Below the pieces are notes generated by a model. The model was given only the letters and a program-made list of their open reading frames with translations, was not told the origin of the DNA and did no database searches. From Thermococcus celer Vu 13 = JCM 8558 (lineage in GTDB: Archaea; Methanobacteriota_B; Thermococci; Thermococcales; Thermococcaceae): a stretch of 64,000 nucleotides of DNA. The stretch covers positions 1,240,001-1,304,000 of the forward strand of contig NZ_CP014854.1 of assembly GCF_002214365.1 (NCBI RefSeq), given 5' to 3'. Below are positions 1 to 64,000 of the stretch, in pieces; position 1 is the stretch's first letter; each line of letters begins with the position of its first letter. A program made the translations under genes and the position numbers.

Positions 1-320
1 CCCTCCCGGGGTGTGGAAAACTCAGGCAGCACCCAGGCCGAACCGACCGCGCCCAGGGAGAAGTACAGGAAACCGAGGAGTCTTCCGCGCTTTGGCACCG
101 GCGGGTTGCCCGCGTAACCGGAGGCGCCCAGGTAATAGAGGGAAGCGACCGCGAGGAGGAGGTAGAAGACAATCAGGAAGGGAACGAGCCAGTAGATTTC
201 CTTATAGATGGAGTTGGGTATCACGACCGAGAACATTACGGGTGGAAAACCGAAGAGGAGGACGTTTATGAGCCCCTGAAGGGCGAAGCAACCGAGCAGG
301 ATGTACTTCAACATGCCCAT
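1..320 (-). CDS. Hypothetical membrane protein, 3' end outside window
   Basis: Reverse-strand reading frame that begins with ATG at 320 and runs off the left edge, so the C-terminus is missing. The visible ~106 residues start MGMLKYILLGCFALQGL and contain two hydrophobic stretches (about residues 4-36 and 45-66) and the start of a third near residue 84. This is a polytopic membrane protein. A second in-frame ATG (314) is an alternative start. No family is recognised, and nothing visible suggests a catalytic role. It lies upstream of, and co-directional with, nothing else in view; the YkgJ-like gene follows it on the same strand after a 27-base gap. Confidence 0.55.
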   Translation of the reverse strand, partial: MGMLKYILLGCFALQGLINVLLFGFPPVMFSVVIPNSIYKEIYWLVPFLIVFYLLLAVASLYYLGASGYAGNPPVPKRGRLLGFLYFSLGAVGSAWVLPEFSTPRE

Positions 321-347
321 GTTCTTATAATACTCAAAGAAGTATAT

Positions 348-863
348 CTACCTTTCGGTTCCATCCAGGAGCTCCGCAAGGCCGTCCAGGTCGGTTCTCT
401 CAAGTTCCTCCTCGAACTCGAGGCCGAGCCCCGCTATCTCCCCGGGGGTTATCACCGTCTCGGGGTTCTCGGCGTTCACTCCCGGGCAGTTTTCATCGTA
501 GTACAGCCACAGCCTCTCACCTTTGTGATCGAAGGGTCCCTCACCCTCAACGCCGAGCGGCTTCCTCGAGACCATGAAGGGGTATATCCTGCATATCAAC
601 GGCCTGACGTCGTGGATCCTGCATCTCCCCGTTTCCGGGTCGTGGAAGACGCAACCCAGGTCCCACTCCCTTACGCTCAGAACGAAGCGGATTCTCTTCC
701 CCTCAACGGAGAACGTCACGAAGTCCTGCGGGTCGTGGCCGGCCTCCGCTATCCGCTCTATATCCCTGAGGGTCAGGTAGACGTGCCTCCCGCGACAGCA
801 GTCAAGGCAGAACTCGCACCTGAAGGGCACGGGTTCCGTGAACGGCCTCGGCTTGAACCTCAT
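348..863 (-). CDS. YkgJ/UPF0153-type cysteine-cluster protein
   Basis: 171 residues. The N-terminal FRCEFCLDCCRG (C16, C19, C22, C23) and the later GRCRIHDVRPLICRIYPF are the cysteine pattern of the YkgJ/Fli-type family (UPF0153), thought to bind zinc or an Fe-S cluster. The biochemical role of the family is unknown. The protein is soluble, has no signal peptide and is of normal family length. The gene stands alone, with short AT-rich flanks. The assignment to the family is firm; any function beyond metal binding is inference. Confidence 0.8.
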   Translation of the reverse strand: MRFKPRPFTEPVPFRCEFCLDCCRGRHVYLTLRDIERIAEAGHDPQDFVTFSVEGKRIRFVLSVREWDLGCVFHDPETGRCRIHDVRPLICRIYPFMVSRKPLGVEGEGPFDHKGERLWLYYDENCPGVNAENPETVITPGEIAGLGLEFEEELERTDLDGLAELLDGTER

Positions 864-931
864 GGGACTCCGTTAACGGGAGCGGTTAAAAAGGCATCGG
901 AACTTTAGTTGTCCTTCGAACCGGTCACAAC

Positions 932-955
932 CCCCGAAGGTCAGAGTCCGGGGGA
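932..955 (-). terminator. GC-rich hairpin downstream of the 960-1487 gene
   Basis: CCCCCG and CGGGGG arms flank a 12-base loop just beyond the stop codon of the reverse-strand gene at 960. It could act as an RNA 3'-end stem. There is no T-run after it, and archaeal termination normally depends on T-tracts, so this is weak. Confidence 0.25.
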
Positions 956-959
956 CCCC

Positions 960-1487
960 CTACTCTTTACCGTAGGCTACTTTAAAGGCCCCCCAGTCTG
1001 TTTTTTCGCCGTACGTTACCGTAAAGTTGACGAGCTCGTACTCCTCAGGTTTTCCGTCGGGCCGGTAGAATATCAGGTGGTAGCCCGGTTCAACGTACCA
1101 GTACATTGCGCTGGTTATCACAAAGAAGTACTTGGAGATAGAAAGTTTTCTCCTGCATTTCTCGTTCACGATGAACTTCTCCCCGTCCCAGAAGGCAACG
1201 TCCGCACACCAGCCGGGGGTTTGAATCTCCAGGAGAATGGAATTCCCGTAATCCTCGCTTCCCTTCAGTATCAGGTGCTCCTCCATGTCCACCGCGTTCT
1301 TCCAGGTGTGGTTGCCGAGTGTGATGTTTTCAAGGAGAACTATCTGCCCCTTCGGCGCGGCGACACCGTAGGGCACGCTTTTGTGGGTGAGGATGGGGTA
1401 ATAGACTATCCTGAAGATGAAGAGGCCGAAAAAGAGGACTATAAGGATGACCTTTAGCCGGAACTCGGTCTCGTAGGAAATCCTCAT
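960..1487 (-). CDS. Hypothetical membrane-anchored protein (tandem paralogue A)
   Basis: 175 residues with one N-terminal membrane segment (about residues 10-32, VILIVLFFGLFIFRIVYYP) followed by an outward-facing beta-rich domain. A clear RBS (gaggtgat) precedes the ATG. The ectodomain has two cysteines in TPGWCADV and EKCRRKL, which probably form a disulphide, and it ends NFTVTYGEKTDWGAFKV. The gene is a tandem duplicate of the next one (1497-2093). Both share SYET.F, YYP, GVAAPKG.IVL, TPGWCAD, YELVNFTVTYG and DWGAFKV. No function is recognised; this is a Thermococcales-type surface protein. Confidence 0.7.
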   Translation of the reverse strand: MRISYETEFRLKVILIVLFFGLFIFRIVYYPILTHKSVPYGVAAPKGQIVLLENITLGNHTWKNAVDMEEHLILKGSEDYGNSILLEIQTPGWCADVAFWDGEKFIVNEKCRRKLSISKYFFVITSAMYWYVEPGYHLIFYRPDGKPEEYELVNFTVTYGEKTDWGAFKVAYGKE

Positions 1488-1496
1488 GGGATCACC

Positions 1497-2093
1497 TCAC
1501 GACCTCTGGAGCGACACCTTGAAGGCTCCCCAGTCGCTCTGCCCGCCGTACGTTACCGTAAAGTTGACGAGCTCGTAGTTCTGGACTGGACCCTCCTTCT
1601 TGAAAACTATCACGTAGCCATCCTCAAGGTACCAGTAAAGTATCTCCTCCGCCTCGTGGGTCGGAAGCCTCCTGAATGCGTACTGGCTCAACTGAAGCTC
1701 CCTCGCGCAGTTGTACTTCCGCTGCCAGCTCCTCGAAGAGCCACCCCATACCCAGAGATCAGCGCACCAGCCGGGCGTTGTGATTTTCACAGTCAGGGTG
1801 TCACCCATGTCATCGTTGCCCCTGAGAACGAGAAGGTTGTTCCGGGAAGTTACGGGGACGGCGTTTGTGTAGCTAACGGGGCCGAGGGTGAAGTTCCCGG
1901 CGAGGACGATACGCCCCTTTGGGGCGGCAACGCCCCACGGGTTTGTCTGATGGGAGATCAGGGGATAGTAAACTATCATGAATATGGCTATTCCAAAGAT
2001 GATGGCCAGTGTGAGAACCTTGATCCTAAAACTCGTCTCGTACGAGACCTGAGGTTTTTTTACCACCGATTCCACCGTAGGAGGACTTTCCAT
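1497..2093 (-). CDS. Hypothetical membrane-anchored protein (tandem paralogue B)
   Basis: 198 residues. It is the paralogue of the 960-1487 product and lies 9 bases upstream, so the two are probably co-transcribed. It has a longer cytosolic N-terminus (about 22 residues), one membrane segment (about 26-46) and an ectodomain with the same two conserved cysteines (GWCAD and YNCAREL). It carries a 10-15 residue insertion around WVWGGSSRSWQ relative to its partner. No clear RBS precedes the ATG at 2093. Function is unknown. Confidence 0.7.
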   Translation of the reverse strand: MESPPTVESVVKKPQVSYETSFRIKVLTLAIIFGIAIFMIVYYPLISHQTNPWGVAAPKGRIVLAGNFTLGPVSYTNAVPVTSRNNLLVLRGNDDMGDTLTVKITTPGWCADLWVWGGSSRSWQRKYNCARELQLSQYAFRRLPTHEAEEILYWYLEDGYVIVFKKEGPVQNYELVNFTVTYGGQSDWGAFKVSLQRS

Positions 2094-2158
2094 GATCGCT
2101 TAAAAGTTTTACCAATAAGAAAATGTTCCGTCAACCACCGACCAAGGGACAGAAAAGG

Positions 2159-2168
2159 TTTTAAACTA
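2159..2168 (+). promoter_or_regulatory. TATA-like promoter for the HdeD-family gene
   Basis: An AT-rich TTTTAAACTA element lies about 42-51 bases upstream of ATG 2210, which has a strong RBS (ggaggtg, 2199-2203 region) in front. Spacing puts transcription start near 2190. The element is seen by inspection only. Confidence 0.4.
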
Positions 2169-2209
2169 TTTTAATAACAATCTGTGAAAAAAAGCTGGAG
2201 GTGTGAACG

Positions 2210-2772
2210 ATGAACTACGGTGAAGTCAAGAGGAACTGGGTGTGGTTGCTGGGCTCGGAATAATCTTTACGACCCTTGGCTTCGCAGGGCTCCTCCTGTT
2301 GCCCCTGATAAGCATAACGAGCGTGGCCGTATTCGGGGCCTTTATGGCAGTCGCCGGAGCACTTCAGGCGTGGCAGGGGTTCACGAAGACCAAAAACTGG
2401 AAGAGCAGAAGGCTGCACATCCTCATGGGACTTGTTTACGTAATAGGCGGCATGGTGACCCTGGAGAATCCGGTGCTGGCCACGACGGTGTTCACGATAA
2501 TCCTCGGAGTCGCATTAATAACAGTGGGCACCATACGAATAGCGGTGGCGTTCCAGAACAAGGACGTGAACCGGTGGGCGCTGATGACGCTCTCAGGGTT
2601 CCTCACCATCCTCCTTGGACTCATCATAGTCCTCCAGTGGCCGTGGTCCAGCCTGTGGGCCGTCGGGCTCTTCGTGTCCATCGACCTCATGATTAGCGGG
2701 GCCAGCTTCATCGCGATAGCCCTCACGGCAAAAACCTCTAAAAACCCAAGCGCCGAACCCGTAACCGGGTGA
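2210..2772 (+). pseudogene. HdeD-family (DUF308) membrane protein, frameshifted near its start
   Basis: The ATG at 2210 follows a good RBS (ggaggtg) and opens MNYGEVKRNWVWLL, but this frame stops after 17 codons. The remainder of the protein continues in another frame from about 2242 (VAGLGIIFTTLGFAGLLLLP...), for a further ~176 residues with six hydrophobic segments. This is the layout of HdeD/DUF308 integral membrane proteins, which are usually about 185-190 residues. The two parts abut at 2240-2250, so a small net indel has shifted the frame. If the gene is functional, translation must start at GTG 2242, which lacks an RBS. The stop overlaps the region just before the next gene's GTG (2777), suggesting translational coupling. 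Confidence 0.6.
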
Positions 2773-2776
2773 AAGC

Positions 2777-3553
2777 GTGCTGGCCCTCCTCTCATTAATC
2801 TTGGTCATCACACTCTCGGTTCTTATAGTCAGAATCGGAGCGATAGCACTCGAGATGACCGGGCTATCGAGGGAGGTCGCCTCCTTCCAGGCCCAGTCGG
2901 CGTTCTCGGGGGCCGGCTTCACGACGAGCGAGAGCGAGTACGTGGTCTCGAACCCGGCGAGGAGGAAGATAATACGAACCCTGATATTCCTCGGGAGCGC
3001 GGGGATAACCTCCGCCATCGCCACCCTCGTCCTCACCTTCGTGGGGAGGAGCAGCGAAGAAACCAAGAGCTCGCTGGTAATCCTCGCCCTCAGCCTGATC
3101 ATTCTTTACCTGACGTTCACCTCGAAGAGGCTCGAGAAGGTCATGAGGCGCTGGATAAAACGTTTTCTCAAGAGGGCCTTTCCGGAGCTCAGGGTGTACG
3201 ACTACAATCAGCTGCTCGGGATTACGAAGGGCTACTCCATCTCCCAGATAAGGGTGAAAGCCAAGAGCTGGCTGGCCAACAAAACGCTCAGGGAGCTTGA
3301 ACTCAACAGAGAAGGCGTTATCGTCCTCGGCATCTACCGGAAAATCGACGGGAAGGAGGTCTACATCGGGGCACCGAGGGGGGACACGCTGATAAAGCCC
3401 GGCGACGTTCTGGTGTGCTACGGCCCGGAGGAAGACCTGTTGAGGCTTTCAAAGAGGCTGAAAGGGAAGCGGGGAGACCTCGAGCACGAGGAGGCGGTCA
3501 GGGAGGCGGAGATCAGGGCAATAGAAGAAAAACTGGAGGAAGCCGAGGCTTAG
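2777..3553 (+). CDS. Membrane protein with C-terminal RCK_C/TrkA-C domain
   Basis: 258 residues, starting at GTG 2777, four bases after the HdeD stop. Three hydrophobic helices (about residues 4-24, 66-87 and 100-116) are followed by a basic linker and a TrkA-C (RCK_C) regulatory domain at about 155-225. That domain includes LRELELNREGVIVLGIYR and DTLIKPGDVLVCYGPEEDL, both typical of RCK_C. The tail is a charged helix. RCK_C domains bind nucleotides or other small ligands and gate ion transport, so a K+ or other ion-related role is likely but unproven. The 3' end overlaps the elp3 3' end by four bases (convergent). Confidence 0.7.
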   Translation: MLALLSLILVITLSVLIVRIGAIALEMTGLSREVASFQAQSAFSGAGFTTSESEYVVSNPARRKIIRTLIFLGSAGITSAIATLVLTFVGRSSEETKSSLVILALSLIILYLTFTSKRLEKVMRRWIKRFLKRAFPELRVYDYNQLLGITKGYSISQIRVKAKSWLANKTLRELELNREGVIVLGIYRKIDGKEVYIGAPRGDTLIKPGDVLVCYGPEEDLLRLSKRLKGKRGDLEHEEAVREAEIRAIEEKLEEAEA

Positions 3554-5322
3554 GTGTTCAGGTGAGCGTCGAAGTGTCCCCTTGTATCGAAGTCGGCGTA
3601 GCCCTTATCGAGCCTCTTGGCCACGTAGGGGCCGTTCTTCCGGTAGCCGAACCTCCGGTAGTACTCCCTGACCCCGACGCCGCTGATGACGAGCATCTTC
3701 TTTACCTCGAACTCCTCGCGCGCTATCCTCTCGGCCTCGCTCAGGAGCTCCCTCCCGTAGCCGCGGTGCTGCCACTCGTACCTCGGCTTCCCACCGATGG
3801 GCACGAGCGGGCCGTAAACGTGGAGCTCCCTCACTATCGCAGAGGAACAGCAGTTTATCTCCTTCCTGTGGGCTCTTTCGCTCGGGATCCTGAGGCGGAG
3901 GAAGCCGATTAGGATGTCGTTCTTCGTATCCTCGAAGCTGAGGAAGACCTCCCTTCCGCCGGCCGCGTCGTAGTCCTCGCGGAGGAGCTCGATGTGCTCC
4001 ACATCCGGCTCAACCCCGAACTTCTCCATGACGTGCCCGACCTCTCTAAACCTTATCTCCCTCGGCCTTATTCCCCTCTTCACCAGCTCGTTGAAGACCA
4101 GCTGGCCCAGGTTGGAGTGCTTGACGCCGTCGACGATGAGCTGGACCGGGATGTCGCGCTGTATCCTCATCACGCGGACCCACTTCGGGAAGAGCCTGTA
4201 GGCCTCGACGAGGAGCTCAACGGCCTCCTCCGTGTGGTAGGGGCGGTACTTCCCGGCCTTCCAAAGGCTGTAGAGCGGTGCATCCGCGGTCACGAGCGTC
4301 GGGTAAATCTTAAGCATGTCCGGACGGAAGCGGGGGTCCTCGAAGATGGCCCTGAACGTGTAGAGGTCCCTCTCGAAGTTGCTCCCGGGGAGGCCGGGCA
4401 TGATGTGGTAGTTGATCTTGAGGCCCGCATCGCGGAGGAGTTGAGTGGCCTTTATTATCTCCTCGACGCCGTGTCCCCTCCGCGTCCTCTCGTGGATGAA
4501 GTTGAAGACGGTCTGAACGCCGAGCTCCACCCTCGTCGTCCCCAGCCGGAGCATCCTGTCTATCTGCCTCTCGAAGGCCCAGTCCGGGCGCGTCTCGATG
4601 GTTAGCCCAACCATCCGCACCTTCGCCCTCTCGTTCTTCCTCTGCTCCTCCTCGAGGTAGTAGTAGGGTTTCGAGTGCGTCCTCTCCCAGGCGGCCCTGA
4701 AATCCGGGTCCTCATCGAAGACGGACGCGTCTTTCTTCACTATCAGCCTCACGAGCTTCTCCTCGAGGTTCTCTATCTCTTTAAAGTGCGGAAAGTCGTT
4801 CATGGCTTTGAAGGCCTCCTTGACGAACCACTCCTGATAATCGAGGTCCACCGCGGGGAACGTTCCACCCTGGATTATGACCTCGACCTTGTCCACGTCG
4901 TGGCCTATGTCCGTGAGCTGTTTGAGCCTGCGCATCATGATGATGTAGGGGTGATAGGCGCTCTGGACGGCCCTTAAAGCTGAAGGTTCCCTCCCCGTGT
5001 AGCTCTGGGGGGAACCGACGCTCGGCCCGCCGGGGCAGTAGATGCACCGGCCGTGGGGACAGGGAAAGGGCTTCGTCATCATCGCCACAACTGCCACGCC
5101 GCTTATCGTCCTCGTCGGCTTCCTCCTGAGCAGGTCCCTAAAGTTCTCCCGTTTGTCCTCGGGGATGGCCTTCAGTATATCGGAGTTGCCCGGGATCTTC
5201 GACAGGTGGTACCTCCTCGCTATCCTGACCTTCCAGCGGTTGAGCTCCCCTTTGCTTTTTATCTCGCCGCCCATCACGAGTCTCGCCAGCTCCTCGACGG
5301 CCTTCCTGAACTCCTCGCCCAT
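3550..5322 (-). CDS. elp3: tRNA uridine-34 carboxymethyl synthase Elp3
   Basis: 590 residues, a typical archaeal Elp3. The radical SAM cluster motif is CPHGRCIYC (C88, C93, C96), followed by PGGPSVGSPQSYTG. The radical SAM barrel extends to about residue 400 (RVELGVQTVF, INYHIMPGLPGSNFERDL). A GNAT acetyltransferase domain at about 430-590 contains HRGYGRELLSEAERIAREE, an acetyl-CoA loop, and YYRRFGYRKNGPYV. The enzyme installs the cm5 group on wobble uridine using acetyl-CoA and SAM. It works upstream of 2-thiolation by CtuA/Ncs6, which is also encoded in this window (58019). It is a monocistronic gene, convergent with the TrkA-C gene. Confidence 0.95.
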   Translation of the reverse strand: MGEEFRKAVEELARLVMGGEIKSKGELNRWKVRIARRYHLSKIPGNSDILKAIPEDKRENFRDLLRRKPTRTISGVAVVAMMTKPFPCPHGRCIYCPGGPSVGSPQSYTGREPSALRAVQSAYHPYIIMMRRLKQLTDIGHDVDKVEVIIQGGTFPAVDLDYQEWFVKEAFKAMNDFPHFKEIENLEEKLVRLIVKKDASVFDEDPDFRAAWERTHSKPYYYLEEEQRKNERAKVRMVGLTIETRPDWAFERQIDRMLRLGTTRVELGVQTVFNFIHERTRRGHGVEEIIKATQLLRDAGLKINYHIMPGLPGSNFERDLYTFRAIFEDPRFRPDMLKIYPTLVTADAPLYSLWKAGKYRPYHTEEAVELLVEAYRLFPKWVRVMRIQRDIPVQLIVDGVKHSNLGQLVFNELVKRGIRPREIRFREVGHVMEKFGVEPDVEHIELLREDYDAAGGREVFLSFEDTKNDILIGFLRLRIPSERAHRKEINCCSSAIVRELHVYGPLVPIGGKPRYEWQHRGYGRELLSEAERIAREEFEVKKMLVISGVGVREYYRRFGYRKNGPYVAKRLDKGYADFDTRGHFDAHLNT

Positions 5323-5409
5323 ACCTACACCTCTCGGAGCGGGTTGGGCGGGCCTCTTAAAAGCTTGCCCCTGCGGAGGTGTTAAAAGGCCAGTTGAGGA
5401 GTGGGTTCG

Positions 5410-6174
5410 GTGGTCGATGTGGTGAATAGGGACGAGGTAGTCGGGTTTCTCGACGAATACCTGCAGATCTCAGCCTTCCCCGACAAGTCGAGCAACGGCC
5501 TGCAGGTCGAGGGGAAGGAAGAGGTCAGGAGGATAGCCTTCGCCGTCGATACGACCCTTAAGACGATAGAGCGGGCGGTTAAGGGAAGAGCGGACATGCT
5601 GGTGGTCCACCACGGCATGATATGGGGCGGCATAGACTACGTCACGGGCGTGCACTACAAACGCCTGAAGGCGCTGATAGAGGGCGGCCTGAACCTCTAC
5701 GCGGCCCACCTGCCGCTGGACGCCCATCCCGAGGTCGGAAACAACGTGGAACTCCTAAGGATCCTCGGCCTCGAGCCTAAGGGACCATTCGGCGAGTATA
5801 AGAGCTTGGACATCGGGTTCTGGGGTGAGTTCGAGGAGCCCCAGCCGATTGAGAAGGTAGCGCAGATAACGGCGGAGAGGCTCGACGCAACGGTCAGAAC
5901 CTACGACTTCGGGAAGGGGGAGATAAAGACCGTCGGGGCGATAAGCGGAGCCGGGGCCTTCGCCCTTGAAGAGGCGCACAGGAGGGGCATCGACCTGCTG
6001 GTCACCGGGGAGTTCGGGCACGCCGATTACCTGACCGCGGTGGACCTGCCGCAGAGCGTCCTCGTCGCGGGCCACTACAAGACGGAAACCCTCGGGGTTA
6101 AGGCGTTGATGCCGCTCCTGAGGGAGAAGTTCGGGGTTAGAACGGTATTTATTGACAACCCCACAGGACTTTAG
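5410..6174 (+). CDS. Nif3-like dinuclear metal-centre protein
   Basis: 254 residues from GTG 5410. This start has a GAGG about 10 bases upstream; an in-frame GTG at 5401 is too close to it. Family motifs are SSNGLQVEG near the N-terminus, VVHHGMIWGG (paired His around residues 67-68) and AGHYKTETLGVKAL near residue 222. These match the NIF3/DUF34 family, which forms toroidal hexamers with a dinuclear metal site; proposed roles include GTP cyclohydrolase I-like activity and metal insertion. The last codons (FIDNPTGL) are AT-richer than the rest and are duplicated in diverged form at 14932-14958, beyond the island that follows. The present 3' end therefore seems to be supplied by the island. 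Confidence 0.85.
   Translation: MVDVVNRDEVVGFLDEYLQISAFPDKSSNGLQVEGKEEVRRIAFAVDTTLKTIERAVKGRADMLVVHHGMIWGGIDYVTGVHYKRLKALIEGGLNLYAAHLPLDAHPEVGNNVELLRILGLEPKGPFGEYKSLDIGFWGEFEEPQPIEKVAQITAERLDATVRTYDFGKGEIKTVGAISGAGAFALEEAHRRGIDLLVTGEFGHADYLTAVDLPQSVLVAGHYKTETLGVKALMPLLREKFGVRTVFIDNPTGL
6148..6174 (+). repeat. Left copy of nif3-terminal direct repeat (att-like)
   Basis: These 27 bases encode FIDNPTGL-stop, the C-terminus of the Nif3-like protein. The copy at 14932-14958 encodes FIDEPTGL-stop. By my alignment 19 of 27 bases match and most differences are synonymous, which indicates two diverged copies of the same gene end rather than chance. The AT-rich island lies exactly between the copies. 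Confidence 0.7.
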
Positions 6175-6310
6175 ATCTATGAAAGGTGCTTCTATTATTT
6201 CTTTTTAACTTGCATAATTGGGAAACATTAGCCCCCCACCAAATCCCGGATTAATTCTGGATTATTGTTAATTCAATTTTCTAAGAAATTTCACGACACC
6301 AATCTAGAAA

Positions 6311-6320
6311 GCTTTTTTAA
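6311..6320 (+). promoter_or_regulatory. Promoter of the island operon
   Basis: A TTTTTTAAAG TATA element sits about 25-33 bases before ATG 6344, the spacing expected for a leaderless archaeal transcript. No RBS precedes the ATG. The rest of the 169-base gap after the nif3 stop is AT-rich with no other recognisable signal. Confidence 0.5.
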
Positions 6321-6343
6321 AGTTAAGACATTTAGTATACTAC

Positions 6344-9300
6344 ATGTTAGAGGTTAATTCAACAAAAATTATAGACAATACCCCTGGCAAATTTCTTAAG
6401 GATGTTCTAAGAGACCAGCTGAAGAATTGCATAGAGGCAAAATTTGCCATAGGTTACTTCTTCTTGAGTGGGTTTGACTTAGTTGATGAGGACTTTCCCA
6501 AGAATGTAGTCAAAAGACCGTTTTTGAAACTTGTAATGGGGAATGAAACCACTTTACCAACAAAGGAGGAGCTGGTTTCGGGATACAATTTAAGGGAGGT
6601 ATTTAAGCATAAAATGATTGAGGAGTTGCAATCCAAGGAATTAACAAAACAGCAAATAAACCAGCTAAGGAGATTGAGAGACTACATTGCAAACAACGTA
6701 ATAGATGTGAGGCTTTTTGACAAATCGAGACTTCATGCTAAGCTTTACCTGTTTTTAAAAGACCCAAAGGACAGATATGGGTCTCCGGGAGTGGCAATTG
6801 TTGGCTCTTCAAATTTTACAGCTGCGGGATTGACAAAGAATAGAGAGCTGAATGTGATTTTGACTGAGAGAGAGGATGTTCTCTATCTCAACAAATGGTT
6901 TGATGAATTGTGGGATGAGGCAATTGATTTTAATGAAGATCTAATCAAAGTCATTGAGATTTCAGGTGCTATTCCTGAGGCAAAATACCCAAAACTTGGC
7001 AGATTCATTGATCCGGAAACTCTCTTCAAGTACCTTGTATATAAATGGACGGAAGGCAGAGTTCTAAATCTAATTGAAAAGGATATTTTAATGGAGTTTC
7101 AGCTTGTTGGTGTTATTAATGCTATAAATATCATGAACTATTACAATGGAGTGATCCTTGCGGATTCCGTTGGCTTGGGGAAGAGTTTCATGGCTGCAGC
7201 AATAATTCAGGAGTTCCTAAACAGAAAACACCCGCACTGGATCCCAAAAGAGAAAGAATACCCTGCTGTTATGCTTATTCTTCCACCATCCCTAATCTCC
7301 CAGTGGGAAGATTTGCTTGTCGGGAGAGCTGATGATGAAACGCGGACAAGACTTGAGAGAGGAAAAAAAGTAAGGGTGAACTCGGGGTTCTTCTTCAAGA
7401 ATAACTTTAAGAGAATGGTGAAAGGTGATTACAATTACAAAATATATGAGATATATGATGAAAGTGGGAAGAAGTTGTTGGGTAAGATTGCATTTCTTTC
7501 GCTTGGCCTTTTCCAAAACTACAAAGCAGATTTGAAGAAAGGGATTGTTGATGAAGGTTTGAAAAGAATGGCTGACGAATACGATCTTTTTGTGATAGAT
7601 GAAGCACACAAGTACAGGAACAGAAGAACAAATAGGTGGAAGGCGGCAAAGGCTTTGCAAAGAAAATCAAACAATTTCCCTAATAAGTTCATGCTTTTAA
7701 CCGCAACACCATTAAACAACACGATAGATGATCTTTATAACCTGATACGGATATTCACAGATGATACTCTCATAACATTTAGAATGAAAAATATCCCGAT
7801 TGACGAATTAATAACGCAATACAAGAAGCTCAAGAGTGAATACGAGAAAAAGAAGGATGAAGAGATCAAAAAAGATTTGAAAAATGTGGCTATTAGTATT
7901 AAAAGAAAAGTGCTTGATGATGTGATGATTCTAAGGACAAGAAGACATATTTTGGATGAGTTCAAAGATTTAAAAGTGGACGGCAAGAAACTGGTTTTCA
8001 AGGATCCCACACCATACAGCATTGATTATTCCTCCTTTTATATAGACAGTTTTACTGAGTTAATAAAGCTCATATCCAGAAACATTGAGAGAATCAACTT
8101 TGAGCACACGAAGCTATACGGTGTGAGGTACGTTGTGTTTGAGGAGGACGAAGAGGAAGAAAGCTATAAAGTAATTGAGGTCTCTGATCTGTTCAGGCTT
8201 TTACTTAGTAAGAGGTTAGAAAGCGATATCTTTGCTTTTGAAACAACTCTCAGGAAGATATACGAGAAAGAGAAGATCTTCTACTCTCTGTTTAAGAAAC
8301 ATGTTGACAAAATAATGAGCGAGGAGGAATTGAAGGAGTTAATTGCTAAAGCTTTGGAGGAGGCTAAAATTAAAAAGGATCTTGAAGATGTGTCTCAAGA
8401 GTTTAATACAGAGACCGAAGAGGAAGAAACCTGGTTTGATAAGGTCGTCAAACTGCTGAATGAATATGTTGAAGAATACGCACTTCAATCATTTGCACCA
8501 GTCGATAGAATCAGAACAGGATTGAAGATAGCCCTTGAGAATCTTAAGCGGGATCTACAGCTGATGGATGAGATTTTTGATGCACTTGATCGGCTTAAGA
8601 TTAGAGAAGACGGCAAATTAAAGGTTTTTGGGAGAATCCCCAAGAATGACGATGAGATTGTTGAATCAGAAATTTTCTGCTATAAGAACGATCCCAAGCT
8701 TGAAGTCCTGAAGAATCTTATTGCAAATCCAAAATACAAATCTGAAAAGCTTTCAAACATCCCGACATTAAATGGTAAAAAGATCATTATTTTCACGCAG
8801 TACAAGGACACCGCCTATTATATCTATCACAATCTCAGGGAGTGGATTGAAAGAGAAGTTGACCTCCATCCATGGCTCAAGGATAAAAGGACGGATAGTA
8901 TAAAGATAGCACTCGTTACGGGAGACACGGACACAACAACAAAGATCAACTACATAAAGAGGTTTGCTCCAAAGGCAAATGCTGGAGAAGAGGAAGCAAG
9001 AAGATATGGAGAAGTTGACATTCTCATATCAACCGATGCTCTTAGCGAAGGTGTTAATCTGCAAGATGCTGATGCTGTTGTTAACTTCGATTTACCCTGG
9101 AATCCCATGATAATTGTCCAGAGAGTTGGAAGAGTGAACAGGATAGGGAACGAAAAAGACGTTTATGTCCTCAACTTCACACCTACAAGAGAAATAGAGG
9201 TTCTTGTGGGAATTCTAAACAAGCTCAAACAGAAGATTGAGGATATAACGCTTGTTGTTGGTAAGGAGTCCAGAATACTAAGTCCTGAGGAGGAGATAAA

Positions 9301-10084
9301 TGTGGAGACATTTGGTGAGAGGATAAAGAAAATTTCCGAATTCTCCATGACTGCTCTTGAGGAGTTTAGCATTTCTGAGGAATTCAAGCAGTGGTTTGGA
9401 GAGGGAATTCCACAGGAACAGATCGATGAATACAAGCTCCTGAACATTGTACAATACGAGCTGGGCATAACAAGAGAGGACTTTGAAGAGGTTAGAAATC
9501 TTGAGAATGGGCCTTACTACACCTATGTAAAATCTGGGACTGGAAAGGTCTACAGCATTTATGAGTTCTATCGTGGGGATTCCAGAATAGATAAGAAGAT
9601 AATTAGCATGGGTGATGACGGATTGAGGTTTGAATCGCCCCTCGTTCTGCTCGATCTTGTGAGAAACAGGGAGATGAATCCAGTAGAACTTGATTTGGCA
9701 GCTGAGAAGCTAAAGAAGATTGAAGAAAAAGTTGAAAAAGAGCTCAAAAGATTAAGAAGAGAGTTCAAGCTTCAACAAAAGGGATTCCTATACAACTTGT
9801 ACAACGCCTTGATTTTAGAAAGGGAGAACGCAAAGGAACTTGAGAAGTACAAGCCGGTTGTTAATATATTGCAGGTACTAGACTATCGCCAGTATTCGAG
9901 GGAGATAAAATCTCTGCTTGTTCAGAGAAATCTGATCGAGGTTGACAAGAACAATAATGTGAAAATCAAAGATCTTAAAGGCGTTGTTGGCGCTCTTTAC
10001 AACTACTTTTTAATGATGAACATGGCGGACATTAAATCTCTAAAAGTTGTGAAGAAGCACTTGGGGTGGTTCTATGGTCATTAA
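6344..10084 (+). CDS. PLD-like nuclease / SNF2-family helicase fusion
   Basis: 1246 residues. An N-terminal phospholipase-D-like domain (about 1-210) has the HxK motif HAKLYLF (H131, K133) and the downstream GSSNFTAAGLTKNRELN. A two-lobe superfamily 2 helicase follows. Motif I is DSVGLGKS (about 274-281), the DEAH box is at 419-422, and motif III is LLTATPLNN (451-459). Motif IV is KIIIFTQY (about 812), and the arginine-finger motif QRVGRVNRIG starts near 926. A long charged helical region lies between the lobes (about 490-790). It is the first gene of the island operon, overlapping the methylase by 11 bases. The combination fits a DNA translocase with its own nuclease in a restriction or anti-phage system. 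It recalls DISARM DrmD, but a complete DISARM set is absent. Confidence 0.85.
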   Translation: MLEVNSTKIIDNTPGKFLKDVLRDQLKNCIEAKFAIGYFFLSGFDLVDEDFPKNVVKRPFLKLVMGNETTLPTKEELVSGYNLREVFKHKMIEELQSKELTKQQINQLRRLRDYIANNVIDVRLFDKSRLHAKLYLFLKDPKDRYGSPGVAIVGSSNFTAAGLTKNRELNVILTEREDVLYLNKWFDELWDEAIDFNEDLIKVIEISGAIPEAKYPKLGRFIDPETLFKYLVYKWTEGRVLNLIEKDILMEFQLVGVINAINIMNYYNGVILADSVGLGKSFMAAAIIQEFLNRKHPHWIPKEKEYPAVMLILPPSLISQWEDLLVGRADDETRTRLERGKKVRVNSGFFFKNNFKRMVKGDYNYKIYEIYDESGKKLLGKIAFLSLGLFQNYKADLKKGIVDEGLKRMADEYDLFVIDEAHKYRNRRTNRWKAAKALQRKSNNFPNKFMLLTATPLNNTIDDLYNLIRIFTDDTLITFRMKNIPIDELITQYKKLKSEYEKKKDEEIKKDLKNVAISIKRKVLDDVMILRTRRHILDEFKDLKVDGKKLVFKDPTPYSIDYSSFYIDSFTELIKLISRNIERINFEHTKLYGVRYVVFEEDEEEESYKVIEVSDLFRLLLSKRLESDIFAFETTLRKIYEKEKIFYSLFKKHVDKIMSEEELKELIAKALEEAKIKKDLEDVSQEFNTETEEEETWFDKVVKLLNEYVEEYALQSFAPVDRIRTGLKIALENLKRDLQLMDEIFDALDRLKIREDGKLKVFGRIPKNDDEIVESEIFCYKNDPKLEVLKNLIANPKYKSEKLSNIPTLNGKKIIIFTQYKDTAYYIYHNLREWIEREVDLHPWLKDKRTDSIKIALVTGDTDTTTKINYIKRFAPKANAGEEEARRYGEVDILISTDALSEGVNLQDADAVVNFDLPWNPMIIVQRVGRVNRIGNEKDVYVLNFTPTREIEVLVGILNKLKQKIEDITLVVGKESRILSPEEEINVETFGERIKKISEFSMTALEEFSISEEFKQWFGEGIPQEQIDEYKLLNIVQYELGITREDFEEVRNLENGPYYTYVKSGTGKVYSIYEFYRGDSRIDKKIISMGDDGLRFESPLVLLDLVRNREMNPVELDLAAEKLKKIEEKVEKELKRLRREFKLQQKGFLYNLYNALILERENAKELEKYKPVVNILQVLDYRQYSREIKSLLVQRNLIEVDKNNNVKIKDLKGVVGALYNYFLMMNMADIKSLKVVKKHLGWFYGH

Positions 10085-13000
10085 AGTTGAAGAGCTGAGG
10101 GAAGAGGTTGACAAGAAGATTAAAAGGTTTGAAAAAGAAGAGATCAAAATTTCAGGGAAAGAGTATCCCATATATATTTTCGAGAAGGACGAGGATATAA
10201 ACCTTTTTGAAGGCATACTTTTTGCTGAAACTGATAAGAAGACAGAGCTCTCTGATTTGTTAAATTACAAGCCTATGAGTGGCTACGCTGCAAGACTTGG
10301 CATTATAATTTACAAAAACGAAGAACTCATCGTCAGGGATTACAGAGCAAACAAGCAGATAAGAAAGACAATACCCAAAATTAACAAACCATTCCTCAAA
10401 AAGCTGGAGAAGGTTTTGAAAGAGCCCAACAGCAAGAACCTCTCGGATTTGTTTAATAGATCCGATGTAATTCAGGAGTTTTATGTCCTTTATAAAAAGT
10501 CTAGGAAGTTTTTGCGCAACAACATCAAAGGTATTCCTGAGGAGGAGAAAAGGGAGAAATTCATTGATAACTTCATGATGCAGATGCTCACCCTGTGGTA
10601 TCTGCAGGAAAAAGGATTTTTCAACAGGGATAAAAGGTACTTCATAACAAAATTCATGGATTTAAAGCAGAAAAGACTTTTTGGAGGTTTTGGAAGCTAT
10701 TACGATTTTCTAAGGTATTTTTTCAAGAAGATAAAAGATTCAGATGAGCCATACGTTGAAGATGAAAGCATAGGTAAATGCGTTGTTATCGGTCCAGCCG
10801 TATTTCTGAACGGTGAAGATGGCGATGCAGCTATAACAATTCCGGATAAATGCTTTTATCAAGAAGGTGTCACTGAGAAGCTTGTAAATTTAACACCGAG
10901 AGGCAGGAGAAGAACGATTTCCGAAAAAGACATTGATTTTGACATCCCCCTGCTCAATCTTTTTGAGAGCAGGGACTGGATTGATGGAGATATTGATGAG
11001 TATGTTCTTGGCTCGCTTTATGAGAAGCTGATGACAGAAACTGAAAGAAAAAAGACCGGTTCATATTACACTCCTGAGGAAATAACAGAATATATCTGCA
11101 AGAACACAATTGAACCATATCTTGTTGACAGAATCAACGAAGAATACGGGAAAAACTACAAGAATATAAACGAATTAATTAATGCAGGAGATAGTAAAGA
11201 GCTGCTGAAACTCTTTGATCTGCTGAAAAACATCAAGATCCTCGATCCAGCCGTTGGCTCTGGCCATTTCCTTGAGAGCGCCATTAATGTTCTTGTTGGC
11301 ATCTACAGGGAGCTGAAGGACAAAGCAAAAGAAGCAGGAATCGAGAAGCTTGAAATTCTCATTGCAGATGAAGAGGGTAGGATAAAGTCACTGAATTTGC
11401 TTGAGATTCCTGAAAAAGAGGGTTTGTTTGAAATATATGTTAAGTTTTTCATAATTCTCTCAAGGAATGTGTATGGCGTTGATATAAATCCTTCGGCGTT
11501 GAAGGTGGCAAGAGCAAGACTTTTCCTTATGCTTGCGAAGCATTTCAACGCCAATGCAGATCTTTTCATCAGATTTCCAAATGTTCACTTCAATTTGAGA
11601 GAAGGAAATTCGCTCATTGGTTATATGAATATTGAGAATATCGAAAAAGAAAAGCCCAAAGGACAGCTGCAACTTGATTTATTCATGACAAAGAAGCAAG
11701 CCAAACATATCAGAGAGAGGATTAAGGTAATATCTGAACTAAAACCCTATCTCGAAAACACGGCTAAAGCACTAAAAATCAATGGGAATATTGTAAAAGA
11801 GGTTGAAGAGTTAAATAAGATATTAGCGAGGGAAAAACTTTCATGGGGAGACTTTGAAAAAGTCTTAAAAACAAAAGAAAAACTCATAAGAATCCTCATC
11901 GCTTCATTAAATTCTCAGTATGCAGTTCCTTTAAACAACCTTTTAAGAGATATCACAGAGTTATTCAATCAAAAACTGGATGAGAAGTTCGCTGAGGAGC
12001 ATGGGATTGATCTTGATACATTAAAATCTACAAAGTGGCTACCAGGAAATAGAAAGATGTTCCACTGGATATTTGAGTTCCCTGAAGTGTTTTTGAGAGA
12101 AAATCCAGGGTTTGATGTTGTTGTGGGAAATCCGCCTTATGGAAGGTTAAAGCAGATCATAGAGGATAATGACGAGAAATATTTTATATCTGGGTTGTAT
12201 GGAGAGCTTTATAGCTACCAGGTGGGAAACTTGAACCAATACAAACTATTCCTTGAAAGATCTTACTTCCTTGTTGGGGAAGGTGGATATTTCTCTATGA
12301 TTTTTCCATCGTCTTTCCTTGGAGAGAACGATTCCAAGGAGTTGAGAAAGCTATTTTTTGAGAAGGCCATGGTTAGGAAAATCCTTGAGTTCCCAGAAAG
12401 AGCGAGGGTTTTTGAGGGAATTACACAGGCAGTCACGATTCTCGTTTACAAGAAAGAAATTATTGACCAAAATTACGATTTTATGCTGAGGACAAATATT
12501 GAGAGTAGAGATATGATTAATTCCCTCACTGATTTCACTATCATTTCAAGAGATGATCTCAAAGCTTTAACTGGGGATGAATACAGAATCCCACTTTTCA
12601 CGAATCCAAAAATCGAGTGGGAAATACTCAAGTATATCTCAAAATATCCACCATTTAAAGGTGATGAAAACCATCCGCCAGTGGGTGATGTTGGAGTAGG
12701 GCACTTGGACGAGACCTTCGATAAAGAATTCATGAGCGATGAGCCTGCTGATGACTTGCTGATTAAGGGTATCCATCTTGACAGGTATTTCGTTAATCTT
12801 GACCCGGATGGGCCAAAACCGAGGTGGATAAAGAATAAGGAGAGGTTTTTTGAGAAGAAGCCCGAAGCTGAAAAGATTACAAAATTGAATAAGATTATCG
12901 GTAGAAATACGATTAATAAAGCTTCTAAACCAAGACTGAGATTTGCTCCATTAAAAGCAGGGTATGTTATAACAAACAATGTAAAATTCATAATAAAAAA

Positions 13001-13517
13001 GGATAAAAATCTAGATGAACATTACATTACTGCTTTTTTAAATTCAACTTTGCTAAATTGGAGATTCGAATTGTTTTCTTTTCAAAATAGAGTTAATAAT
13101 TACGAAATAGAATCCCTCCCTATCCCACGAATCTCTCTCTCAGAACAGAAACCCTTCATAATCCTCGCCAAATACATTCTTTTTTTCAAGCAATACCGGA
13201 ATTACTTCGCCAAAGAAGATAATCATCTCCAGTATATCACAGATTATTTTGATAACCTGATAGACTGTCTTGTTTATGAACTTTATCTTGGAGATTTAGT
13301 TAAAATTCCTGTAAAATCTTTTGTAGAGAATAAGTTAAAAGATATTGAGTTACCTGACAATCTCCTTGAGGAGGACAGAGATAAAGTTGAAAAAACTCTT
13401 AACGAAATAAAAGAGGTCTTTAACCAGCTTGAAAAAGACAAAAAACTAAATGAAAACCTCTATTTAATCAAATTGCATCCCTGGGTCAAGCAGATCTACA
13501 CATCCCTTGGGGGGTAG
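10074..13517 (+). CDS. Eco57I-type N6-adenine DNA methylase
   Basis: 1147 residues, overlapping the helicase gene by 11 bases. SYYTPEEITEYICKNTI (motif X-like) precedes the SAM-binding motif ILDPAVGSGHFLES (near residue 389). The catalytic motif IV is DVVVGNPPYGRLK (NPPY near residue 685), which specifies N6-adenine methylation. The C-terminal third has a target-recognition-like segment with NNYEIESLPIPRI near residue 1010. The N-terminal ~300 residues show no clear PD-(D/E)XK nuclease, so this looks like a methylase without its own nuclease, unlike type IIG enzymes. Within the operon it would mark self DNA while the PLD-helicase attacks unmodified DNA; that division of labour is inference. 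Confidence 0.9.
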   Translation: MVIKVEELREEVDKKIKRFEKEEIKISGKEYPIYIFEKDEDINLFEGILFAETDKKTELSDLLNYKPMSGYAARLGIIIYKNEELIVRDYRANKQIRKTIPKINKPFLKKLEKVLKEPNSKNLSDLFNRSDVIQEFYVLYKKSRKFLRNNIKGIPEEEKREKFIDNFMMQMLTLWYLQEKGFFNRDKRYFITKFMDLKQKRLFGGFGSYYDFLRYFFKKIKDSDEPYVEDESIGKCVVIGPAVFLNGEDGDAAITIPDKCFYQEGVTEKLVNLTPRGRRRTISEKDIDFDIPLLNLFESRDWIDGDIDEYVLGSLYEKLMTETERKKTGSYYTPEEITEYICKNTIEPYLVDRINEEYGKNYKNINELINAGDSKELLKLFDLLKNIKILDPAVGSGHFLESAINVLVGIYRELKDKAKEAGIEKLEILIADEEGRIKSLNLLEIPEKEGLFEIYVKFFIILSRNVYGVDINPSALKVARARLFLMLAKHFNANADLFIRFPNVHFNLREGNSLIGYMNIENIEKEKPKGQLQLDLFMTKKQAKHIRERIKVISELKPYLENTAKALKINGNIVKEVEELNKILAREKLSWGDFEKVLKTKEKLIRILIASLNSQYAVPLNNLLRDITELFNQKLDEKFAEEHGIDLDTLKSTKWLPGNRKMFHWIFEFPEVFLRENPGFDVVVGNPPYGRLKQIIEDNDEKYFISGLYGELYSYQVGNLNQYKLFLERSYFLVGEGGYFSMIFPSSFLGENDSKELRKLFFEKAMVRKILEFPERARVFEGITQAVTILVYKKEIIDQNYDFMLRTNIESRDMINSLTDFTIISRDDLKALTGDEYRIPLFTNPKIEWEILKYISKYPPFKGDENHPPVGDVGVGHLDETFDKEFMSDEPADDLLIKGIHLDRYFVNLDPDGPKPRWIKNKERFFEKKPEAEKITKLNKIIGRNTINKASKPRLRFAPLKAGYVITNNVKFIIKKDKNLDEHYITAFLNSTLLNWRFELFSFQNRVNNYEIESLPIPRISLSEQKPFIILAKYILFFKQYRNYFAKEDNHLQYITDYFDNLIDCLVYELYLGDLVKIPVKSFVENKLKDIELPDNLLEEDRDKVEKTLNEIKEVFNQLEKDKKLNENLYLIKLHPWVKQIYTSLGG

Positions 13518-13519
13518 GG

Positions 13520-14938
13520 ATGAGAATAAAGACATTGAAAATAAAAAACTTCAAAGGATTCGCAAATGAAATAGAGATAGACCTTAAGGGTAAAAATCTG
13601 GTTATATATGGCGAAAACGGCTCTGGAAAGACATCTTTGGTTGAAGCGTTGAAACTTCTTTTCGATTCAGCATCAAGCGAAATAGAATTGGAAAAATACA
13701 AAAATGTGTTCACAAAACAGCCAATGGAGATATCTATTAAGAGGACAAATGGGGAAGCAATATCTCTAAAAACAAAATCCAAAAAAGAAAAAAGAAATGG
13801 CGAAGAAAAGGAAATCGGTCTAACAAATCCAGACGGATATGGAGACGGAGAAAGAATCTTCCTTGAAGCTCTTTCAAGGTCAACAAGTATTTTGAGTTAC
13901 AGACAATTGATGAAAATTTATGATTTAAGCACTCCTGAAGATTTTTATGAGCTTTTCATCAGGAATATAATGGCATACTATCTCATCCCACCAAGAAGAG
14001 AGAAAACATTAATTGAAGAATTTCAAGAGCTGGAAAAACTAAAAAAGGAGCATCCAAGAAGTAAAAAGAGAATCAGGGAGAAGGAAGAATTTATTAAAGG
14101 AGAAATTAATAAAATTTTTGCAGAAATAAAGGAAACATGGAATCAATATACTCAGACACTTACCGGAGATAATATTAAGATTGAATGTTCATTAGAAGAA
14201 CTGGGCAAGCTTAACTTTAGTGTCAAATGGAATGGAAAGGATGTAAGTGACATTTTGAGTTACTTGAATGAAGGACGGTTAAATGCCATATCTTTAGGTT
14301 TATTTCTGGCGTACTACAAAAGATTCAATGATTCCCCCTATAAAATGCTTCTTTTGGATGATGTTGTTATTGGACTTGACATGAATCTCAGGATACCGTT
14401 ATTGGACATTCTTCAAAAAGATTTTGAGGAAGAATATCAAATAATCATAACCACTTTCGATGAAAACTGGTTCAATTTGATGAAACAATATTTAAATAGT
14501 AATAAATGGGAATTTATGAAAGTTTTTGTGAAAAGGACAGATAACAACAACCGTCCTTTTATTGTTGGTAGTGAGCATCAGGATTATCTTCGAAAAGCTA
14601 AGGAATATCTCAACAATGGCGATGTTCCAGCGGCGGCGCTTTACACAAGACTTGAATTTGAAAGGATTGTTCTAAAATATGCAGAAAAAAGAAGACTAAA
14701 AATTGGTTTCAGAAGAAAAGTACAAAAAATACCTATAAACGAGATTTGGGAGGCGGTGAAAGCTGATCTGCCAAAGGCTAAAACAATACGTAAAAGAGTT
14801 GATACTTACAAATCTATACTATTAAATCCGGCTGTTCATTATGATCCGAGACCTAAATACAGGCAAGAAGTAAGCTATGCTATAGATGTTGTTGAGAAGC
14901 TAAAAGAAAAAATCACGAGAGAGCTAAACTCTTCATAG
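13520..14938 (+). CDS. SMC/RecF-like ATPase of the island operon
   Basis: 472 residues, starting two bases after the methylase stop. The N-terminus MRIKTLKIKNFKGF and Walker A GENGSGKTS (31-39) are typical of SMC/RecF/AAA_15 ATPases. Walker B is MLLLDDVVIGLD (near 275-285), preceded by a signature-like NEGRLNAISLGLFLA. The inter-motif coiled coil is short (about 165-200), with no zinc hook. Residues ~350-472 form a separate helical domain containing ALYTRLEFERIVLKYAEK and ILLNPAVHYDPR. The layout resembles ATPases that carry C-terminal effector domains in defence proteins (RloC/PrrC-like), but the domain is not identified. The last two codons and the stop overlap the chromosomal nif3 remnant at 14932. 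Confidence 0.8.
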   Translation: MRIKTLKIKNFKGFANEIEIDLKGKNLVIYGENGSGKTSLVEALKLLFDSASSEIELEKYKNVFTKQPMEISIKRTNGEAISLKTKSKKEKRNGEEKEIGLTNPDGYGDGERIFLEALSRSTSILSYRQLMKIYDLSTPEDFYELFIRNIMAYYLIPPRREKTLIEEFQELEKLKKEHPRSKKRIREKEEFIKGEINKIFAEIKETWNQYTQTLTGDNIKIECSLEELGKLNFSVKWNGKDVSDILSYLNEGRLNAISLGLFLAYYKRFNDSPYKMLLLDDVVIGLDMNLRIPLLDILQKDFEEEYQIIITTFDENWFNLMKQYLNSNKWEFMKVFVKRTDNNNRPFIVGSEHQDYLRKAKEYLNNGDVPAAALYTRLEFERIVLKYAEKRRLKIGFRRKVQKIPINEIWEAVKADLPKAKTIRKRVDTYKSILLNPAVHYDPRPKYRQEVSYAIDVVEKLKEKITRELNSS

Positions 14939-14958
14939 ACGAGCCGACGGGACTTTGA
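14932..14958 (+). repeat. Right copy of nif3-terminal repeat (orphan gene end)
   Basis: In frame this encodes FIDEPTGL and a TGA stop, and it is GC-rich like the chromosome. It is no longer attached to a nif3 reading frame. It most likely represents the original end of the Nif3-like gene, displaced by the island. The stop codon of the ATPase gene lies inside it. Confidence 0.7.
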
Positions 14959-15028
14959 GTCTTACTTTCTTAACCACCTACACGAAAGGATTAAGAATTC
15001 CAAAGACCAATATCCCAAAGGTGATACC

Positions 15029-15496
15029 ATGGGCAAAGGACTCGCAATAATGGCAATAATAACTGTGGTGCTCATTGCGTACGCCCTCACCACGGTGAGG
15101 GTCCCGCCGGCGAGCGTGGAGTACAGAGAGGTCTTCTACACCAACAACCAGAGCGTTACCTTCGTCACGAAGGACGGCGTGGGTCTCTTCACGATGGTGA
15201 TAAACCCCCGCGTGGACTCCTTTGAACTGACGATAGAGTTCCCCAAGGGGACGTCGTACCTCGTTAAATACGGGGACAGGGACTACAGGGGCACGGACGA
15301 GTTCAAGGTGAAGGTTGAGAGGGGCAAAGTGCCGGACAACGTTTATGTGAACTTCCAGCTCCCACAGGACCTAACGAGAAAACTGGTGTTCGAGAACGGG
15401 GAGGCGAGGATAACCGTCAGGGGAGACAAGGAACCGATCTGGCACGGAGAGGACGTCATCTACGTAAGTTATCGGAAGGAAGGGGAGAAGTCCTGA
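15029..15496 (+). CDS. Hypothetical protein with N-terminal membrane anchor
   Basis: 155 residues with a good RBS (aaaggtgat) before the ATG. One hydrophobic segment (about 4-23, LAIMAIITVVLIAYALTTV) acts as a signal anchor, followed by a beta-rich outward domain of about 125 residues without cysteines. No family is recognised. GC-rich composition returns here, marking the end of the island. The 3' end overlaps the convergent gene at 15456 by 41 bases. Confidence 0.65.
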   Translation: MGKGLAIMAIITVVLIAYALTTVRVPPASVEYREVFYTNNQSVTFVTKDGVGLFTMVINPRVDSFELTIEFPKGTSYLVKYGDRDYRGTDEFKVKVERGKVPDNVYVNFQLPQDLTRKLVFENGEARITVRGDKEPIWHGEDVIYVSYRKEGEKS

Positions 15497-15857
15497 TTTC
15501 GATTATTTCAGCCATCCTCTTTTCCAGTTCTTCCGGGGAGATTACCTCAAACCTCAGACCGAGTTCACCGGCGTAGTTCTTGACCCAGCCGGGTTTCACG
15601 TTCCTGAAGGAGGTGACGACCCACAGCTCGGGAAAGCCCGCCCGGTGGGCCTTGACGACGTCGTAGAGGAGCCTCTGGGGAAACCACTTGAACGAGGCCT
15701 CAAGCTCGATGGCGAGGAGCTTTTCCTCATCCTTTAGAATGGCTACGTCTATCCTCGTCCCGTCGGGCGTCCTGTACTCGGGGACGGCCTTCAGCCCGAG
15801 TTCGGAGGAGAGCTCAACGACCCGCCTCGTCAGCGTCTTGACTTTGATTCCGACCAC
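15456..15857 (-). CDS. Hypothetical protein, possible PD-(D/E)XK-like fold
   Basis: 133 residues, soluble. The N-terminal half contains a helix, then GTRIDVAIL and LLAIELEAS, with RLLYDVVKAHRAG after it. The D...E-x-E pattern followed by a helix resembles the core of PD-(D/E)XK nuclease-like proteins, but the usual lysine is not evident, so an active nuclease is doubtful. It overlaps the preceding forward gene by 41 bases tail to tail and lies just 15 bases from the alaS stop on the same strand. Confidence 0.55.
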   Translation of the reverse strand: MVGIKVKTLTRRVVELSSELGLKAVPEYRTPDGTRIDVAILKDEEKLLAIELEASFKWFPQRLLYDVVKAHRAGFPELWVVTSFRNVKPGWVKNYAGELGLRFEVISPEELEKRMAEIIEIRTSPLPSDNLRR

Positions 15858-15872
15858 CGAAAAAGTTTGAGC

Positions 15873-18611
15873 TCAGCCGAGGCGCTTCTTCACCTCGGCT
15901 ATCGCCTCCTCGGCCTTCAGCGGGTTCTTTATCCTGCCCTGGGCGAGCTCCTTCCTTCCACCGCCGCCACCGCCGGCGACGCCCGTTACAACCCTCGCCA
16001 GCTCTCCGGCCTTGAGGTCGAGACCGTCGCCAACCGCGACGACGAAGTGCCCCTCCCTCGTTACCAGAACGATGACCCTCTTATCCTTCCTCAGACGGTT
16101 GGCGGCCTCGCGGAGGTCCTCCATGGTTCCCTCGACGACCTCCCCTATGAACTCGACTTCACCGACCTTCTCCACCTTGCTCTCGAGCTCGTAAACCAGA
16201 AGCCTGGCCAGCTCCTTCCTGAGCTTCTCGACCTCCTTCTTTGCCCCCTTCCACTCGTTGAAGAACCTCTCGGCCGTTTCCGGGACCTTCTCGGGCGGAA
16301 CGCGGAAGACCTCGCTCGTCCTCTTCAGTATCCTCTCCGTCTCCTGCATCCAGTTAACCGCCGCCTCGCCGGCCGCGAAGATTATGCGCTCGACACCGTC
16401 CTGTATGCGCTCCGTTCTCAGGATCTTAATCGGGCCCACGAGGCCGGTGTTCGGCAGGTGGGTTCCACCGCAGGCCTGGACGTCCCAGTCCTTTATCTTG
16501 AGGACGCGGATGACCCTTCCGGGCACGACACCGCCCTGGTAGAGGCGGAAGCCGTACCTCATCTCGGCCTCGGTCCTCGGGAGCCACTCCCAGGTTACCT
16601 CCCTGTTCTCCATGACTACCCTGTTGGCAAGGCGCTCTATCTCCCTCAGCTCCTCCTCGCTTATGCGCTTGTAGTGGGAGATGTCGAGCCTGGCCCAGTC
16701 CGTCGAGAGCTGGGAGCCGGCCTGCCAGACGTGCTTCCCAAGGACCCTGACGAGCGCCCCCATGAGGACGTGGGTCCCGGTGTGGTGGCGCATGTGCTGG
16801 ATCCTCCGGTTCCAGTCAATCCTCCCGTGTACTTCCTGCCCCTCGGCAAAGGCCTCCGGCTTCTCCACCCTGTGGAGGATGACCTTTCCCACCTTCTGGA
16901 CGTCGAGAACCTTAACGCCGTTCAGTTCACCGAGGTCCGCCGGCTGTCCACCGCCCTCGGGATAGAAGGCCGTCGCGTCGAGAACGACCCAGTCGTCTAT
17001 GACCCGGAGAACCCTCGCATCGAACTCCTTCATGAAGGGGTCCTCGTAGTACAGCGTCCTCGTGTCCGGGATGTCCTTGACCAGCTCGAAGTCGACGATG
17101 TATTTGGCCGCTTCGCCCTTCGAGCCCTTCTCGGCCTCCTTCGCTACGAGGGTGTAGAAGTTGTCCGGGACCTCAACCTTAACCCCCTCCTTCCCCGCGA
17201 CCTCGGCCACTATCTCGGGGGTTAACCCGTGGCTCTCGTAGAACAGGATGAGCTTTTCGAGGGGGATTTCGTTCTTTCCGGCCTTCTTGAGCCTGACTAT
17301 CTCCCTCCTCACGAGATCGCTCCCGCGCCTGAGGGTCTCGGCGTAGCGCTTCTCCTCCACGTTGATTATGTCGAGGATAACGTCCTCCATCTCCTTGAAC
17401 TCGGGGTAGGTGTTGTGGAGGGCCTTTATGTGCATAGCCACTATCTCGGAGAGGGGCATCTCCAGACCGAGCTCCCTCAGATGCCGTATGCTCTTCCTTA
17501 TGAGGAGCCTCGCGAGGTAGCCGGCCTTGACGTTAGAGGGGATGACCCCGTCGGCGAGCATGAAGGTCAGCGCCTTGGTGTGGTCGGCGATGGCGTATAT
17601 CAGCTCGTAGGGCCTCACGGCCTTCTCGAGTTCTTCCACGGTTATGCCGATGCGGTTGGCCACCTCCCGGCGGAGAACCTTCAGGTCGCCCATGTCCTCG
17701 ATGTCGAACATTCCGGCCAGGCGGGAGTTCTCCATGAGGATCCTATCGTCTATCCTCTCTACCCCGGCCTCCCTCTTGAGCGGCTCGACCACGTAGCCGA
17801 GGACCGCGTCGTAGGCCGTTGGCGTCCCCTGGCTCATCCAGACGAGCCTCTCGAGGCCGTAGCCCGTATCCACCACCTTCGTCTCCATCGGCACGTAGCG
17901 GTCACCCTTTATCACGACGACCTGGCCCGGGTCTGCGTTCTCGGGGGCCTTCTTGTACTGCATGAAGACGAGCGTCGCCACCTCGAGGCCGCGGTAGAGC
18001 ACCTCGAAGGCCGGCCCGGCGTTCCCCCCACCGGCCCACGGGTTCTCCTTGAAGGTTATGTCTTCCGCCTTCATGCCCAGTTTTTTGGTGAAGAACTCGA
18101 AGGCGAGTCTGACCGTCTCGTCCATCCAGTATACCGGCTTGCCCGGGTAGTTGAAGGCGTGGTGGGCCATCATCTCGAATATCGTGAAGTGCCTGCCGGT
18201 TATTCCGACGTTGTCTATGTCCGTGAAGCGGATCGAGGGCTGGCTTATCGTGAGCGGGTTTGCAGGTGGATCGGCCTCGCCGCTTATCACCCACGGCTGG
18301 AAGTCCATTATGCTCGCTCCAACGAGGAGAACGTCGTCGCGCCACCTCGGGAGAACTGGATAGCGCTTGACCCTGCCGTGGCCGTGCTTCTCGAAGAAGC
18401 TCAGGAAGGCCTCGCGCATCTCGTCGAGGGTGTACTTCCGCGGTATGCCCGGCTTCCCGATGAAGGAGTACTCGTCACACGGCGGGTCCCCGCAGGTCTC
18501 CCTGTCGGGATCGAGCGTCCAGAAGGGCTTACCGCAGACCTTACACTTCTTTCTGATCCATCCTTCCTCCTTGAACATCTCGGTGGTCATGTCCATACCC
18601 ATGAGCCTCAC
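15873..18611 (-). CDS. alaS: Alanyl-tRNA synthetase
   Basis: 912 residues, the length of archaeal AlaRS. The archaeal N-terminal zinc-ribbon-like segment ([24 protein letters not shown]) precedes the class II catalytic core. The editing domain shows [12 protein letters not shown] (near residue 607) and [10 protein letters not shown] (near 713), the metal-binding HxxxH and CxxxH. A C-terminal DHHA1 domain ends in the glycine-rich [14 protein letters not shown]. The start could be ATG 18611 or one of the methionines just after it ([10 protein letters not shown]). The enzyme charges tRNA-Ala and clears mischarged Ser and Gly. Confidence 0.97.
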
Positions 18612-18646
18612 CTCTTAAAGCTGAATTAAAAAGAGGGGGGAACTAA

Positions 18647-18955
18647 TTAAGGTTTTTGTTGGTCGTTCAAATCGGGCCCGAGGTCGACGTCGACGTCCTC
18701 GAAGTTCTCCTCATCGACGAGGACGAGGGGGAGATTGACCTTCCTGAGGAACTCCACCAGCCTCTCCTCGCGCCTCTCCATGAGCTCGAGCTTGTGCCTC
18801 AGGCTCCGGTTCTCTATCGCGAGGCTGTTGGCCTCGTCCACCTTCAACCGAAGTTGCATCCTGAGCTCGGTTATCTCCTCCTCCAGCTCCCTGATGGAGC
18901 GCTCGAGCCTGTCTATCTCCTCAAGGTACTCACGACAGACGCGTTCCTTTATCAT
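18647..18955 (-). CDS. Small coiled-coil protein
   Basis: 102 residues. Residues 5-75 form an almost continuous charged coiled coil (EEIDRLERSIRELEEEITEL...), ending in a short hydrophobic strand (NLPLVLVDEEN) and an acidic tail (DVDVDLGPD). No enzyme motif is present. The ATG follows directly on a C/D box sRNA (18957-19014) on the same strand, so the sRNA may be processed from the 5' leader of this mRNA. Function is unknown. Confidence 0.6.
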   Translation of the reverse strand: MIKERVCREYLEEIDRLERSIRELEEEITELRMQLRLKVDEANSLAIENRSLRHKLELMERREERLVEFLRKVNLPLVLVDEENFEDVDVDLGPDLNDQQKP

Positions 18956-18956
18956 T

Positions 18957-19014
18957 TCGGTCAGCCCCGCGAAACCTCCTCACCGCTCAGGGGGCTCCAG
19001 ATTCATCATCCCGT
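18957..19014 (-). ncRNA. C/D box sRNA (2'-O-methylation guide)
   Basis: On the reverse strand the order is: C box GATGATGA (19003-19010), a 12-base D' guide (18991-19002), D' box CTGA (18987-18990), a 4-base spacer, C' box TGAGGA (18977-18982), a 12-base D guide (18965-18976), and D box CTGA (18961-18964). Two 12-base guides between C/D' and C'/D are exactly the archaeal sRNA geometry. The D' guide is ATCTGGAGCCCC and the D guide is GGTTTCGCGGGG; I could not assign their targets. A TTATTAAC element about 25 bases upstream may be the promoter. Confidence 0.75.
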
Positions 19015-19093
19015 AACCTTTGTACCCGAGGGTTAATAACGTTATCCAACACTCCTGGACTCGCGTACCCCGATTACCGATCACGGGTGGATA

Positions 19094-19111
19094 TGTTTAT
19101 AAATATAAACA
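19094..19111. promoter_or_regulatory. Palindromic TATA region upstream of the symporter
   Basis: TGTTTATA and TATAAACA form a perfect inverted repeat with a 2-base centre. The sequence is itself TATA-like in both directions. It could serve as promoter, regulator site or both, leaving a leader of roughly 130 bases before the symporter start at 19268. A second TATA-like stretch (near 19155-19170) would give a shorter leader. I see nothing else in the 19020-19267 gap. Confidence 0.4.
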
Positions 19112-19267
19112 CCTCTGCCGAAGTTTCGTTGTCTTTGTCCAGTCCGTTCTCCATAAACCTTAAAATGTATAAGGCTCATAACTCTCAACGTTAAAGTACA
19201 TTGACGTCGGTAAAAGCTGTGCAAAGCCACCAAACAAACCTGAATGAACATATATGGGGGTGCCTCG

Positions 19268-20821
19268 ATGAGTATGTTGGTGGACTTTATCAACTGGCTG
19301 GACGGGGAGGTCTGGGGCCTGCCCATGATAGTGCTTCTGGTGGGCACCGGACTTTTCCTGACGACTGTACTGAAGGGGATTCAGTTCCGGCGTCTGGGGT
19401 GGTCCATTCGCTTCACCCTCTTCGAGGGCAGGAAGAAAACGGGTGAAGGGGACATAAGCCCGTTCCAAGCGCTGATGGCAACGATCTCCGGAACCGTGGG
19501 TATCGGGAACATAGCAGGTGTCGCGACCGCCATCCACTACGGTGGCCCCGGGGCGCTGTTCTGGATGTGGGTCACGGCTCTGGTGGGCATGGCCACGAGG
19601 TACTCCGAGGGGCTCCTGGGCGTCGCGTTCAGGGACAAACTCCCTGACGGCACGATGATAGGCGGAACCTTCAACTTCCTCGAGAAGGGTTTCGCGATGG
19701 AGAACGTCCCCAAGACGGGCAAATACCTGGCCTCGATATTCACCCTCCTGTTCGCGGTGTTCATAGGCTACTCGGCTATGAGTTTCAGCGGTGCACTCCA
19801 GATAGGAGCGATAATCGTGGCGGTTCTCTTCGCCGTACTCGGGTTGTTCCTGCTCAAGGACGACGCGTACCCGACCCTCGGAAAGGTCCTCGCGATTCTG
19901 TTCGCAACGTTCGCCTCCATAGCGGCCTTCGGAATCGGCAACATGACCCAGTCCAACTCGGTCGCCGACGCCGTAAGAACGGCCTTCAACATTCCGATGT
20001 GGGTTTCCGGCCTCACGCTGGCGATCCTGACCTTCATAGTCATCATCGGCGGTATCAAGAGGATCGGTGAGGTCGCGGAGATGCTCGTGCCCTTCATGGC
20101 CATAATCTACTTCCTCTTCGCGATAGGGGTCTGGATTAAGTTCGCCGGCAAACTGCCCTCCGCCTTTGCGCTTATATTCAAGGACGCCTTCACCGGGAAA
20201 GCCGTGGCGGGCGGCGCGATAGGTCAGGTGATCATCTGGGGTGTTAAGAGGGGACTGTTCTCCAACGAGGCCGGTCTCGGTACCGCAACCCTCGCCCACG
20301 CGGCGGCCAAGACGGACCACCCGGCACGGCAGGCCCACGTTGCGATGCTCGGTCCCTTCATAGACACCCTGATAATCTGTACCCTGACCGGCGTCTCCAT
20401 AGTCGTCACGGAAGCCTACAGCCTGCACCCCGAGCTCAACGGTGCACCCCTGACGCAGGCCGCCTTTGCCTCGGCCTTTGGACACGCCGGGGAGATAATG
20501 GTGGCGATTGGCATAGTCCTCTTCGCCTACTCCACCATACTCGCGTGGTCGTTCTACGGCAGGCAGAACGTCATGTACCTCGCCAAATGGCTCGAGCAGG
20601 ACCCGGAGAGGTTCGCAAGGCTCTACCCGAGGCTACACCTCATCTACAACCTGCTCTTCGTCTTCTTCATCTACATAGGCTCGGTGACGAAGCTGGAGAC
20701 CGTCTGGACGTTCTCGGACATGATGAACGGGCTGATGGCCATACCTAACCTCATAGGCCTTCTCGTCCTGTTCTGGTTCATCAGAGAAAAGACGGAGGAG
20801 TTCGTCGCGGCCAACCCGTGA
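19268..20821 (+). CDS. Sodium:alanine symporter family (AGCS) transporter
   Basis: About 517 residues from ATG 19268, which has GGGGGTG 7 bases upstream; an in-frame ATG at 19244 lacks an RBS. Around eleven membrane helices are present. AGCS hallmarks are ISGTVGIGNIAGVATAIHYGGPGALFWMW and NEAGLGTATLAHAAAKT (named in parts, as read at about residues 74-103 and 330-346). The family imports alanine, glycine or D-alanine with Na+. The next gene downstream (38-base gap) is a class-III aminotransferase of the racemase type, suggesting uptake and use of L- or D-alanine/serine. Confidence 0.92.
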   Translation: MSMLVDFINWLDGEVWGLPMIVLLVGTGLFLTTVLKGIQFRRLGWSIRFTLFEGRKKTGEGDISPFQALMATISGTVGIGNIAGVATAIHYGGPGALFWMWVTALVGMATRYSEGLLGVAFRDKLPDGTMIGGTFNFLEKGFAMENVPKTGKYLASIFTLLFAVFIGYSAMSFSGALQIGAIIVAVLFAVLGLFLLKDDAYPTLGKVLAILFATFASIAAFGIGNMTQSNSVADAVRTAFNIPMWVSGLTLAILTFIVIIGGIKRIGEVAEMLVPFMAIIYFLFAIGVWIKFAGKLPSAFALIFKDAFTGKAVAGGAIGQVIIWGVKRGLFSNEAGLGTATLAHAAAKTDHPARQAHVAMLGPFIDTLIICTLTGVSIVVTEAYSLHPELNGAPLTQAAFASAFGHAGEIMVAIGIVLFAYSTILAWSFYGRQNVMYLAKWLEQDPERFARLYPRLHLIYNLLFVFFIYIGSVTKLETVWTFSDMMNGLMAIPNLIGLLVLFWFIREKTEEFVAANP

Positions 20822-20865
20822 CGTTTCTTTTTTCATTTACAAGTTAACACCCTGAGGCGATGGTT

Positions 20866-22248
20866 ATGCATTCTGGGTATCCAAAGATAGTTGTTACCCC
20901 GCCGGGCCCAAAGGCGAGGGAGTTGATAGAAAGGGAAAAGAGGGTCATCTCACGGGGCCTCGGGGTCAAGCTCTTCCCGCTCGTGCCCGAGAGGGGTCAC
21001 GGGGCACTGGTGGAGGACGTCGACGGCAACCTCTTCATAGACTTCCTGGCCGGCGCGGCGGCGGCCTCGACCGGCTACGCCCACCCGGAGCTCGTGAGGG
21101 AGGTTCAGGAGCAGGTCGCGAGGATACAGCACTCCATGATAGGCTACACCTACAGCAAGAGGGCGATAGAGGTGGCCGAGATGCTCGCGGAGAGGGCGCC
21201 GCTGGAGGACCCGCTGGTGCTCTTCGGAATGAGCGGGAGCGACGCGATGGACATGACCATGCAGGTGGCCCGCTTCTCGACGGGGAGACCCTGGATAATA
21301 GCCTTCATAGGGGCCTACCACGGGCAGACCTACGGGGCAACGTCGATAGCGGCGTTCCAGAGCTCCCAGAAGCGCGGGCTATCCCCCCTCGTTCCCAACG
21401 TGGTGTGGGTGCCCTACCCGAACCCCTACAGGAACGTCTGGGGGATAAACGGATACGAAGAGCCCGACGAGTTGATAAACCGCTTCCTCGACTACCTGGA
21501 AAGCTACGTCTTCGCCCACATGGTTCCGCCCGATGAAACGGCCGTTCTGATAGCGGAGCCAATACAGGGAGACGCCGGGATAGTCGTTCCGCCGGAGAAC
21601 TTCTTCATCGAACTCAAGAGGCTTCTCGAGGAGCACGGGATCCTCCTCGCGATGGACGAGGTTCAGACGGGAATCGGGAGGACCGGAAGGTGGTTCGCGA
21701 GCGAGTGGTTCCGCGTTGAGCCGGATCTTCTGGCCTTCGGCAAGGGTGTGGCCAGCGGCATGGGACTCAGCGGTGTCATCGGCAGGGAGGAACTGATGGA
21801 AAAGCTGACGAGCGGCTCAGCCCTCCTCACCCCGGCCGCAAACCCCGTGGTCTCGGCGGCGGCCCACGCCACACTGAGGATTATAGAGGAGGAAAACCTC
21901 ATCGAAAACGCCCTGAAAGTTGGGGGGTCCATCCGAAAACGCCTGGAGGAGATGAGGGAAGATTACGACGTAATCGGCGACGTCCGCGGAAAAGGTCTGA
22001 TGATAGGAGCGGAGATAGTAAAGCCGGACGGAAGGCCGGACCCGGAGCTAACGGGGAAGGTGTGCTGGCGCGCCTTCGAGCTGGGCCTGATCCTGCCGAG
22101 CTACGGGATGTTTGGAAACGTCATCAGGATAACGCCTCCCCTCGTGATAACAGAGGAACTGGCCGAAAAAGGCCTCGAGATAATGGAGAGGGCCCTGAAA
22201 GACGCGCTCGCCGGAAGGGTGAGTCAGAGAGTCATCACGTGGCACTGA
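20866..22248 (+). CDS. Class-III PLP aminotransferase / amino-acid racemase type
   Basis: About 460 residues from ATG 20866, chosen because GAGG (20854-20857) gives 8-base spacing; ATG 20860 is too close. The fold-type I motifs are DVDGNLFIDFLAGAAA near the N-terminus, AFIGAYHGQTYGA, LAMDEVQTGIGRTG and the PLP lysine in LLAFGKGVASGMGL (K near 293). Thermococcales enzymes of this subgroup include 4-aminobutyrate-like aminotransferases and PLP-dependent amino-acid racemases. The adjacent alanine symporter favours an alanine/serine-type racemase or transaminase; the exact substrate cannot be told from sequence. A T-rich stretch (22255-22265) follows the stop. Confidence 0.85.
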   Translation: MHSGYPKIVVTPPGPKARELIEREKRVISRGLGVKLFPLVPERGHGALVEDVDGNLFIDFLAGAAAASTGYAHPELVREVQEQVARIQHSMIGYTYSKRAIEVAEMLAERAPLEDPLVLFGMSGSDAMDMTMQVARFSTGRPWIIAFIGAYHGQTYGATSIAAFQSSQKRGLSPLVPNVVWVPYPNPYRNVWGINGYEEPDELINRFLDYLESYVFAHMVPPDETAVLIAEPIQGDAGIVVPPENFFIELKRLLEEHGILLAMDEVQTGIGRTGRWFASEWFRVEPDLLAFGKGVASGMGLSGVIGREELMEKLTSGSALLTPAANPVVSAAAHATLRIIEEENLIENALKVGGSIRKRLEEMREDYDVIGDVRGKGLMIGAEIVKPDGRPDPELTGKVCWRAFELGLILPSYGMFGNVIRITPPLVITEELAEKGLEIMERALKDALAGRVSQRVITWH

Positions 22249-22253
22249 AGGGC

Positions 22254-22265
22254 GTTTCTTTTTAG
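22254..22265 (+). terminator. T-rich terminator after the aminotransferase gene
   Basis: GTTTCTTTTTAG immediately follows the stop codon, consistent with archaeal T-tract termination. Confidence 0.4.
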
Positions 22266-22326
22266 CCCCCTTCCTTCATCCGCCAACCCTTTAAGTCGAG
22301 CCTCGAATATAAATCGGGTGTTCACG

Positions 22327-22452
22327 ATGCTTGAACCTCTGAGAAAAGCCTACCTGAAGTGGCGCTCGAGGTGCCCCTTCGTGAGGAGGATAGAGGAGTG
22401 GAGGATGAGGAGGAAGGCGAGGGAGTTCAGGGTGGAGACGAGGGGACGTTAG
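22327..22452 (+). CDS. Small basic protein, 41 residues
   Basis: The reading frame starts at ATG 22327 (MLEPLRKAYLKWRSR...) and is highly basic, with 13 Arg/Lys. It contains a single Cys and a predicted helix. An upstream ATATAAAT (about 22309-22316) is TATA-like, with GGGTG between it and the start. The stop overlaps the convergent hisS stop by four bases. A small basic helix suggests nucleic-acid or ribosome association, but this is only a guess. The compact fit between neighbours argues it is real. Confidence 0.45.
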   Translation: MLEPLRKAYLKWRSRCPFVRRIEEWRMRRKAREFRVETRGR

Positions 22453-23762
22453 CCCTTCATCATCCGCCCGACGGCCTCCACGACTTTATCGAGCTCCACG
22501 CTCCGCTGCTCGCCACTCTCCATGTCCCTGACCGTTACCTTGCCCTCGGCCAGGTCTCTCTTTCCGATTAGGACCACGTAGGGAACGCCCAGCCTACCGG
22601 CGTAGTCGAGGGCCTTTCTCAGCTTCCTGCCCGTGAGCTCGTGGTCCGCCTTAATCCCCGCCCTCCTGAACGAGGAGACAACCCTTATCGCGGCCTTTCT
22701 GAGCTCCTGCTCCTTCCCAATGGGGATAACGTAAACTTCCGGTCTGAGCTTCGGCTCCGGGATGAGGCCCTTCCACTCGAGGATTGGAATAAGCCTTTCG
22801 ATTCCTATCGCGAAGCCCGTGGCCGGGGTCGGCTTGCCTCCGAAGACCTCTATGAGGTTGTCGTACCTCCCGCCGCCCCCGACGGAGCCTATCCCGAGGT
22901 CGTTCGGGGCGATGGCCTCGAAGACTATACTCGTGTAGTAGTCGAAACCCCTCGCGATGCCGAGGTCTATGAGTACCTTCTCCCTAACGCCGTAGGCCTC
23001 GAGGAGGTCGGTTAAGTCGTAGAGCCTCCTTATCTCTTCCTCAGCCTTTTTGCCCGTGAAGAGCTCCTCCGCCTTGGGGAGAACGTCGTCCGGCTTCCCC
23101 TTTATCCCAATCAGCGAAAGAACCTTCTCCACCCCATCATCGTCGAGCCCGAAGTCCCTCAGGGCGGCTGTGAACTCCTCTCTACTTAGCTTGTCCTTCT
23201 TGTCTATTAACCTCATCAGACCGACGTCGTCCTCAACGCCGAGCATCCTGGCGAACTCGTCCAGCAGAACCCTGTCACCGACGTTGACGGTGAAGTCCTT
23301 GAGACCCGTGGCCAGGTAGCTCTCGACGAAGAGGGCTATGACCTCAGCGTCCGCCTCCACGCTGCCGCTCCCGAGGAGCTCCACGCCAGCCTGCCAGAAC
23401 TCCCGGTAGCGGCCGCTCTGCGGTTCTTCATACCTGAACATGTTCGCGATGTAGTACCACTTTACCGGCTTGGGGGCGTTCTGGAAGGAGTTGACGTAGA
23501 GCCTCGCGACGCTCGAGGTCATGTCCGGCCTCAGCGAGATGTTCCGCTTTCCTTTGTCGTCGAAGGCGTAGAGCTGTTCAACAACCTCCTCGCCGCTCCT
23601 CAGCTGGAAGAGGGTCGTGTACTCAAAGGTGGGCGTGAGGACCTCGTGAAAGTTATACCGCTCGAAGACCTCGCGTATCCTCTCGAAGACCCATCTCCTC
23701 TTCTCCATCTCCTCGGGCAACAGATCCCGCGTTCCCTTAACCTTCTCGAGCCTTACCTTCAT
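22449..23762 (-). CDS. hisS: Histidyl-tRNA synthetase
   Basis: 437 residues. Class IIa motifs: N-terminal KGTRDLLPEEMEKRRWVFE, motif 2 region FRYEEPQSGRYREFWQAGVE, HisRS-specific ARGFDYYTSIVFEA and SVGGGGRYDNLIEVFGG, and a C-terminal anticodon-binding domain starting near PEVYVIPIG. Length and order are standard. It lies 72 bases downstream of the marC gene on the same strand and could be transcribed with the antiporter cluster or separately. Confidence 0.97.
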   Translation of the reverse strand: MKVRLEKVKGTRDLLPEEMEKRRWVFERIREVFERYNFHEVLTPTFEYTTLFQLRSGEEVVEQLYAFDDKGKRNISLRPDMTSSVARLYVNSFQNAPKPVKWYYIANMFRYEEPQSGRYREFWQAGVELLGSGSVEADAEVIALFVESYLATGLKDFTVNVGDRVLLDEFARMLGVEDDVGLMRLIDKKDKLSREEFTAALRDFGLDDDGVEKVLSLIGIKGKPDDVLPKAEELFTGKKAEEEIRRLYDLTDLLEAYGVREKVLIDLGIARGFDYYTSIVFEAIAPNDLGIGSVGGGGRYDNLIEVFGGKPTPATGFAIGIERLIPILEWKGLIPEPKLRPEVYVIPIGKEQELRKAAIRVVSSFRRAGIKADHELTGRKLRKALDYAGRLGVPYVVLIGKRDLAEGKVTVRDMESGEQRSVELDKVVEAVGRMMKG

Positions 23763-23834
23763 CTTCGGCCCTCCGCTCCGTGAAGGACGGGAGAAGTTAA
23801 AAGCCTATCCCGCGGGGGGTTGGCGATTCGACGA

Positions 23835-24458
23835 TCAGGCCGCGGACATCATGAGGAGGTATATGCCGACGACGCCCTGCACCATCATCTGGGCACCTAT
23901 GGCCATCGTAAACATACCGATTATCCTGATGAAAACGCCGAGGGTCGTTTTGCTCACGTTTTTGACGATGTACAGGGTGGTGAGCATGATGAGGGCGGTG
24001 GACAGTATGGCTATGAAGATGGCGGCGGTGGCGTGGTAGATGCCCCTCTCCGCCGTCAGGGTGATGGCGGTGGTTATGGCAGCGGGGCCCGCTATCAGCG
24101 GGGTTGCGACGGGGACGGCCGCCAGGGCCAGTATGTTCTTCTCCCTCTTGAGCGTGAGCATCCCACCGCTCTCGAGGGCCTCGAGGCCTATCTTGAAGAG
24201 CACGAAGCCGCCGGCCACGCGGAGGGCGTTTACGTCGATGTGGAAGATATCCTGAAGGATTATCTGGCCGGAGACCGCGAAGGCGAAGAGCAGGAGAAAG
24301 CCTATGAGGTTGGCCCTGATGATGAGGGTTCTTATGTCCTCTATGTGGAAGTCCTCGCGGAGCAGGCTGACCAGGAGTATCTTGTCGCTCGGGTCTATCA
24401 TTATGAGCATGAACAGCGCCGAACTGAGGATGGAGAGCCACTCGCTCATGTCAGCCAC
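23835..24458 (-). CDS. MarC family integral membrane protein
   Basis: 207 residues with six hydrophobic helices. MarC/UPF0056 signatures include [13 protein letters not shown] near the N-terminus, [33 protein letters not shown] and a C-terminal [13 protein letters not shown]. The family was once linked to multiple-antibiotic resistance, but its transport substrate is unknown. It lies 31 bases after the antiporter gene on the same strand, probably in one transcription unit. Confidence 0.85.
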
Positions 24459-24489
24459 TGCGGTGGGGCGTTTATAAAGCTATGGACGG

Positions 24490-25614
24490 CTAACGTGAGT
24501 ACAGCCACTTGAGGAGGGGCGGCGTTATAACCGTCGTTGTGAATACCATAAGGATGGCCACGGTGAGCGCGTCCGAGCCTATGATGCCGCTGTCCATGGC
24601 GACGGCGAGCATGGCGAGCTCAACGCCCATACGGGGTATCATGCCGATTCCTATCCTTATGGAGGAGCCCCAGTCGAAGCCGGACAGCCTGGCGCCGAGG
24701 CCGCATCCAAGGATTTTGCTCAGCACCGCCGCCACCGTGTAGAGGCCCGCGAAGAGGCCCGCGTGGAGTATGTAGCTCAGCTCTATCCTCATCCCGACCT
24801 CGACGAAGAAGAGGGGTATGAAGAGGGAGTAGCCAAGGATGTTCATGTGATCCATTATACCCTTCTTCTTGGAGCTCTGGCCGAGGGCGAGGCCCGCCAG
24901 GTAGGCACCGAGGATCGAAGCTAAGTTAAGGTGCTCGGCGAGGTAGGCGAAGACTATGAGGAAGACGAGGGCAAAGGCGGTTTCCGCCTCCGGGAGGTCG
25001 ATGCGTGAGATGGCCCTAAAGGCACGATCGGCAAGCTCGGGCCCGAAGTAGAGGAAGAAGAACAGTAGGAGCGAGACTGAGACGATGACCTCCACGAGGC
25101 TACCGTAGTTGATTTCTCCACCCTTTATCATCGAGATCGCTACCGTCAGCACGAGGATGCCGAGGACGTCGTCAACCACCGCGGCCGCGAGGATGGTCGT
25201 CCCTTCCTTGGTGTTGAGCTTCCTGAGCTCCATGAGGACCTTAACGGTTATGCTGACGCTCGTCGGGGTCATTATGGCGCCGTAGAGGATGGCCTCGTGG
25301 AAGGGGACGAAGAGGTAGGCAACCGCGAACCCGAAGACGAAGGCTACGAGAACCCCCGTGCCCGCAACGATGACGCTCTGCTTCCCGACGCGCTTGAACT
25401 CCTCCAGCTCGCTTTCGAGGCCCGCTATGAAGAGCAGGAGGAGGACGCCGAGGTTGGAGAACTGGCCGATAACGGGGTTGGTCTCGAAGAATATTCCGAT
25501 GAGCAGTCCGCCGAATATCTGGCCAAGGACCACGGGCTGGCCGATCCGCTCGAACAGGTAACCCATCAGTTTTGCCGTCGCAAGCATCAGGGCTATGAGG
25601 AGCAGTATCTCCAT
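24490..25614 (-). CDS. Cation:proton antiporter (CPA2/NapA-KefB type)
   Basis: 374 residues, about eleven to twelve membrane helices. The CPA2 features are FAGLESELEEFKRVG in helix 3, TPTSVSITVKVLMELRKL (the unwound helix), and the paired aspartates in AAVVDDVLGILVLT. These suggest electrogenic Na+(K+)/H+ exchange. No C-terminal TrkA-N domain is present. It is one base from the stop of the upstream paralogue (25616), so the two are co-transcribed and may form a heterodimer or have complementary ion preference. Confidence 0.88.
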   Translation of the reverse strand: MEILLLIALMLATAKLMGYLFERIGQPVVLGQIFGGLLIGIFFETNPVIGQFSNLGVLLLLFIAGLESELEEFKRVGKQSVIVAGTGVLVAFVFGFAVAYLFVPFHEAILYGAIMTPTSVSITVKVLMELRKLNTKEGTTILAAAVVDDVLGILVLTVAISMIKGGEINYGSLVEVIVSVSLLLFFFLYFGPELADRAFRAISRIDLPEAETAFALVFLIVFAYLAEHLNLASILGAYLAGLALGQSSKKKGIMDHMNILGYSLFIPLFFVEVGMRIELSYILHAGLFAGLYTVAAVLSKILGCGLGARLSGFDWGSSIRIGIGMIPRMGVELAMLAVAMDSGIIGSDALTVAILMVFTTTVITPPLLKWLYSR

Positions 25615-25615
25615 G

Positions 25616-26758
25616 TTACTCCCTCGAGAACGCCCACTTGAGGAGGAAGGGCGTTACAAGCGTTGTTATTATCACCATGCTAACTGGTATCGAGAAGGTT
25701 CCGCTGTTGAAGACGCCCTCGTCGAGGCCGATGTTCGCCATTATCAACGCCACCTCCATCCTGGGGATCATGCCAACGCCCACCTGGAGGGACTCCACGG
25801 GCTTGAACTTCGTAACCAGCGCCCCTATGCCACAGCCCACGATCTTACCGATTATCGCAACGGTGGCGTAAATCAGGGCAAAGGTACCTACGTGCTCCAG
25901 GATACGCACGTCCGTCTCTATGCCTATGCTGACGAGGAACACGGGGATGAACAGGGAGTAACCTATGGTGGTGGTTTTGTTCGTTATCTCCTTGACCTCG
26001 GGGGTTCCGGCGGTGATGATGCCCGCGAGGTAGGCCCCCGTTATTCCGGCGAGCTGGAACTGCTCGGCTATGTAGGCGAAGATGAGGGTTATGGCTATCG
26101 CGGCGGCGGAGATCGTCTCGGGCAGGTTTATGCGTTCGGAGAGCTGAAGGGCCTCCTTCACCGCGGGGCTTCCAAGGAGGAGGCTGATGATGAAGAACAA
26201 CCCAACCTCACCGAGGATTATGAGGAGGTCCATGGCGCGAACGCTTCCCTTGGTGCTTATGGCGACGAGGATGGTGAGGACTATTATGCCGAGGACGTCG
26301 TCTATGACGGCCGCGCCCAGAATAGTCGTTCCCACCCTCGTTCTCAGCTTCTTCATCTCCATGAGGATGCTGGTGGTGAGGCCAACGCTGGTCGCAGTGA
26401 GAACGCCACCGAGGAAGAGGGCCTCTATGTTGGAGTAACCCCACGCGAGGGCCGCGAGGTAACCGAGTACAAAGGGAGTGATGACACCGAGCGCCGCGAC
26501 TATAAACGCCGAAACCCCCACCCTCTTGAACTCTTCCACGTCCGTTTCGAGGCCCGCGAGGAACAGGAGGAGGACGACACCGAGTTCGGCGACGAGCTTC
26601 ACACCCTCATCGTACGAGACGAGGTTCAAAACGGAGGGGCCGATTATAATTCCACCGAAGAGCTGTCCCAGGGCCCCGGGAAAGCCGAGACGAACGCTCA
26701 GGTAGCCGAAGAGCTTCGCAACTATCAGTATCAGCGCCAGTTCCAGGAAGACGTCCAT
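25616..26758 (-). CDS. Cation:proton antiporter (second CPA2 paralogue)
   Basis: 380 residues from ATG 26758, which has GGGGTGG about 5 bases upstream; the in-frame GTG at 26767 lies inside that RBS. The layout matches the downstream paralogue: LAGLETDVEEFKRVG, TATSVGLTTSILMEMKKLR and AAVIDDVLGIIVLT (two aspartates). About twelve helices are present, with no cytosolic regulatory domain. The CBS-domain gene lies 25 bases upstream on the same strand and could provide nucleotide sensing for the pair. Confidence 0.88.
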   Translation of the reverse strand: MDVFLELALILIVAKLFGYLSVRLGFPGALGQLFGGIIIGPSVLNLVSYDEGVKLVAELGVVLLLFLAGLETDVEEFKRVGVSAFIVAALGVITPFVLGYLAALAWGYSNIEALFLGGVLTATSVGLTTSILMEMKKLRTRVGTTILGAAVIDDVLGIIVLTILVAISTKGSVRAMDLLIILGEVGLFFIISLLLGSPAVKEALQLSERINLPETISAAAIAITLIFAYIAEQFQLAGITGAYLAGIITAGTPEVKEITNKTTTIGYSLFIPVFLVSIGIETDVRILEHVGTFALIYATVAIIGKIVGCGIGALVTKFKPVESLQVGVGMIPRMEVALIMANIGLDEGVFNSGTFSIPVSMVIITTLVTPFLLKWAFSRE

Positions 26759-26783
26759 GATTACCACCCCTGACTTTTAGCGA

Positions 26784-27329
26784 CTACGTAGAGACTATCC
26801 TGATGAGCCGGATGATGTCCTTGACCTCGAGCACACCGCGCACGCGGCCCTCATCATCGAGGACCGGGAGATGGTGCTTTCCGGTCTCGAGCATTATCTT
26901 TATCGCCCGCCCGAGGTCGTCGTTAACGTTGATGGTTATGGGTTTCTTAACCATGATGTCCTCAACGCGCGAAGCCCGGTTTATGGAGTACCTCCTGAGG
27001 AGTCCCACGCTCGCTATGGAATACCTCCTCGGGGGTTCAAAGAAGTGAAGGAGGTCTTTCATCGTTATAAAACCGAGTAACCTTCCGTCCTTATCGACCA
27101 CGACGGCAGAAGTCTCCTCATCGTTGAGATTCTGAACGAGTTTTTGGAGCGGATCATCAGGGCTGAGTATCAGAAAATCCCTGTCCATAACAACCCTGAC
27201 CGGAACCTTCGAGATGTAGTGGATGTTGTGGCTCAGTTCCTCCTTCCTCTTAAGCTGAAGGAGCTTCCGCTTACTGCGGATTATCGTGATCTTCTTTGCC
27301 TTGGCGTTTTTGGAATTCTCCCTCGGCAT
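26784..27329 (-). CDS. CBS-domain pair protein
   Basis: 181 residues. A basic N-terminal tail (~40 residues, rich in Lys/Arg: NSKNAKAKKITIIRSKRK) is followed by two CBS repeats. The first runs at about 55-100 (LILSPDDPLQKLVQNLNDEE...VDKDGRLLGFITMKDLL) and the second at about 120-178 (DIMVKKPITINVNDDLGRAI...VLDDEGRVRGVLEVKDII). CBS pairs bind adenine nucleotides or SAM and usually regulate a partner. The tail could bind nucleic acid or membrane. It is the first gene of the antiporter cluster. Confidence 0.82.
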   Translation of the reverse strand: MPRENSKNAKAKKITIIRSKRKLLQLKRKEELSHNIHYISKVPVRVVMDRDFLILSPDDPLQKLVQNLNDEETSAVVVDKDGRLLGFITMKDLLHFFEPPRRYSIASVGLLRRYSINRASRVEDIMVKKPITINVNDDLGRAIKIMLETGKHHLPVLDDEGRVRGVLEVKDIIRLIRIVST

Positions 27330-27338
27330 GCTACCACT

Positions 27339-27355
27339 GGGGAATAATTATCCCC
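27339..27355. promoter_or_regulatory. Inverted repeat upstream of the CBS gene
   Basis: GGGGAATAATTATCCCC has 5-base arms (GGGGA/TCCCC) around an AT centre, 10 bases upstream of the CBS start on the reverse strand. The rest of the gap (27356-27488) holds a TTTAAAC promoter element for the CBS gene and AGTTTTTAAGG (27446-27456) for the forward FAD gene. A regulator site is plausible but unproven. Confidence 0.35.
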
Positions 27356-27488
27356 TTTAGTCCGTTTAAAGCTTTCGAGAGATTATTGACATTAAAATGT
27401 TGAATTTTTCGAAACTTATCCAGGATATTAAACAAAAATAAGCCAAAAAGTTTTTAAGGAGACGCCTACAGACACCAGGCAGGGAAAT

Positions 27489-28940
27489 ATGGTTTCTGAG
27501 AAAACCTACGACGTCGTGATAATCGGCGCCGGCCCGGCCGGCCTCTTCGCGGCCTACGAGCTAACGGAGAGGAGCGATTTTAAGGTCTTGATAATCGACG
27601 AGGGCGGGGACGTTGACCAAAGGGTATGTCCGATGTACGAGCTCGGCCACTGCATAGGCTGCCGGCCCTGCCACATAATGAGCGGCGTCGGCGGCGCGGG
27701 AGGCCTGAGCGACGGCACGATAAACCTGCGGCCCGACATAGGCGGCGACCTGAGCGAGCTGACGGGGGACGAGAACTACGCCTGGCAGCTCGTCCGGGAG
27801 GTCGACAGGATTTTTCTGAGGCACGGAGCCCCAAAGAACCTGTTCAAGGGCGACCCCGAGCAGGTGAGGTACTGGGAGCAGAGGGCCGCCCAGGCTGGGG
27901 TTAAGTTCATACCCATAATCCAGAGGCACATCGGCTCCGACAGAACGCCCCGTGTAATAGCAGACATCAAGAGACACCTTGAGGGCAGGGGCGTGGAGTT
28001 TCTACTCTGGACGAAGGCACTGGAGCTCGGGAAGGGCTTCGTGAGGGTAAAGCGGGGCAAAAGCACATTCGAGATAAAGGGCAAATATATCATCGTGGCC
28101 CCGGGCAGAGGCGGGGCGGACTGGTTCAACGGCGTGGCGAGGAAGGTGGGGCTGAACGCCAGGCACGGGCCGATAGACGTCGGTGTCAGGGTCGAGGTGC
28201 CCGCGATAATCATGGAGCCCATAACGAGCATAAACCACGACCCCAAGTTCCACATATACACGGACACCTACGACGACTTCGTGAGGACCTTCTGCACCAA
28301 CCCGAACGGCTTCGTGGTCGAGGAGCGCTACGACGGCTACGTCGGGGTGAACGGCCACTCAATGCACGGGAAGAAGAGCAACAACACCAACTTCGCCTTC
28401 CTTACCAGGATAGAGCTGACGGAGCCCGTCGAGGACACAACCGCCTACGGCAGGAGCATAGCTCAGCTGGCGACGACCATCGGGGGAGGGAAACCGATAC
28501 TCCAGAGGCTCGGCGACCTGAGGCGCGGGAGGAGGAGCACGTGGGCGCGCATAAGGAGGAGCGACGTCGAGCCAACCCTGAAGTACGTCACCCCCGGGGA
28601 CGTGGCGATGGCCCTGCCGCACCGCGTCGTCACCAACATCCTCGAGGGGCTGGAGAAGCTCGACCGGGTTCTGCCCGGGGTTGCGAGCGACCACACACTC
28701 CTCTACGCGCCCGAGATCAAGTACTACGCCATGAAGGTGGAGGTGGACGGGAACCTCGAGACGAGCATCGAGGGAATCTTCGCAGCTGGGGACGGCGCCG
28801 GCCTGAGCAGGGACATCGTGAACGCCGCGGCGACCGGAATCTTGGCCGCCAGGGGGGTGCTCAAGAAGGCGGGCCTCTACACGGAGAGGGACTTCAGGAG
28901 GCCCGGGAACTGGAAGGCGGAGGTTGAGGGGATGGAGTAA
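27489..28940 (+). CDS. FAD-dependent dehydrogenase (COG2509-like)
   Basis: 483 residues. The N-terminal dinucleotide-binding motif is DVVIIGAGPAGLFAAYEL (about residues 8-25). It is followed by a cysteine-rich insert QRVCPMYELGHCIGCRPCHIMSGVGG (given here as context; cysteines near 45, 53, 56 and 59), characteristic of this uncharacterised FAD dehydrogenase family. The C-terminal FAD motif is GIFAAGDGAGLSRDIVNAAATG (near 437). Substrate is unknown; the clustered Cys suggest a redox-active or metal site. It is a monocistronic gene with a promoter at 27446-27456 and an RBS-like CAGGGAAAT before the ATG. Confidence 0.82.
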   Translation: MVSEKTYDVVIIGAGPAGLFAAYELTERSDFKVLIIDEGGDVDQRVCPMYELGHCIGCRPCHIMSGVGGAGGLSDGTINLRPDIGGDLSELTGDENYAWQLVREVDRIFLRHGAPKNLFKGDPEQVRYWEQRAAQAGVKFIPIIQRHIGSDRTPRVIADIKRHLEGRGVEFLLWTKALELGKGFVRVKRGKSTFEIKGKYIIVAPGRGGADWFNGVARKVGLNARHGPIDVGVRVEVPAIIMEPITSINHDPKFHIYTDTYDDFVRTFCTNPNGFVVEERYDGYVGVNGHSMHGKKSNNTNFAFLTRIELTEPVEDTTAYGRSIAQLATTIGGGKPILQRLGDLRRGRRSTWARIRRSDVEPTLKYVTPGDVAMALPHRVVTNILEGLEKLDRVLPGVASDHTLLYAPEIKYYAMKVEVDGNLETSIEGIFAAGDGAGLSRDIVNAAATGILAARGVLKKAGLYTERDFRRPGNWKAEVEGME

Positions 28941-29015
28941 ATCAAGGGAATACTAAAAACGACAGGCCCGAAAAGCATATTTACGAAAGGTGCATAGAAA
29001 ACATGTGAGGACACG

Positions 29016-29627
29016 ATGAAAGAGAAAGATCCCATTGAAAGGCTCATCTCCATGAGAGAGGCAATGGTACTGGTCGAGTACGGGGCGATGGATCATCCGG
29101 AGAGGGTGTTCTACGATATAATGCGGGGCTGGAGGGAAAGGGGGATCACCCCACTCATAGTGGACATATGGGACACCCTCCACGTATTCCTTCAGAACCT
29201 CAGGTTCTCGGGCGTTGAGCTCAGAATCGACGACGTTCCTGTGATAAAGGAGAAGGGTATGGTTGCGGAGGGCAGGGTGCTCGGCCGCGTAGACGTCATC
29301 GAGGATTTTGAGCATCACCTCGCCATCTACGGACGAATCGCAAAAAATGTGCCGAAAAAGAGCAGGAATCACACCGTAGTCCTCGGTATGGAGAAGTTCT
29401 CGTTCACCTTCCTCGACGATCCCCCAAAGCTCGAGAGGTACTTCGAGACGATAACCAGGAGGTATCTCTCCACCGAAGACAAGGTGAGCGTTATGTTCCT
29501 GAACACGACAGTGGCCTCTGAGTACCTCATGAAGGGGCTGGAGGCGGACTCGGACTGCGTTCTCCGGGTTTCAGATGGCGAGATCAGGCTCCTAAAATGT
29601 CCAGAGGTGGCAGAGGATGAAGTTTAG
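29016..29627 (+). CDS. DUF257 family protein (copy 1)
   Basis: 203 residues of a RecA-like fold without a canonical Walker A. Shared features with the other two copies are an N-terminal helix, EYGAMDHPERVFYDI, PLIVDIWDTLHVF and the segment HTVVLGMEKF. DUF257 is a Thermococcales-specific family of unknown role, distantly like KaiC/RadA ATPase cores. The stop overlaps the start of copy 2 by 11 bases, implying translational coupling. Confidence 0.75.
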   Translation: MKEKDPIERLISMREAMVLVEYGAMDHPERVFYDIMRGWRERGITPLIVDIWDTLHVFLQNLRFSGVELRIDDVPVIKEKGMVAEGRVLGRVDVIEDFEHHLAIYGRIAKNVPKKSRNHTVVLGMEKFSFTFLDDPPKLERYFETITRRYLSTEDKVSVMFLNTTVASEYLMKGLEADSDCVLRVSDGEIRLLKCPEVAEDEV

Positions 29628-30228
29628 GGAGTACCTGAAGGAAATAAGACCCGGGGAGAGCGTGATGATAGAGCACACCTCACTCTCAAAACACCCCCTC
29701 CTCTTCCACGCCATCGGCGAGACCCACGGGTGGAATCGGATGCTCATAGTGGACATAATCGACTCGGTTCTGCCGATACTGAGGTGGCTGAGGCTCTCGG
29801 AGTTCCACGTTCCAGAGAATGTGGCCAGGATAAAGGCGGGCGGTGTTTCCAGATGGGGCAGGATAATCCTCGAGGTCGACCCCCACAAGGATCCCGGGAT
29901 ATTCCTGAGCAAATTCAACCGGAAACTGCGGGAGCACTACTCAAAGAACCCGGAAACGGTGACTGTGATACTGAACCCCGAGAGGCTGGTACCGATTCAG
30001 GACGGGGACAGGCACTTCATACAGTCCATGGCCAACCTCGCGGCGGCCTTCATCGGCAACCCGAAAAGGACAACGTTCTACTTCGTCAACCGGGAGATGG
30101 CCGAGAAAACCTACCTTGGCCTGCTCGAGGAGGCCTTCACGCGGGTTCTCGTCGTTGGTGACGATGGAAAGGTTCTAATAGCCAAGTCCCCCCACCACGA
30201 CGAGGAAGGCAACGAGCTTGAGATTTGA
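29617..30228 (+). CDS. DUF257 family protein (copy 2)
   Basis: 203 residues, paralogous to the products at 29016 and 31247. The matching order is EHTSLSKHPLLFHAIGETHGWNRMLIVDIIDSVLPIL in shortened form (LIVDIIDS near residue 44), KAGGVSRWGRIILEVD, and VTVILNPERLVP. No nucleotide-binding glycine loop is visible. It lies 15 bases upstream of the ttuA start, so this gene pair and ttuA form one operon. Confidence 0.75.
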   Translation: MKFREYLKEIRPGESVMIEHTSLSKHPLLFHAIGETHGWNRMLIVDIIDSVLPILRWLRLSEFHVPENVARIKAGGVSRWGRIILEVDPHKDPGIFLSKFNRKLREHYSKNPETVTVILNPERLVPIQDGDRHFIQSMANLAAAFIGNPKRTTFYFVNREMAEKTYLGLLEEAFTRVLVVGDDGKVLIAKSPHHDEEGNELEI

Positions 30229-30242
30229 GGGGGGACGCTGGG

Positions 30243-31163
30243 ATGCCCATGAAGTGCAAGTTCTGCGATAGACCAGCCTTCATCAAGCTCCACTACCCAC
30301 GGATGTACCTCTGCCCCGAGCACTTCACGGAGTACTTCGAGCGAAAGGTGAAGCGGACGATAGAGCGCTACAGGATGATCGGGCCGGACGAGAGGATCCT
30401 GGTGGTCGTCAGCGGCGGAAAGGACTCCGCGGTCACCGCCCACGTCCTCAAGAAGCTCGGATATAACGTAGAGTGCCTCCACATAAACCTCGGCATAGGC
30501 GAGTACTCGGCTAAAAGTGAGGAGTACGCCAAAAGGCAGTGCGAGACTCTGGGCGTTCCTCTCCACATCGTCCGCGTTAGGGAGCTCCTCGGGAAGGGAA
30601 TCGGGGAGGTCAGGACGAGGAGGCCGACGTGCTCCTACTGCGGGTTAACGAAGCGCTACATCTTCAACAAGTTCGCCCACGACAACGGCTTCGACGCGGT
30701 CGCCACGGGCCACAACCTCGACGACGAGGCGAGCTTCATCCTCGCCAACCTGATGAACTGGAACACGCAGTATTTGGCGAAGCAGGGGCCGGTTACCCCG
30801 TCGCAGTTCAACGGAAAGCTCGTGAAGAAGGTAAAGCCCCTCTACGAGCTCACCGAGAGGGAAGTCGTGGCCTACGCGCTGGCCAACGGCATAGAGTACG
30901 AGATGGAGGAGTGCCCGCACGCGGCCGGGGCGACCACCCTCGAGTACAAGGCGATACTCAACGGGATGGAGGAGAAAAGGCCCGGAACCAAGATAAACTT
31001 CGTCAAGGGCTACCTGAGGAAGAAGGCCCTCTTCGAGACCGAACTCGAGGAAACGGAACTGAGGGAGTGCAGGACCTGCGGGATGCCTTCGAACGGTGAG
31101 GTCTGCTCCTTCTGCCGCTTCTGGGGGCTTGAAGAGCCGATAGACTTCAGAATCCGAGGTTAG
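30243..31163 (+). CDS. ttuA: tRNA-5-methyluridine-54 2-sulfurtransferase TtuA
   Basis: 306 residues from ATG 30243, chosen because GAGGGGGG (30227-30234) gives 8-base spacing. An N-terminal zinc finger (CKFCDRP...LCPEHF) precedes the PP-loop VVSGGKDSAVTAHVL. The catalytic/Fe-S cysteines are in PTCSYCGLTKRY and EECPHAAGATT, and a C-terminal zinc finger is CRTCGMPSNGEVCSFC. It closely follows the known Pyrococcus TtuA layout. The enzyme thiolates ribothymidine-54 to s2T, which stabilises tRNA at high temperature. A paralogue (58019) belongs to the wobble-uridine branch. Confidence 0.9.
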   Translation: MPMKCKFCDRPAFIKLHYPRMYLCPEHFTEYFERKVKRTIERYRMIGPDERILVVVSGGKDSAVTAHVLKKLGYNVECLHINLGIGEYSAKSEEYAKRQCETLGVPLHIVRVRELLGKGIGEVRTRRPTCSYCGLTKRYIFNKFAHDNGFDAVATGHNLDDEASFILANLMNWNTQYLAKQGPVTPSQFNGKLVKKVKPLYELTEREVVAYALANGIEYEMEECPHAAGATTLEYKAILNGMEEKRPGTKINFVKGYLRKKALFETELEETELRECRTCGMPSNGEVCSFCRFWGLEEPIDFRIRG

Positions 31164-31174
31164 TCAGTGACTAA
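31160..31174. repeat. Perfect inverted repeat at the ttuA stop
   Basis: TTAGTCA-G-TGACTAA spans the ttuA stop codon, about 73 bases before the third DUF257 gene. A TATA-like ATTATACTTATAC lies between them. It could be an operator or a small 3' hairpin. Confidence 0.3.
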
Positions 31175-31246
31175 GAACATCGAGGGCCCTTTCAACAAAT
31201 CTTATTAAGTTCAAAATTATACTTATACAAACAGGGGTGGGCATCG

Positions 31247-31918
31247 ATGGGCGTTCTGGACGGACTCATGGACAGTCTGTGGGGATCCCTTAAGAGAGGG
31301 GAGACGGTCCTGATAGAGAGAACGGACAGCGGCGACCAGTACTTTGGCGTTTATCATTTGATAAGATGGGGAACGGAGGAGGGGTACACCGTCCTCGTTG
31401 TGGACATCCTGGACTCGTTCCACCTGCTGAGGGCGAAGGCCAGACTCGCGGGGATGGATGATCCGATCCTCGATAACGTAAAGGCCATCAAAGTGGGTGG
31501 AAGAATCAAAACGGGAGACGTGGTGGGCTGGATAAAGGACATCTCGGAACCGGTCATTCTGATGGAGAAGTTCAAGGAGTCCTACGGGAGAGTACTAAAC
31601 TCAGAAAACCCCGTACTCACGGTGGTGATCGGCCTCGAAAAGTTATTCATAACCTCTGGGTTTTCTCCAAAGAACACCTCCGCCCTAATAATGGCGATGT
31701 CGGGGTACGTCGGCGATGAGAGAAGACTTGGGGTCTACTTCCTGAAGACAAAGGTTCTGCAAGATACCGGAAATCCCCTCGTGGGCCTGCTTGAAGACAT
31801 CGCGACCACAGTTATAGGGACGTCCAAAAAAGACAAGATCTTCGAGTTCCACGTCGTTAAATCCACAAACAGGGAACTCGAGGGCTGTTTTCTAAGTAGT
31901 AACTATCACAATATTTGA
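31247..31918 (+). CDS. DUF257 family protein (copy 3)
   Basis: 223 residues with the same organisation as the two copies upstream: a short N-terminal helix, LIERTDSGDQYFGVYHLI, TVLVVDILDSFHLL, KAIKVGGRIKTGDVVG and VLTVVIGLEKLF. An RBS (GGGGTGG) precedes the ATG. It has its own promoter region (AT-rich, 31190-31230) and is the last gene before the AT-rich/GC-rich junction near 31965. Confidence 0.72.
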   Translation: MGVLDGLMDSLWGSLKRGETVLIERTDSGDQYFGVYHLIRWGTEEGYTVLVVDILDSFHLLRAKARLAGMDDPILDNVKAIKVGGRIKTGDVVGWIKDISEPVILMEKFKESYGRVLNSENPVLTVVIGLEKLFITSGFSPKNTSALIMAMSGYVGDERRLGVYFLKTKVLQDTGNPLVGLLEDIATTVIGTSKKDKIFEFHVVKSTNRELEGCFLSSNYHNI

Positions 31919-31939
31919 ATATTTTTGTTTTTCAAAAAA

Positions 31940-31950
31940 ACTTTAAATAG
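31940..31950 (+). promoter_or_regulatory. Strong TATA-like promoter reading into non-coding DNA
   Basis: AAACTTTAAATAG is a good archaeal BRE/TATA. About 25 bases later a GC-rich stretch begins (ATG 31969). There is no intact forward gene before 32644, so the promoter would drive a short transcript. Confidence 0.4.
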
Positions 31951-31968
31951 CTCCGTGTTTAACTATTG

Positions 31969-32121
31969 ATGTCCCCGATATGTGGGGTTTTAAGCCCGAA
32001 TGGGGACTGGGGAGGGGGGTGTGGCGAAGATGTGGGGAGTTTCCGTTCCCCCCGAAAGCCCTCCAATGAAGCCTGAGGAGGGAAGGTTAACCGTAACAAT
32101 GTTTACAAAAGTTACGGCTAA
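31969..32121 (+). mobile_element. Decayed TnpB-tail-like remnant (IS200/IS605 type)
   Basis: Read from ATG 31969, the frame gives MSPICGVLSPNGDWGGGC..., then an in-frame TGA after 35 codons, and continues GGKVNRNNVYKSYG to TAA at 32119. This ending resembles, from memory, the C-terminal tail of Thermococcales TnpB transposases. Composition switches abruptly from AT-rich to GC-rich at about 31965. The segment contains self-complementary CCCC/GGGG runs and could be a structured RNA, such as the omegaRNA-encoding right end of an IS605 element, rather than a protein. Confidence 0.4.
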
Positions 32122-32152
32122 CCAGAACGGTTGACGATCAGGCTGTGAGGGG

Positions 32153-32644
32153 TCACCCGCCCCCCATCTCCCTTGCCCTTCTCATCGTTCTGTACCTCTC
32201 GGGAATCGAGTAGTAACCGTATATGACCATGATCCTGCCCGCTACAATTAAGAGCAGCCCGACGTAAACCACGAGGAGGGGAAGTCCAAGCAGCATGAGA
32301 CCATAGCCCAATATTATCGCCGGAACTCCCGAGGCACGATAGAGGTAGTAGTTGGCCAGTACCTCAAAGAGGTACGCCAGCGCAAGGATCACGAGACTTG
32401 CCCTCGGGGCACCAATAACGAGAATGAGCATGGCCAGGAAGGACGTTACGATAGCAAGGACGACGAATCTGAATATCCTGTCATCCCCAAAGATCTCCGC
32501 AAATCCGCTCATTCCGAACGCATACACACCGAGCCCGAAGAGAGTGATCAAAAAGCCCAGGAAACCTCCAACGAGCCCTGAGAAAATCAAGGCGACCTGG
32601 CCGATTACTGCGTTCCTCGCGGCGTCCTCCACCATCGACCGCAT
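32153..32644 (-). CDS. Hypothetical four-helix membrane protein
   Basis: 163 residues with about five hydrophobic segments: VGGFLGFLITLFGLGVYAF near the N-terminus, then FVVLAIVTSFLAMLILVIG, SLVILALAYLFEVLANYYLY in part, and two more before a basic tail (PERYRTMRRAREM). RBS GGTGGTG precedes the ATG. No family is recognised. A TTTTTAAG promoter lies about 40 bases upstream on the reverse strand. Confidence 0.6.
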   Translation of the reverse strand: MRSMVEDAARNAVIGQVALIFSGLVGGFLGFLITLFGLGVYAFGMSGFAEIFGDDRIFRFVVLAIVTSFLAMLILVIGAPRASLVILALAYLFEVLANYYLYRASGVPAIILGYGLMLLGLPLLVVYVGLLLIVAGRIMVIYGYYSIPERYRTMRRAREMGGG

Positions 32645-32717
32645 CAGTCACCACCATTCAAAGTAGGAACAGAACTTAAAAATATTTCGGAAAAAAGAAC
32701 AGAACTGAAAGTTATAA

Positions 32718-34676
32718 TCAAGGCTCCTTAAAGCGGAGCCAGAACCTCAACTCGCCCTCCAGCGGGAACAGGACGGTGTAGCTGACGCCCTGCTGGATGA
32801 AGTCCCATCCGGCCTCGCTCTGGCTGAGGGTCCTTATCGGGTACTTCCAGACTTTGGCCTTTCTATCGAGCTCCACCTCAACCTTCCCGATGCCGTAGGG
32901 GTCGTTCACCTCGAAGCGCTTCGCCTCGAACTCCCCAGGTTTTTCCATGACGCTGTGGACGGCGAGGTTGAGCTCGACGCCGAAGAGAGCGTTTACATCG
33001 CCCTTAACGGCGTAGTCAACGGAGAAGCCGTTACCCTCAAGGCGGAAGGTCTTCTCGACCCTCGCGGGCCTTCCGGAGACGGTTCCGTCGCGCCAGAGCC
33101 TGATGCCACCGTCGAAGGTTTCGTAGCTGTACTCGCCGTCCACGAAGTCACCGAGCTCGAGGTACCTCGCGAGGCGGTACTCGTCCAGACCGGTCTCCGG
33201 GTCGAGGAAGTGGTCCTGGAGGATGGCCCTGAGGTGCCTGTCGTAGGCTAACTCACGCCGTATCTCGTCGGGGATCCTCCGCCCGACCTCGTGGATGCTC
33301 GCGACCCCTTCCCCGCTCTCCCCCTCCGGCGTGGCGGCCTCGGGAACCTCGTGGTAGTGCTCCCAGCGCCTCGCAAGGACGTCGTTGTAGTTCACGGCTT
33401 TTCTCCTGGAGCTGAGCTCGAAGAGCGCCCCGCCGTAGGCCGGCTTGAAGACGGCGTAGAAACCGTCGTTCTCGAGGAAGACCTCCTCGCGCCCATCGAA
33501 ATCGATGTCCTTCACGAAGTTTCCAGTGGAAACGAAGGAGTTGGCTTTTATGATGTTCTCCCAGACGGCGCGCCTCAGGTGCGGCAGGTAGACACCGCCG
33601 AAGACCCCGTGCCAGTAGGCGTCGTTGCACTGGGCCTTTAGGATGAACTTCCTCGCCTCGGGGTTATCCCTCACCAGCTTGCTCACCATGACCATCCTCT
33701 TGTGGGCGTAGTTGCTCTCCGGGTACTTGAAGAAGAAGTTCTTCCAGATGCCACCGCGGACGAAGACGCGGTATTTCTCGAACTCTCCCCGTTCCTTCAG
33801 CTTCTCGACGAACTCGACGAAGAGCTTCGCCTGTCCCGCCGGGAGGCTCCACTCGCTCATCTCGAAGTATGAGGCTATCGGGAGGTAGACCAGACCCCTC
33901 GGCCTGAAACGGTCGAGGTACTCAGAGTAGAGGGTCAGGTTTATCCGCTCGTCGCTCGAGACCCTGTCGAAGAACTCTTTGAGCCAGCCCTTCTCGTAGA
34001 CCCACTCGTACGTTCCGGGCCAGACCCCGAACTTCTCGCCGTCGTCGTGGAAAACGGCCACCTTGCTCCCGTCGCCGTCGTCGAGGGAGTGCAGGTACTC
34101 CAGCGTCTTCTCGACCGGCCGGAAGGGGATTAAATACCTCAGCTTCTCGTCTATCGGGAAGACGGTTATCACCTCTCCGCCGTCCTCCGTGTAGTAGGGC
34201 CAGAACAGTTCCTCCTTGCCCAGGCCGGCGCTCATGAAGTGGTAGTCGTCGACGATGACGTAGTCTATGCCCGCCGCGCGGAGGCTCTTCACGAGCTCGG
34301 GCTGCCAGACGCGCTCGGTGAGCCAGACTCCCCTCGCCTCGTAGCCGAGTTTTCTGGCGAAGTCCTTCAGGAGGTTTATCTGCTCTATCCTGTCCTCCTT
34401 TGGGATCGCCGCCAGAACCGGCTCGTAAAAGCCGGCAACGACTATCTCAAGCTGACCCTTCTTAACGAGGGAGCGGAGGAGGTCGATGTACTCGGGGTGA
34501 TTCTCATCCATCCATTCAAGGAGGGGGCCGCTGAAGTGGGCCGCGATTCTCATCGAGGGAAACTCCTCAAGCGTCTCCATGAACGGTCTGTAGGAGCGCT
34601 CGTAGGCACTCTCCATGACCCAGCCGAAGTTACCGAGAGGTTGATGGTTGTGAATCCCGAATATGAAGTTCACCAT
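32718..34676 (-). CDS. GH57 4-alpha-glucanotransferase
   Basis: 652 residues from ATG 34676 (MVNFIFGIHNHQPLG). The RBS GAGGTGG sits 6 bases upstream; the ORF could be extended 7 codons but would overlap that RBS. The sequence follows the Thermococcus litoralis 4-alpha-glucanotransferase along its whole length. The GH57 nucleophile is E121 in WLTERVWQPE and the acid/base is D212 in VFHDDGEKFG. The C-terminal beta domain ends FIQQGVSYTVLFPLEGEL. The enzyme disproportionates maltooligosaccharides in the cytoplasm. Its promoter carries a perfect TGM between TATA and start, consistent with sugar-responsive control by the TrmBL1/Tgr regulator. Confidence 0.95.
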   Translation of the reverse strand: MVNFIFGIHNHQPLGNFGWVMESAYERSYRPFMETLEEFPSMRIAAHFSGPLLEWMDENHPEYIDLLRSLVKKGQLEIVVAGFYEPVLAAIPKEDRIEQINLLKDFARKLGYEARGVWLTERVWQPELVKSLRAAGIDYVIVDDYHFMSAGLGKEELFWPYYTEDGGEVITVFPIDEKLRYLIPFRPVEKTLEYLHSLDDGDGSKVAVFHDDGEKFGVWPGTYEWVYEKGWLKEFFDRVSSDERINLTLYSEYLDRFRPRGLVYLPIASYFEMSEWSLPAGQAKLFVEFVEKLKERGEFEKYRVFVRGGIWKNFFFKYPESNYAHKRMVMVSKLVRDNPEARKFILKAQCNDAYWHGVFGGVYLPHLRRAVWENIIKANSFVSTGNFVKDIDFDGREEVFLENDGFYAVFKPAYGGALFELSSRRKAVNYNDVLARRWEHYHEVPEAATPEGESGEGVASIHEVGRRIPDEIRRELAYDRHLRAILQDHFLDPETGLDEYRLARYLELGDFVDGEYSYETFDGGIRLWRDGTVSGRPARVEKTFRLEGNGFSVDYAVKGDVNALFGVELNLAVHSVMEKPGEFEAKRFEVNDPYGIGKVEVELDRKAKVWKYPIRTLSQSEAGWDFIQQGVSYTVLFPLEGELRFWLRFKEP

Positions 34677-34691
34677 GGCAACCACCTCTGT

Positions 34692-34708
34692 TATCACTAC
34701 CGGTGATA
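34692..34708. promoter_or_regulatory. Thermococcales glycolytic motif (TGM), perfect
   Basis: TATCAC-TACCG-GTGATA matches the TATCAC-N5-GTGATA consensus bound by TrmBL1/Tgr. For the reverse-strand glucanotransferase it lies downstream of the TATA element (34721-34730), over the transcription start. That is the position where the regulator represses in the absence of sugar. Confidence 0.85.
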
Positions 34709-34718
34709 TGGAAAGAAA

Positions 34719-34730
34719 AGCATATAAACC
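34719..34730. promoter_or_regulatory. Shared TATA element of a divergent promoter
   Basis: AGCATATAAACC reads as a TATA box in both directions (TTTATATG on the reverse strand). It is correctly placed for the glucanotransferase (start 34676) and for the secreted protein (start 34806). Confidence 0.5.
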
Positions 34731-34743
34731 TTTTTCCCCTAAT

Positions 34744-34760
34744 ATTCACCAGCGGTGACT
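34744..34760. promoter_or_regulatory. Degenerate TGM-like site for the forward gene
   Basis: ATTCAC-CAGCG-GTGACT matches the TGM in 8 of 12 consensus positions with the correct 5-base spacer. It overlaps the expected forward transcription start. It may be a weak second TrmBL1/Tgr site. Confidence 0.4.
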
Positions 34761-34805
34761 ATCGTACACCCTTGGAAGGATGCACACAACCGGAGGTGTG
34801 TGGAA

Positions 34806-37601
34806 TTGAGGAAGGTATCGGCGTTCTTGTTGATGGCTGTTCTTGTTCTTAGCCTCGTGCCGTTCAACCACTTCGCCAGCGCCATGTACGGCACCAAGAT
34901 CATAGACGGAAGTCTGAGCGACTGGACTGCATCGGATCTGATAGCGACGGGACGGGACAACGGACTCGACGGTGCCAAGTTGGACAAGCTCTACGTTTCC
35001 TGGGACGACCAGTACCTCTACATCGCCATAAAGACCAACAACACCCAGAGCTGGGGTGTAGCCTACGGGATAGGAATAGACACTGATCCTGGAAGCGGAA
35101 ACGGTTACACCAACGGAGGTGACTCATGGGGGAGGAATATCAACTTCTCCAACGGTTTCGCAGTTGACTACGAGATTTACTTCTGGTGGGGCTCGAACAG
35201 TGGAATGGGAACGGACAACTTCAACACCTGGACAGGAAGCGGCTGGAACTACCACAGTATTTCCGATGTGGGCGGAAGCTTCGCCTACACTGGAGACACC
35301 TCAACCGGCCTCCAAACCCTCGAAATAAAGATACCATGGAGCGCCTTGGGTGGTAAACACTCAAGGTTCGCCGTCATGTCATGGGTGACCGGAGGAAGCG
35401 GTTCAGCCGTGGACAGCCTTCCCGTTGACCCTGCGATAGACTACTCGAACATTGGAGGAGAATGGGGGGACACCGATACCTTCACGAACATGCTCGTCGG
35501 CGAGTGGTTCCTCATGCCAGACCTGACGGTGAGCGTGAGCGGCCCGGGTGTTGTGGGACTCAACCGGAACGCGGTTTACAACGTCACGGTCAAGAACGAG
35601 GGTTCGATCCCCGTCACCAACGCGAGCGTCAACGTCTACATCAACGACAACCTCACCGCCAACTGGACGACCGACCTCGGGGCCGGGGAGAGCAGGTGGT
35701 TCACCTTCAACTGGACGCCCAACGCTACCGGAACTTACACGATAAGGGCCGTCGTTGACGAGGGCAACAACATAGCCGAGGCCAACGAGAACAACAACGA
35801 GTTCACCATGAACGTCAGCGTCGTCTGGGTCGGCAACATCGACGTGGACGGAAACCCGAGCGATTGGCTCGCGGTTACCCTCAATCCTGATTCATACACC
35901 GTTCAGAACGGGTTCTTCATCTGGGAGGACGCCGTCGGTGACCAGAGGCACGACAAGGACCAGTACCTGCCGGGCGGAACCTCGTCCCACGCCGACCTAA
36001 CCGAAGTGGGCGTCACCAAGGACGACCGCTACGTCTACTTCCTCTTCAGGTTCGCGGACATGAGCAACATAAAGATAGGCGACAACGGCGCGACCTTCAT
36101 AGCCGTTCCGATAGACTACAAAGACGGCGGAGCGACCTGGTTTGCGGGCGAGATGGACACCAACAGTGTCATCCAGTGGGACACCCAGATGGTTGTGAAC
36201 CTCGGCGGAGACCAGTACACGGGGCAGACGTCCGCGGTGGCCTCGGCCGGAACGAGCAAGACCTCCCTGCTGTACTTCGTTGATCCGAACGGAAACATCG
36301 TGCAGGTGAACGGTGCCCTCGTAGGAGTTGACCTCACCCAGAACACCGTTGAGGTCAGGGTTCCACTGAGCCTCTTCGGAGGTGCCAAGGAGTTCAACTT
36401 CCAGGTGGCGACAGGTCTAAGCTACGGCCCGGCCGTCTGGAACTTCGGAAACGACTTCGCCAACGATGGCATAAGCGATATCGTTGACACCATAAGCAAG
36501 GAACCGAGCACCACGAAGGAGCTGGCCGACAACATCCCCGATTATTACGTCAGGATAAGGATGAACAACATAGTTGAGGGTGCCAGCCTCCTCAGCGCCA
36601 AGATACAGAGGCTAATCAACCTCCAGAACACCTTCGTCGTGATAAACAAGTACTACGGAATAAGGTACTTCGAGAGGTACTACACAACCTACAGTAACCT
36701 CGTGGAGAAGCTCAACAACATGCCGTTAACGGACGACATGAAGGACAGGCTCAACGAGCTCGAAAACCAGGTTATGGACCTCCTGAAGCTCTACACCGAA
36801 GGCAAGGAGCTCATAGACAGCCCGAACTACGCGTTCGGGGCATCCATTAAAATATACCGTGCCTACACCGGGTTGGGGAGGGTAATCCGCGAGATGGAGG
36901 CGATGCTCGAAGCGGCACAGAGCGGAGAGCTCGAGAAGCAGAAACACATGGAGGAGCTCGCCAAGAACCTCACCAAGAAGATAGACGGAAAGCTCGACGA
37001 CTGGAACGTCCAGCCGGCGGCCGTAGATGACACCGGCTTCGGCCAGGACGGCGCCAACCTCAAGGCCCTCTACGTTGACCACGACGACCAGTTCCTGTAC
37101 ATAGCCCTCACCACCGACAACAAGGCCTCCTGGAGGGTTGCCTACGGCATAGCCCTCGACTACAAGGACGGCGGCTACACAACCGGCACAGACGCATGGG
37201 GCAGGAAGGTAAGCTTCACCCAGGGAGTCGATGCCGAACTCTACTTCTTCTGGAACGGGGAGTTCTTCGGGGACAAGGGAACGAGCAACATAACCAGCGC
37301 CCAGTTCATCCTCTGGGACGGAAACGCCTGGAAGTACGAGGAGCTCAAGTGGGTCGGCTTCTATGCCTACACCGGCGGCGCCCAGAACGGACTTCAGACC
37401 CTTGAGATAGCCATCCCATGGAGCGCCCTCGGAGGAAAGCCGGAGAAGATTAACATCGTCGCTTACGTAACCGGACAGGGCGGCGGAGACTCCGCGGTTG
37501 ACAGCCTGCCGCTCCAGGATGCGGTGAAGGACAGCGCACCCGACCAGGAGTGGGGCGACGAGGACACCTTCACGAAGTTCGCGACGGTCTCCATAGAGTG
37601 A
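34806..37601 (+). CDS. Secreted protein with three DOMON/CBM9-like domains and CARDB
   Basis: About 931 residues from TTG 34806. RBS GGAGGTG (34792-34798) gives 7-base spacing; earlier GTG starts are too close or upstream of it. A signal peptide (RKVSAFLLMAVLVLSLVPF...FASA) is followed by a glucodextranase-C/DOMON-like domain (KIIDGSLSDWTASD..., about 30-235). A CARDB Ig-like domain (about 245-340; SVNVYINDNLTANW) and a second DOMON-like domain (about 345-600) follow. Next come a helical region (about 610-730) and a third DOMON-like domain (KKIDGKLDDWNVQ..., about 733-930). No catalytic domain or membrane anchor is visible. Such domains occur at the ends of secreted amylopullulanases and bind carbohydrate. 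Divergence from the glucanotransferase supports a role in alpha-glucan capture. Confidence 0.8.
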   Translation: MRKVSAFLLMAVLVLSLVPFNHFASAMYGTKIIDGSLSDWTASDLIATGRDNGLDGAKLDKLYVSWDDQYLYIAIKTNNTQSWGVAYGIGIDTDPGSGNGYTNGGDSWGRNINFSNGFAVDYEIYFWWGSNSGMGTDNFNTWTGSGWNYHSISDVGGSFAYTGDTSTGLQTLEIKIPWSALGGKHSRFAVMSWVTGGSGSAVDSLPVDPAIDYSNIGGEWGDTDTFTNMLVGEWFLMPDLTVSVSGPGVVGLNRNAVYNVTVKNEGSIPVTNASVNVYINDNLTANWTTDLGAGESRWFTFNWTPNATGTYTIRAVVDEGNNIAEANENNNEFTMNVSVVWVGNIDVDGNPSDWLAVTLNPDSYTVQNGFFIWEDAVGDQRHDKDQYLPGGTSSHADLTEVGVTKDDRYVYFLFRFADMSNIKIGDNGATFIAVPIDYKDGGATWFAGEMDTNSVIQWDTQMVVNLGGDQYTGQTSAVASAGTSKTSLLYFVDPNGNIVQVNGALVGVDLTQNTVEVRVPLSLFGGAKEFNFQVATGLSYGPAVWNFGNDFANDGISDIVDTISKEPSTTKELADNIPDYYVRIRMNNIVEGASLLSAKIQRLINLQNTFVVINKYYGIRYFERYYTTYSNLVEKLNNMPLTDDMKDRLNELENQVMDLLKLYTEGKELIDSPNYAFGASIKIYRAYTGLGRVIREMEAMLEAAQSGELEKQKHMEELAKNLTKKIDGKLDDWNVQPAAVDDTGFGQDGANLKALYVDHDDQFLYIALTTDNKASWRVAYGIALDYKDGGYTTGTDAWGRKVSFTQGVDAELYFFWNGEFFGDKGTSNITSAQFILWDGNAWKYEELKWVGFYAYTGGAQNGLQTLEIAIPWSALGGKPEKINIVAYVTGQGGGDSAVDSLPLQDAVKDSAPDQEWGDEDTFTKFATVSIE

Positions 37602-37604
37602 TCT

Positions 37605-37645
37605 CCCTTTCTTTTCTTCCAGGGTTTTCTTTCAGACTTTTTAGT
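37605..37645 (+). terminator. T-rich terminator between convergent genes
   Basis: Pyrimidine-rich runs (CCCTTTCTTTTCTTCC and GGTTTTCTTTCAGACTTTTTAG) follow the stop of the secreted-protein gene, consistent with archaeal T-tract termination. Confidence 0.5.
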
Positions 37646-37669
37646 TCTAAACTCCTGTGAACAACACCG

Positions 37670-38317
37670 CTAAAGAAGGCTAAGGAGATACAGAACCAGG
37701 GCGATGGTGAGCTGGTTGGAGAAGTTGTCGTCGAGCTGATCCTCCCGTTTGGCATTAGGGGGGATTCCGTAGAACTCGACGACGGTCCCTGAAAGGGCCC
37801 CGATAATCGCCGGGAGAAACCCCACAAGCGGCCAGAGGATCAGCAGGCCCGAGAGGAGGTAGGCCATACTCCCCTCCAGGCTCTTGCCGTTGGGGAACCT
37901 GTGCCGACCCCGTGATTTTCCGACTATCGCCGCCAGGGCATCGCCGACGGTCGCGACGGTGATGGCACCCACCGCTATCTCCATGGAGAAGAAGTAGACC
38001 ACTACAAAGGACGCCGCGGCGAAGTATATGTGCGCCGCCACGCGGTAGCGTTCATGGGAACGGGTTATCTCGTCTATGTGCCTCTCCAGAACCTCAACGC
38101 GCTCGAACACCTCGTCATCGACGTATATCCTGAGCCTTCTCTTGATGTTGTCCCTCAGCTCCTCGATTATCCTGAAGGGCTCGAGCATGACGAAAAGAAA
38201 GAACGCCGTGCCCACGAGGGTCAGCGTCGCCTCCCTGCCGAAGAGGAGGTAGAAAATCGGAACGACGAGGCCGGTGAGGTGGAGGGACTTACGCTTCAGC
38301 TCGCTTTTCATGCTCAC
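37670..38317 (-). CDS. Dolichol/polyprenol kinase-like CTP transferase
   Basis: 215 residues from GTG 38317, which has GGAGGTGA 6 bases upstream; ATG 38311 is the alternative. Six or seven membrane helices are present. The N-terminal KRKSLHLTGLVVPI and the motif VGDALAAIVGKSRGRHRF followed by GKSLEGSMAYL match the CTP-binding signature of dolichol kinase/phosphatidate cytidylyltransferase-like proteins. A likely role is phosphorylating a polyprenol carrier for protein glycosylation or another archaeal isoprenoid alcohol. It overlaps the HAD gene's 3' end by 29 bases. Confidence 0.78.
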   Translation of the reverse strand: MSMKSELKRKSLHLTGLVVPIFYLLFGREATLTLVGTAFFLFVMLEPFRIIEELRDNIKRRLRIYVDDEVFERVEVLERHIDEITRSHERYRVAAHIYFAAASFVVVYFFSMEIAVGAITVATVGDALAAIVGKSRGRHRFPNGKSLEGSMAYLLSGLLILWPLVGFLPAIIGALSGTVVEFYGIPPNAKREDQLDDNFSNQLTIALVLYLLSLL

Positions 38318-38987
38318 GCCTGATCACCTCCAGAGCCTCGAGGAGGTCCTTAACGATGTAATCGGCGTGCTTTGCGAGCCGTCCCCTGAAGTACCCCCTG
38401 CTCACGAGTATCGTTATCGCTCCCACCTCCTCCCCGCCCCGCATGTCCGTGTCGTCCCTGTCGCCGACCATGTAAACCTCGCTCTCGTGGGGAAACAGAC
38501 GTCTCGCGAGCCGGAAGTTGTGGGGGTCGAGCTTGCTGTAACCCGTCTCCCCGCTGATAATGAGGGCGTCGAAGTAGTCCTTTATGCCGAGGTACTCGAG
38601 CTTCTTCCTCTGCCACCTCGTCGAGGAGTCGGTTACGAGGACCACCTTCGCGCCCATCTCCCTGAGCCCCTCGAGGAACGGAACCGCGTCCGGGAACAGT
38701 CTGAGGTTGGAGAAGAAGACCCTGTCTATGAGCTCCTGCATCTCCTCGAGCTCTTCCCCCGGAACCTTCGCGTAGATCTTCTCCAAGAGGCGCTCCACGA
38801 TTTTATCGAGGTCCATCATGTGGAACTCCCTTGACTGTTCAAGCTCACGGTAGCGGGCGGTGAGTATGTAGAGAAAAGCCCGGAACTTCCTCCTCCTCAG
38901 AAGGAAGGGTATGAGACGGAGTACCGTGTACCTGCCTGCCTCCCACGTGTTGCAGAGCGTATCGTCGAGGTCAACGAGCACCAGCAT
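38289..38987 (-). CDS. HAD family hydrolase
   Basis: 232 residues from ATG 38987 (MLVLVDLDDTLCNTW), placing the HAD motif I DLDDT at residues 6-10. In-frame ATGs at 39002 and 39011 would add 5-8 residues; no RBS separates them, and a TTTAAATG element (39011-39020) could give a leaderless start at 38987. Motif II is LVTDSS, motif III a Lys in KLDPHNF and motif IV MVGDRDDTDMRGGEEVGA. A helical cap lies between motifs I and II. It is a phosphatase of unknown substrate, co-transcribed with the polyprenol kinase-like gene. Confidence 0.82.
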   Translation of the reverse strand: MLVLVDLDDTLCNTWEAGRYTVLRLIPFLLRRRKFRAFLYILTARYRELEQSREFHMMDLDKIVERLLEKIYAKVPGEELEEMQELIDRVFFSNLRLFPDAVPFLEGLREMGAKVVLVTDSSTRWQRKKLEYLGIKDYFDALIISGETGYSKLDPHNFRLARRLFPHESEVYMVGDRDDTDMRGGEEVGAITILVSRGYFRGRLAKHADYIVKDLLEALEVIRREHEKRAEA

Positions 38988-39060
38988 GTTGAAGGGTTCC
39001 ATTGGGCGCATTTAAACCCTTGGGTCAAGTTTTTAAAGGGGGACGAGAAGGCCTTAATGT

Positions 39061-39309
39061 ATGGACAGGGAAGGCCTGCTCATAACGACGGGCATTGGGA
39101 TGATACTGCTCGGTTTCCTGCTGGTCTTCATCGGAACCCTTATCTCGGCCCTCGGAGGGGAGGGCGAGGTCGAGGGCGGCGGGGTCGTGATGATAGGGCC
39201 GATACCGATAATCTTCGGAACGGGCAGGGGCGCGAGCATGGCAACTCTGCTCGCGATAGTTCTGATGGTTCTGTGGATAGTGGGCGCCCTGCTGGCGAGG
39301 AGGGGATGA
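39061..39309 (+). CDS. Small membrane protein, DUF131/TIGR00304 type
   Basis: 82 residues with two helices (about 8-30 and 60-79) joined by a glycine-rich loop ending GGVVMIGPIPIIFGTGR, the signature of the TIGR00304/DUF131 archaeal family. Function is unknown. A TTTTTAAAGG element (39029-39038) lies about 25-30 bases upstream, suggesting a leaderless transcript. The antiporter gene starts one base after its stop. Confidence 0.75.
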   Translation: MDREGLLITTGIGMILLGFLLVFIGTLISALGGEGEVEGGGVVMIGPIPIIFGTGRGASMATLLAIVLMVLWIVGALLARRG

Positions 39310-39310
39310 G

Positions 39311-40492
39311 GTGGACTTTCTGCCGTCGCTGGCAATTCTTCTCGTGACCGCGAAGAGCATCGAGTGGCTCTTCGAGAAGGCCGAGGTACACCCGATAATA
39401 GCCCACGTCCTGACTGGCATCCTCCTCGGACCCTTCGCGCTTGGTGTTATCCGGCCGACGGAACAACTCGGGGTTCTCGCGGACTTCGGGCTCATAATGA
39501 TGATGCTCTACATGGGGCTGACCAGCAACTTCTCGGCGATAGCGCAGAACACCAGGAAGGCCGTCGTTGTGGCGAGCCTCGGGGTGGCGTTCTCCTTCGC
39601 TCTGGGCTTTCTAACGGTGCTCTACTTCGGCTGGGGCGTAACTACGGCTGTGTTCATAGGGATAACCCTCGGCAACACCGCCATCGAGGTAACGAGCGGC
39701 GTCCTGGCAAAGGAGCGCGTCCGGAGAGAGGTCTCCTCAATCCTCATGGGGGCGGCCTTCGCCGACGACATAATGGCCGTCTACCTCATAGGCATAATAA
39801 CGGCCCTGGCCGGCGACGGACTCAACGCCCTCTCCTTCGGGATCCTGACGGTCAAGATATTCGCCTTCATAGGGGCCACCCTCCTCGTCTCCGAGTACGT
39901 GTTCAAGAGGGCCAGATGGTTTTACTCGATCGTCAGGGACCTCAACGTTTTCTTCACCTTCACTCTCATCCTGACGTTCACGCTTGCGATAATAGCCCAG
40001 TGGGCAGGCCTCAACCAGATAATCGGCGCCTACCTGGCGGGTCTGACGATAAGTCGCCTGAGGGAGCGGAAGGATCCGCTCGTCGTCACGAGGATAAAGC
40101 TGAACGAGCTGATAGAGGACCTTCAGGTGGTTCTCACGGAGTTCTTCATCCCGCTGTTCTTCATCTACGTCGGACTGATGTTCAACCCGCCCGTGAGGGG
40201 GATACGCCCGACGCTCATAGTCGCTCTCTACCTTGCGGCCGTCCTCGGAAAGCTCCTCGGCTGTGGGCTGGGGAGCAGGCTGTTCGGACTGAGCGGAAGG
40301 GACTCCATCCTCATCGGCATCGGCATGGGAGGAAGGGGGAGTCTGGAGCTGGCCATCCTCACCTTCGGGCTGGGTGCTGGGCTGATAGACCAGGTTCTCT
40401 TCGCCAGCTTTATAGTCGTCTCGATGCTGACGGCGCTGACGACCCCGCTGTTCTTCAAGGCGTACCTCAAACGGATGAAAGCAAAAGCTTAA
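39311..40492 (+). CDS. Cation:proton antiporter (CPA2)
   Basis: 393 residues from GTG 39311, one base after the DUF131 stop. About twelve membrane helices are present. The signature region is LGNTAIEVTSGVLAKERVR, followed by MGAAFADDIMAVYLIG with paired aspartates. A glycine-rich GIGMGGRGSLELAIL lies in a late helix. It is more distant from the two tandem antiporters at 24490 and 25616 than they are from each other. Na+/H+ or K+/H+ exchange at the cytoplasmic membrane is likely; the ion cannot be told from sequence. Confidence 0.87.
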   Translation: MDFLPSLAILLVTAKSIEWLFEKAEVHPIIAHVLTGILLGPFALGVIRPTEQLGVLADFGLIMMMLYMGLTSNFSAIAQNTRKAVVVASLGVAFSFALGFLTVLYFGWGVTTAVFIGITLGNTAIEVTSGVLAKERVRREVSSILMGAAFADDIMAVYLIGIITALAGDGLNALSFGILTVKIFAFIGATLLVSEYVFKRARWFYSIVRDLNVFFTFTLILTFTLAIIAQWAGLNQIIGAYLAGLTISRLRERKDPLVVTRIKLNELIEDLQVVLTEFFIPLFFIYVGLMFNPPVRGIRPTLIVALYLAAVLGKLLGCGLGSRLFGLSGRDSILIGIGMGGRGSLELAILTFGLGAGLIDQVLFASFIVVSMLTALTTPLFFKAYLKRMKAKA

Positions 40493-40528
40493 ATCCCGGG
40501 TTGATGAGTAAGACCGGCTGGTGAGAGA

Positions 40529-41686
40529 ATGTTCCCGAAAAAAGGCGCGAGCGAGGAGGAGGTTCTGAAGGAGCTCGAGGAGAAGACGTCGATGGACCTC
40601 ACCTTTGATTCCGGCCGGATACTCGGCTCGATGTGCACTTACCCCCATCCCCTCGCCGTTGAGGTGGTAAGGCGCTACATAGACAGGAACCTCGGCGACC
40701 CAGGCCTGCATGTGGGGAGCCGGAAGGTCGAGAAAGAGGCCGTGGGGATGCTCTCGAACCTCCTCGGCCTGAAAGAGGGTTACGGGCATATAGTTTCCGG
40801 CGGAACCGAGGCGAACATCCTGGCGGTGAGGGCATTTCGGAACCTGAGCGATGCGGAGAAGCCGGAGCTCATCCTTCCCGAGAGCGCCCACTTCTCCTTC
40901 CTCAAGGCGGGCGAGATGCTGGGCGTCAGGCTCGTCTGGGCGAAGCTGAAGGAGGATTACTCGGTCGATGTGAGGGACGTCGAGGATAAGATAACAGACA
41001 ACACCATCGGTATCGTCGGGATAGCCGGAACGACCGGCCTTGGAGTCGTGGACGACATCCCGGCTCTGAGCGACCTCGCCTTGGACTACGGCCTCCCCCT
41101 CCACGTGGACGCGGCCTTCGGCGGCTTCGTGATACCCTTCGCGAAGGAGCTCGGCTATGAACTCCCGGATTTCGACTTCACGCTTAAGGGGGTTCAGAGC
41201 GTAACCATAGACCCCCACAAGATGGGCATGGTCCCGATTCCTGCCGGCGGGATAATCTTCCGGGAGAAGCGGTTCCTCGAGGCCATAAGCGTTCCCGCTC
41301 CCTATCTCGCCGGCGGAAAGGTGTGGCAGGCCACGATAACGGGAACGAGGCCCGGGGCAAGCGCTCTGGCCGTGTGGGCGATGATAAGACACCTCGGCTT
41401 CGAGGGCTACAAAGAGGTCGTGAAGCACGCGATGGAGCTGAGCAGGTGGTTCGCGGGAGAGCTCAGGAGGATCCCGGGTGTTCACCTCATCCGCGAGCCG
41501 ATGCTGAACATAGTATCCTTTGGAACGAGGAACCTCGAGGAGGTCGAGGAGGAGCTTAAGAGACGCGGCTGGGGCATAAGCGCACACAGGGGCTACATCA
41601 GGGTTGTCATGATGCCCCACGTGAGGAAGGAACACCTTGAGGAGTTTTTGGGCGATTTGAGGGAAGTGCTGAAAAGCCTCGATTAG
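40529..41686 (+). CDS. mfnA: MfnA-type L-aspartate/L-tyrosine decarboxylase
   Basis: 385 residues, the normal length. Group II PLP decarboxylase motifs: VSGGTEANILAVRA near residue 90, LHVDAAFGGFVIPFA near 191 and the PLP lysine K231 in IDPHKMGMVPIPAGG. In Thermococcales, which lack methanofuran, the enzyme acts mainly as aspartate 1-decarboxylase, making beta-alanine for coenzyme A. RBS GGTGAG precedes the ATG. The stop overlaps the convergent CDF gene by four bases. Confidence 0.9.
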   Translation: MFPKKGASEEEVLKELEEKTSMDLTFDSGRILGSMCTYPHPLAVEVVRRYIDRNLGDPGLHVGSRKVEKEAVGMLSNLLGLKEGYGHIVSGGTEANILAVRAFRNLSDAEKPELILPESAHFSFLKAGEMLGVRLVWAKLKEDYSVDVRDVEDKITDNTIGIVGIAGTTGLGVVDDIPALSDLALDYGLPLHVDAAFGGFVIPFAKELGYELPDFDFTLKGVQSVTIDPHKMGMVPIPAGGIIFREKRFLEAISVPAPYLAGGKVWQATITGTRPGASALAVWAMIRHLGFEGYKEVVKHAMELSRWFAGELRRIPGVHLIREPMLNIVSFGTRNLEEVEEELKRRGWGISAHRGYIRVVMMPHVRKEHLEEFLGDLREVLKSLD

Positions 41687-50591: not shown

Positions 50592-51653
50592 TTAAGTATC
50601 CCCCGAGTAAATTTTGATTAATTTGGTTTCCATTATACCCCACGTGTAGTTCCTTAAAAAGATCCTCTTACCAACGTGGGCTTTTTTTCGTATTATCTTG
50701 GGGTTACCAGAGATCTCTCTGAGAGTCTTTTCAACGGCATCCTTCGAGTATTCAACAGGAATTACAAACTTTTTGGCCAGTTTTTCCGGCAGTGTCCCCT
50801 TAACCACAAGAACCGGAGTTCCCACCCACATGGCCTCAAACAGCTTGTTGGGAGATGCAATCCTGTTGTTAAGAATGCTTGGATTATAAAGAATAAATGT
50901 TAAATGGGCGTTGGAAAGTTCCATAATAGCCTGTTCATGGGGGATATACCCCAAAAAAATGGCAGGAGAAGATTTTATCTTTTCCTTAAGAACACCCATA
51001 CCAGCTATCCTCACCTCAAATCCTAAGGATCGTGAAATCTCAATGATCTCCTCTATAAAACGGCCTTTAGACAGAACTCCTCCATAGAAAAGCGTGAATC
51101 TCTTAGCCTTTCTCTGCAAATGTTTAAAAGGATTTATCGTGTTCATAACTACAACGTTTGCCTTCAGGCGTGCACGACCAAGAAGTATCCTGGTCATCTC
51201 AGGATTAACGGTTATAACAATATCAGACTCGCGCAACATAAGGGAATCAAAGCGTATTATCAATGAAGAAATTATCCTACTCCCAACGAAGCTCTCGTAG
51301 AGATCATGCACATCGTAGACCCACTTTATTCCCTTGAGCTTTTTGAAAACGAACCCCAGAACGGCCGTATCAAAGTCGTGGGTATGAATGGCATCAGGCT
51401 TTAACCTCAAAATAACCCTGAATACCTTAAGATAGAAAAGAGGAAGCTTCAAGACCATTAGCGGACCATATCCAGCTTTCGGTCCAAGGCGGAGAACAGA
51501 GAATCCCTCAATTTTTTCTTCTTTTGGATATCTTCTTTCCCTATCCCAGGCTATTACAATAACCTCATGTCCCGCTTTAGCCAGACTCTTAGCTTCCTTG
51601 TAGACCCTGGGATCAGGCTTGAACGGATTGCTGACGGTCATTACAATTTTCAT
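50592..51653 (-). CDS. Family 4-like glycosyltransferase
   Basis: 353 residues from ATG 51653 (MKIVMTVSNPFKPDPRVYKEA), preceded by AGGTGAT at about 5 bases; upstream in-frame starts lie inside the neighbouring gene. The GT-B N-domain shows HTHDFDTAVLGFVFKK and WVYDVHDLYESFVG. The C-domain has FTLFYGGVLSKGRFIEEI and ASPNKLFEAMWVGTPVLV, the donor-binding helix. No membrane segment is present. It is co-transcribed with the GT2 gene upstream and overlaps nothing; the epimerase start follows by one base. Confidence 0.88.
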   Translation of the reverse strand: MKIVMTVSNPFKPDPRVYKEAKSLAKAGHEVIVIAWDRERRYPKEEKIEGFSVLRLGPKAGYGPLMVLKLPLFYLKVFRVILRLKPDAIHTHDFDTAVLGFVFKKLKGIKWVYDVHDLYESFVGSRIISSLIIRFDSLMLRESDIVITVNPEMTRILLGRARLKANVVVMNTINPFKHLQRKAKRFTLFYGGVLSKGRFIEEIIEISRSLGFEVRIAGMGVLKEKIKSSPAIFLGYIPHEQAIMELSNAHLTFILYNPSILNNRIASPNKLFEAMWVGTPVLVVKGTLPEKLAKKFVIPVEYSKDAVEKTLREISGNPKIIRKKAHVGKRIFLRNYTWGIMETKLIKIYSGDT

Positions 51654-51657
51654 TTTA

Positions 51658-52629
51658 TCACCTGAATGCTCTCTTTCCAAGTAACAGTCCAACAACGAAT
51701 CCAAGGCTTATAACGTTATGGAAAAGGAACATGACGGGAGCCAGCCCAAGCGCGTCCGTGTTCCCCGTTTTTCGCCATAGTCGCACTCCCTCACCTGCCA
51801 AGGCGACCCAGTAAAGAGCAAATAGCCATCTAAAGAAAGAGAATAATGACAAACTCACCTCAAAGCCAAGGAACGCCAGCGGGAAGAGCCAAGTCCAGGA
51901 AAAATAACCCTTTCTTAGTGCAACACTTTTAACCGCCCCGTAATTAAAGCTCTGCTTTATAAATCCCCTCCAGCTGGAGCGGGCGAAGTAGTAGCTTCTA
52001 ATCTCGGGGTTAAAGAACAGTCTGTATCCCCTCTTGTTTATTCTCAGATTGAACTCAAAATCATCTCCAATAATCATATCCTCATCGAAACCCCCCACTT
52101 CCATTGCGATTTTTCTATCATAAAGGGCGAAAGCAACGGTCCTCGCGAAGTGAGGCCTTTCCTCGAACCAGAACGTGCTCGCACCGCTCAGGGGAGATGA
52201 GTAAACGAGGGTAACGAATCTGGCCAGTCTACTCTCGTAGAGCTTTATTATCTTCCCCCCAACGCCAGCCAGCTTTGGTTCTCTCTTCCTGACTTTAAGA
52301 AACGTTTCGACGCTTTTTCTCAGAAAATCCCGCTCCGGATACGCATGGGCCCCAAATATTATGAAGAACTCTCCCTTAGCATCTCTGAGCCCCATGTTGA
52401 AAGCGTATACCTGTCTGCGCTTTGGGTTGACTTTATAATTGATCAGGCCTGGGTGGCTTTTTTCAAATTCCCTTATTATTTCCGCGGTCTTATCAGTACT
52501 CATGCCATCATAGACAAAAATCTCATATCTGTCTTTTGGATAGTCCTGATTAACCCACTCTTCGAGACACTTCCGGATGTATTTCTCCTCATTATAGGCT
52601 GGGATTATAACACTCACAAAGGGAAGCAT
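51658..52629 (-). CDS. Membrane-anchored family 2 glycosyltransferase
   Basis: 323 residues from ATG 52629 (MLPFVSVIIPAYNEE), preceded by GGTGG at about 5 bases; a further 15 codons upstream are open but lack an RBS. GT-A motifs: VYDGMSTDKTAEIIREF near residue 40, and FGAHAYPERDF at the DxD position (AHA, unusual: the first Asp is replaced). FDEDMIIGDDFEFNLRI follows as the acceptor ED motif. Three C-terminal helices anchor it to the membrane. It is probably involved in extending a lipid-linked glycan. Confidence 0.85.
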   Translation of the reverse strand: MLPFVSVIIPAYNEEKYIRKCLEEWVNQDYPKDRYEIFVYDGMSTDKTAEIIREFEKSHPGLINYKVNPKRRQVYAFNMGLRDAKGEFFIIFGAHAYPERDFLRKSVETFLKVRKREPKLAGVGGKIIKLYESRLARFVTLVYSSPLSGASTFWFEERPHFARTVAFALYDRKIAMEVGGFDEDMIIGDDFEFNLRINKRGYRLFFNPEIRSYYFARSSWRGFIKQSFNYGAVKSVALRKGYFSWTWLFPLAFLGFEVSLSLFSFFRWLFALYWVALAGEGVRLWRKTGNTDALGLAPVMFLFHNVISLGFVVGLLLGKRAFR

Positions 52630-52689
52630 GATTCCACCTTTGGTAAAGTTTATATTGGAGATGGCTTTTAACATTGTTGGTGTTCAAAG

Positions 52690-53295
52690 ATGGCTCAAAA
52701 GTTTTTCGTCCATCCATTAGCCGTTGTTGAGGAAGGCGCCGAGATAGGAGAGGGAACCAGAATATGGCACTTCGCCCACGTCAGAAAGGGTGCCAGGATA
52801 GGCAAGAACTGCAACATCGGAAAGGACGTTTACATCGATGTCAACGTTAAAATCGGAAACAACGTGAAGATCCAGAACGGGGTAAGCGTTTACCACGGCG
52901 TCAAGGTCGAGGACGACGTCTTCCTCGGCCCCCATATGACCTTCACGAACGACCTCTATCCAAGGGCCTTCAACGAGGACTGGGAAGTCGTCCCGACCCT
53001 CGTCAAAAAGGGCGCTTCTATTGGAGCCCACGCGACAATAGTCTGCGGGGTTACAATCGGTGAGTACGCGATGGTGGGGGCTGGAGCCGTAGTCACAAAA
53101 GACGTCCCGCCCTTCGGCCTCGTCTACGGCAACCCAGCCCGTCTGAAGGGCTTCGTCTGCTACTGCGGGCATAAGCTAACGGAGAAAATTGGGGAAGACA
53201 AGGAGTATATCATCTTCAAATGCTCCCACTGCGGTAGGGAAGTTAAAATAAGAAAGGAAGATTATGAAAGGTACCTGAGGGAAAAAGACCTGTGA
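52690..53295 (+). CDS. wbpD: UDP-2-acetamido-3-amino-uronate N-acetyltransferase (WbpD-like)
   Basis: 201 residues of left-handed beta-helix acyltransferase. Hexapeptide repeats run from [20 protein letters not shown] to [20 protein letters not shown] (about 5-135). The catalytic-site segment is [15 protein letters not shown] near residue 78. Unlike typical WbpD, it carries a C-terminal zinc-ribbon-like extension with CYCGHKL and [13 protein letters not shown] (about 154-190). It acetylates the 3-amino group of UDP-GlcNAc3NA using acetyl-CoA. First gene of a forward operon with wbpE, wbpB and wbpA-like genes (4-base gap to the next). Confidence 0.88.
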
Positions 53296-53299
53296 GGCG

Positions 53300-54409
53300 A
53301 TGAGAATGAGGAGCATCCCGATAGCCAAGCCACTGATTGGAGAAGAGGAGATAAACGCGGTCGTTGAAGTCCTGAAGAGTGGAATGCTCGCCCACGGAAA
53401 GGAAGTCGAGGCCTTTGAGAGGGAATTCGCCGATTATTTGGGGGCGAAACACGGGGTAGCCGTGACGAACGGAACCGCCGCCCTGGACGTCGCGCTGAAG
53501 GCCCTCGAAATAAAACCGGGCGACGAGGTGATAACCACCCCCTTCACCTTCATAGCCTCCGCCTCCTCCATCCTCTTCCAGGGCGCGAGGCCCGTCTTCG
53601 CCGACATAGACCCCAAAACGTACAACCTCGACCCGAACGAGGTCCTCGAGAGGATAACTCCAAAGACCAGGGCCATCCTCGTAGTCCACCTTTACGGCCA
53701 GCCAGCCAACATAAAGGCCTTCAGGGAGATAGCCGATGACCATAACCTCTACCTCGTCGAGGACTGCGCCCAGGCCCACGGGGCCGAGTTCGAGGGCCAA
53801 AAAGTCGGAACCTTCGGCGACGTAGCGGCGTTCAGCTTCTACCCGACGAAGAACATGACGACCGGAGAGGGGGGCATGGTGGTCACAGATGACGACGAGC
53901 TCGCGAGGAGGGCCAGGCTCATCAGGAGCCACGGGCAGGCCGAGAAGTACCTCCACGTGGAGCTCGGCTACAACCTGAGGACGACCAACATGGCCGGGGC
54001 TCTCGGCAGGGTTCAGCTGAGGAAGCTCGACGGATGGAACAGGAAGAGGAACGAGAACGCCAAAAAGCTGACGGAGGGCATTGGGAAGATCGGGGGTTTG
54101 ATCCCACCCTACGTTGACCCGAGGGTTTACCACGTCTTCCACCAGTACGTCGTTAGGGTCGAGGACGACTTTCCGCTGGGCAGGGACGAGCTGATGGCGA
54201 AGTTGAGGGAGAGGGGAATCGGCACGGCCGTTCACTACCCGATGCCCGTCCACCACCAACCGCTCTTCCAGAAGCTCGGTTACGAGAAGGACTGCTGTCC
54301 GAACGCTATTGAGGCGAGTAAGAAGGTTCTAAGCCTGCCCGTCCATCCAGCTGTGAGCGAGGAGGACATCGGGTACATAATCCAGACGCTGAAGGAGCTC
54401 GCCTCTTAA
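53300..54409 (+). CDS. wbpE: DegT/DnrJ/EryC1-type sugar aminotransferase (WbpE-like)
   Basis: 369 residues. PLP-dependent fold-type I: NGTAALDVALKALEIKPGDE near 56, LVEDCAQAHGAEFEGQKVG near 153, and the PLP lysine in FSFYPTKNMTTGEGGMVVT (K near 182). The C-terminus has RGIGTAVHYPMPVHHQPLF. It transfers an amino group from glutamate to the 3-keto sugar made by the WbpB-like enzyme. Standard length. It lies between wbpD and wbpB in the same operon. Confidence 0.92.
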   Translation: MRMRSIPIAKPLIGEEEINAVVEVLKSGMLAHGKEVEAFEREFADYLGAKHGVAVTNGTAALDVALKALEIKPGDEVITTPFTFIASASSILFQGARPVFADIDPKTYNLDPNEVLERITPKTRAILVVHLYGQPANIKAFREIADDHNLYLVEDCAQAHGAEFEGQKVGTFGDVAAFSFYPTKNMTTGEGGMVVTDDDELARRARLIRSHGQAEKYLHVELGYNLRTTNMAGALGRVQLRKLDGWNRKRNENAKKLTEGIGKIGGLIPPYVDPRVYHVFHQYVVRVEDDFPLGRDELMAKLRERGIGTAVHYPMPVHHQPLFQKLGYEKDCCPNAIEASKKVLSLPVHPAVSEEDIGYIIQTLKELAS

Positions 54410-54456
54410 TCCTTCCATTTTAAAGTGTTCAAAAGTTGGCGGTCGGGTGCGTTAAA

Positions 54457-55407
54457 ATGCTCAGGGTCGGGGTCGTCGGCGTTGGAATGATGGGGCAGCA
54501 CCACGTGAGGGTTTACTCGGAGCTGGCCAGGGAAGGCAGGGTCGAGCTCGTCGGTATCGCGGACGCCAACCTTGAAAGGGCCAAGGAACTGGCCAGGAAA
54601 TTCGGCACGAAAGCATACTCAGATTATCGGGAGCTCGCGAAGGAAGGGCTGGATGCGGTGGACATAGCGGTCCCGACTTCCCTGCACAGGGAAGTTGCCC
54701 TAGAGTTCATCGAAGCCGGAACGAGCGTCCTCGTGGAGAAACCCATAGCCGACACGATCGAGAACGCCCGGGCGATAATCGAGGCGGCCGAGAGGGAAGG
54801 GGTAACGCTCATGGTCGGCCACATAGAGCGCTTTAATCCGGCCGTTCTAAAGCTCAAGGAACTCGTATCGAGGGGAGAGCTCGGCAGGCTGGTAACGGTG
54901 AGCGCCAAGCGCGTTGGCCCCATGGCGGCGAGGATAAGGGACGTGGGCATAATAATCGACCTCGGGGTTCATGACATAGACGTCATCAGCTACCTCTTCG
55001 GAGAGCCCGTTAAGACGGTCTACGCGAGGGCCAAGAACGTGGTTCATCCAGCTGGGGTTGAGGATCACGCACTCATAACCCTCGGCTTCGACGACGGAAG
55101 CGGCATAGTGGAGACCAACTGGCTGACGCCTCACAAGACGAGAACGCTCACCGTTGTCGGAACCGGAGGAATAGCCTACCTGGACTACATCGAGCAGAGT
55201 CTCAAGCTGTACAACAGCGAGTGGATAAAGGAGGCCAAGATCCAGAAGAGGGAACCGCTGAGGAACGAGCTGGAACACTTCGTGGAGTGCGTTGAGAAAG
55301 GGAAGCGGCCGATAGTTGACGGGAAGGCCGGAATGCACGCCCTTAAGGTCGCTCTCCTCGCCCAGGAGAGCGCGAGAACCGGCAAGGTTCTGGAGGTGGA
55401 AGGATGA
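54457..55407 (+). CDS. wbpB: Gfo/Idh/MocA sugar 3-dehydrogenase (WbpB-like)
   Basis: 316 residues from ATG 54457 (MLRVGVVGVGMMGQHH), with GGGTG about 7 bases upstream; an earlier TTG at 54436 has no RBS. The Rossmann motif VGVVGVGMMGQHHVRVY is followed by the catalytic EKPIADTIENAR (K near 91). DLGVHDIDVISYLFG is the His-containing motif near 171. It oxidises the C3 hydroxyl of UDP-GlcNAcA to the keto form using NAD+. The stop overlaps the wbpA-like start by four bases (ATGA). Confidence 0.92.
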   Translation: MLRVGVVGVGMMGQHHVRVYSELAREGRVELVGIADANLERAKELARKFGTKAYSDYRELAKEGLDAVDIAVPTSLHREVALEFIEAGTSVLVEKPIADTIENARAIIEAAEREGVTLMVGHIERFNPAVLKLKELVSRGELGRLVTVSAKRVGPMAARIRDVGIIIDLGVHDIDVISYLFGEPVKTVYARAKNVVHPAGVEDHALITLGFDDGSGIVETNWLTPHKTRTLTVVGTGGIAYLDYIEQSLKLYNSEWIKEAKIQKREPLRNELEHFVECVEKGKRPIVDGKAGMHALKVALLAQESARTGKVLEVEG

Positions 55408-56750
55408 AGCTCATCGGATTGAACCGGGAGGAGGTTAAGAACGCCCTCAAAACCGGGAGGGTTACGATAGCCGTTTACGGCATGGGCAAGATGGGACTGC
55501 CGCTGGCCGCGGTCTTCGCCGACCACGGGGCTAAGGTCATAGGAGTGGACATCAACGAGCGCGTTGTCGAGAATATAAATCGCGGCGAGAACCACATCAA
55601 GGAGGAGCCCGGCCTCGACGAACTCGTGAGGAGGAACGTTGAGGTGGGAAGGTTAAGGGCCACCACGGACGGTATTCGAGCGGCGAAAGAGGCGGACGTG
55701 ATGGTCATCCTCGTCCCGACGCTGACGGACGAGCGGGGCAACCTGAAGCTCGGTCCCGTCTACGACGTGGCGGAGAAGATCTCGAAGGGGCTTGAAAGGG
55801 GGGACATCATCATAACAGAGGCGACGATGCCACCCGGAACCACCGAGAGCCTCATCCCAATCTTTGAAAAATCTGGCCTTAAGGTTGGAGAATTCGGGCT
55901 GGCCCACGCACCGGAGAGAACGATGACCGGGACGGCCATCAGGGACATCACGGGACAGTACCCAAAGATAGTGGGGGCGAGCGACGAGAAGACGCTGGAA
56001 GCCGTCATTGGAATCTACGAGACCATCAACGGGAAGGGCGTCATCCCTATGAGTTCCATCAAGGCGGCGGAGGCTGTGAAAGTCTTTGAAGGCGTTTACA
56101 GGGACGTGAACATCGCGCTGGCCAACGAGTTAGCCCTGTGGTGCGAGGAGCACGGGCTGGACGCCCTCGAAGTCTTCCAGGCGGCAAACACACAGCCCTA
56201 CTGTCACCTGCACATGCCAGGAGCCGGAGTAGGAGGGCACTGCATTCCGGTCTACCCGTGGTTCGTTATCAACCTCGCTAAAAAGACCAATCCGCGCCTG
56301 ATAAAGACCGCAAGGGAAATAAACGATTCGATGCCCCATCACGTCGTTGAACTTACCGTCAAGGGGCTGAACGATGCCGGGAGGCCGCTTAAGGGTAGCA
56401 ACGTCCTTGTGCTCGGCTTAACCTTCAGGGGAGGAGTTAGGGAGTTCATGAAGGCGGCGGCGAAGCCGATCATCGAGGAGCTCAAGGAGTGGGGTGCCAA
56501 CGTTTACGCCTACGACCCGCTGTGCACTCGGGAGGACGCGGAGCGTTTTGGCGCCGGGTGGAAAGAGGATTTCAGAGGTATTGACGCTATAGTGATAACG
56601 GCTGACCACAGGGAGTTTAAGGAGTTGAATCTTGAAAGACTTGCGGGAGAGATGAGGACGAAGGTGATAGTGGACGGCAGGAACGTTCTCGATCCGGAGA
56701 AGGCCCGGAAGTACGGGTTCAGATATTTGAAAGTAGGGAACGCAGGATAG
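55404..56750 (+). CDS. wbpA: UDP-N-acetyl-hexosamine 6-dehydrogenase (WbpA/WecC-like)
   Basis: 448 residues of the UDP-glucose/GlcNAc dehydrogenase family. The N-terminal NAD site is VYGMGKMGLPLAAVFADHG (near 27-45). The catalytic cysteine lies in GAGVGGHCIPVYPWFV (C near 275) and the C-terminal UDP domain in NVLVLGLTFRGGVREF. Four-electron oxidation of the C6 alcohol gives the uronic acid. It provides UDP-GlcNAcA for WbpB, or UDP-ManNAcA if its substrate is UDP-ManNAc; the two cannot be separated by sequence alone. The linked wbpB, E and D genes favour the former. T-runs follow the stop. Confidence 0.92.
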   Translation: MKLIGLNREEVKNALKTGRVTIAVYGMGKMGLPLAAVFADHGAKVIGVDINERVVENINRGENHIKEEPGLDELVRRNVEVGRLRATTDGIRAAKEADVMVILVPTLTDERGNLKLGPVYDVAEKISKGLERGDIIITEATMPPGTTESLIPIFEKSGLKVGEFGLAHAPERTMTGTAIRDITGQYPKIVGASDEKTLEAVIGIYETINGKGVIPMSSIKAAEAVKVFEGVYRDVNIALANELALWCEEHGLDALEVFQAANTQPYCHLHMPGAGVGGHCIPVYPWFVINLAKKTNPRLIKTAREINDSMPHHVVELTVKGLNDAGRPLKGSNVLVLGLTFRGGVREFMKAAAKPIIEELKEWGANVYAYDPLCTREDAERFGAGWKEDFRGIDAIVITADHREFKELNLERLAGEMRTKVIVDGRNVLDPEKARKYGFRYLKVGNAG

Positions 56751-56756
56751 TGCCGT

Positions 56757-56778
56757 CTTATTTTTCTGCCATTTTTAG
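56757..56778 (+). terminator. T-rich terminator after the wbp operon
   Basis: CTTATTTTTCTGCCATTTTTAG follows the wbpA-like stop within ten bases; two T5 runs fit archaeal termination. Confidence 0.5.
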
Positions 56779-56800
56779 TCGAGATTGGGGTAAAGGGTAC

Positions 56801-56810
56801 ATTTTTAAAC
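56801..56810 (+). promoter_or_regulatory. TATA element of the M50 protease gene
   Basis: ATTTTTAAAC about 30 bases before GTG 56832 and 40 before ATG 56841, correctly spaced for a start near 56832. Confidence 0.4.
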
Positions 56811-56840
56811 CCGCACAAAGAGAGTCTATCGGTGGCCCAA

Positions 56841-57974
56841 ATGAACGGCACCCTCGTCACGGTAATCATCGGCATCACCGCCTTCTGGCTGGTACTCTAC
56901 GCCCTCTTCGGAAGGGAAGGCGAAAAGGAGGAGGGCCTCTCCGTTGACATGTTCGTCGCGATGTGGAGGACGAAGAGGCTCCTCGGATTCATAGATTCGA
57001 TGGCGAGAAAGGCCCCGCGCTTCTGGAAGGTTTACGGTGATGTGGGGGTGGCCCTCGGCTTCCTCGGCATGGCGTACGTCTTCTACGCCCTCTTCAAAAC
57101 CGCCACGAAAACGGTTCAGACAGGCGGCAAGGCCGCTGGAGTTCAGCTCGTCATCCCGGGCATCACGATACCCCTCTGGTACGGCCTGATAGGGCTGGTG
57201 GTGGTCATGGTAGTCCACGAGCTCAGCCACGGTGTGGTGGCGAAGGCCCAGAGACTGCCTCTAAAATCGGTCGGCCTGGTTCTTCTGGCGGTCATCCCCG
57301 GGGCTTTCGTGGAACCGGACGAGGAAGAGCTTGGAAAAGCACCCCTCCGCGCGAGACTCCGCGTTTACGGCGCCGGGTCTATGGCAAACGTTGTGACCGC
57401 CCTCCTGACACTCCTTCTCATAAACTTGGCCATAACCCCCGCTCTCCAGCCCTCCGGAGTTCTCGTCTCCGGAGTCCTCGAGGACGGTCCCGCGGCCGGC
57501 GTTCTCCAGGAGGGGGACGTCATAACGGCCATAAACGGGCAGACGATAACCGACATGGCGAGCTTCATAAACTTCATGAACGCCACGAAGCCCGGCCAGG
57601 TTATCACGCTCACCGTACTCCGGAACGGGGAGGAGATAAACCTAAACCTGAAGCTCGGCGCCCATCCTGATAACCCTGAGAAGGGTTACATCGGTATATA
57701 CCCTGCCCAGCACGTGGTCTCAAAGATGGGCCACGAGAACATCGTGCTACCGCTGTTCTTCACTCTCTACTGGATCTACGTGCTCAACCTTGGAATAGGC
57801 CTGATGAACCTCTTCCCGCTGGTTCCGCTTGACGGGGGCAGGATGCTCGACGACGTCGTTAAGGCCTACCTGCCGGAGAAGATCGCCAGACCGGTGAGTT
57901 ACTTCACGATAGGCGTCGGCCTGCTCCTCCTGGCGGTGAACCTCTGGCCTGCGCTGATGAACCTCGTCCATTAG
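56841..57974 (+). CDS. M50-family site-2 protease with PDZ domain
   Basis: About 377 residues from ATG 56841, which has GGTGG six bases upstream; GTG 56832 is the alternative. Multiple helices surround the zinc motif VVHELSHGVVAKA (HExxH, H126 and H130). A PDZ domain at about 205-275 contains GPAAGVLQEGDVITAINGQ. The third zinc ligand lies in LVPLDGGRMLDD (D near 331). The family cleaves membrane-spanning substrates, often releasing regulators. The substrate is unknown. Confidence 0.92.
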   Translation: MNGTLVTVIIGITAFWLVLYALFGREGEKEEGLSVDMFVAMWRTKRLLGFIDSMARKAPRFWKVYGDVGVALGFLGMAYVFYALFKTATKTVQTGGKAAGVQLVIPGITIPLWYGLIGLVVVMVVHELSHGVVAKAQRLPLKSVGLVLLAVIPGAFVEPDEEELGKAPLRARLRVYGAGSMANVVTALLTLLLINLAITPALQPSGVLVSGVLEDGPAAGVLQEGDVITAINGQTITDMASFINFMNATKPGQVITLTVLRNGEEINLNLKLGAHPDNPEKGYIGIYPAQHVVSKMGHENIVLPLFFTLYWIYVLNLGIGLMNLFPLVPLDGGRMLDDVVKAYLPEKIARPVSYFTIGVGLLLLAVNLWPALMNLVH

Positions 57975-58018
57975 CTAAGCTTTTTAACCTCCTCTTCTTC
58001 GGCCAGGTTGGTGAGGGG

Positions 58019-58990
58019 ATGAAGTGCTCGAAGTGCAACCGCGAGGCCGTTTACCACGCACGTTATAGTGGGAGGTATTACTGTAAAAAACATTTCAACG
58101 AGCTCGTGGAGAAGAGGTTCAAGGAGACCGTTAAGAGGTACCGGCTCATTGAGAAGGGCGAGAGGATAGCCGTCGGCGTCTCCGGCGGGAAGGACAGCGT
58201 GGTTCTCATGCACCTACTCGCGAAGCTCCTCGAGAGGTTCCCCTTCGAGCTCGTGGCGATAACGATAGACGAGGGCATAGCCGGTTACAGGCCGCCGAGC
58301 ATCGAGGTGGCGAGGAGGAACGCGAAAAAGCTGGGGGTGGAGCACAGGATCTACTCGTTCAAGGAATACATCGGGTTCACCCTCGACGAGACCGTTGAGG
58401 TAATGGGGAGCTTCGAGAGGGGCGAGAGGGTTGGGGCCTGCTCCTACTGTGGTGTGTGGAGGCGCTGGCTCCTCAACTACGCGGCCAGGGACGTTGAGGC
58501 GGACAAGCTGGCCGTCGGCCACAACCTCGACGACGAGGTTCAGATGTTCCTCATGAACCTCCTCAGGGGGGACGTAGCGCGCCTCGGAAGGACCGGGCCG
58601 TACTACGAGGAAGTTCATCCAGAGCTCGTTCCGAGGATAAAACCGCTCCGCGAGACCCCTGAGAAGGAGATAGTACTCTACGCGGTTCTCAACGGCATCG
58701 AGGTGGATCTAAGCGAGTGCCCCTACGCGGTGGAGGCCTTCAGGGCCGAGATAAGGGACTGGATAAACGAGATGGAGGAGGAGCATCCCGGCACGAAATA
58801 TCAACTCCTCAGGAGCTACGACAAGCTCTTCCCGCTGATAGCGAGGACGTACACGAAGAAGACGGGTGAGCTGAACCGCTGTAAGATATGCGGCCAGCCC
58901 ACGACCGGTGAGATCTGCAAGGCCTGCCAGTTCCGCCTCCAAGTCGAGAAAAAGGCGAGGGAGATGGGCCTGACCTTCAGGGTTGAGTGA
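58019..58990 (+). CDS. tRNA 2-thiolation protein Ncs6/CtuA (TtuA paralogue)
   Basis: 323 residues. Zinc finger CSKCNREAVYHARYSG...CKKHF at the start, PP-loop VGVSGGKDSVVLMHLL near residue 53, catalytic/cluster cysteines in GACSYCGVWRRW and SECPYAVEAFR, and C-terminal zinc finger CKICGQPTTGEICKAC. It matches the archaeal Ncs6/CtuA branch, which thiolates wobble U34, distinct from TtuA (30243). With Elp3 in the same window this suggests mcm5s2U-type modification. The start sits at ATG 58019 after GGTGAGGGG. Confidence 0.87.
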   Translation: MKCSKCNREAVYHARYSGRYYCKKHFNELVEKRFKETVKRYRLIEKGERIAVGVSGGKDSVVLMHLLAKLLERFPFELVAITIDEGIAGYRPPSIEVARRNAKKLGVEHRIYSFKEYIGFTLDETVEVMGSFERGERVGACSYCGVWRRWLLNYAARDVEADKLAVGHNLDDEVQMFLMNLLRGDVARLGRTGPYYEEVHPELVPRIKPLRETPEKEIVLYAVLNGIEVDLSECPYAVEAFRAEIRDWINEMEEEHPGTKYQLLRSYDKLFPLIARTYTKKTGELNRCKICGQPTTGEICKACQFRLQVEKKAREMGLTFRVE

Positions 58991-59019
58991 GCAGGTTGGA
59001 TAAGTAAACTGAACGAGTA

Positions 59020-59052
59020 TTTATAAAGGGATTGTTCAACATTATGAACAAT
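59020..59052 (+). promoter_or_regulatory. TATA box plus palindromic operator
   Basis: TTTATAAAGG (59020-59029) is followed immediately by ATTGTTCA-ACATTA-TGAACAAT (59031-59052), a perfect 8-base inverted repeat that covers the expected transcription start and touches the ATG of the small gene at 59051. The position is classical for repressor occlusion. Confidence 0.6.
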
Positions 59053-59251
59053 GAAACGGGAGATCTTAACGCCGATTCCCCTCGATGAACTCGAGGGGAT
59101 AAGGGAGGGGAGCGGTGCGGTGGTTACCCTAACCCTCCTCGGAAAGGTAGAGAGGAACGGCATACCCCTGAACATTGTCCAGATCGAAGGGGAAGCCGGG
59201 GAAATAGAGCGCTTCATGGAGAGGCTCAGGATGGCGAGGGCGGGCGGTTGA
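59051..59251 (+). CDS. Small conserved-looking protein, 66 residues
   Basis: Begins MKREILTPIPLDELEGIREG and has a mixed alpha/beta pattern with VVTLTLLGKVERNGIPL and a C-terminal helix RFMERLRMARAGG. It has no DNA-binding helix-turn-helix and no membrane segment. It starts inside a palindromic operator (59031-59052). A decayed CPBP protease gene follows four bases later and was probably in the same operon. Function is unknown. Confidence 0.55.
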   Translation: MKREILTPIPLDELEGIREGSGAVVTLTLLGKVERNGIPLNIVQIEGEAGEIERFMERLRMARAGG

Positions 59252-59254
59252 GTT

Positions 59255-59895
59255 GTGAAAAAAGCGGGAATAGCAACGATCCAGTTCCTATACGCGTTCC
59301 TGATGTGGCTCCTCGTGTTCTCGGCCTCGGCCTATGCGACGTCCCTAACGGGAGGTCAAAACCGGGGACCGGGGCATGGGTGATGCAGACGACGATGTGT
59401 CTGCTCTCCCTCATCATGATCGCGCTGATAAACCCCGCACTTATGGAGATCCGCTTGAACGTGGAGGTCGCGATCCTGGCGGTTTTGGGCGGTTTCGCCC
59501 ACTCATTTCCCTGAACCTCCTGGCGAATCGTGTATCGCGGGGTTCTTCTCCTCCAACGCCAGCTTTCCTCCCCGGGGGCCGAAGGACTCATTCTCCTGCT
59601 CATCCTCGCCCCGCTGAGCGAGGAAACCCTGAACAGGGCCCTGACAGAGGGCTACCTTCTGAGTTACGGCCACCTGTAGGGCGCAATAACATTCTCAGCC
59701 CTGCTCTTCGCCCTGCCGCACTGGATGGCCTTCGAGGGGAAGGGTGAAAAAACGTCCGCGGTAACGGCCGCCTTCCTCCTCGGCCTGCTGACGGGCTATC
59801 TCTACGCCCTCGGGGGTATCCTCCTGGCCTTTCTCGCCCACTCGTCGGCGAACCTGACCGGGATGGTCGTCGAAAAAAAGGGTACGAACGCATAA
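59255..59895 (+). pseudogene. CPBP-family intramembrane protease, decayed
   Basis: GTG 59255 begins KKAGIATIQFLYAFLMWLL. A frameshift near 59345-59380 moves to the frame reading TGAWVMQTTMCLLSLIM. There is a TGA at 59512 and a TAG at 59677 in that frame. Despite this the catalytic motifs are preserved: LAPLSEETLNRALTEG (EExxxR), FALPHWMAF and FLAHSSANLTG. CPBP (CAAX/Rce1-like) proteases are membrane metalloproteases, in prokaryotes often linked with bacteriocin immunity or processing. At least three lesions make it a pseudogene. Confidence 0.75.
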
Positions 59896-59902
59896 AAAGA
59901 AC

Positions 59903-60658
59903 TCACGGGGAGAGGGGGCTCAGCTCCACCTTCCCCTTGACGAGCCTGAAGCGGTAGTGGCTCTTCATGGGGTTGAACTCCGGGAGGGGCGACTTTCTGA
60001 CGACCATGGTCTCCTCGAGGGGGGCGTTGGGCGAGCTGAAGTCTATCACGTACTGGCTGTAGAGGGACATCCAGGCCACGAGTTCCTCCGATGCCCGCCC
60101 CTTGTTTAGGAGGAAGATGTTTATGGGCCTCTTCCTCTTCTCGGTTATCCGCGCCTTCTCCTTCTCGGCCATGAGCTTCTGGAACGTCGAGATGAAGTTC
60201 CCGGTTCCAAAGAGGAAGGCCAGCCCGTCTATAGTCAGGTCTACCCCTATGGGCCGCCTGTCCTTCATGTACTTGAAGAGGAGTTTACGGTAGAGTTTCC
60301 CGTACTTCGGAAGGAAGGTGCCGGTATCCAGCGTCCTGTCCGTGTAAACAAAGTCCAGAGGGTACTTAATCCCGTAGAACGAGGAGAAGATGTCGATTAC
60401 CGCGACGTTCCCCGCCTCTCCCTCGGCCATCAGGTCAAAGTTGACCGCCTCCAGCTCCATGGCAAGCGAGGATATCGGGAGGACGGAGTCAATTATCACG
60501 CCAAAATCCCCAAGCTCTATCCGGTTTTTAAGGATCTCGAATGCCAGAGTCCAGCCCTTGGAGTACACATCGTGGACTATGAGGAGGTTGCTGTCCTCGA
60601 GTAACCCACCTCCAAGGGCCTCATCGAGGACCGGTATCCCGGTACTCAGGATTTCCAT
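59903..60658 (-). CDS. RecA/KaiC-like protein with degenerate Walker A
   Basis: 251 residues. It opens like a RadA/KaiC core (STGIPVLDEALGGGLLEDS), but the loop that should be GxxGxGKT reads LIVHDVYSKGWTLA, so the Walker A is lost. DFGVIIDSVLP and RPIGVDLTIDGLAFLF take the later strand positions. ATP hydrolysis is therefore doubtful. It resembles the DUF257 proteins at 29016, 29617 and 31247 in fold and lack of a P-loop. Monocistronic; divergent promoter shared with 60807. Confidence 0.7.
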   Translation of the reverse strand: MEILSTGIPVLDEALGGGLLEDSNLLIVHDVYSKGWTLAFEILKNRIELGDFGVIIDSVLPISSLAMELEAVNFDLMAEGEAGNVAVIDIFSSFYGIKYPLDFVYTDRTLDTGTFLPKYGKLYRKLLFKYMKDRRPIGVDLTIDGLAFLFGTGNFISTFQKLMAEKEKARITEKRKRPINIFLLNKGRASEELVAWMSLYSQYVIDFSSPNAPLEETMVVRKSPLPEFNPMKSHYRFRLVKGKVELSPLSP

Positions 60659-60712
60659 CGTACACCACCCTCGCGTAACGAAGGATCTTCATTAGACTTT
60701 GTATTCTCATGA

Positions 60713-60722
60713 AGTATTTAAA
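60713..60722 (-). promoter_or_regulatory. TATA element of the RecA-like gene
   Basis: GGTTTAAATAC on the reverse strand, about 55 bases upstream of ATG 60658. The distance leaves a short leader; an RBS GGGTGGTG precedes the ATG. Confidence 0.35.
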
Positions 60723-60741
60723 CCTTATTACCCGCCCGTAC

Positions 60742-60776
60742 CTCTGTATTTCAGAGAAACTTGAGGGTATAAATAC
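60742..60776 (+). promoter_or_regulatory. Inverted repeat and TATA box before a membrane/regulator pair
   Basis: CTCTG-TATTT-CAGAG (60742-60756) lies just upstream of GGGTATAAATACC (about 60764-60776). The winged-helix gene in the same operon (61435) makes autoregulation through the repeat plausible. Confidence 0.4.
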
Positions 60777-60806
60777 CAGAAAATCCAACATAGAGTGGTG
60801 GAAAAC

Positions 60807-61430
60807 ATGGGAGAAGTAAAAGAAGTTGAGGAGCTAAGGGAAGTTCTTGAGAGGGTGGAGGGCAAGCTTATAGCGGCCGGGAAGCTGTACGGAGCCGTGA
60901 ACTTTGGGATTTGGCTCTCCGTGATGATGCTCTACTACGTCATCATCGAGATGGCCGACCTCCCACGACAGTTCAACCTCGTTTACTGGCCGGTTGCCTT
61001 CATGGTTGCCCTATGGTTTACCGAGAGGGTATGGAGACGGTTCCAGCGGCTCGGCAGGGTCGCGGGAAACAAAATGGAGACATCGAAAAGTGGAGGCATT
61101 CTGATAGCCCTGTCCTGGATCGCCGGGGCAACCCTCGGATGGGTGGTCATACCGGAAATGAACCTTGGGGTTAACGCGGAGGCGAGCCTGGCCGTTGGGT
61201 TCCTGGGCTTCATATCCCTCTCAGTCTTGGGGATGTGGCTGGTCCTTGCAAAGTACGGTGGAATCGAGTACGAGATGATTCCGGCGTTCCTGATCCCGGC
61301 CATGGGGATACCTCTCGCAGGAAGCATGGAAAACGGAGCGATGGCCTGGGCCGGATTTCTGGTGGGACTGGCGTTCTCACTCACCGTACTCACCTACATA
61401 CACTCGGCCTTCAGAGCGATAGAGCGGTGA
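60807..61430 (+). CDS. Hypothetical membrane protein paired with a winged-helix regulator
   Basis: 207 residues from ATG 60807, with GGTGG upstream. A charged N-terminal helix (EVEELREVLERVEGKL) is followed by five or six hydrophobic segments: NFGIWLSVMMLYYVIIEM, VYWPVAFMVALWF, ILIALSWIAGATLGWVVI and others. No transporter signature is recognised. Four bases separate its stop from the winged-helix gene. Pairs of this type, a small membrane protein with an ArsR-like regulator, are common in archaea, usually of unknown purpose. Confidence 0.65.
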   Translation: MGEVKEVEELREVLERVEGKLIAAGKLYGAVNFGIWLSVMMLYYVIIEMADLPRQFNLVYWPVAFMVALWFTERVWRRFQRLGRVAGNKMETSKSGGILIALSWIAGATLGWVVIPEMNLGVNAEASLAVGFLGFISLSVLGMWLVLAKYGGIEYEMIPAFLIPAMGIPLAGSMENGAMAWAGFLVGLAFSLTVLTYIHSAFRAIER

Positions 61431-61434
61431 TATC

Positions 61435-61743
61435 ATGGAGGCCCTCAGGGAGCTGGCCAGGAATCACGTCCTCGGAAACTCGATAAGGCTGGGTATAATG
61501 CTCTATCTACTCCCAAGGGAAAAGATTCTCTTCAGGGACCTCCTCGAGGTGCTGGAGGTGACACCCGGCAACCTCGACTCCCACCTCAGGGCCCTCGAGA
61601 GAGCGGGTTACGTGGAGATCTACAAGGTCTTCGCCGACAGGCCCCGGACGGCGGTGAGGATAACTGATGTGGGAGCAAAGGAAACAGTGAGGTACCTGAA
61701 GGCAATGAAAGAGGCGCTGTCGCTCATTCCTAAGGAGATGTGA
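61435..61743 (+). CDS. Winged-helix transcriptional regulator (ArsR/HTH_34-like)
   Basis: 102 residues. RNHVLGNSIRLGIMLYLLPREKILFRDLLEVLEVTPGN... reads as the first helices of a MarR/ArsR-type winged helix, with the recognition helix at NLDSHLRALERAGYVEIYK (about 43-61) and a beta-wing in DRPRTAVRITDVGAKETV. It fits the archaeal winged-helix domain family PF13601. It has no metal-binding cysteines. It probably represses its own operon. Confidence 0.82.
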   Translation: MEALRELARNHVLGNSIRLGIMLYLLPREKILFRDLLEVLEVTPGNLDSHLRALERAGYVEIYKVFADRPRTAVRITDVGAKETVRYLKAMKEALSLIPKEM

Positions 61744-61774
61744 AGGGTAGGTACCAACTTCCACAGAGCATGAT

Positions 61775-63766
61775 CTACCTGCGCTCCTCCTCGGCCCTTC
61801 TCCTGAGTTCCTTGACGCGCTCGATCCTGTACTCCTCGACCAGGCGGAGGATCCTCTCGGCTTCCCTCTCTTTATCCTCCTCTTCCCATCTGGAGAGGAG
61901 CTCTTCGATGGCTTCCTCCAGTCTCTCCCGCTCGACCACCGCGAACTCGTCCACCCGCTTGACGTCGAGCTCCTCGCTCGTGAAGAACGGCACGTGGGCC
62001 TCCCTGAGAACCTCCCGAACGGGTTCCGGGAGGGGTTTCTCGGTTATCAACGCCCGTATCCCCCTCTCGACCAGCTCCTCCGCTATGGCCTTCCCGGCGC
62101 CGGCGGGGTTCACAATGAAGAGGACGTCGCCCTTCCTGAGGCCTATCTCCCTCTCGATCCTCTCGAGTTCCCTCCAGCTCAAAACACGGAGAACCTTCAG
62201 CGGAACGGCCGAGCCCCTCGCCTCCACCACGTTCATCCTCTTCACCTGGACGAGGTCCCTGCTAAGTCTCGCGATGACATCCTTCGCATCCCTCAGCTCC
62301 CTTTCGAGAACCTCTATTCGCTTCACCTTCGCCTCGAGTTCCCTCTCGCGGAGGACCTTCCTCCGAACCTCCTCGTCGTAATCGGCTATCCTCCGCTCGA
62401 GTCTGCCGATGGTCTTCCTCTGCTCCTTTATTATCTCCCTCAGCTCGGCGTTCTCCCTCTCGAGGAACTCGATCCGCTTCTCCAGCTCGCGGATCCTCCT
62501 CATGTAGGGCCGCAAATCGACGTTTACCCTCTCCTCGGGTTCTTCCCCTTCTTCCCCTGGCCTTTCGCGCAGCGTGACCCTCTGCATGGCCTCACCGAGG
62601 TTGTAGCCCTGAATAACGAGGGCCTTGACTTCGTCGGCCTTCCCGGTTAAACCGGCCTCGCGGAGTCTGGCGTCAATGTGCTCGAGTTTCGGCTTCAGCC
62701 GGAGGTAGGCCTTGTAAGCCGCCGCCAGGGCGTCGCGCTGGTGGTCGTCGTCAACATTAATCCCGAGGTTCCTGAGGAGCTCGTTCTTCTCCTCGACCCT
62801 GAGGCTCTCCCGGGGAACGAAGAGGTTAGCTTTAAAGGAGCGGGCTATCTTCTCGACGAACCCTGGGGCGGGGTTCACGTCGGTGGCCACGATGACCGGA
62901 TGGCCAACGTTGCTCACGAACCTGAAGACCTCGCCGACGAGCATGTTCCTCTCGCTGTGGAGGGCGACGACGCGACCGTTCAGGTCTATGGCGGCTATCC
63001 CGACGGTTATCCCGGGGTCGATGCCGACTATGATACTCTTCCTCCCGCGTACGGCCTCCTCGCCCTTCAGGGGGGCGAAACCGAGCTCGGCCCTCTCGAC
63101 CGGCTGGATCCTGACCTCAACGTCGCCTCCGCGCATCGGCTTTATAAGGCCCGCGAGCTCCTCCCTTTTAGCGTAGACCTTGAACTCCCCCCGGGCCAGG
63201 CCGTAGTCCTTCTCCTCGACCTCGAGGTCGAAGGGTATCTCCGCCCTCCTGAGCCTCTCCCCTATCTCCCTGACCTTGTCCCGGACGAGGTTGTGGACGC
63301 GCTTTCTGTAACGGTCCTGGCTCCATCCACCCTTCCCAGGACTCCTCCCCCGCGTGACCTTAATTACAACCTCGTCCTCGAAGGCTAAGACCTCGTAACC
63401 GACGCCTTTGCTCGCAAGGAGGGCCGAGAGCTTTGCCTCCTCGTAGGGATCAAAGCGGTCCACCACCCTTATTCCGTGCTCCCTCGCGAGGCTCTGAAGG
63501 CTTCTCTGTTCGCCAGGTCTGCCCGTCACCTGAACGAGCTTCGTCCCCCCCGGCAGCGCCCGGAGGAACTTCCTCAGATCATCGCCGAGCTCCGTGACGC
63601 TGTCTATGGCGACTATATCGGGCCTTTTGGACTGGACGAAGCGGATGAGGCGGTAGAGGGTGAACTCACCCTTTCTCTCGAGCCGCCCGTTGAACCAGCT
63701 CACGACGGCAAACCTCTTGGGGTTCTCGCTTATTACGTCAACTCCCAGGATCAGAATAGGCCCCAC
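61775..63766 (-). CDS. DUF460/COG2433 protein (RNase H-fold plus coiled coil)
   Basis: 663 residues from GTG 63766. The N-terminal ~180 residues (LILGVDVISENPKRFAVVSW, DIVAIDSVTEL) and the region around 245-370 (SIIVGIDPGITVGIAAIDLNG, VIVATDVNPAPGFV, DDHQRDALAAAYKAY) form RuvC/RNase H-like folds with conserved acidic residues. A long coiled coil (about 430-520) and a C-terminal domain with DVLFIVNPAGAGKAIAEELV follow. COG2433 is archaeal and uncharacterised, with predicted nuclease activity. The convergent winged-helix gene ends 31 bases away. Confidence 0.85.
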   Translation of the reverse strand: MGPILILGVDVISENPKRFAVVSWFNGRLERKGEFTLYRLIRFVQSKRPDIVAIDSVTELGDDLRKFLRALPGGTKLVQVTGRPGEQRSLQSLAREHGIRVVDRFDPYEEAKLSALLASKGVGYEVLAFEDEVVIKVTRGRSPGKGGWSQDRYRKRVHNLVRDKVREIGERLRRAEIPFDLEVEEKDYGLARGEFKVYAKREELAGLIKPMRGGDVEVRIQPVERAELGFAPLKGEEAVRGRKSIIVGIDPGITVGIAAIDLNGRVVALHSERNMLVGEVFRFVSNVGHPVIVATDVNPAPGFVEKIARSFKANLFVPRESLRVEEKNELLRNLGINVDDDHQRDALAAAYKAYLRLKPKLEHIDARLREAGLTGKADEVKALVIQGYNLGEAMQRVTLRERPGEEGEEPEERVNVDLRPYMRRIRELEKRIEFLERENAELREIIKEQRKTIGRLERRIADYDEEVRRKVLRERELEAKVKRIEVLERELRDAKDVIARLSRDLVQVKRMNVVEARGSAVPLKVLRVLSWRELERIEREIGLRKGDVLFIVNPAGAGKAIAEELVERGIRALITEKPLPEPVREVLREAHVPFFTSEELDVKRVDEFAVVERERLEEAIEELLSRWEEEDKEREAERILRLVEEYRIERVKELRRRAEEERR

Positions 63767-63803
63767 CCTCTCAGGAAAAGGTTCGGGGGGCGGTTTAAAA
63801 AGA

Positions 63804-64000
63804 TTATCGGGCCCGCAGAGAGGTTCTTACGGCGACCTCAACGGCCTTCTTTATCGTCTCAAGCGCCATCGAGGGCCTCGGTTTATCAAGGGCCTGCTCG
63901 TGACTGAAGGGGACGTGGATGAAGCCCGCTCTGGCCTCCATTCCAGCGACGGCTATCGTGTGAAGGGCCGTGAACATCGCGGCGTTGCAGACGTAGGTTC
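63804..64000 (-). CDS. pcp: Pyrrolidone carboxyl peptidase, 3' part
   Basis: The reverse-strand frame enters from the right edge and stops at TAA 63804-63806. It reads TYVCNAAMFTALHTIA (catalytic Cys of the Pcp triad), then GFIHVPFSHEQALDKPRPSM (catalytic His in FIHVPF) and a C-terminal helix. This is the last ~65 residues of pyroglutamyl peptidase I, which removes N-terminal pyroglutamate. The N-terminus lies outside the window. Confidence 0.9.
   Translation of the reverse strand, partial: TYVCNAAMFTALHTIAVAGMEARAGFIHVPFSHEQALDKPRPSMALETIKKAVEVAVRTSLRAR

Follow-up and report, generated by a model that had tools for sequence, protein, structure and literature searches.

A horizontally acquired helicase, methylase, and ATPase island in Thermococcus celer with the features of a restriction-modification-like defence module

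Do three adjoining AT-rich genes in the genome of Thermococcus celer Vu 13 = JCM 8558 make up one defence system, and does that system already have a name? The genes are located in a window of 64,000 nucleotides (the whole stretch of DNA that was analysed; contig NZ_CP014854.1, positions 1,240,001 to 1,304,000). They are three plus-strand open reading frames (ORFs) arranged head to tail (window coordinates 6344–10084, 10074–13517, and 13520–14938). The helicase and methylase ORFs share 11 nt, and the methylase and ATPase ORFs are 2 nt apart. The GC content of the helicase, methylase, and ATPase genes is 38.5, 36.7, and 33.5%, respectively, vs 55–61% in the flanking genes. Related loci and archaeal C/D-box RNA families likewise point to a Thermococcales host. 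The overlapping or abutting, AT-rich arrangement described in a first-pass annotation was thus borne out by the ORF coordinates, the −11 and +2 nt junctions, and the GC content. The features of the island were the following:

6148–6174, plus strand: left island edge, a rebuilt and divergent nif3 3′ end, 67–78% to relatives (sequence comparison).
6344–10084, plus strand: HKD(PLD)-SNF2 helicase-nuclease, 1246 aa (ORF, domain, and motif evidence).
6638–6913, plus strand: PLDc_2 nuclease domain of the helicase, residues 99–190 (Pfam match).
10074–13517, plus strand: predicted N6-adenine DNA methylase, Eco57I/BrxX/CamA-like, 1147 aa (domains, motifs, fold match).
12141–13163, plus strand: variable region of the methylase, residues ~690–1030, likely the target-recognition part (identity profile, TaqI_C match).
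13520–14938, plus strand: RecF/Rad50/SMC-like ABC ATPase with a short coiled coil, 472 aa (domains, motifs, model).
14585–14932, plus strand: C-terminal helical domain of the ATPase, putatively HEPN-like, with NPxxH at residues 436–440 (14825–14839) (model, alignment).
14932–14958, plus strand: right island edge, 27 nt left over from the 3′ end of native nif3, 78–93% to relatives (sequence comparison).

The first protein had been described as an HxK nuclease joined to an SNF2-type helicase, which was confirmed by the Pfam domains PLDc_2 (residues 99–190), SNF2-rel (267–480), and Helicase_C, as well as by intact motifs. It has a single HKD site (H131, K133, and GSSN at 154–157; HAK..GSSN), and its motor carries Walker A (277–281, GLGKS), DEAH (419–422), and QRVGR (926–930). 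The best PADLOC match was the candidate family C3a139 'HKD+Snf2' (PDLC01075; 1e-158 over residues 8–1157), and the match was full-length by the standard of that family, which distant Prevotella and AbiE-linked Thermococcales helicases also match. A DrmD-like region was detected in addition (PADLOC, 1.8e-30). The idea that the nuclease had been moved onto the helicase as a new design had to be dropped, since the protein belongs to C3a139 and HKD-helicase fusions have been described for PbeA (PMC10853773) and Type-2 BR systems (PMC12839542). The PADLOC model of C3a139 comprises the helicase only, and no PADLOC family fits the methylase or the ATPase of the trio.

The second protein, earlier read as an NPPY adenine methylase having no nuclease of its own, matched Eco57I, N6_Mtase, and TaqI_C, in agreement with that reading, and contains motif I (391–399, DPAVGSGHF) and NPPY (686–689). 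Profile matches to CamA (2e-31), BseCI, BrxX, and TaqI assign it to the N6-adenine group; a DrmMI-like match was obtained with PADLOC (9e-36), and the top structural match was BrxX (2e-13), found with a model of low confidence (mean pLDDT 65). Domain and profile searches detected no nuclease domain, and residues 1–290 gave no convincing library match. Because the model is of low confidence, the N-terminal part may hide a cryptic nuclease or an extra domain.

The third protein proved to be, as proposed, a RecF/SMC-like ATPase with an extra C-terminal helical domain (Pfam SMC_N and AAA_23; residues 356–471 of the predicted structure). Its motifs are Walker A (31–38, GENGSGKT), the signature LNEGRLNA (249–256), and Walker B (278–287, LLDD), and the model (mean pLDDT 78) combines a Rad50/SMC-type head, a short coiled coil, and a helical tail. 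In the alignment, NPxxH is invariant in all ATPase members long enough to include the tail, and the arginine position of the HEPN motif Rx4-6H is hydrophobic in every member. HEPN/DUF4145 Pfam matches to the tail were sub-threshold and came from one homologue only (E 0.02–0.04), Foldseek matched the head and not the tail, and Pfam and PDB searches of the C-terminal domain gave no firm assignment. The tail may bear a faint HEPN-like character, with the arginine of Rx4-6H lost.

An ATPase unique to the T. celer locus, the outcome that the first-pass annotation had named as speaking against a module, was rejected: the order helicase–methylase–ATPase is repeated in 15 other loci, at identities down to ~20–25%. 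These are from Archaeoglobi, Thermotogaceae, and Crocinitomicaceae MAGs (one locus each), eight Bacteroidia genomes, Prevotella, and three viral or prophage contigs; some host names may be wrong through MAG binning. Identities to the helicase, methylase, and ATPase were 74/79/73% in Archaeoglobi (L133), 61/66/66% in the Crocinitomicaceae MAG (L051; the contig ends within the ATPase gene), and 61/63/65% in the Thermotogaceae MAG (L052), and the −11 and +2 nt junctions of these three loci are identical to those of T. celer. The order is beyond chance, because 15 other loci share it and the three closest also share the junctions. The eight Bacteroidia genomes were picked by ATPase homology alone, and all had the helicase and methylase upstream, as did the Prevotella locus (L049) and the viral or prophage contigs (L137, L138, and L140); an Aerophobetes MAG (L070) has kept decayed pieces of all three genes. 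Catalytic motifs are intact across the 16 three-gene loci, and in 15 of the 16 full loci the methylase and ATPase genes meet at a junction of −4 to +21 nt. The pairwise distances of the three proteins are correlated (Mantel r 0.62–0.86, p 0.0005), in part because the loci fall into a close and a distant group. In the Prevotella-type loci L049 and L140, an extra 464-aa gene lies between helicase and methylase, with an SLFN_AlbA_2 domain in L049.

ATPase relatives were also found outside complete trios. The clear relatives in the plasmid search were from Nostoc, Prevotella, and Thiospirochaeta; only a methylase end lies upstream of the Nostoc gene, the distant Thiospirochaeta relative has no helicase-methylase pair, and a further ATPase locus (L131) has a broken methylase. 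No ATPase match was found in the phage and E. coli collections, and weak 750–800 aa matches in three genomes (G216, G124, and G125) were rejected for their unrelated contexts. The Thiospirochaeta homologue, together with the optional presence of the ATPase described below, would suit an accidental neighbourhood in one island, with an ATPase that acts alone in abortive infection next to a restriction-modification pair unrelated to it. We hold such a coincidence to be improbable, as the ATPase directly follows the methylase, often with a 4-nt overlap, its divergence is correlated with that of the pair, and its closest homologues (62–73%) were found only with the pair or a remnant of it.

The helicase and methylase adjoin in loci with enough flank, also where the ATPase is absent. 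Nine orthologous helicase-methylase loci have no ATPase (L034, L035, L036, L053, L058, L060, L065, L086, and L059; the genes of L054 are the same ones as in L065), and among 115 Thermococci the ATPase is present only in the T. celer genome. In further Bacteroidia helicase loci, the methylase was present and the ATPase absent in 14/14, a few of the contigs ending soon after the methylase. Two-gene and three-gene loci are interleaved in the helicase tree. In the Archaeoglobus locus L059, a gene at 17362–19227 stands in place of the RecF-like ATPase; its motifs read as an OLD-TOPRIM type ATPase, and it was rejected as an orthologue. A domain scan of the Thermococcales locus L040 placed an AbiEii gene between an Eco57I methylase and an HKD-SNF2 helicase, and with these neighbours the 1126-aa HKD helicases of other Thermococcales were rejected as Type-2 BR for that locus. 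An AbiEii gene likewise lies between a related HKD-SNF2 helicase and methylase in L037, also of the Thermococcales.

The simplest reading is a conserved core of helicase and methylase with the ATPase as an optional accessory, because there are helicase-methylase loci without the ATPase, the tree is mixed, and AbiEii and OLD-TOPRIM alternatives occur. That all three genes are obligatory was rejected on the same nine orthologous and 14/14 Bacteroidia loci. The proposed three-gene module therefore survived as a recurrent, defence-like trio but not as a unity of three, the core being two genes. The ATPase might instead be a true core subunit comparable to BrxC or to DUF499 of BREX/BR, acting as a DNA-scanning clamp on which methylase and helicase-nuclease assemble, with the two-gene loci derived and simpler. 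Its position directly downstream of the methylase at tight junctions in 16 full loci, its co-divergence with the methylase (r 0.81), and the deep spread of the trio from archaea to Bacteroidia would agree with such a role, which we nevertheless consider rather unlikely, given the 9 orthologous and 14/14 further Bacteroidia loci where it is missing and the intermixing of both locus types in the helicase tree.

The trio is situated inside the 3′ end of nif3. The empty site is seen in a relative (L143), where nif3, orf155, orf133, and alaS are contiguous. In T. celer, the last 27 nt of the native nif3 (93% to G052) are directly after the ATPase gene and overlap its stop codon. Left of the island, nif3 ends in a divergent, rebuilt copy; the insertion thus contains hardly anything beyond the three genes. 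The island retains no integrase, and no further islands were found at the nif3 3′ end in the genomes of five relatives. The trio was acquired horizontally, having moved as one three-gene unit, and it is also carried by the viral or prophage contigs. A second AT-rich island is present at 45000–53000 of the window, apparently for polysaccharide synthesis (glycosyltransferases, UDP-GlcNAc epimerase-like).

No system in PADLOC 2.0.0 or NCBIfam 20.0 matched the trio in full, no NCBIfam family was above its cut-off for the module proteins, and no name for C3a139 or the trio was found in the literature searched, which left out the 2020 ABC-ATPase classification (PMC7544218). Within these sources, the earlier statement that the trio is not a recognised named system stands, and the annotation libraries searched recognise the helicase only. 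The module resembles class 1 DISARM in its SNF2 helicase (DrmD-like) and adenine methylase (DrmMI-like) but is without DrmA, DrmB, and a separate DrmC, has its nuclease fused to the helicase, and carries the ATPase as an extra. DISARM class 1 was rejected as the identity, as it had been at first sight: drmA and drmC are absent within the three-gene island, and the DrmB MZB domain is absent genome-wide. In fold and motifs, the methylase is similar to BREX PglX/BrxX and to Type IIG/IIL enzymes (MmeI); unlike in BREX, there is no PglZ, BrxC, or BrxL beside it, and unlike in Type IIG/IIL, no nuclease domain was detected in it. BREX was rejected because the three genes include neither pglZ nor brxC/pglY, and the flanks are housekeeping genes.

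Hma and BREX-Related (BR) Type-1 and Type-2 systems also consist of a helicase, a methylase, and an ATPase, the latter two being a DUF1156 methylase and a DUF499 AAA+ ATPase, with DUF3780 added in Type-2 (PMC8565338, PMC12839542), and Type-2 BR helicases have an N-terminal HKD nuclease (PMC12839542). The module has the same trio composition and an N-terminal HKD on its SNF2 helicase, a shared trait insufficient for membership, but its ATPase is a RecF/Rad50-like ABC ATPase and its methylase is Eco57I/BrxX-like. Hma/BR was rejected as the identity, since the ATPase matches SMC_N/AAA_23 and not DUF499, HmaC was not among the best PADLOC matches, and Eco57I was found in the methylase and DUF1156 was not. 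The addition of an ATPase to a helicase and a methylase had been taken for an unusual design; the trio as such is known from Hma/BR, and what remains distinct is the protein families. A genuine Hma/BR locus of native GC content exists elsewhere in the T. celer genome (L194, G000:C1:1586001-1604000; genes at G000:C1:1589835-1599849), with a DUF1156 methylase, a DUF499 ATPase, and an SNF2 helicase with NOV_C. It was used as a positive control (DUF499 E=0, HmaC 8e-45, DUF1156 present, HmaB 4e-52).

In PbeABCD/CxC systems, an HKD-SF2 helicase fusion adjoins an ABC ATPase, sometimes with methylases; PbeABCD has a CxC zinc-hook ATPase, a DndE-like partner, a small protein, and cytosine methylases (PMC10853773). 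The fusion next to an ABC ATPase is common to both, but the ATPase of the module has a short coiled coil, its methylase is of the adenine type, and there is no DndE-like gene. PbeABCD/CxC was rejected: the best PbeC match covered residues 1–49 only (7e-10), and the island has no fourth gene. PrrC is an ABC-ATPase with HEPN beside a type I RM system (PMC3710099). The module is similar to PrrC/RloC guards in having an ABC ATPase with a HEPN or HEPN-like C-terminal part beside an RM-like operon; it differs in the weak HEPN status of its ATPase, from which the catalytic arginine is absent. Judged by its sequences, the trio resembles RM/BR in outline but is built from other families. Precedents exist for the helicase family (C3a139), for HKD-helicase fusions, and for helicase/methylase/ATPase trios; this combination is apparently unnamed.

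In the reading towards which we lean, the module came in by horizontal transfer and has a restriction-modification-like defence core that depends on ATP, to which a guard or regulator, the ATPase, is optionally added; confidence is higher for the helicase-methylase core than for the role of the ATPase. Restriction-modification in the broad sense pairs a DNA methylase with a nuclease whose cutting depends on methylation; the predicted methylase and the predicted nuclease of the module both have intact motifs. Going by their families, the methylase would use its variable C-terminal part to recognise a DNA sequence and would mark host adenines, and the HKD-SNF2 protein would translocate on unmarked invading DNA and then cut it, two HKD sites being paired by dimerisation if PLD-family chemistry applies. 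In the least certain step, the ATPase would probably sense a DNA or protein state and gate the cutter; alternatively, it could be a second line that relies on the conserved HEPN-like tail and comes into play once the core is blocked. PrrC, the HEPN-bearing ABC-ATPase found by type I RM, is a precedent for such a guard (PMC3710099). It is doubtful, but conceivable, that the RecF-like ATPase, with its invariant NPxxH tail, represents a new class of guards for restriction systems, of which it would be the first member. It would then be exchangeable with OLD-TOPRIM and AbiE modules, sense core blockage or free DNA ends, and answer via a non-canonical HEPN-like domain. The locus adds an apparently unnamed, mobile, defence-like trio common to hyperthermophilic archaea, Thermotogaceae, Bacteroidia, and prophages. 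It connects three known designs (DISARM-like helicase/methylase, BR trios, and ABC-ATPase guards) and offers a testable case of restriction cores with a swappable accessory slot.

Residues 690–1030 of the methylase are its most variable part (25–41% identity; the N-terminal and catalytic parts reach up to 78%) and are likely the target-recognition region. In two Bacteroidia loci (L189 and L190), an inverted methylase 3′ fragment adjoins a serine recombinase (Resolvase, 7e-35 and 1.5e-33), a pairing that suggests specificity switching. A third Bacteroidia locus (L188) has an inverted methylase 3′ fragment downstream of the methylase too, and the fragments of all three are likely invertible specificity cassettes. 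The restriction-modification-like core is supported by the variable region and by the L189 and L190 fragments, which resemble invertible specificity cassettes. It is very improbable that the module serves DNA repair or replication and was acquired with an element: the ATPase has a Rad50/RecF fold, and such folds and SNF2 motors occur in repair, but the methylase is variable in sequence, the specificity fragments are probably invertible, the module is mobile and patchily distributed (ATPase in 1/115 Thermococci), and the best PADLOC matches are defence families. In the closest Thermococcales orthologue (L034, genome G055), the methylase has an in-frame stop and the helicase is intact.
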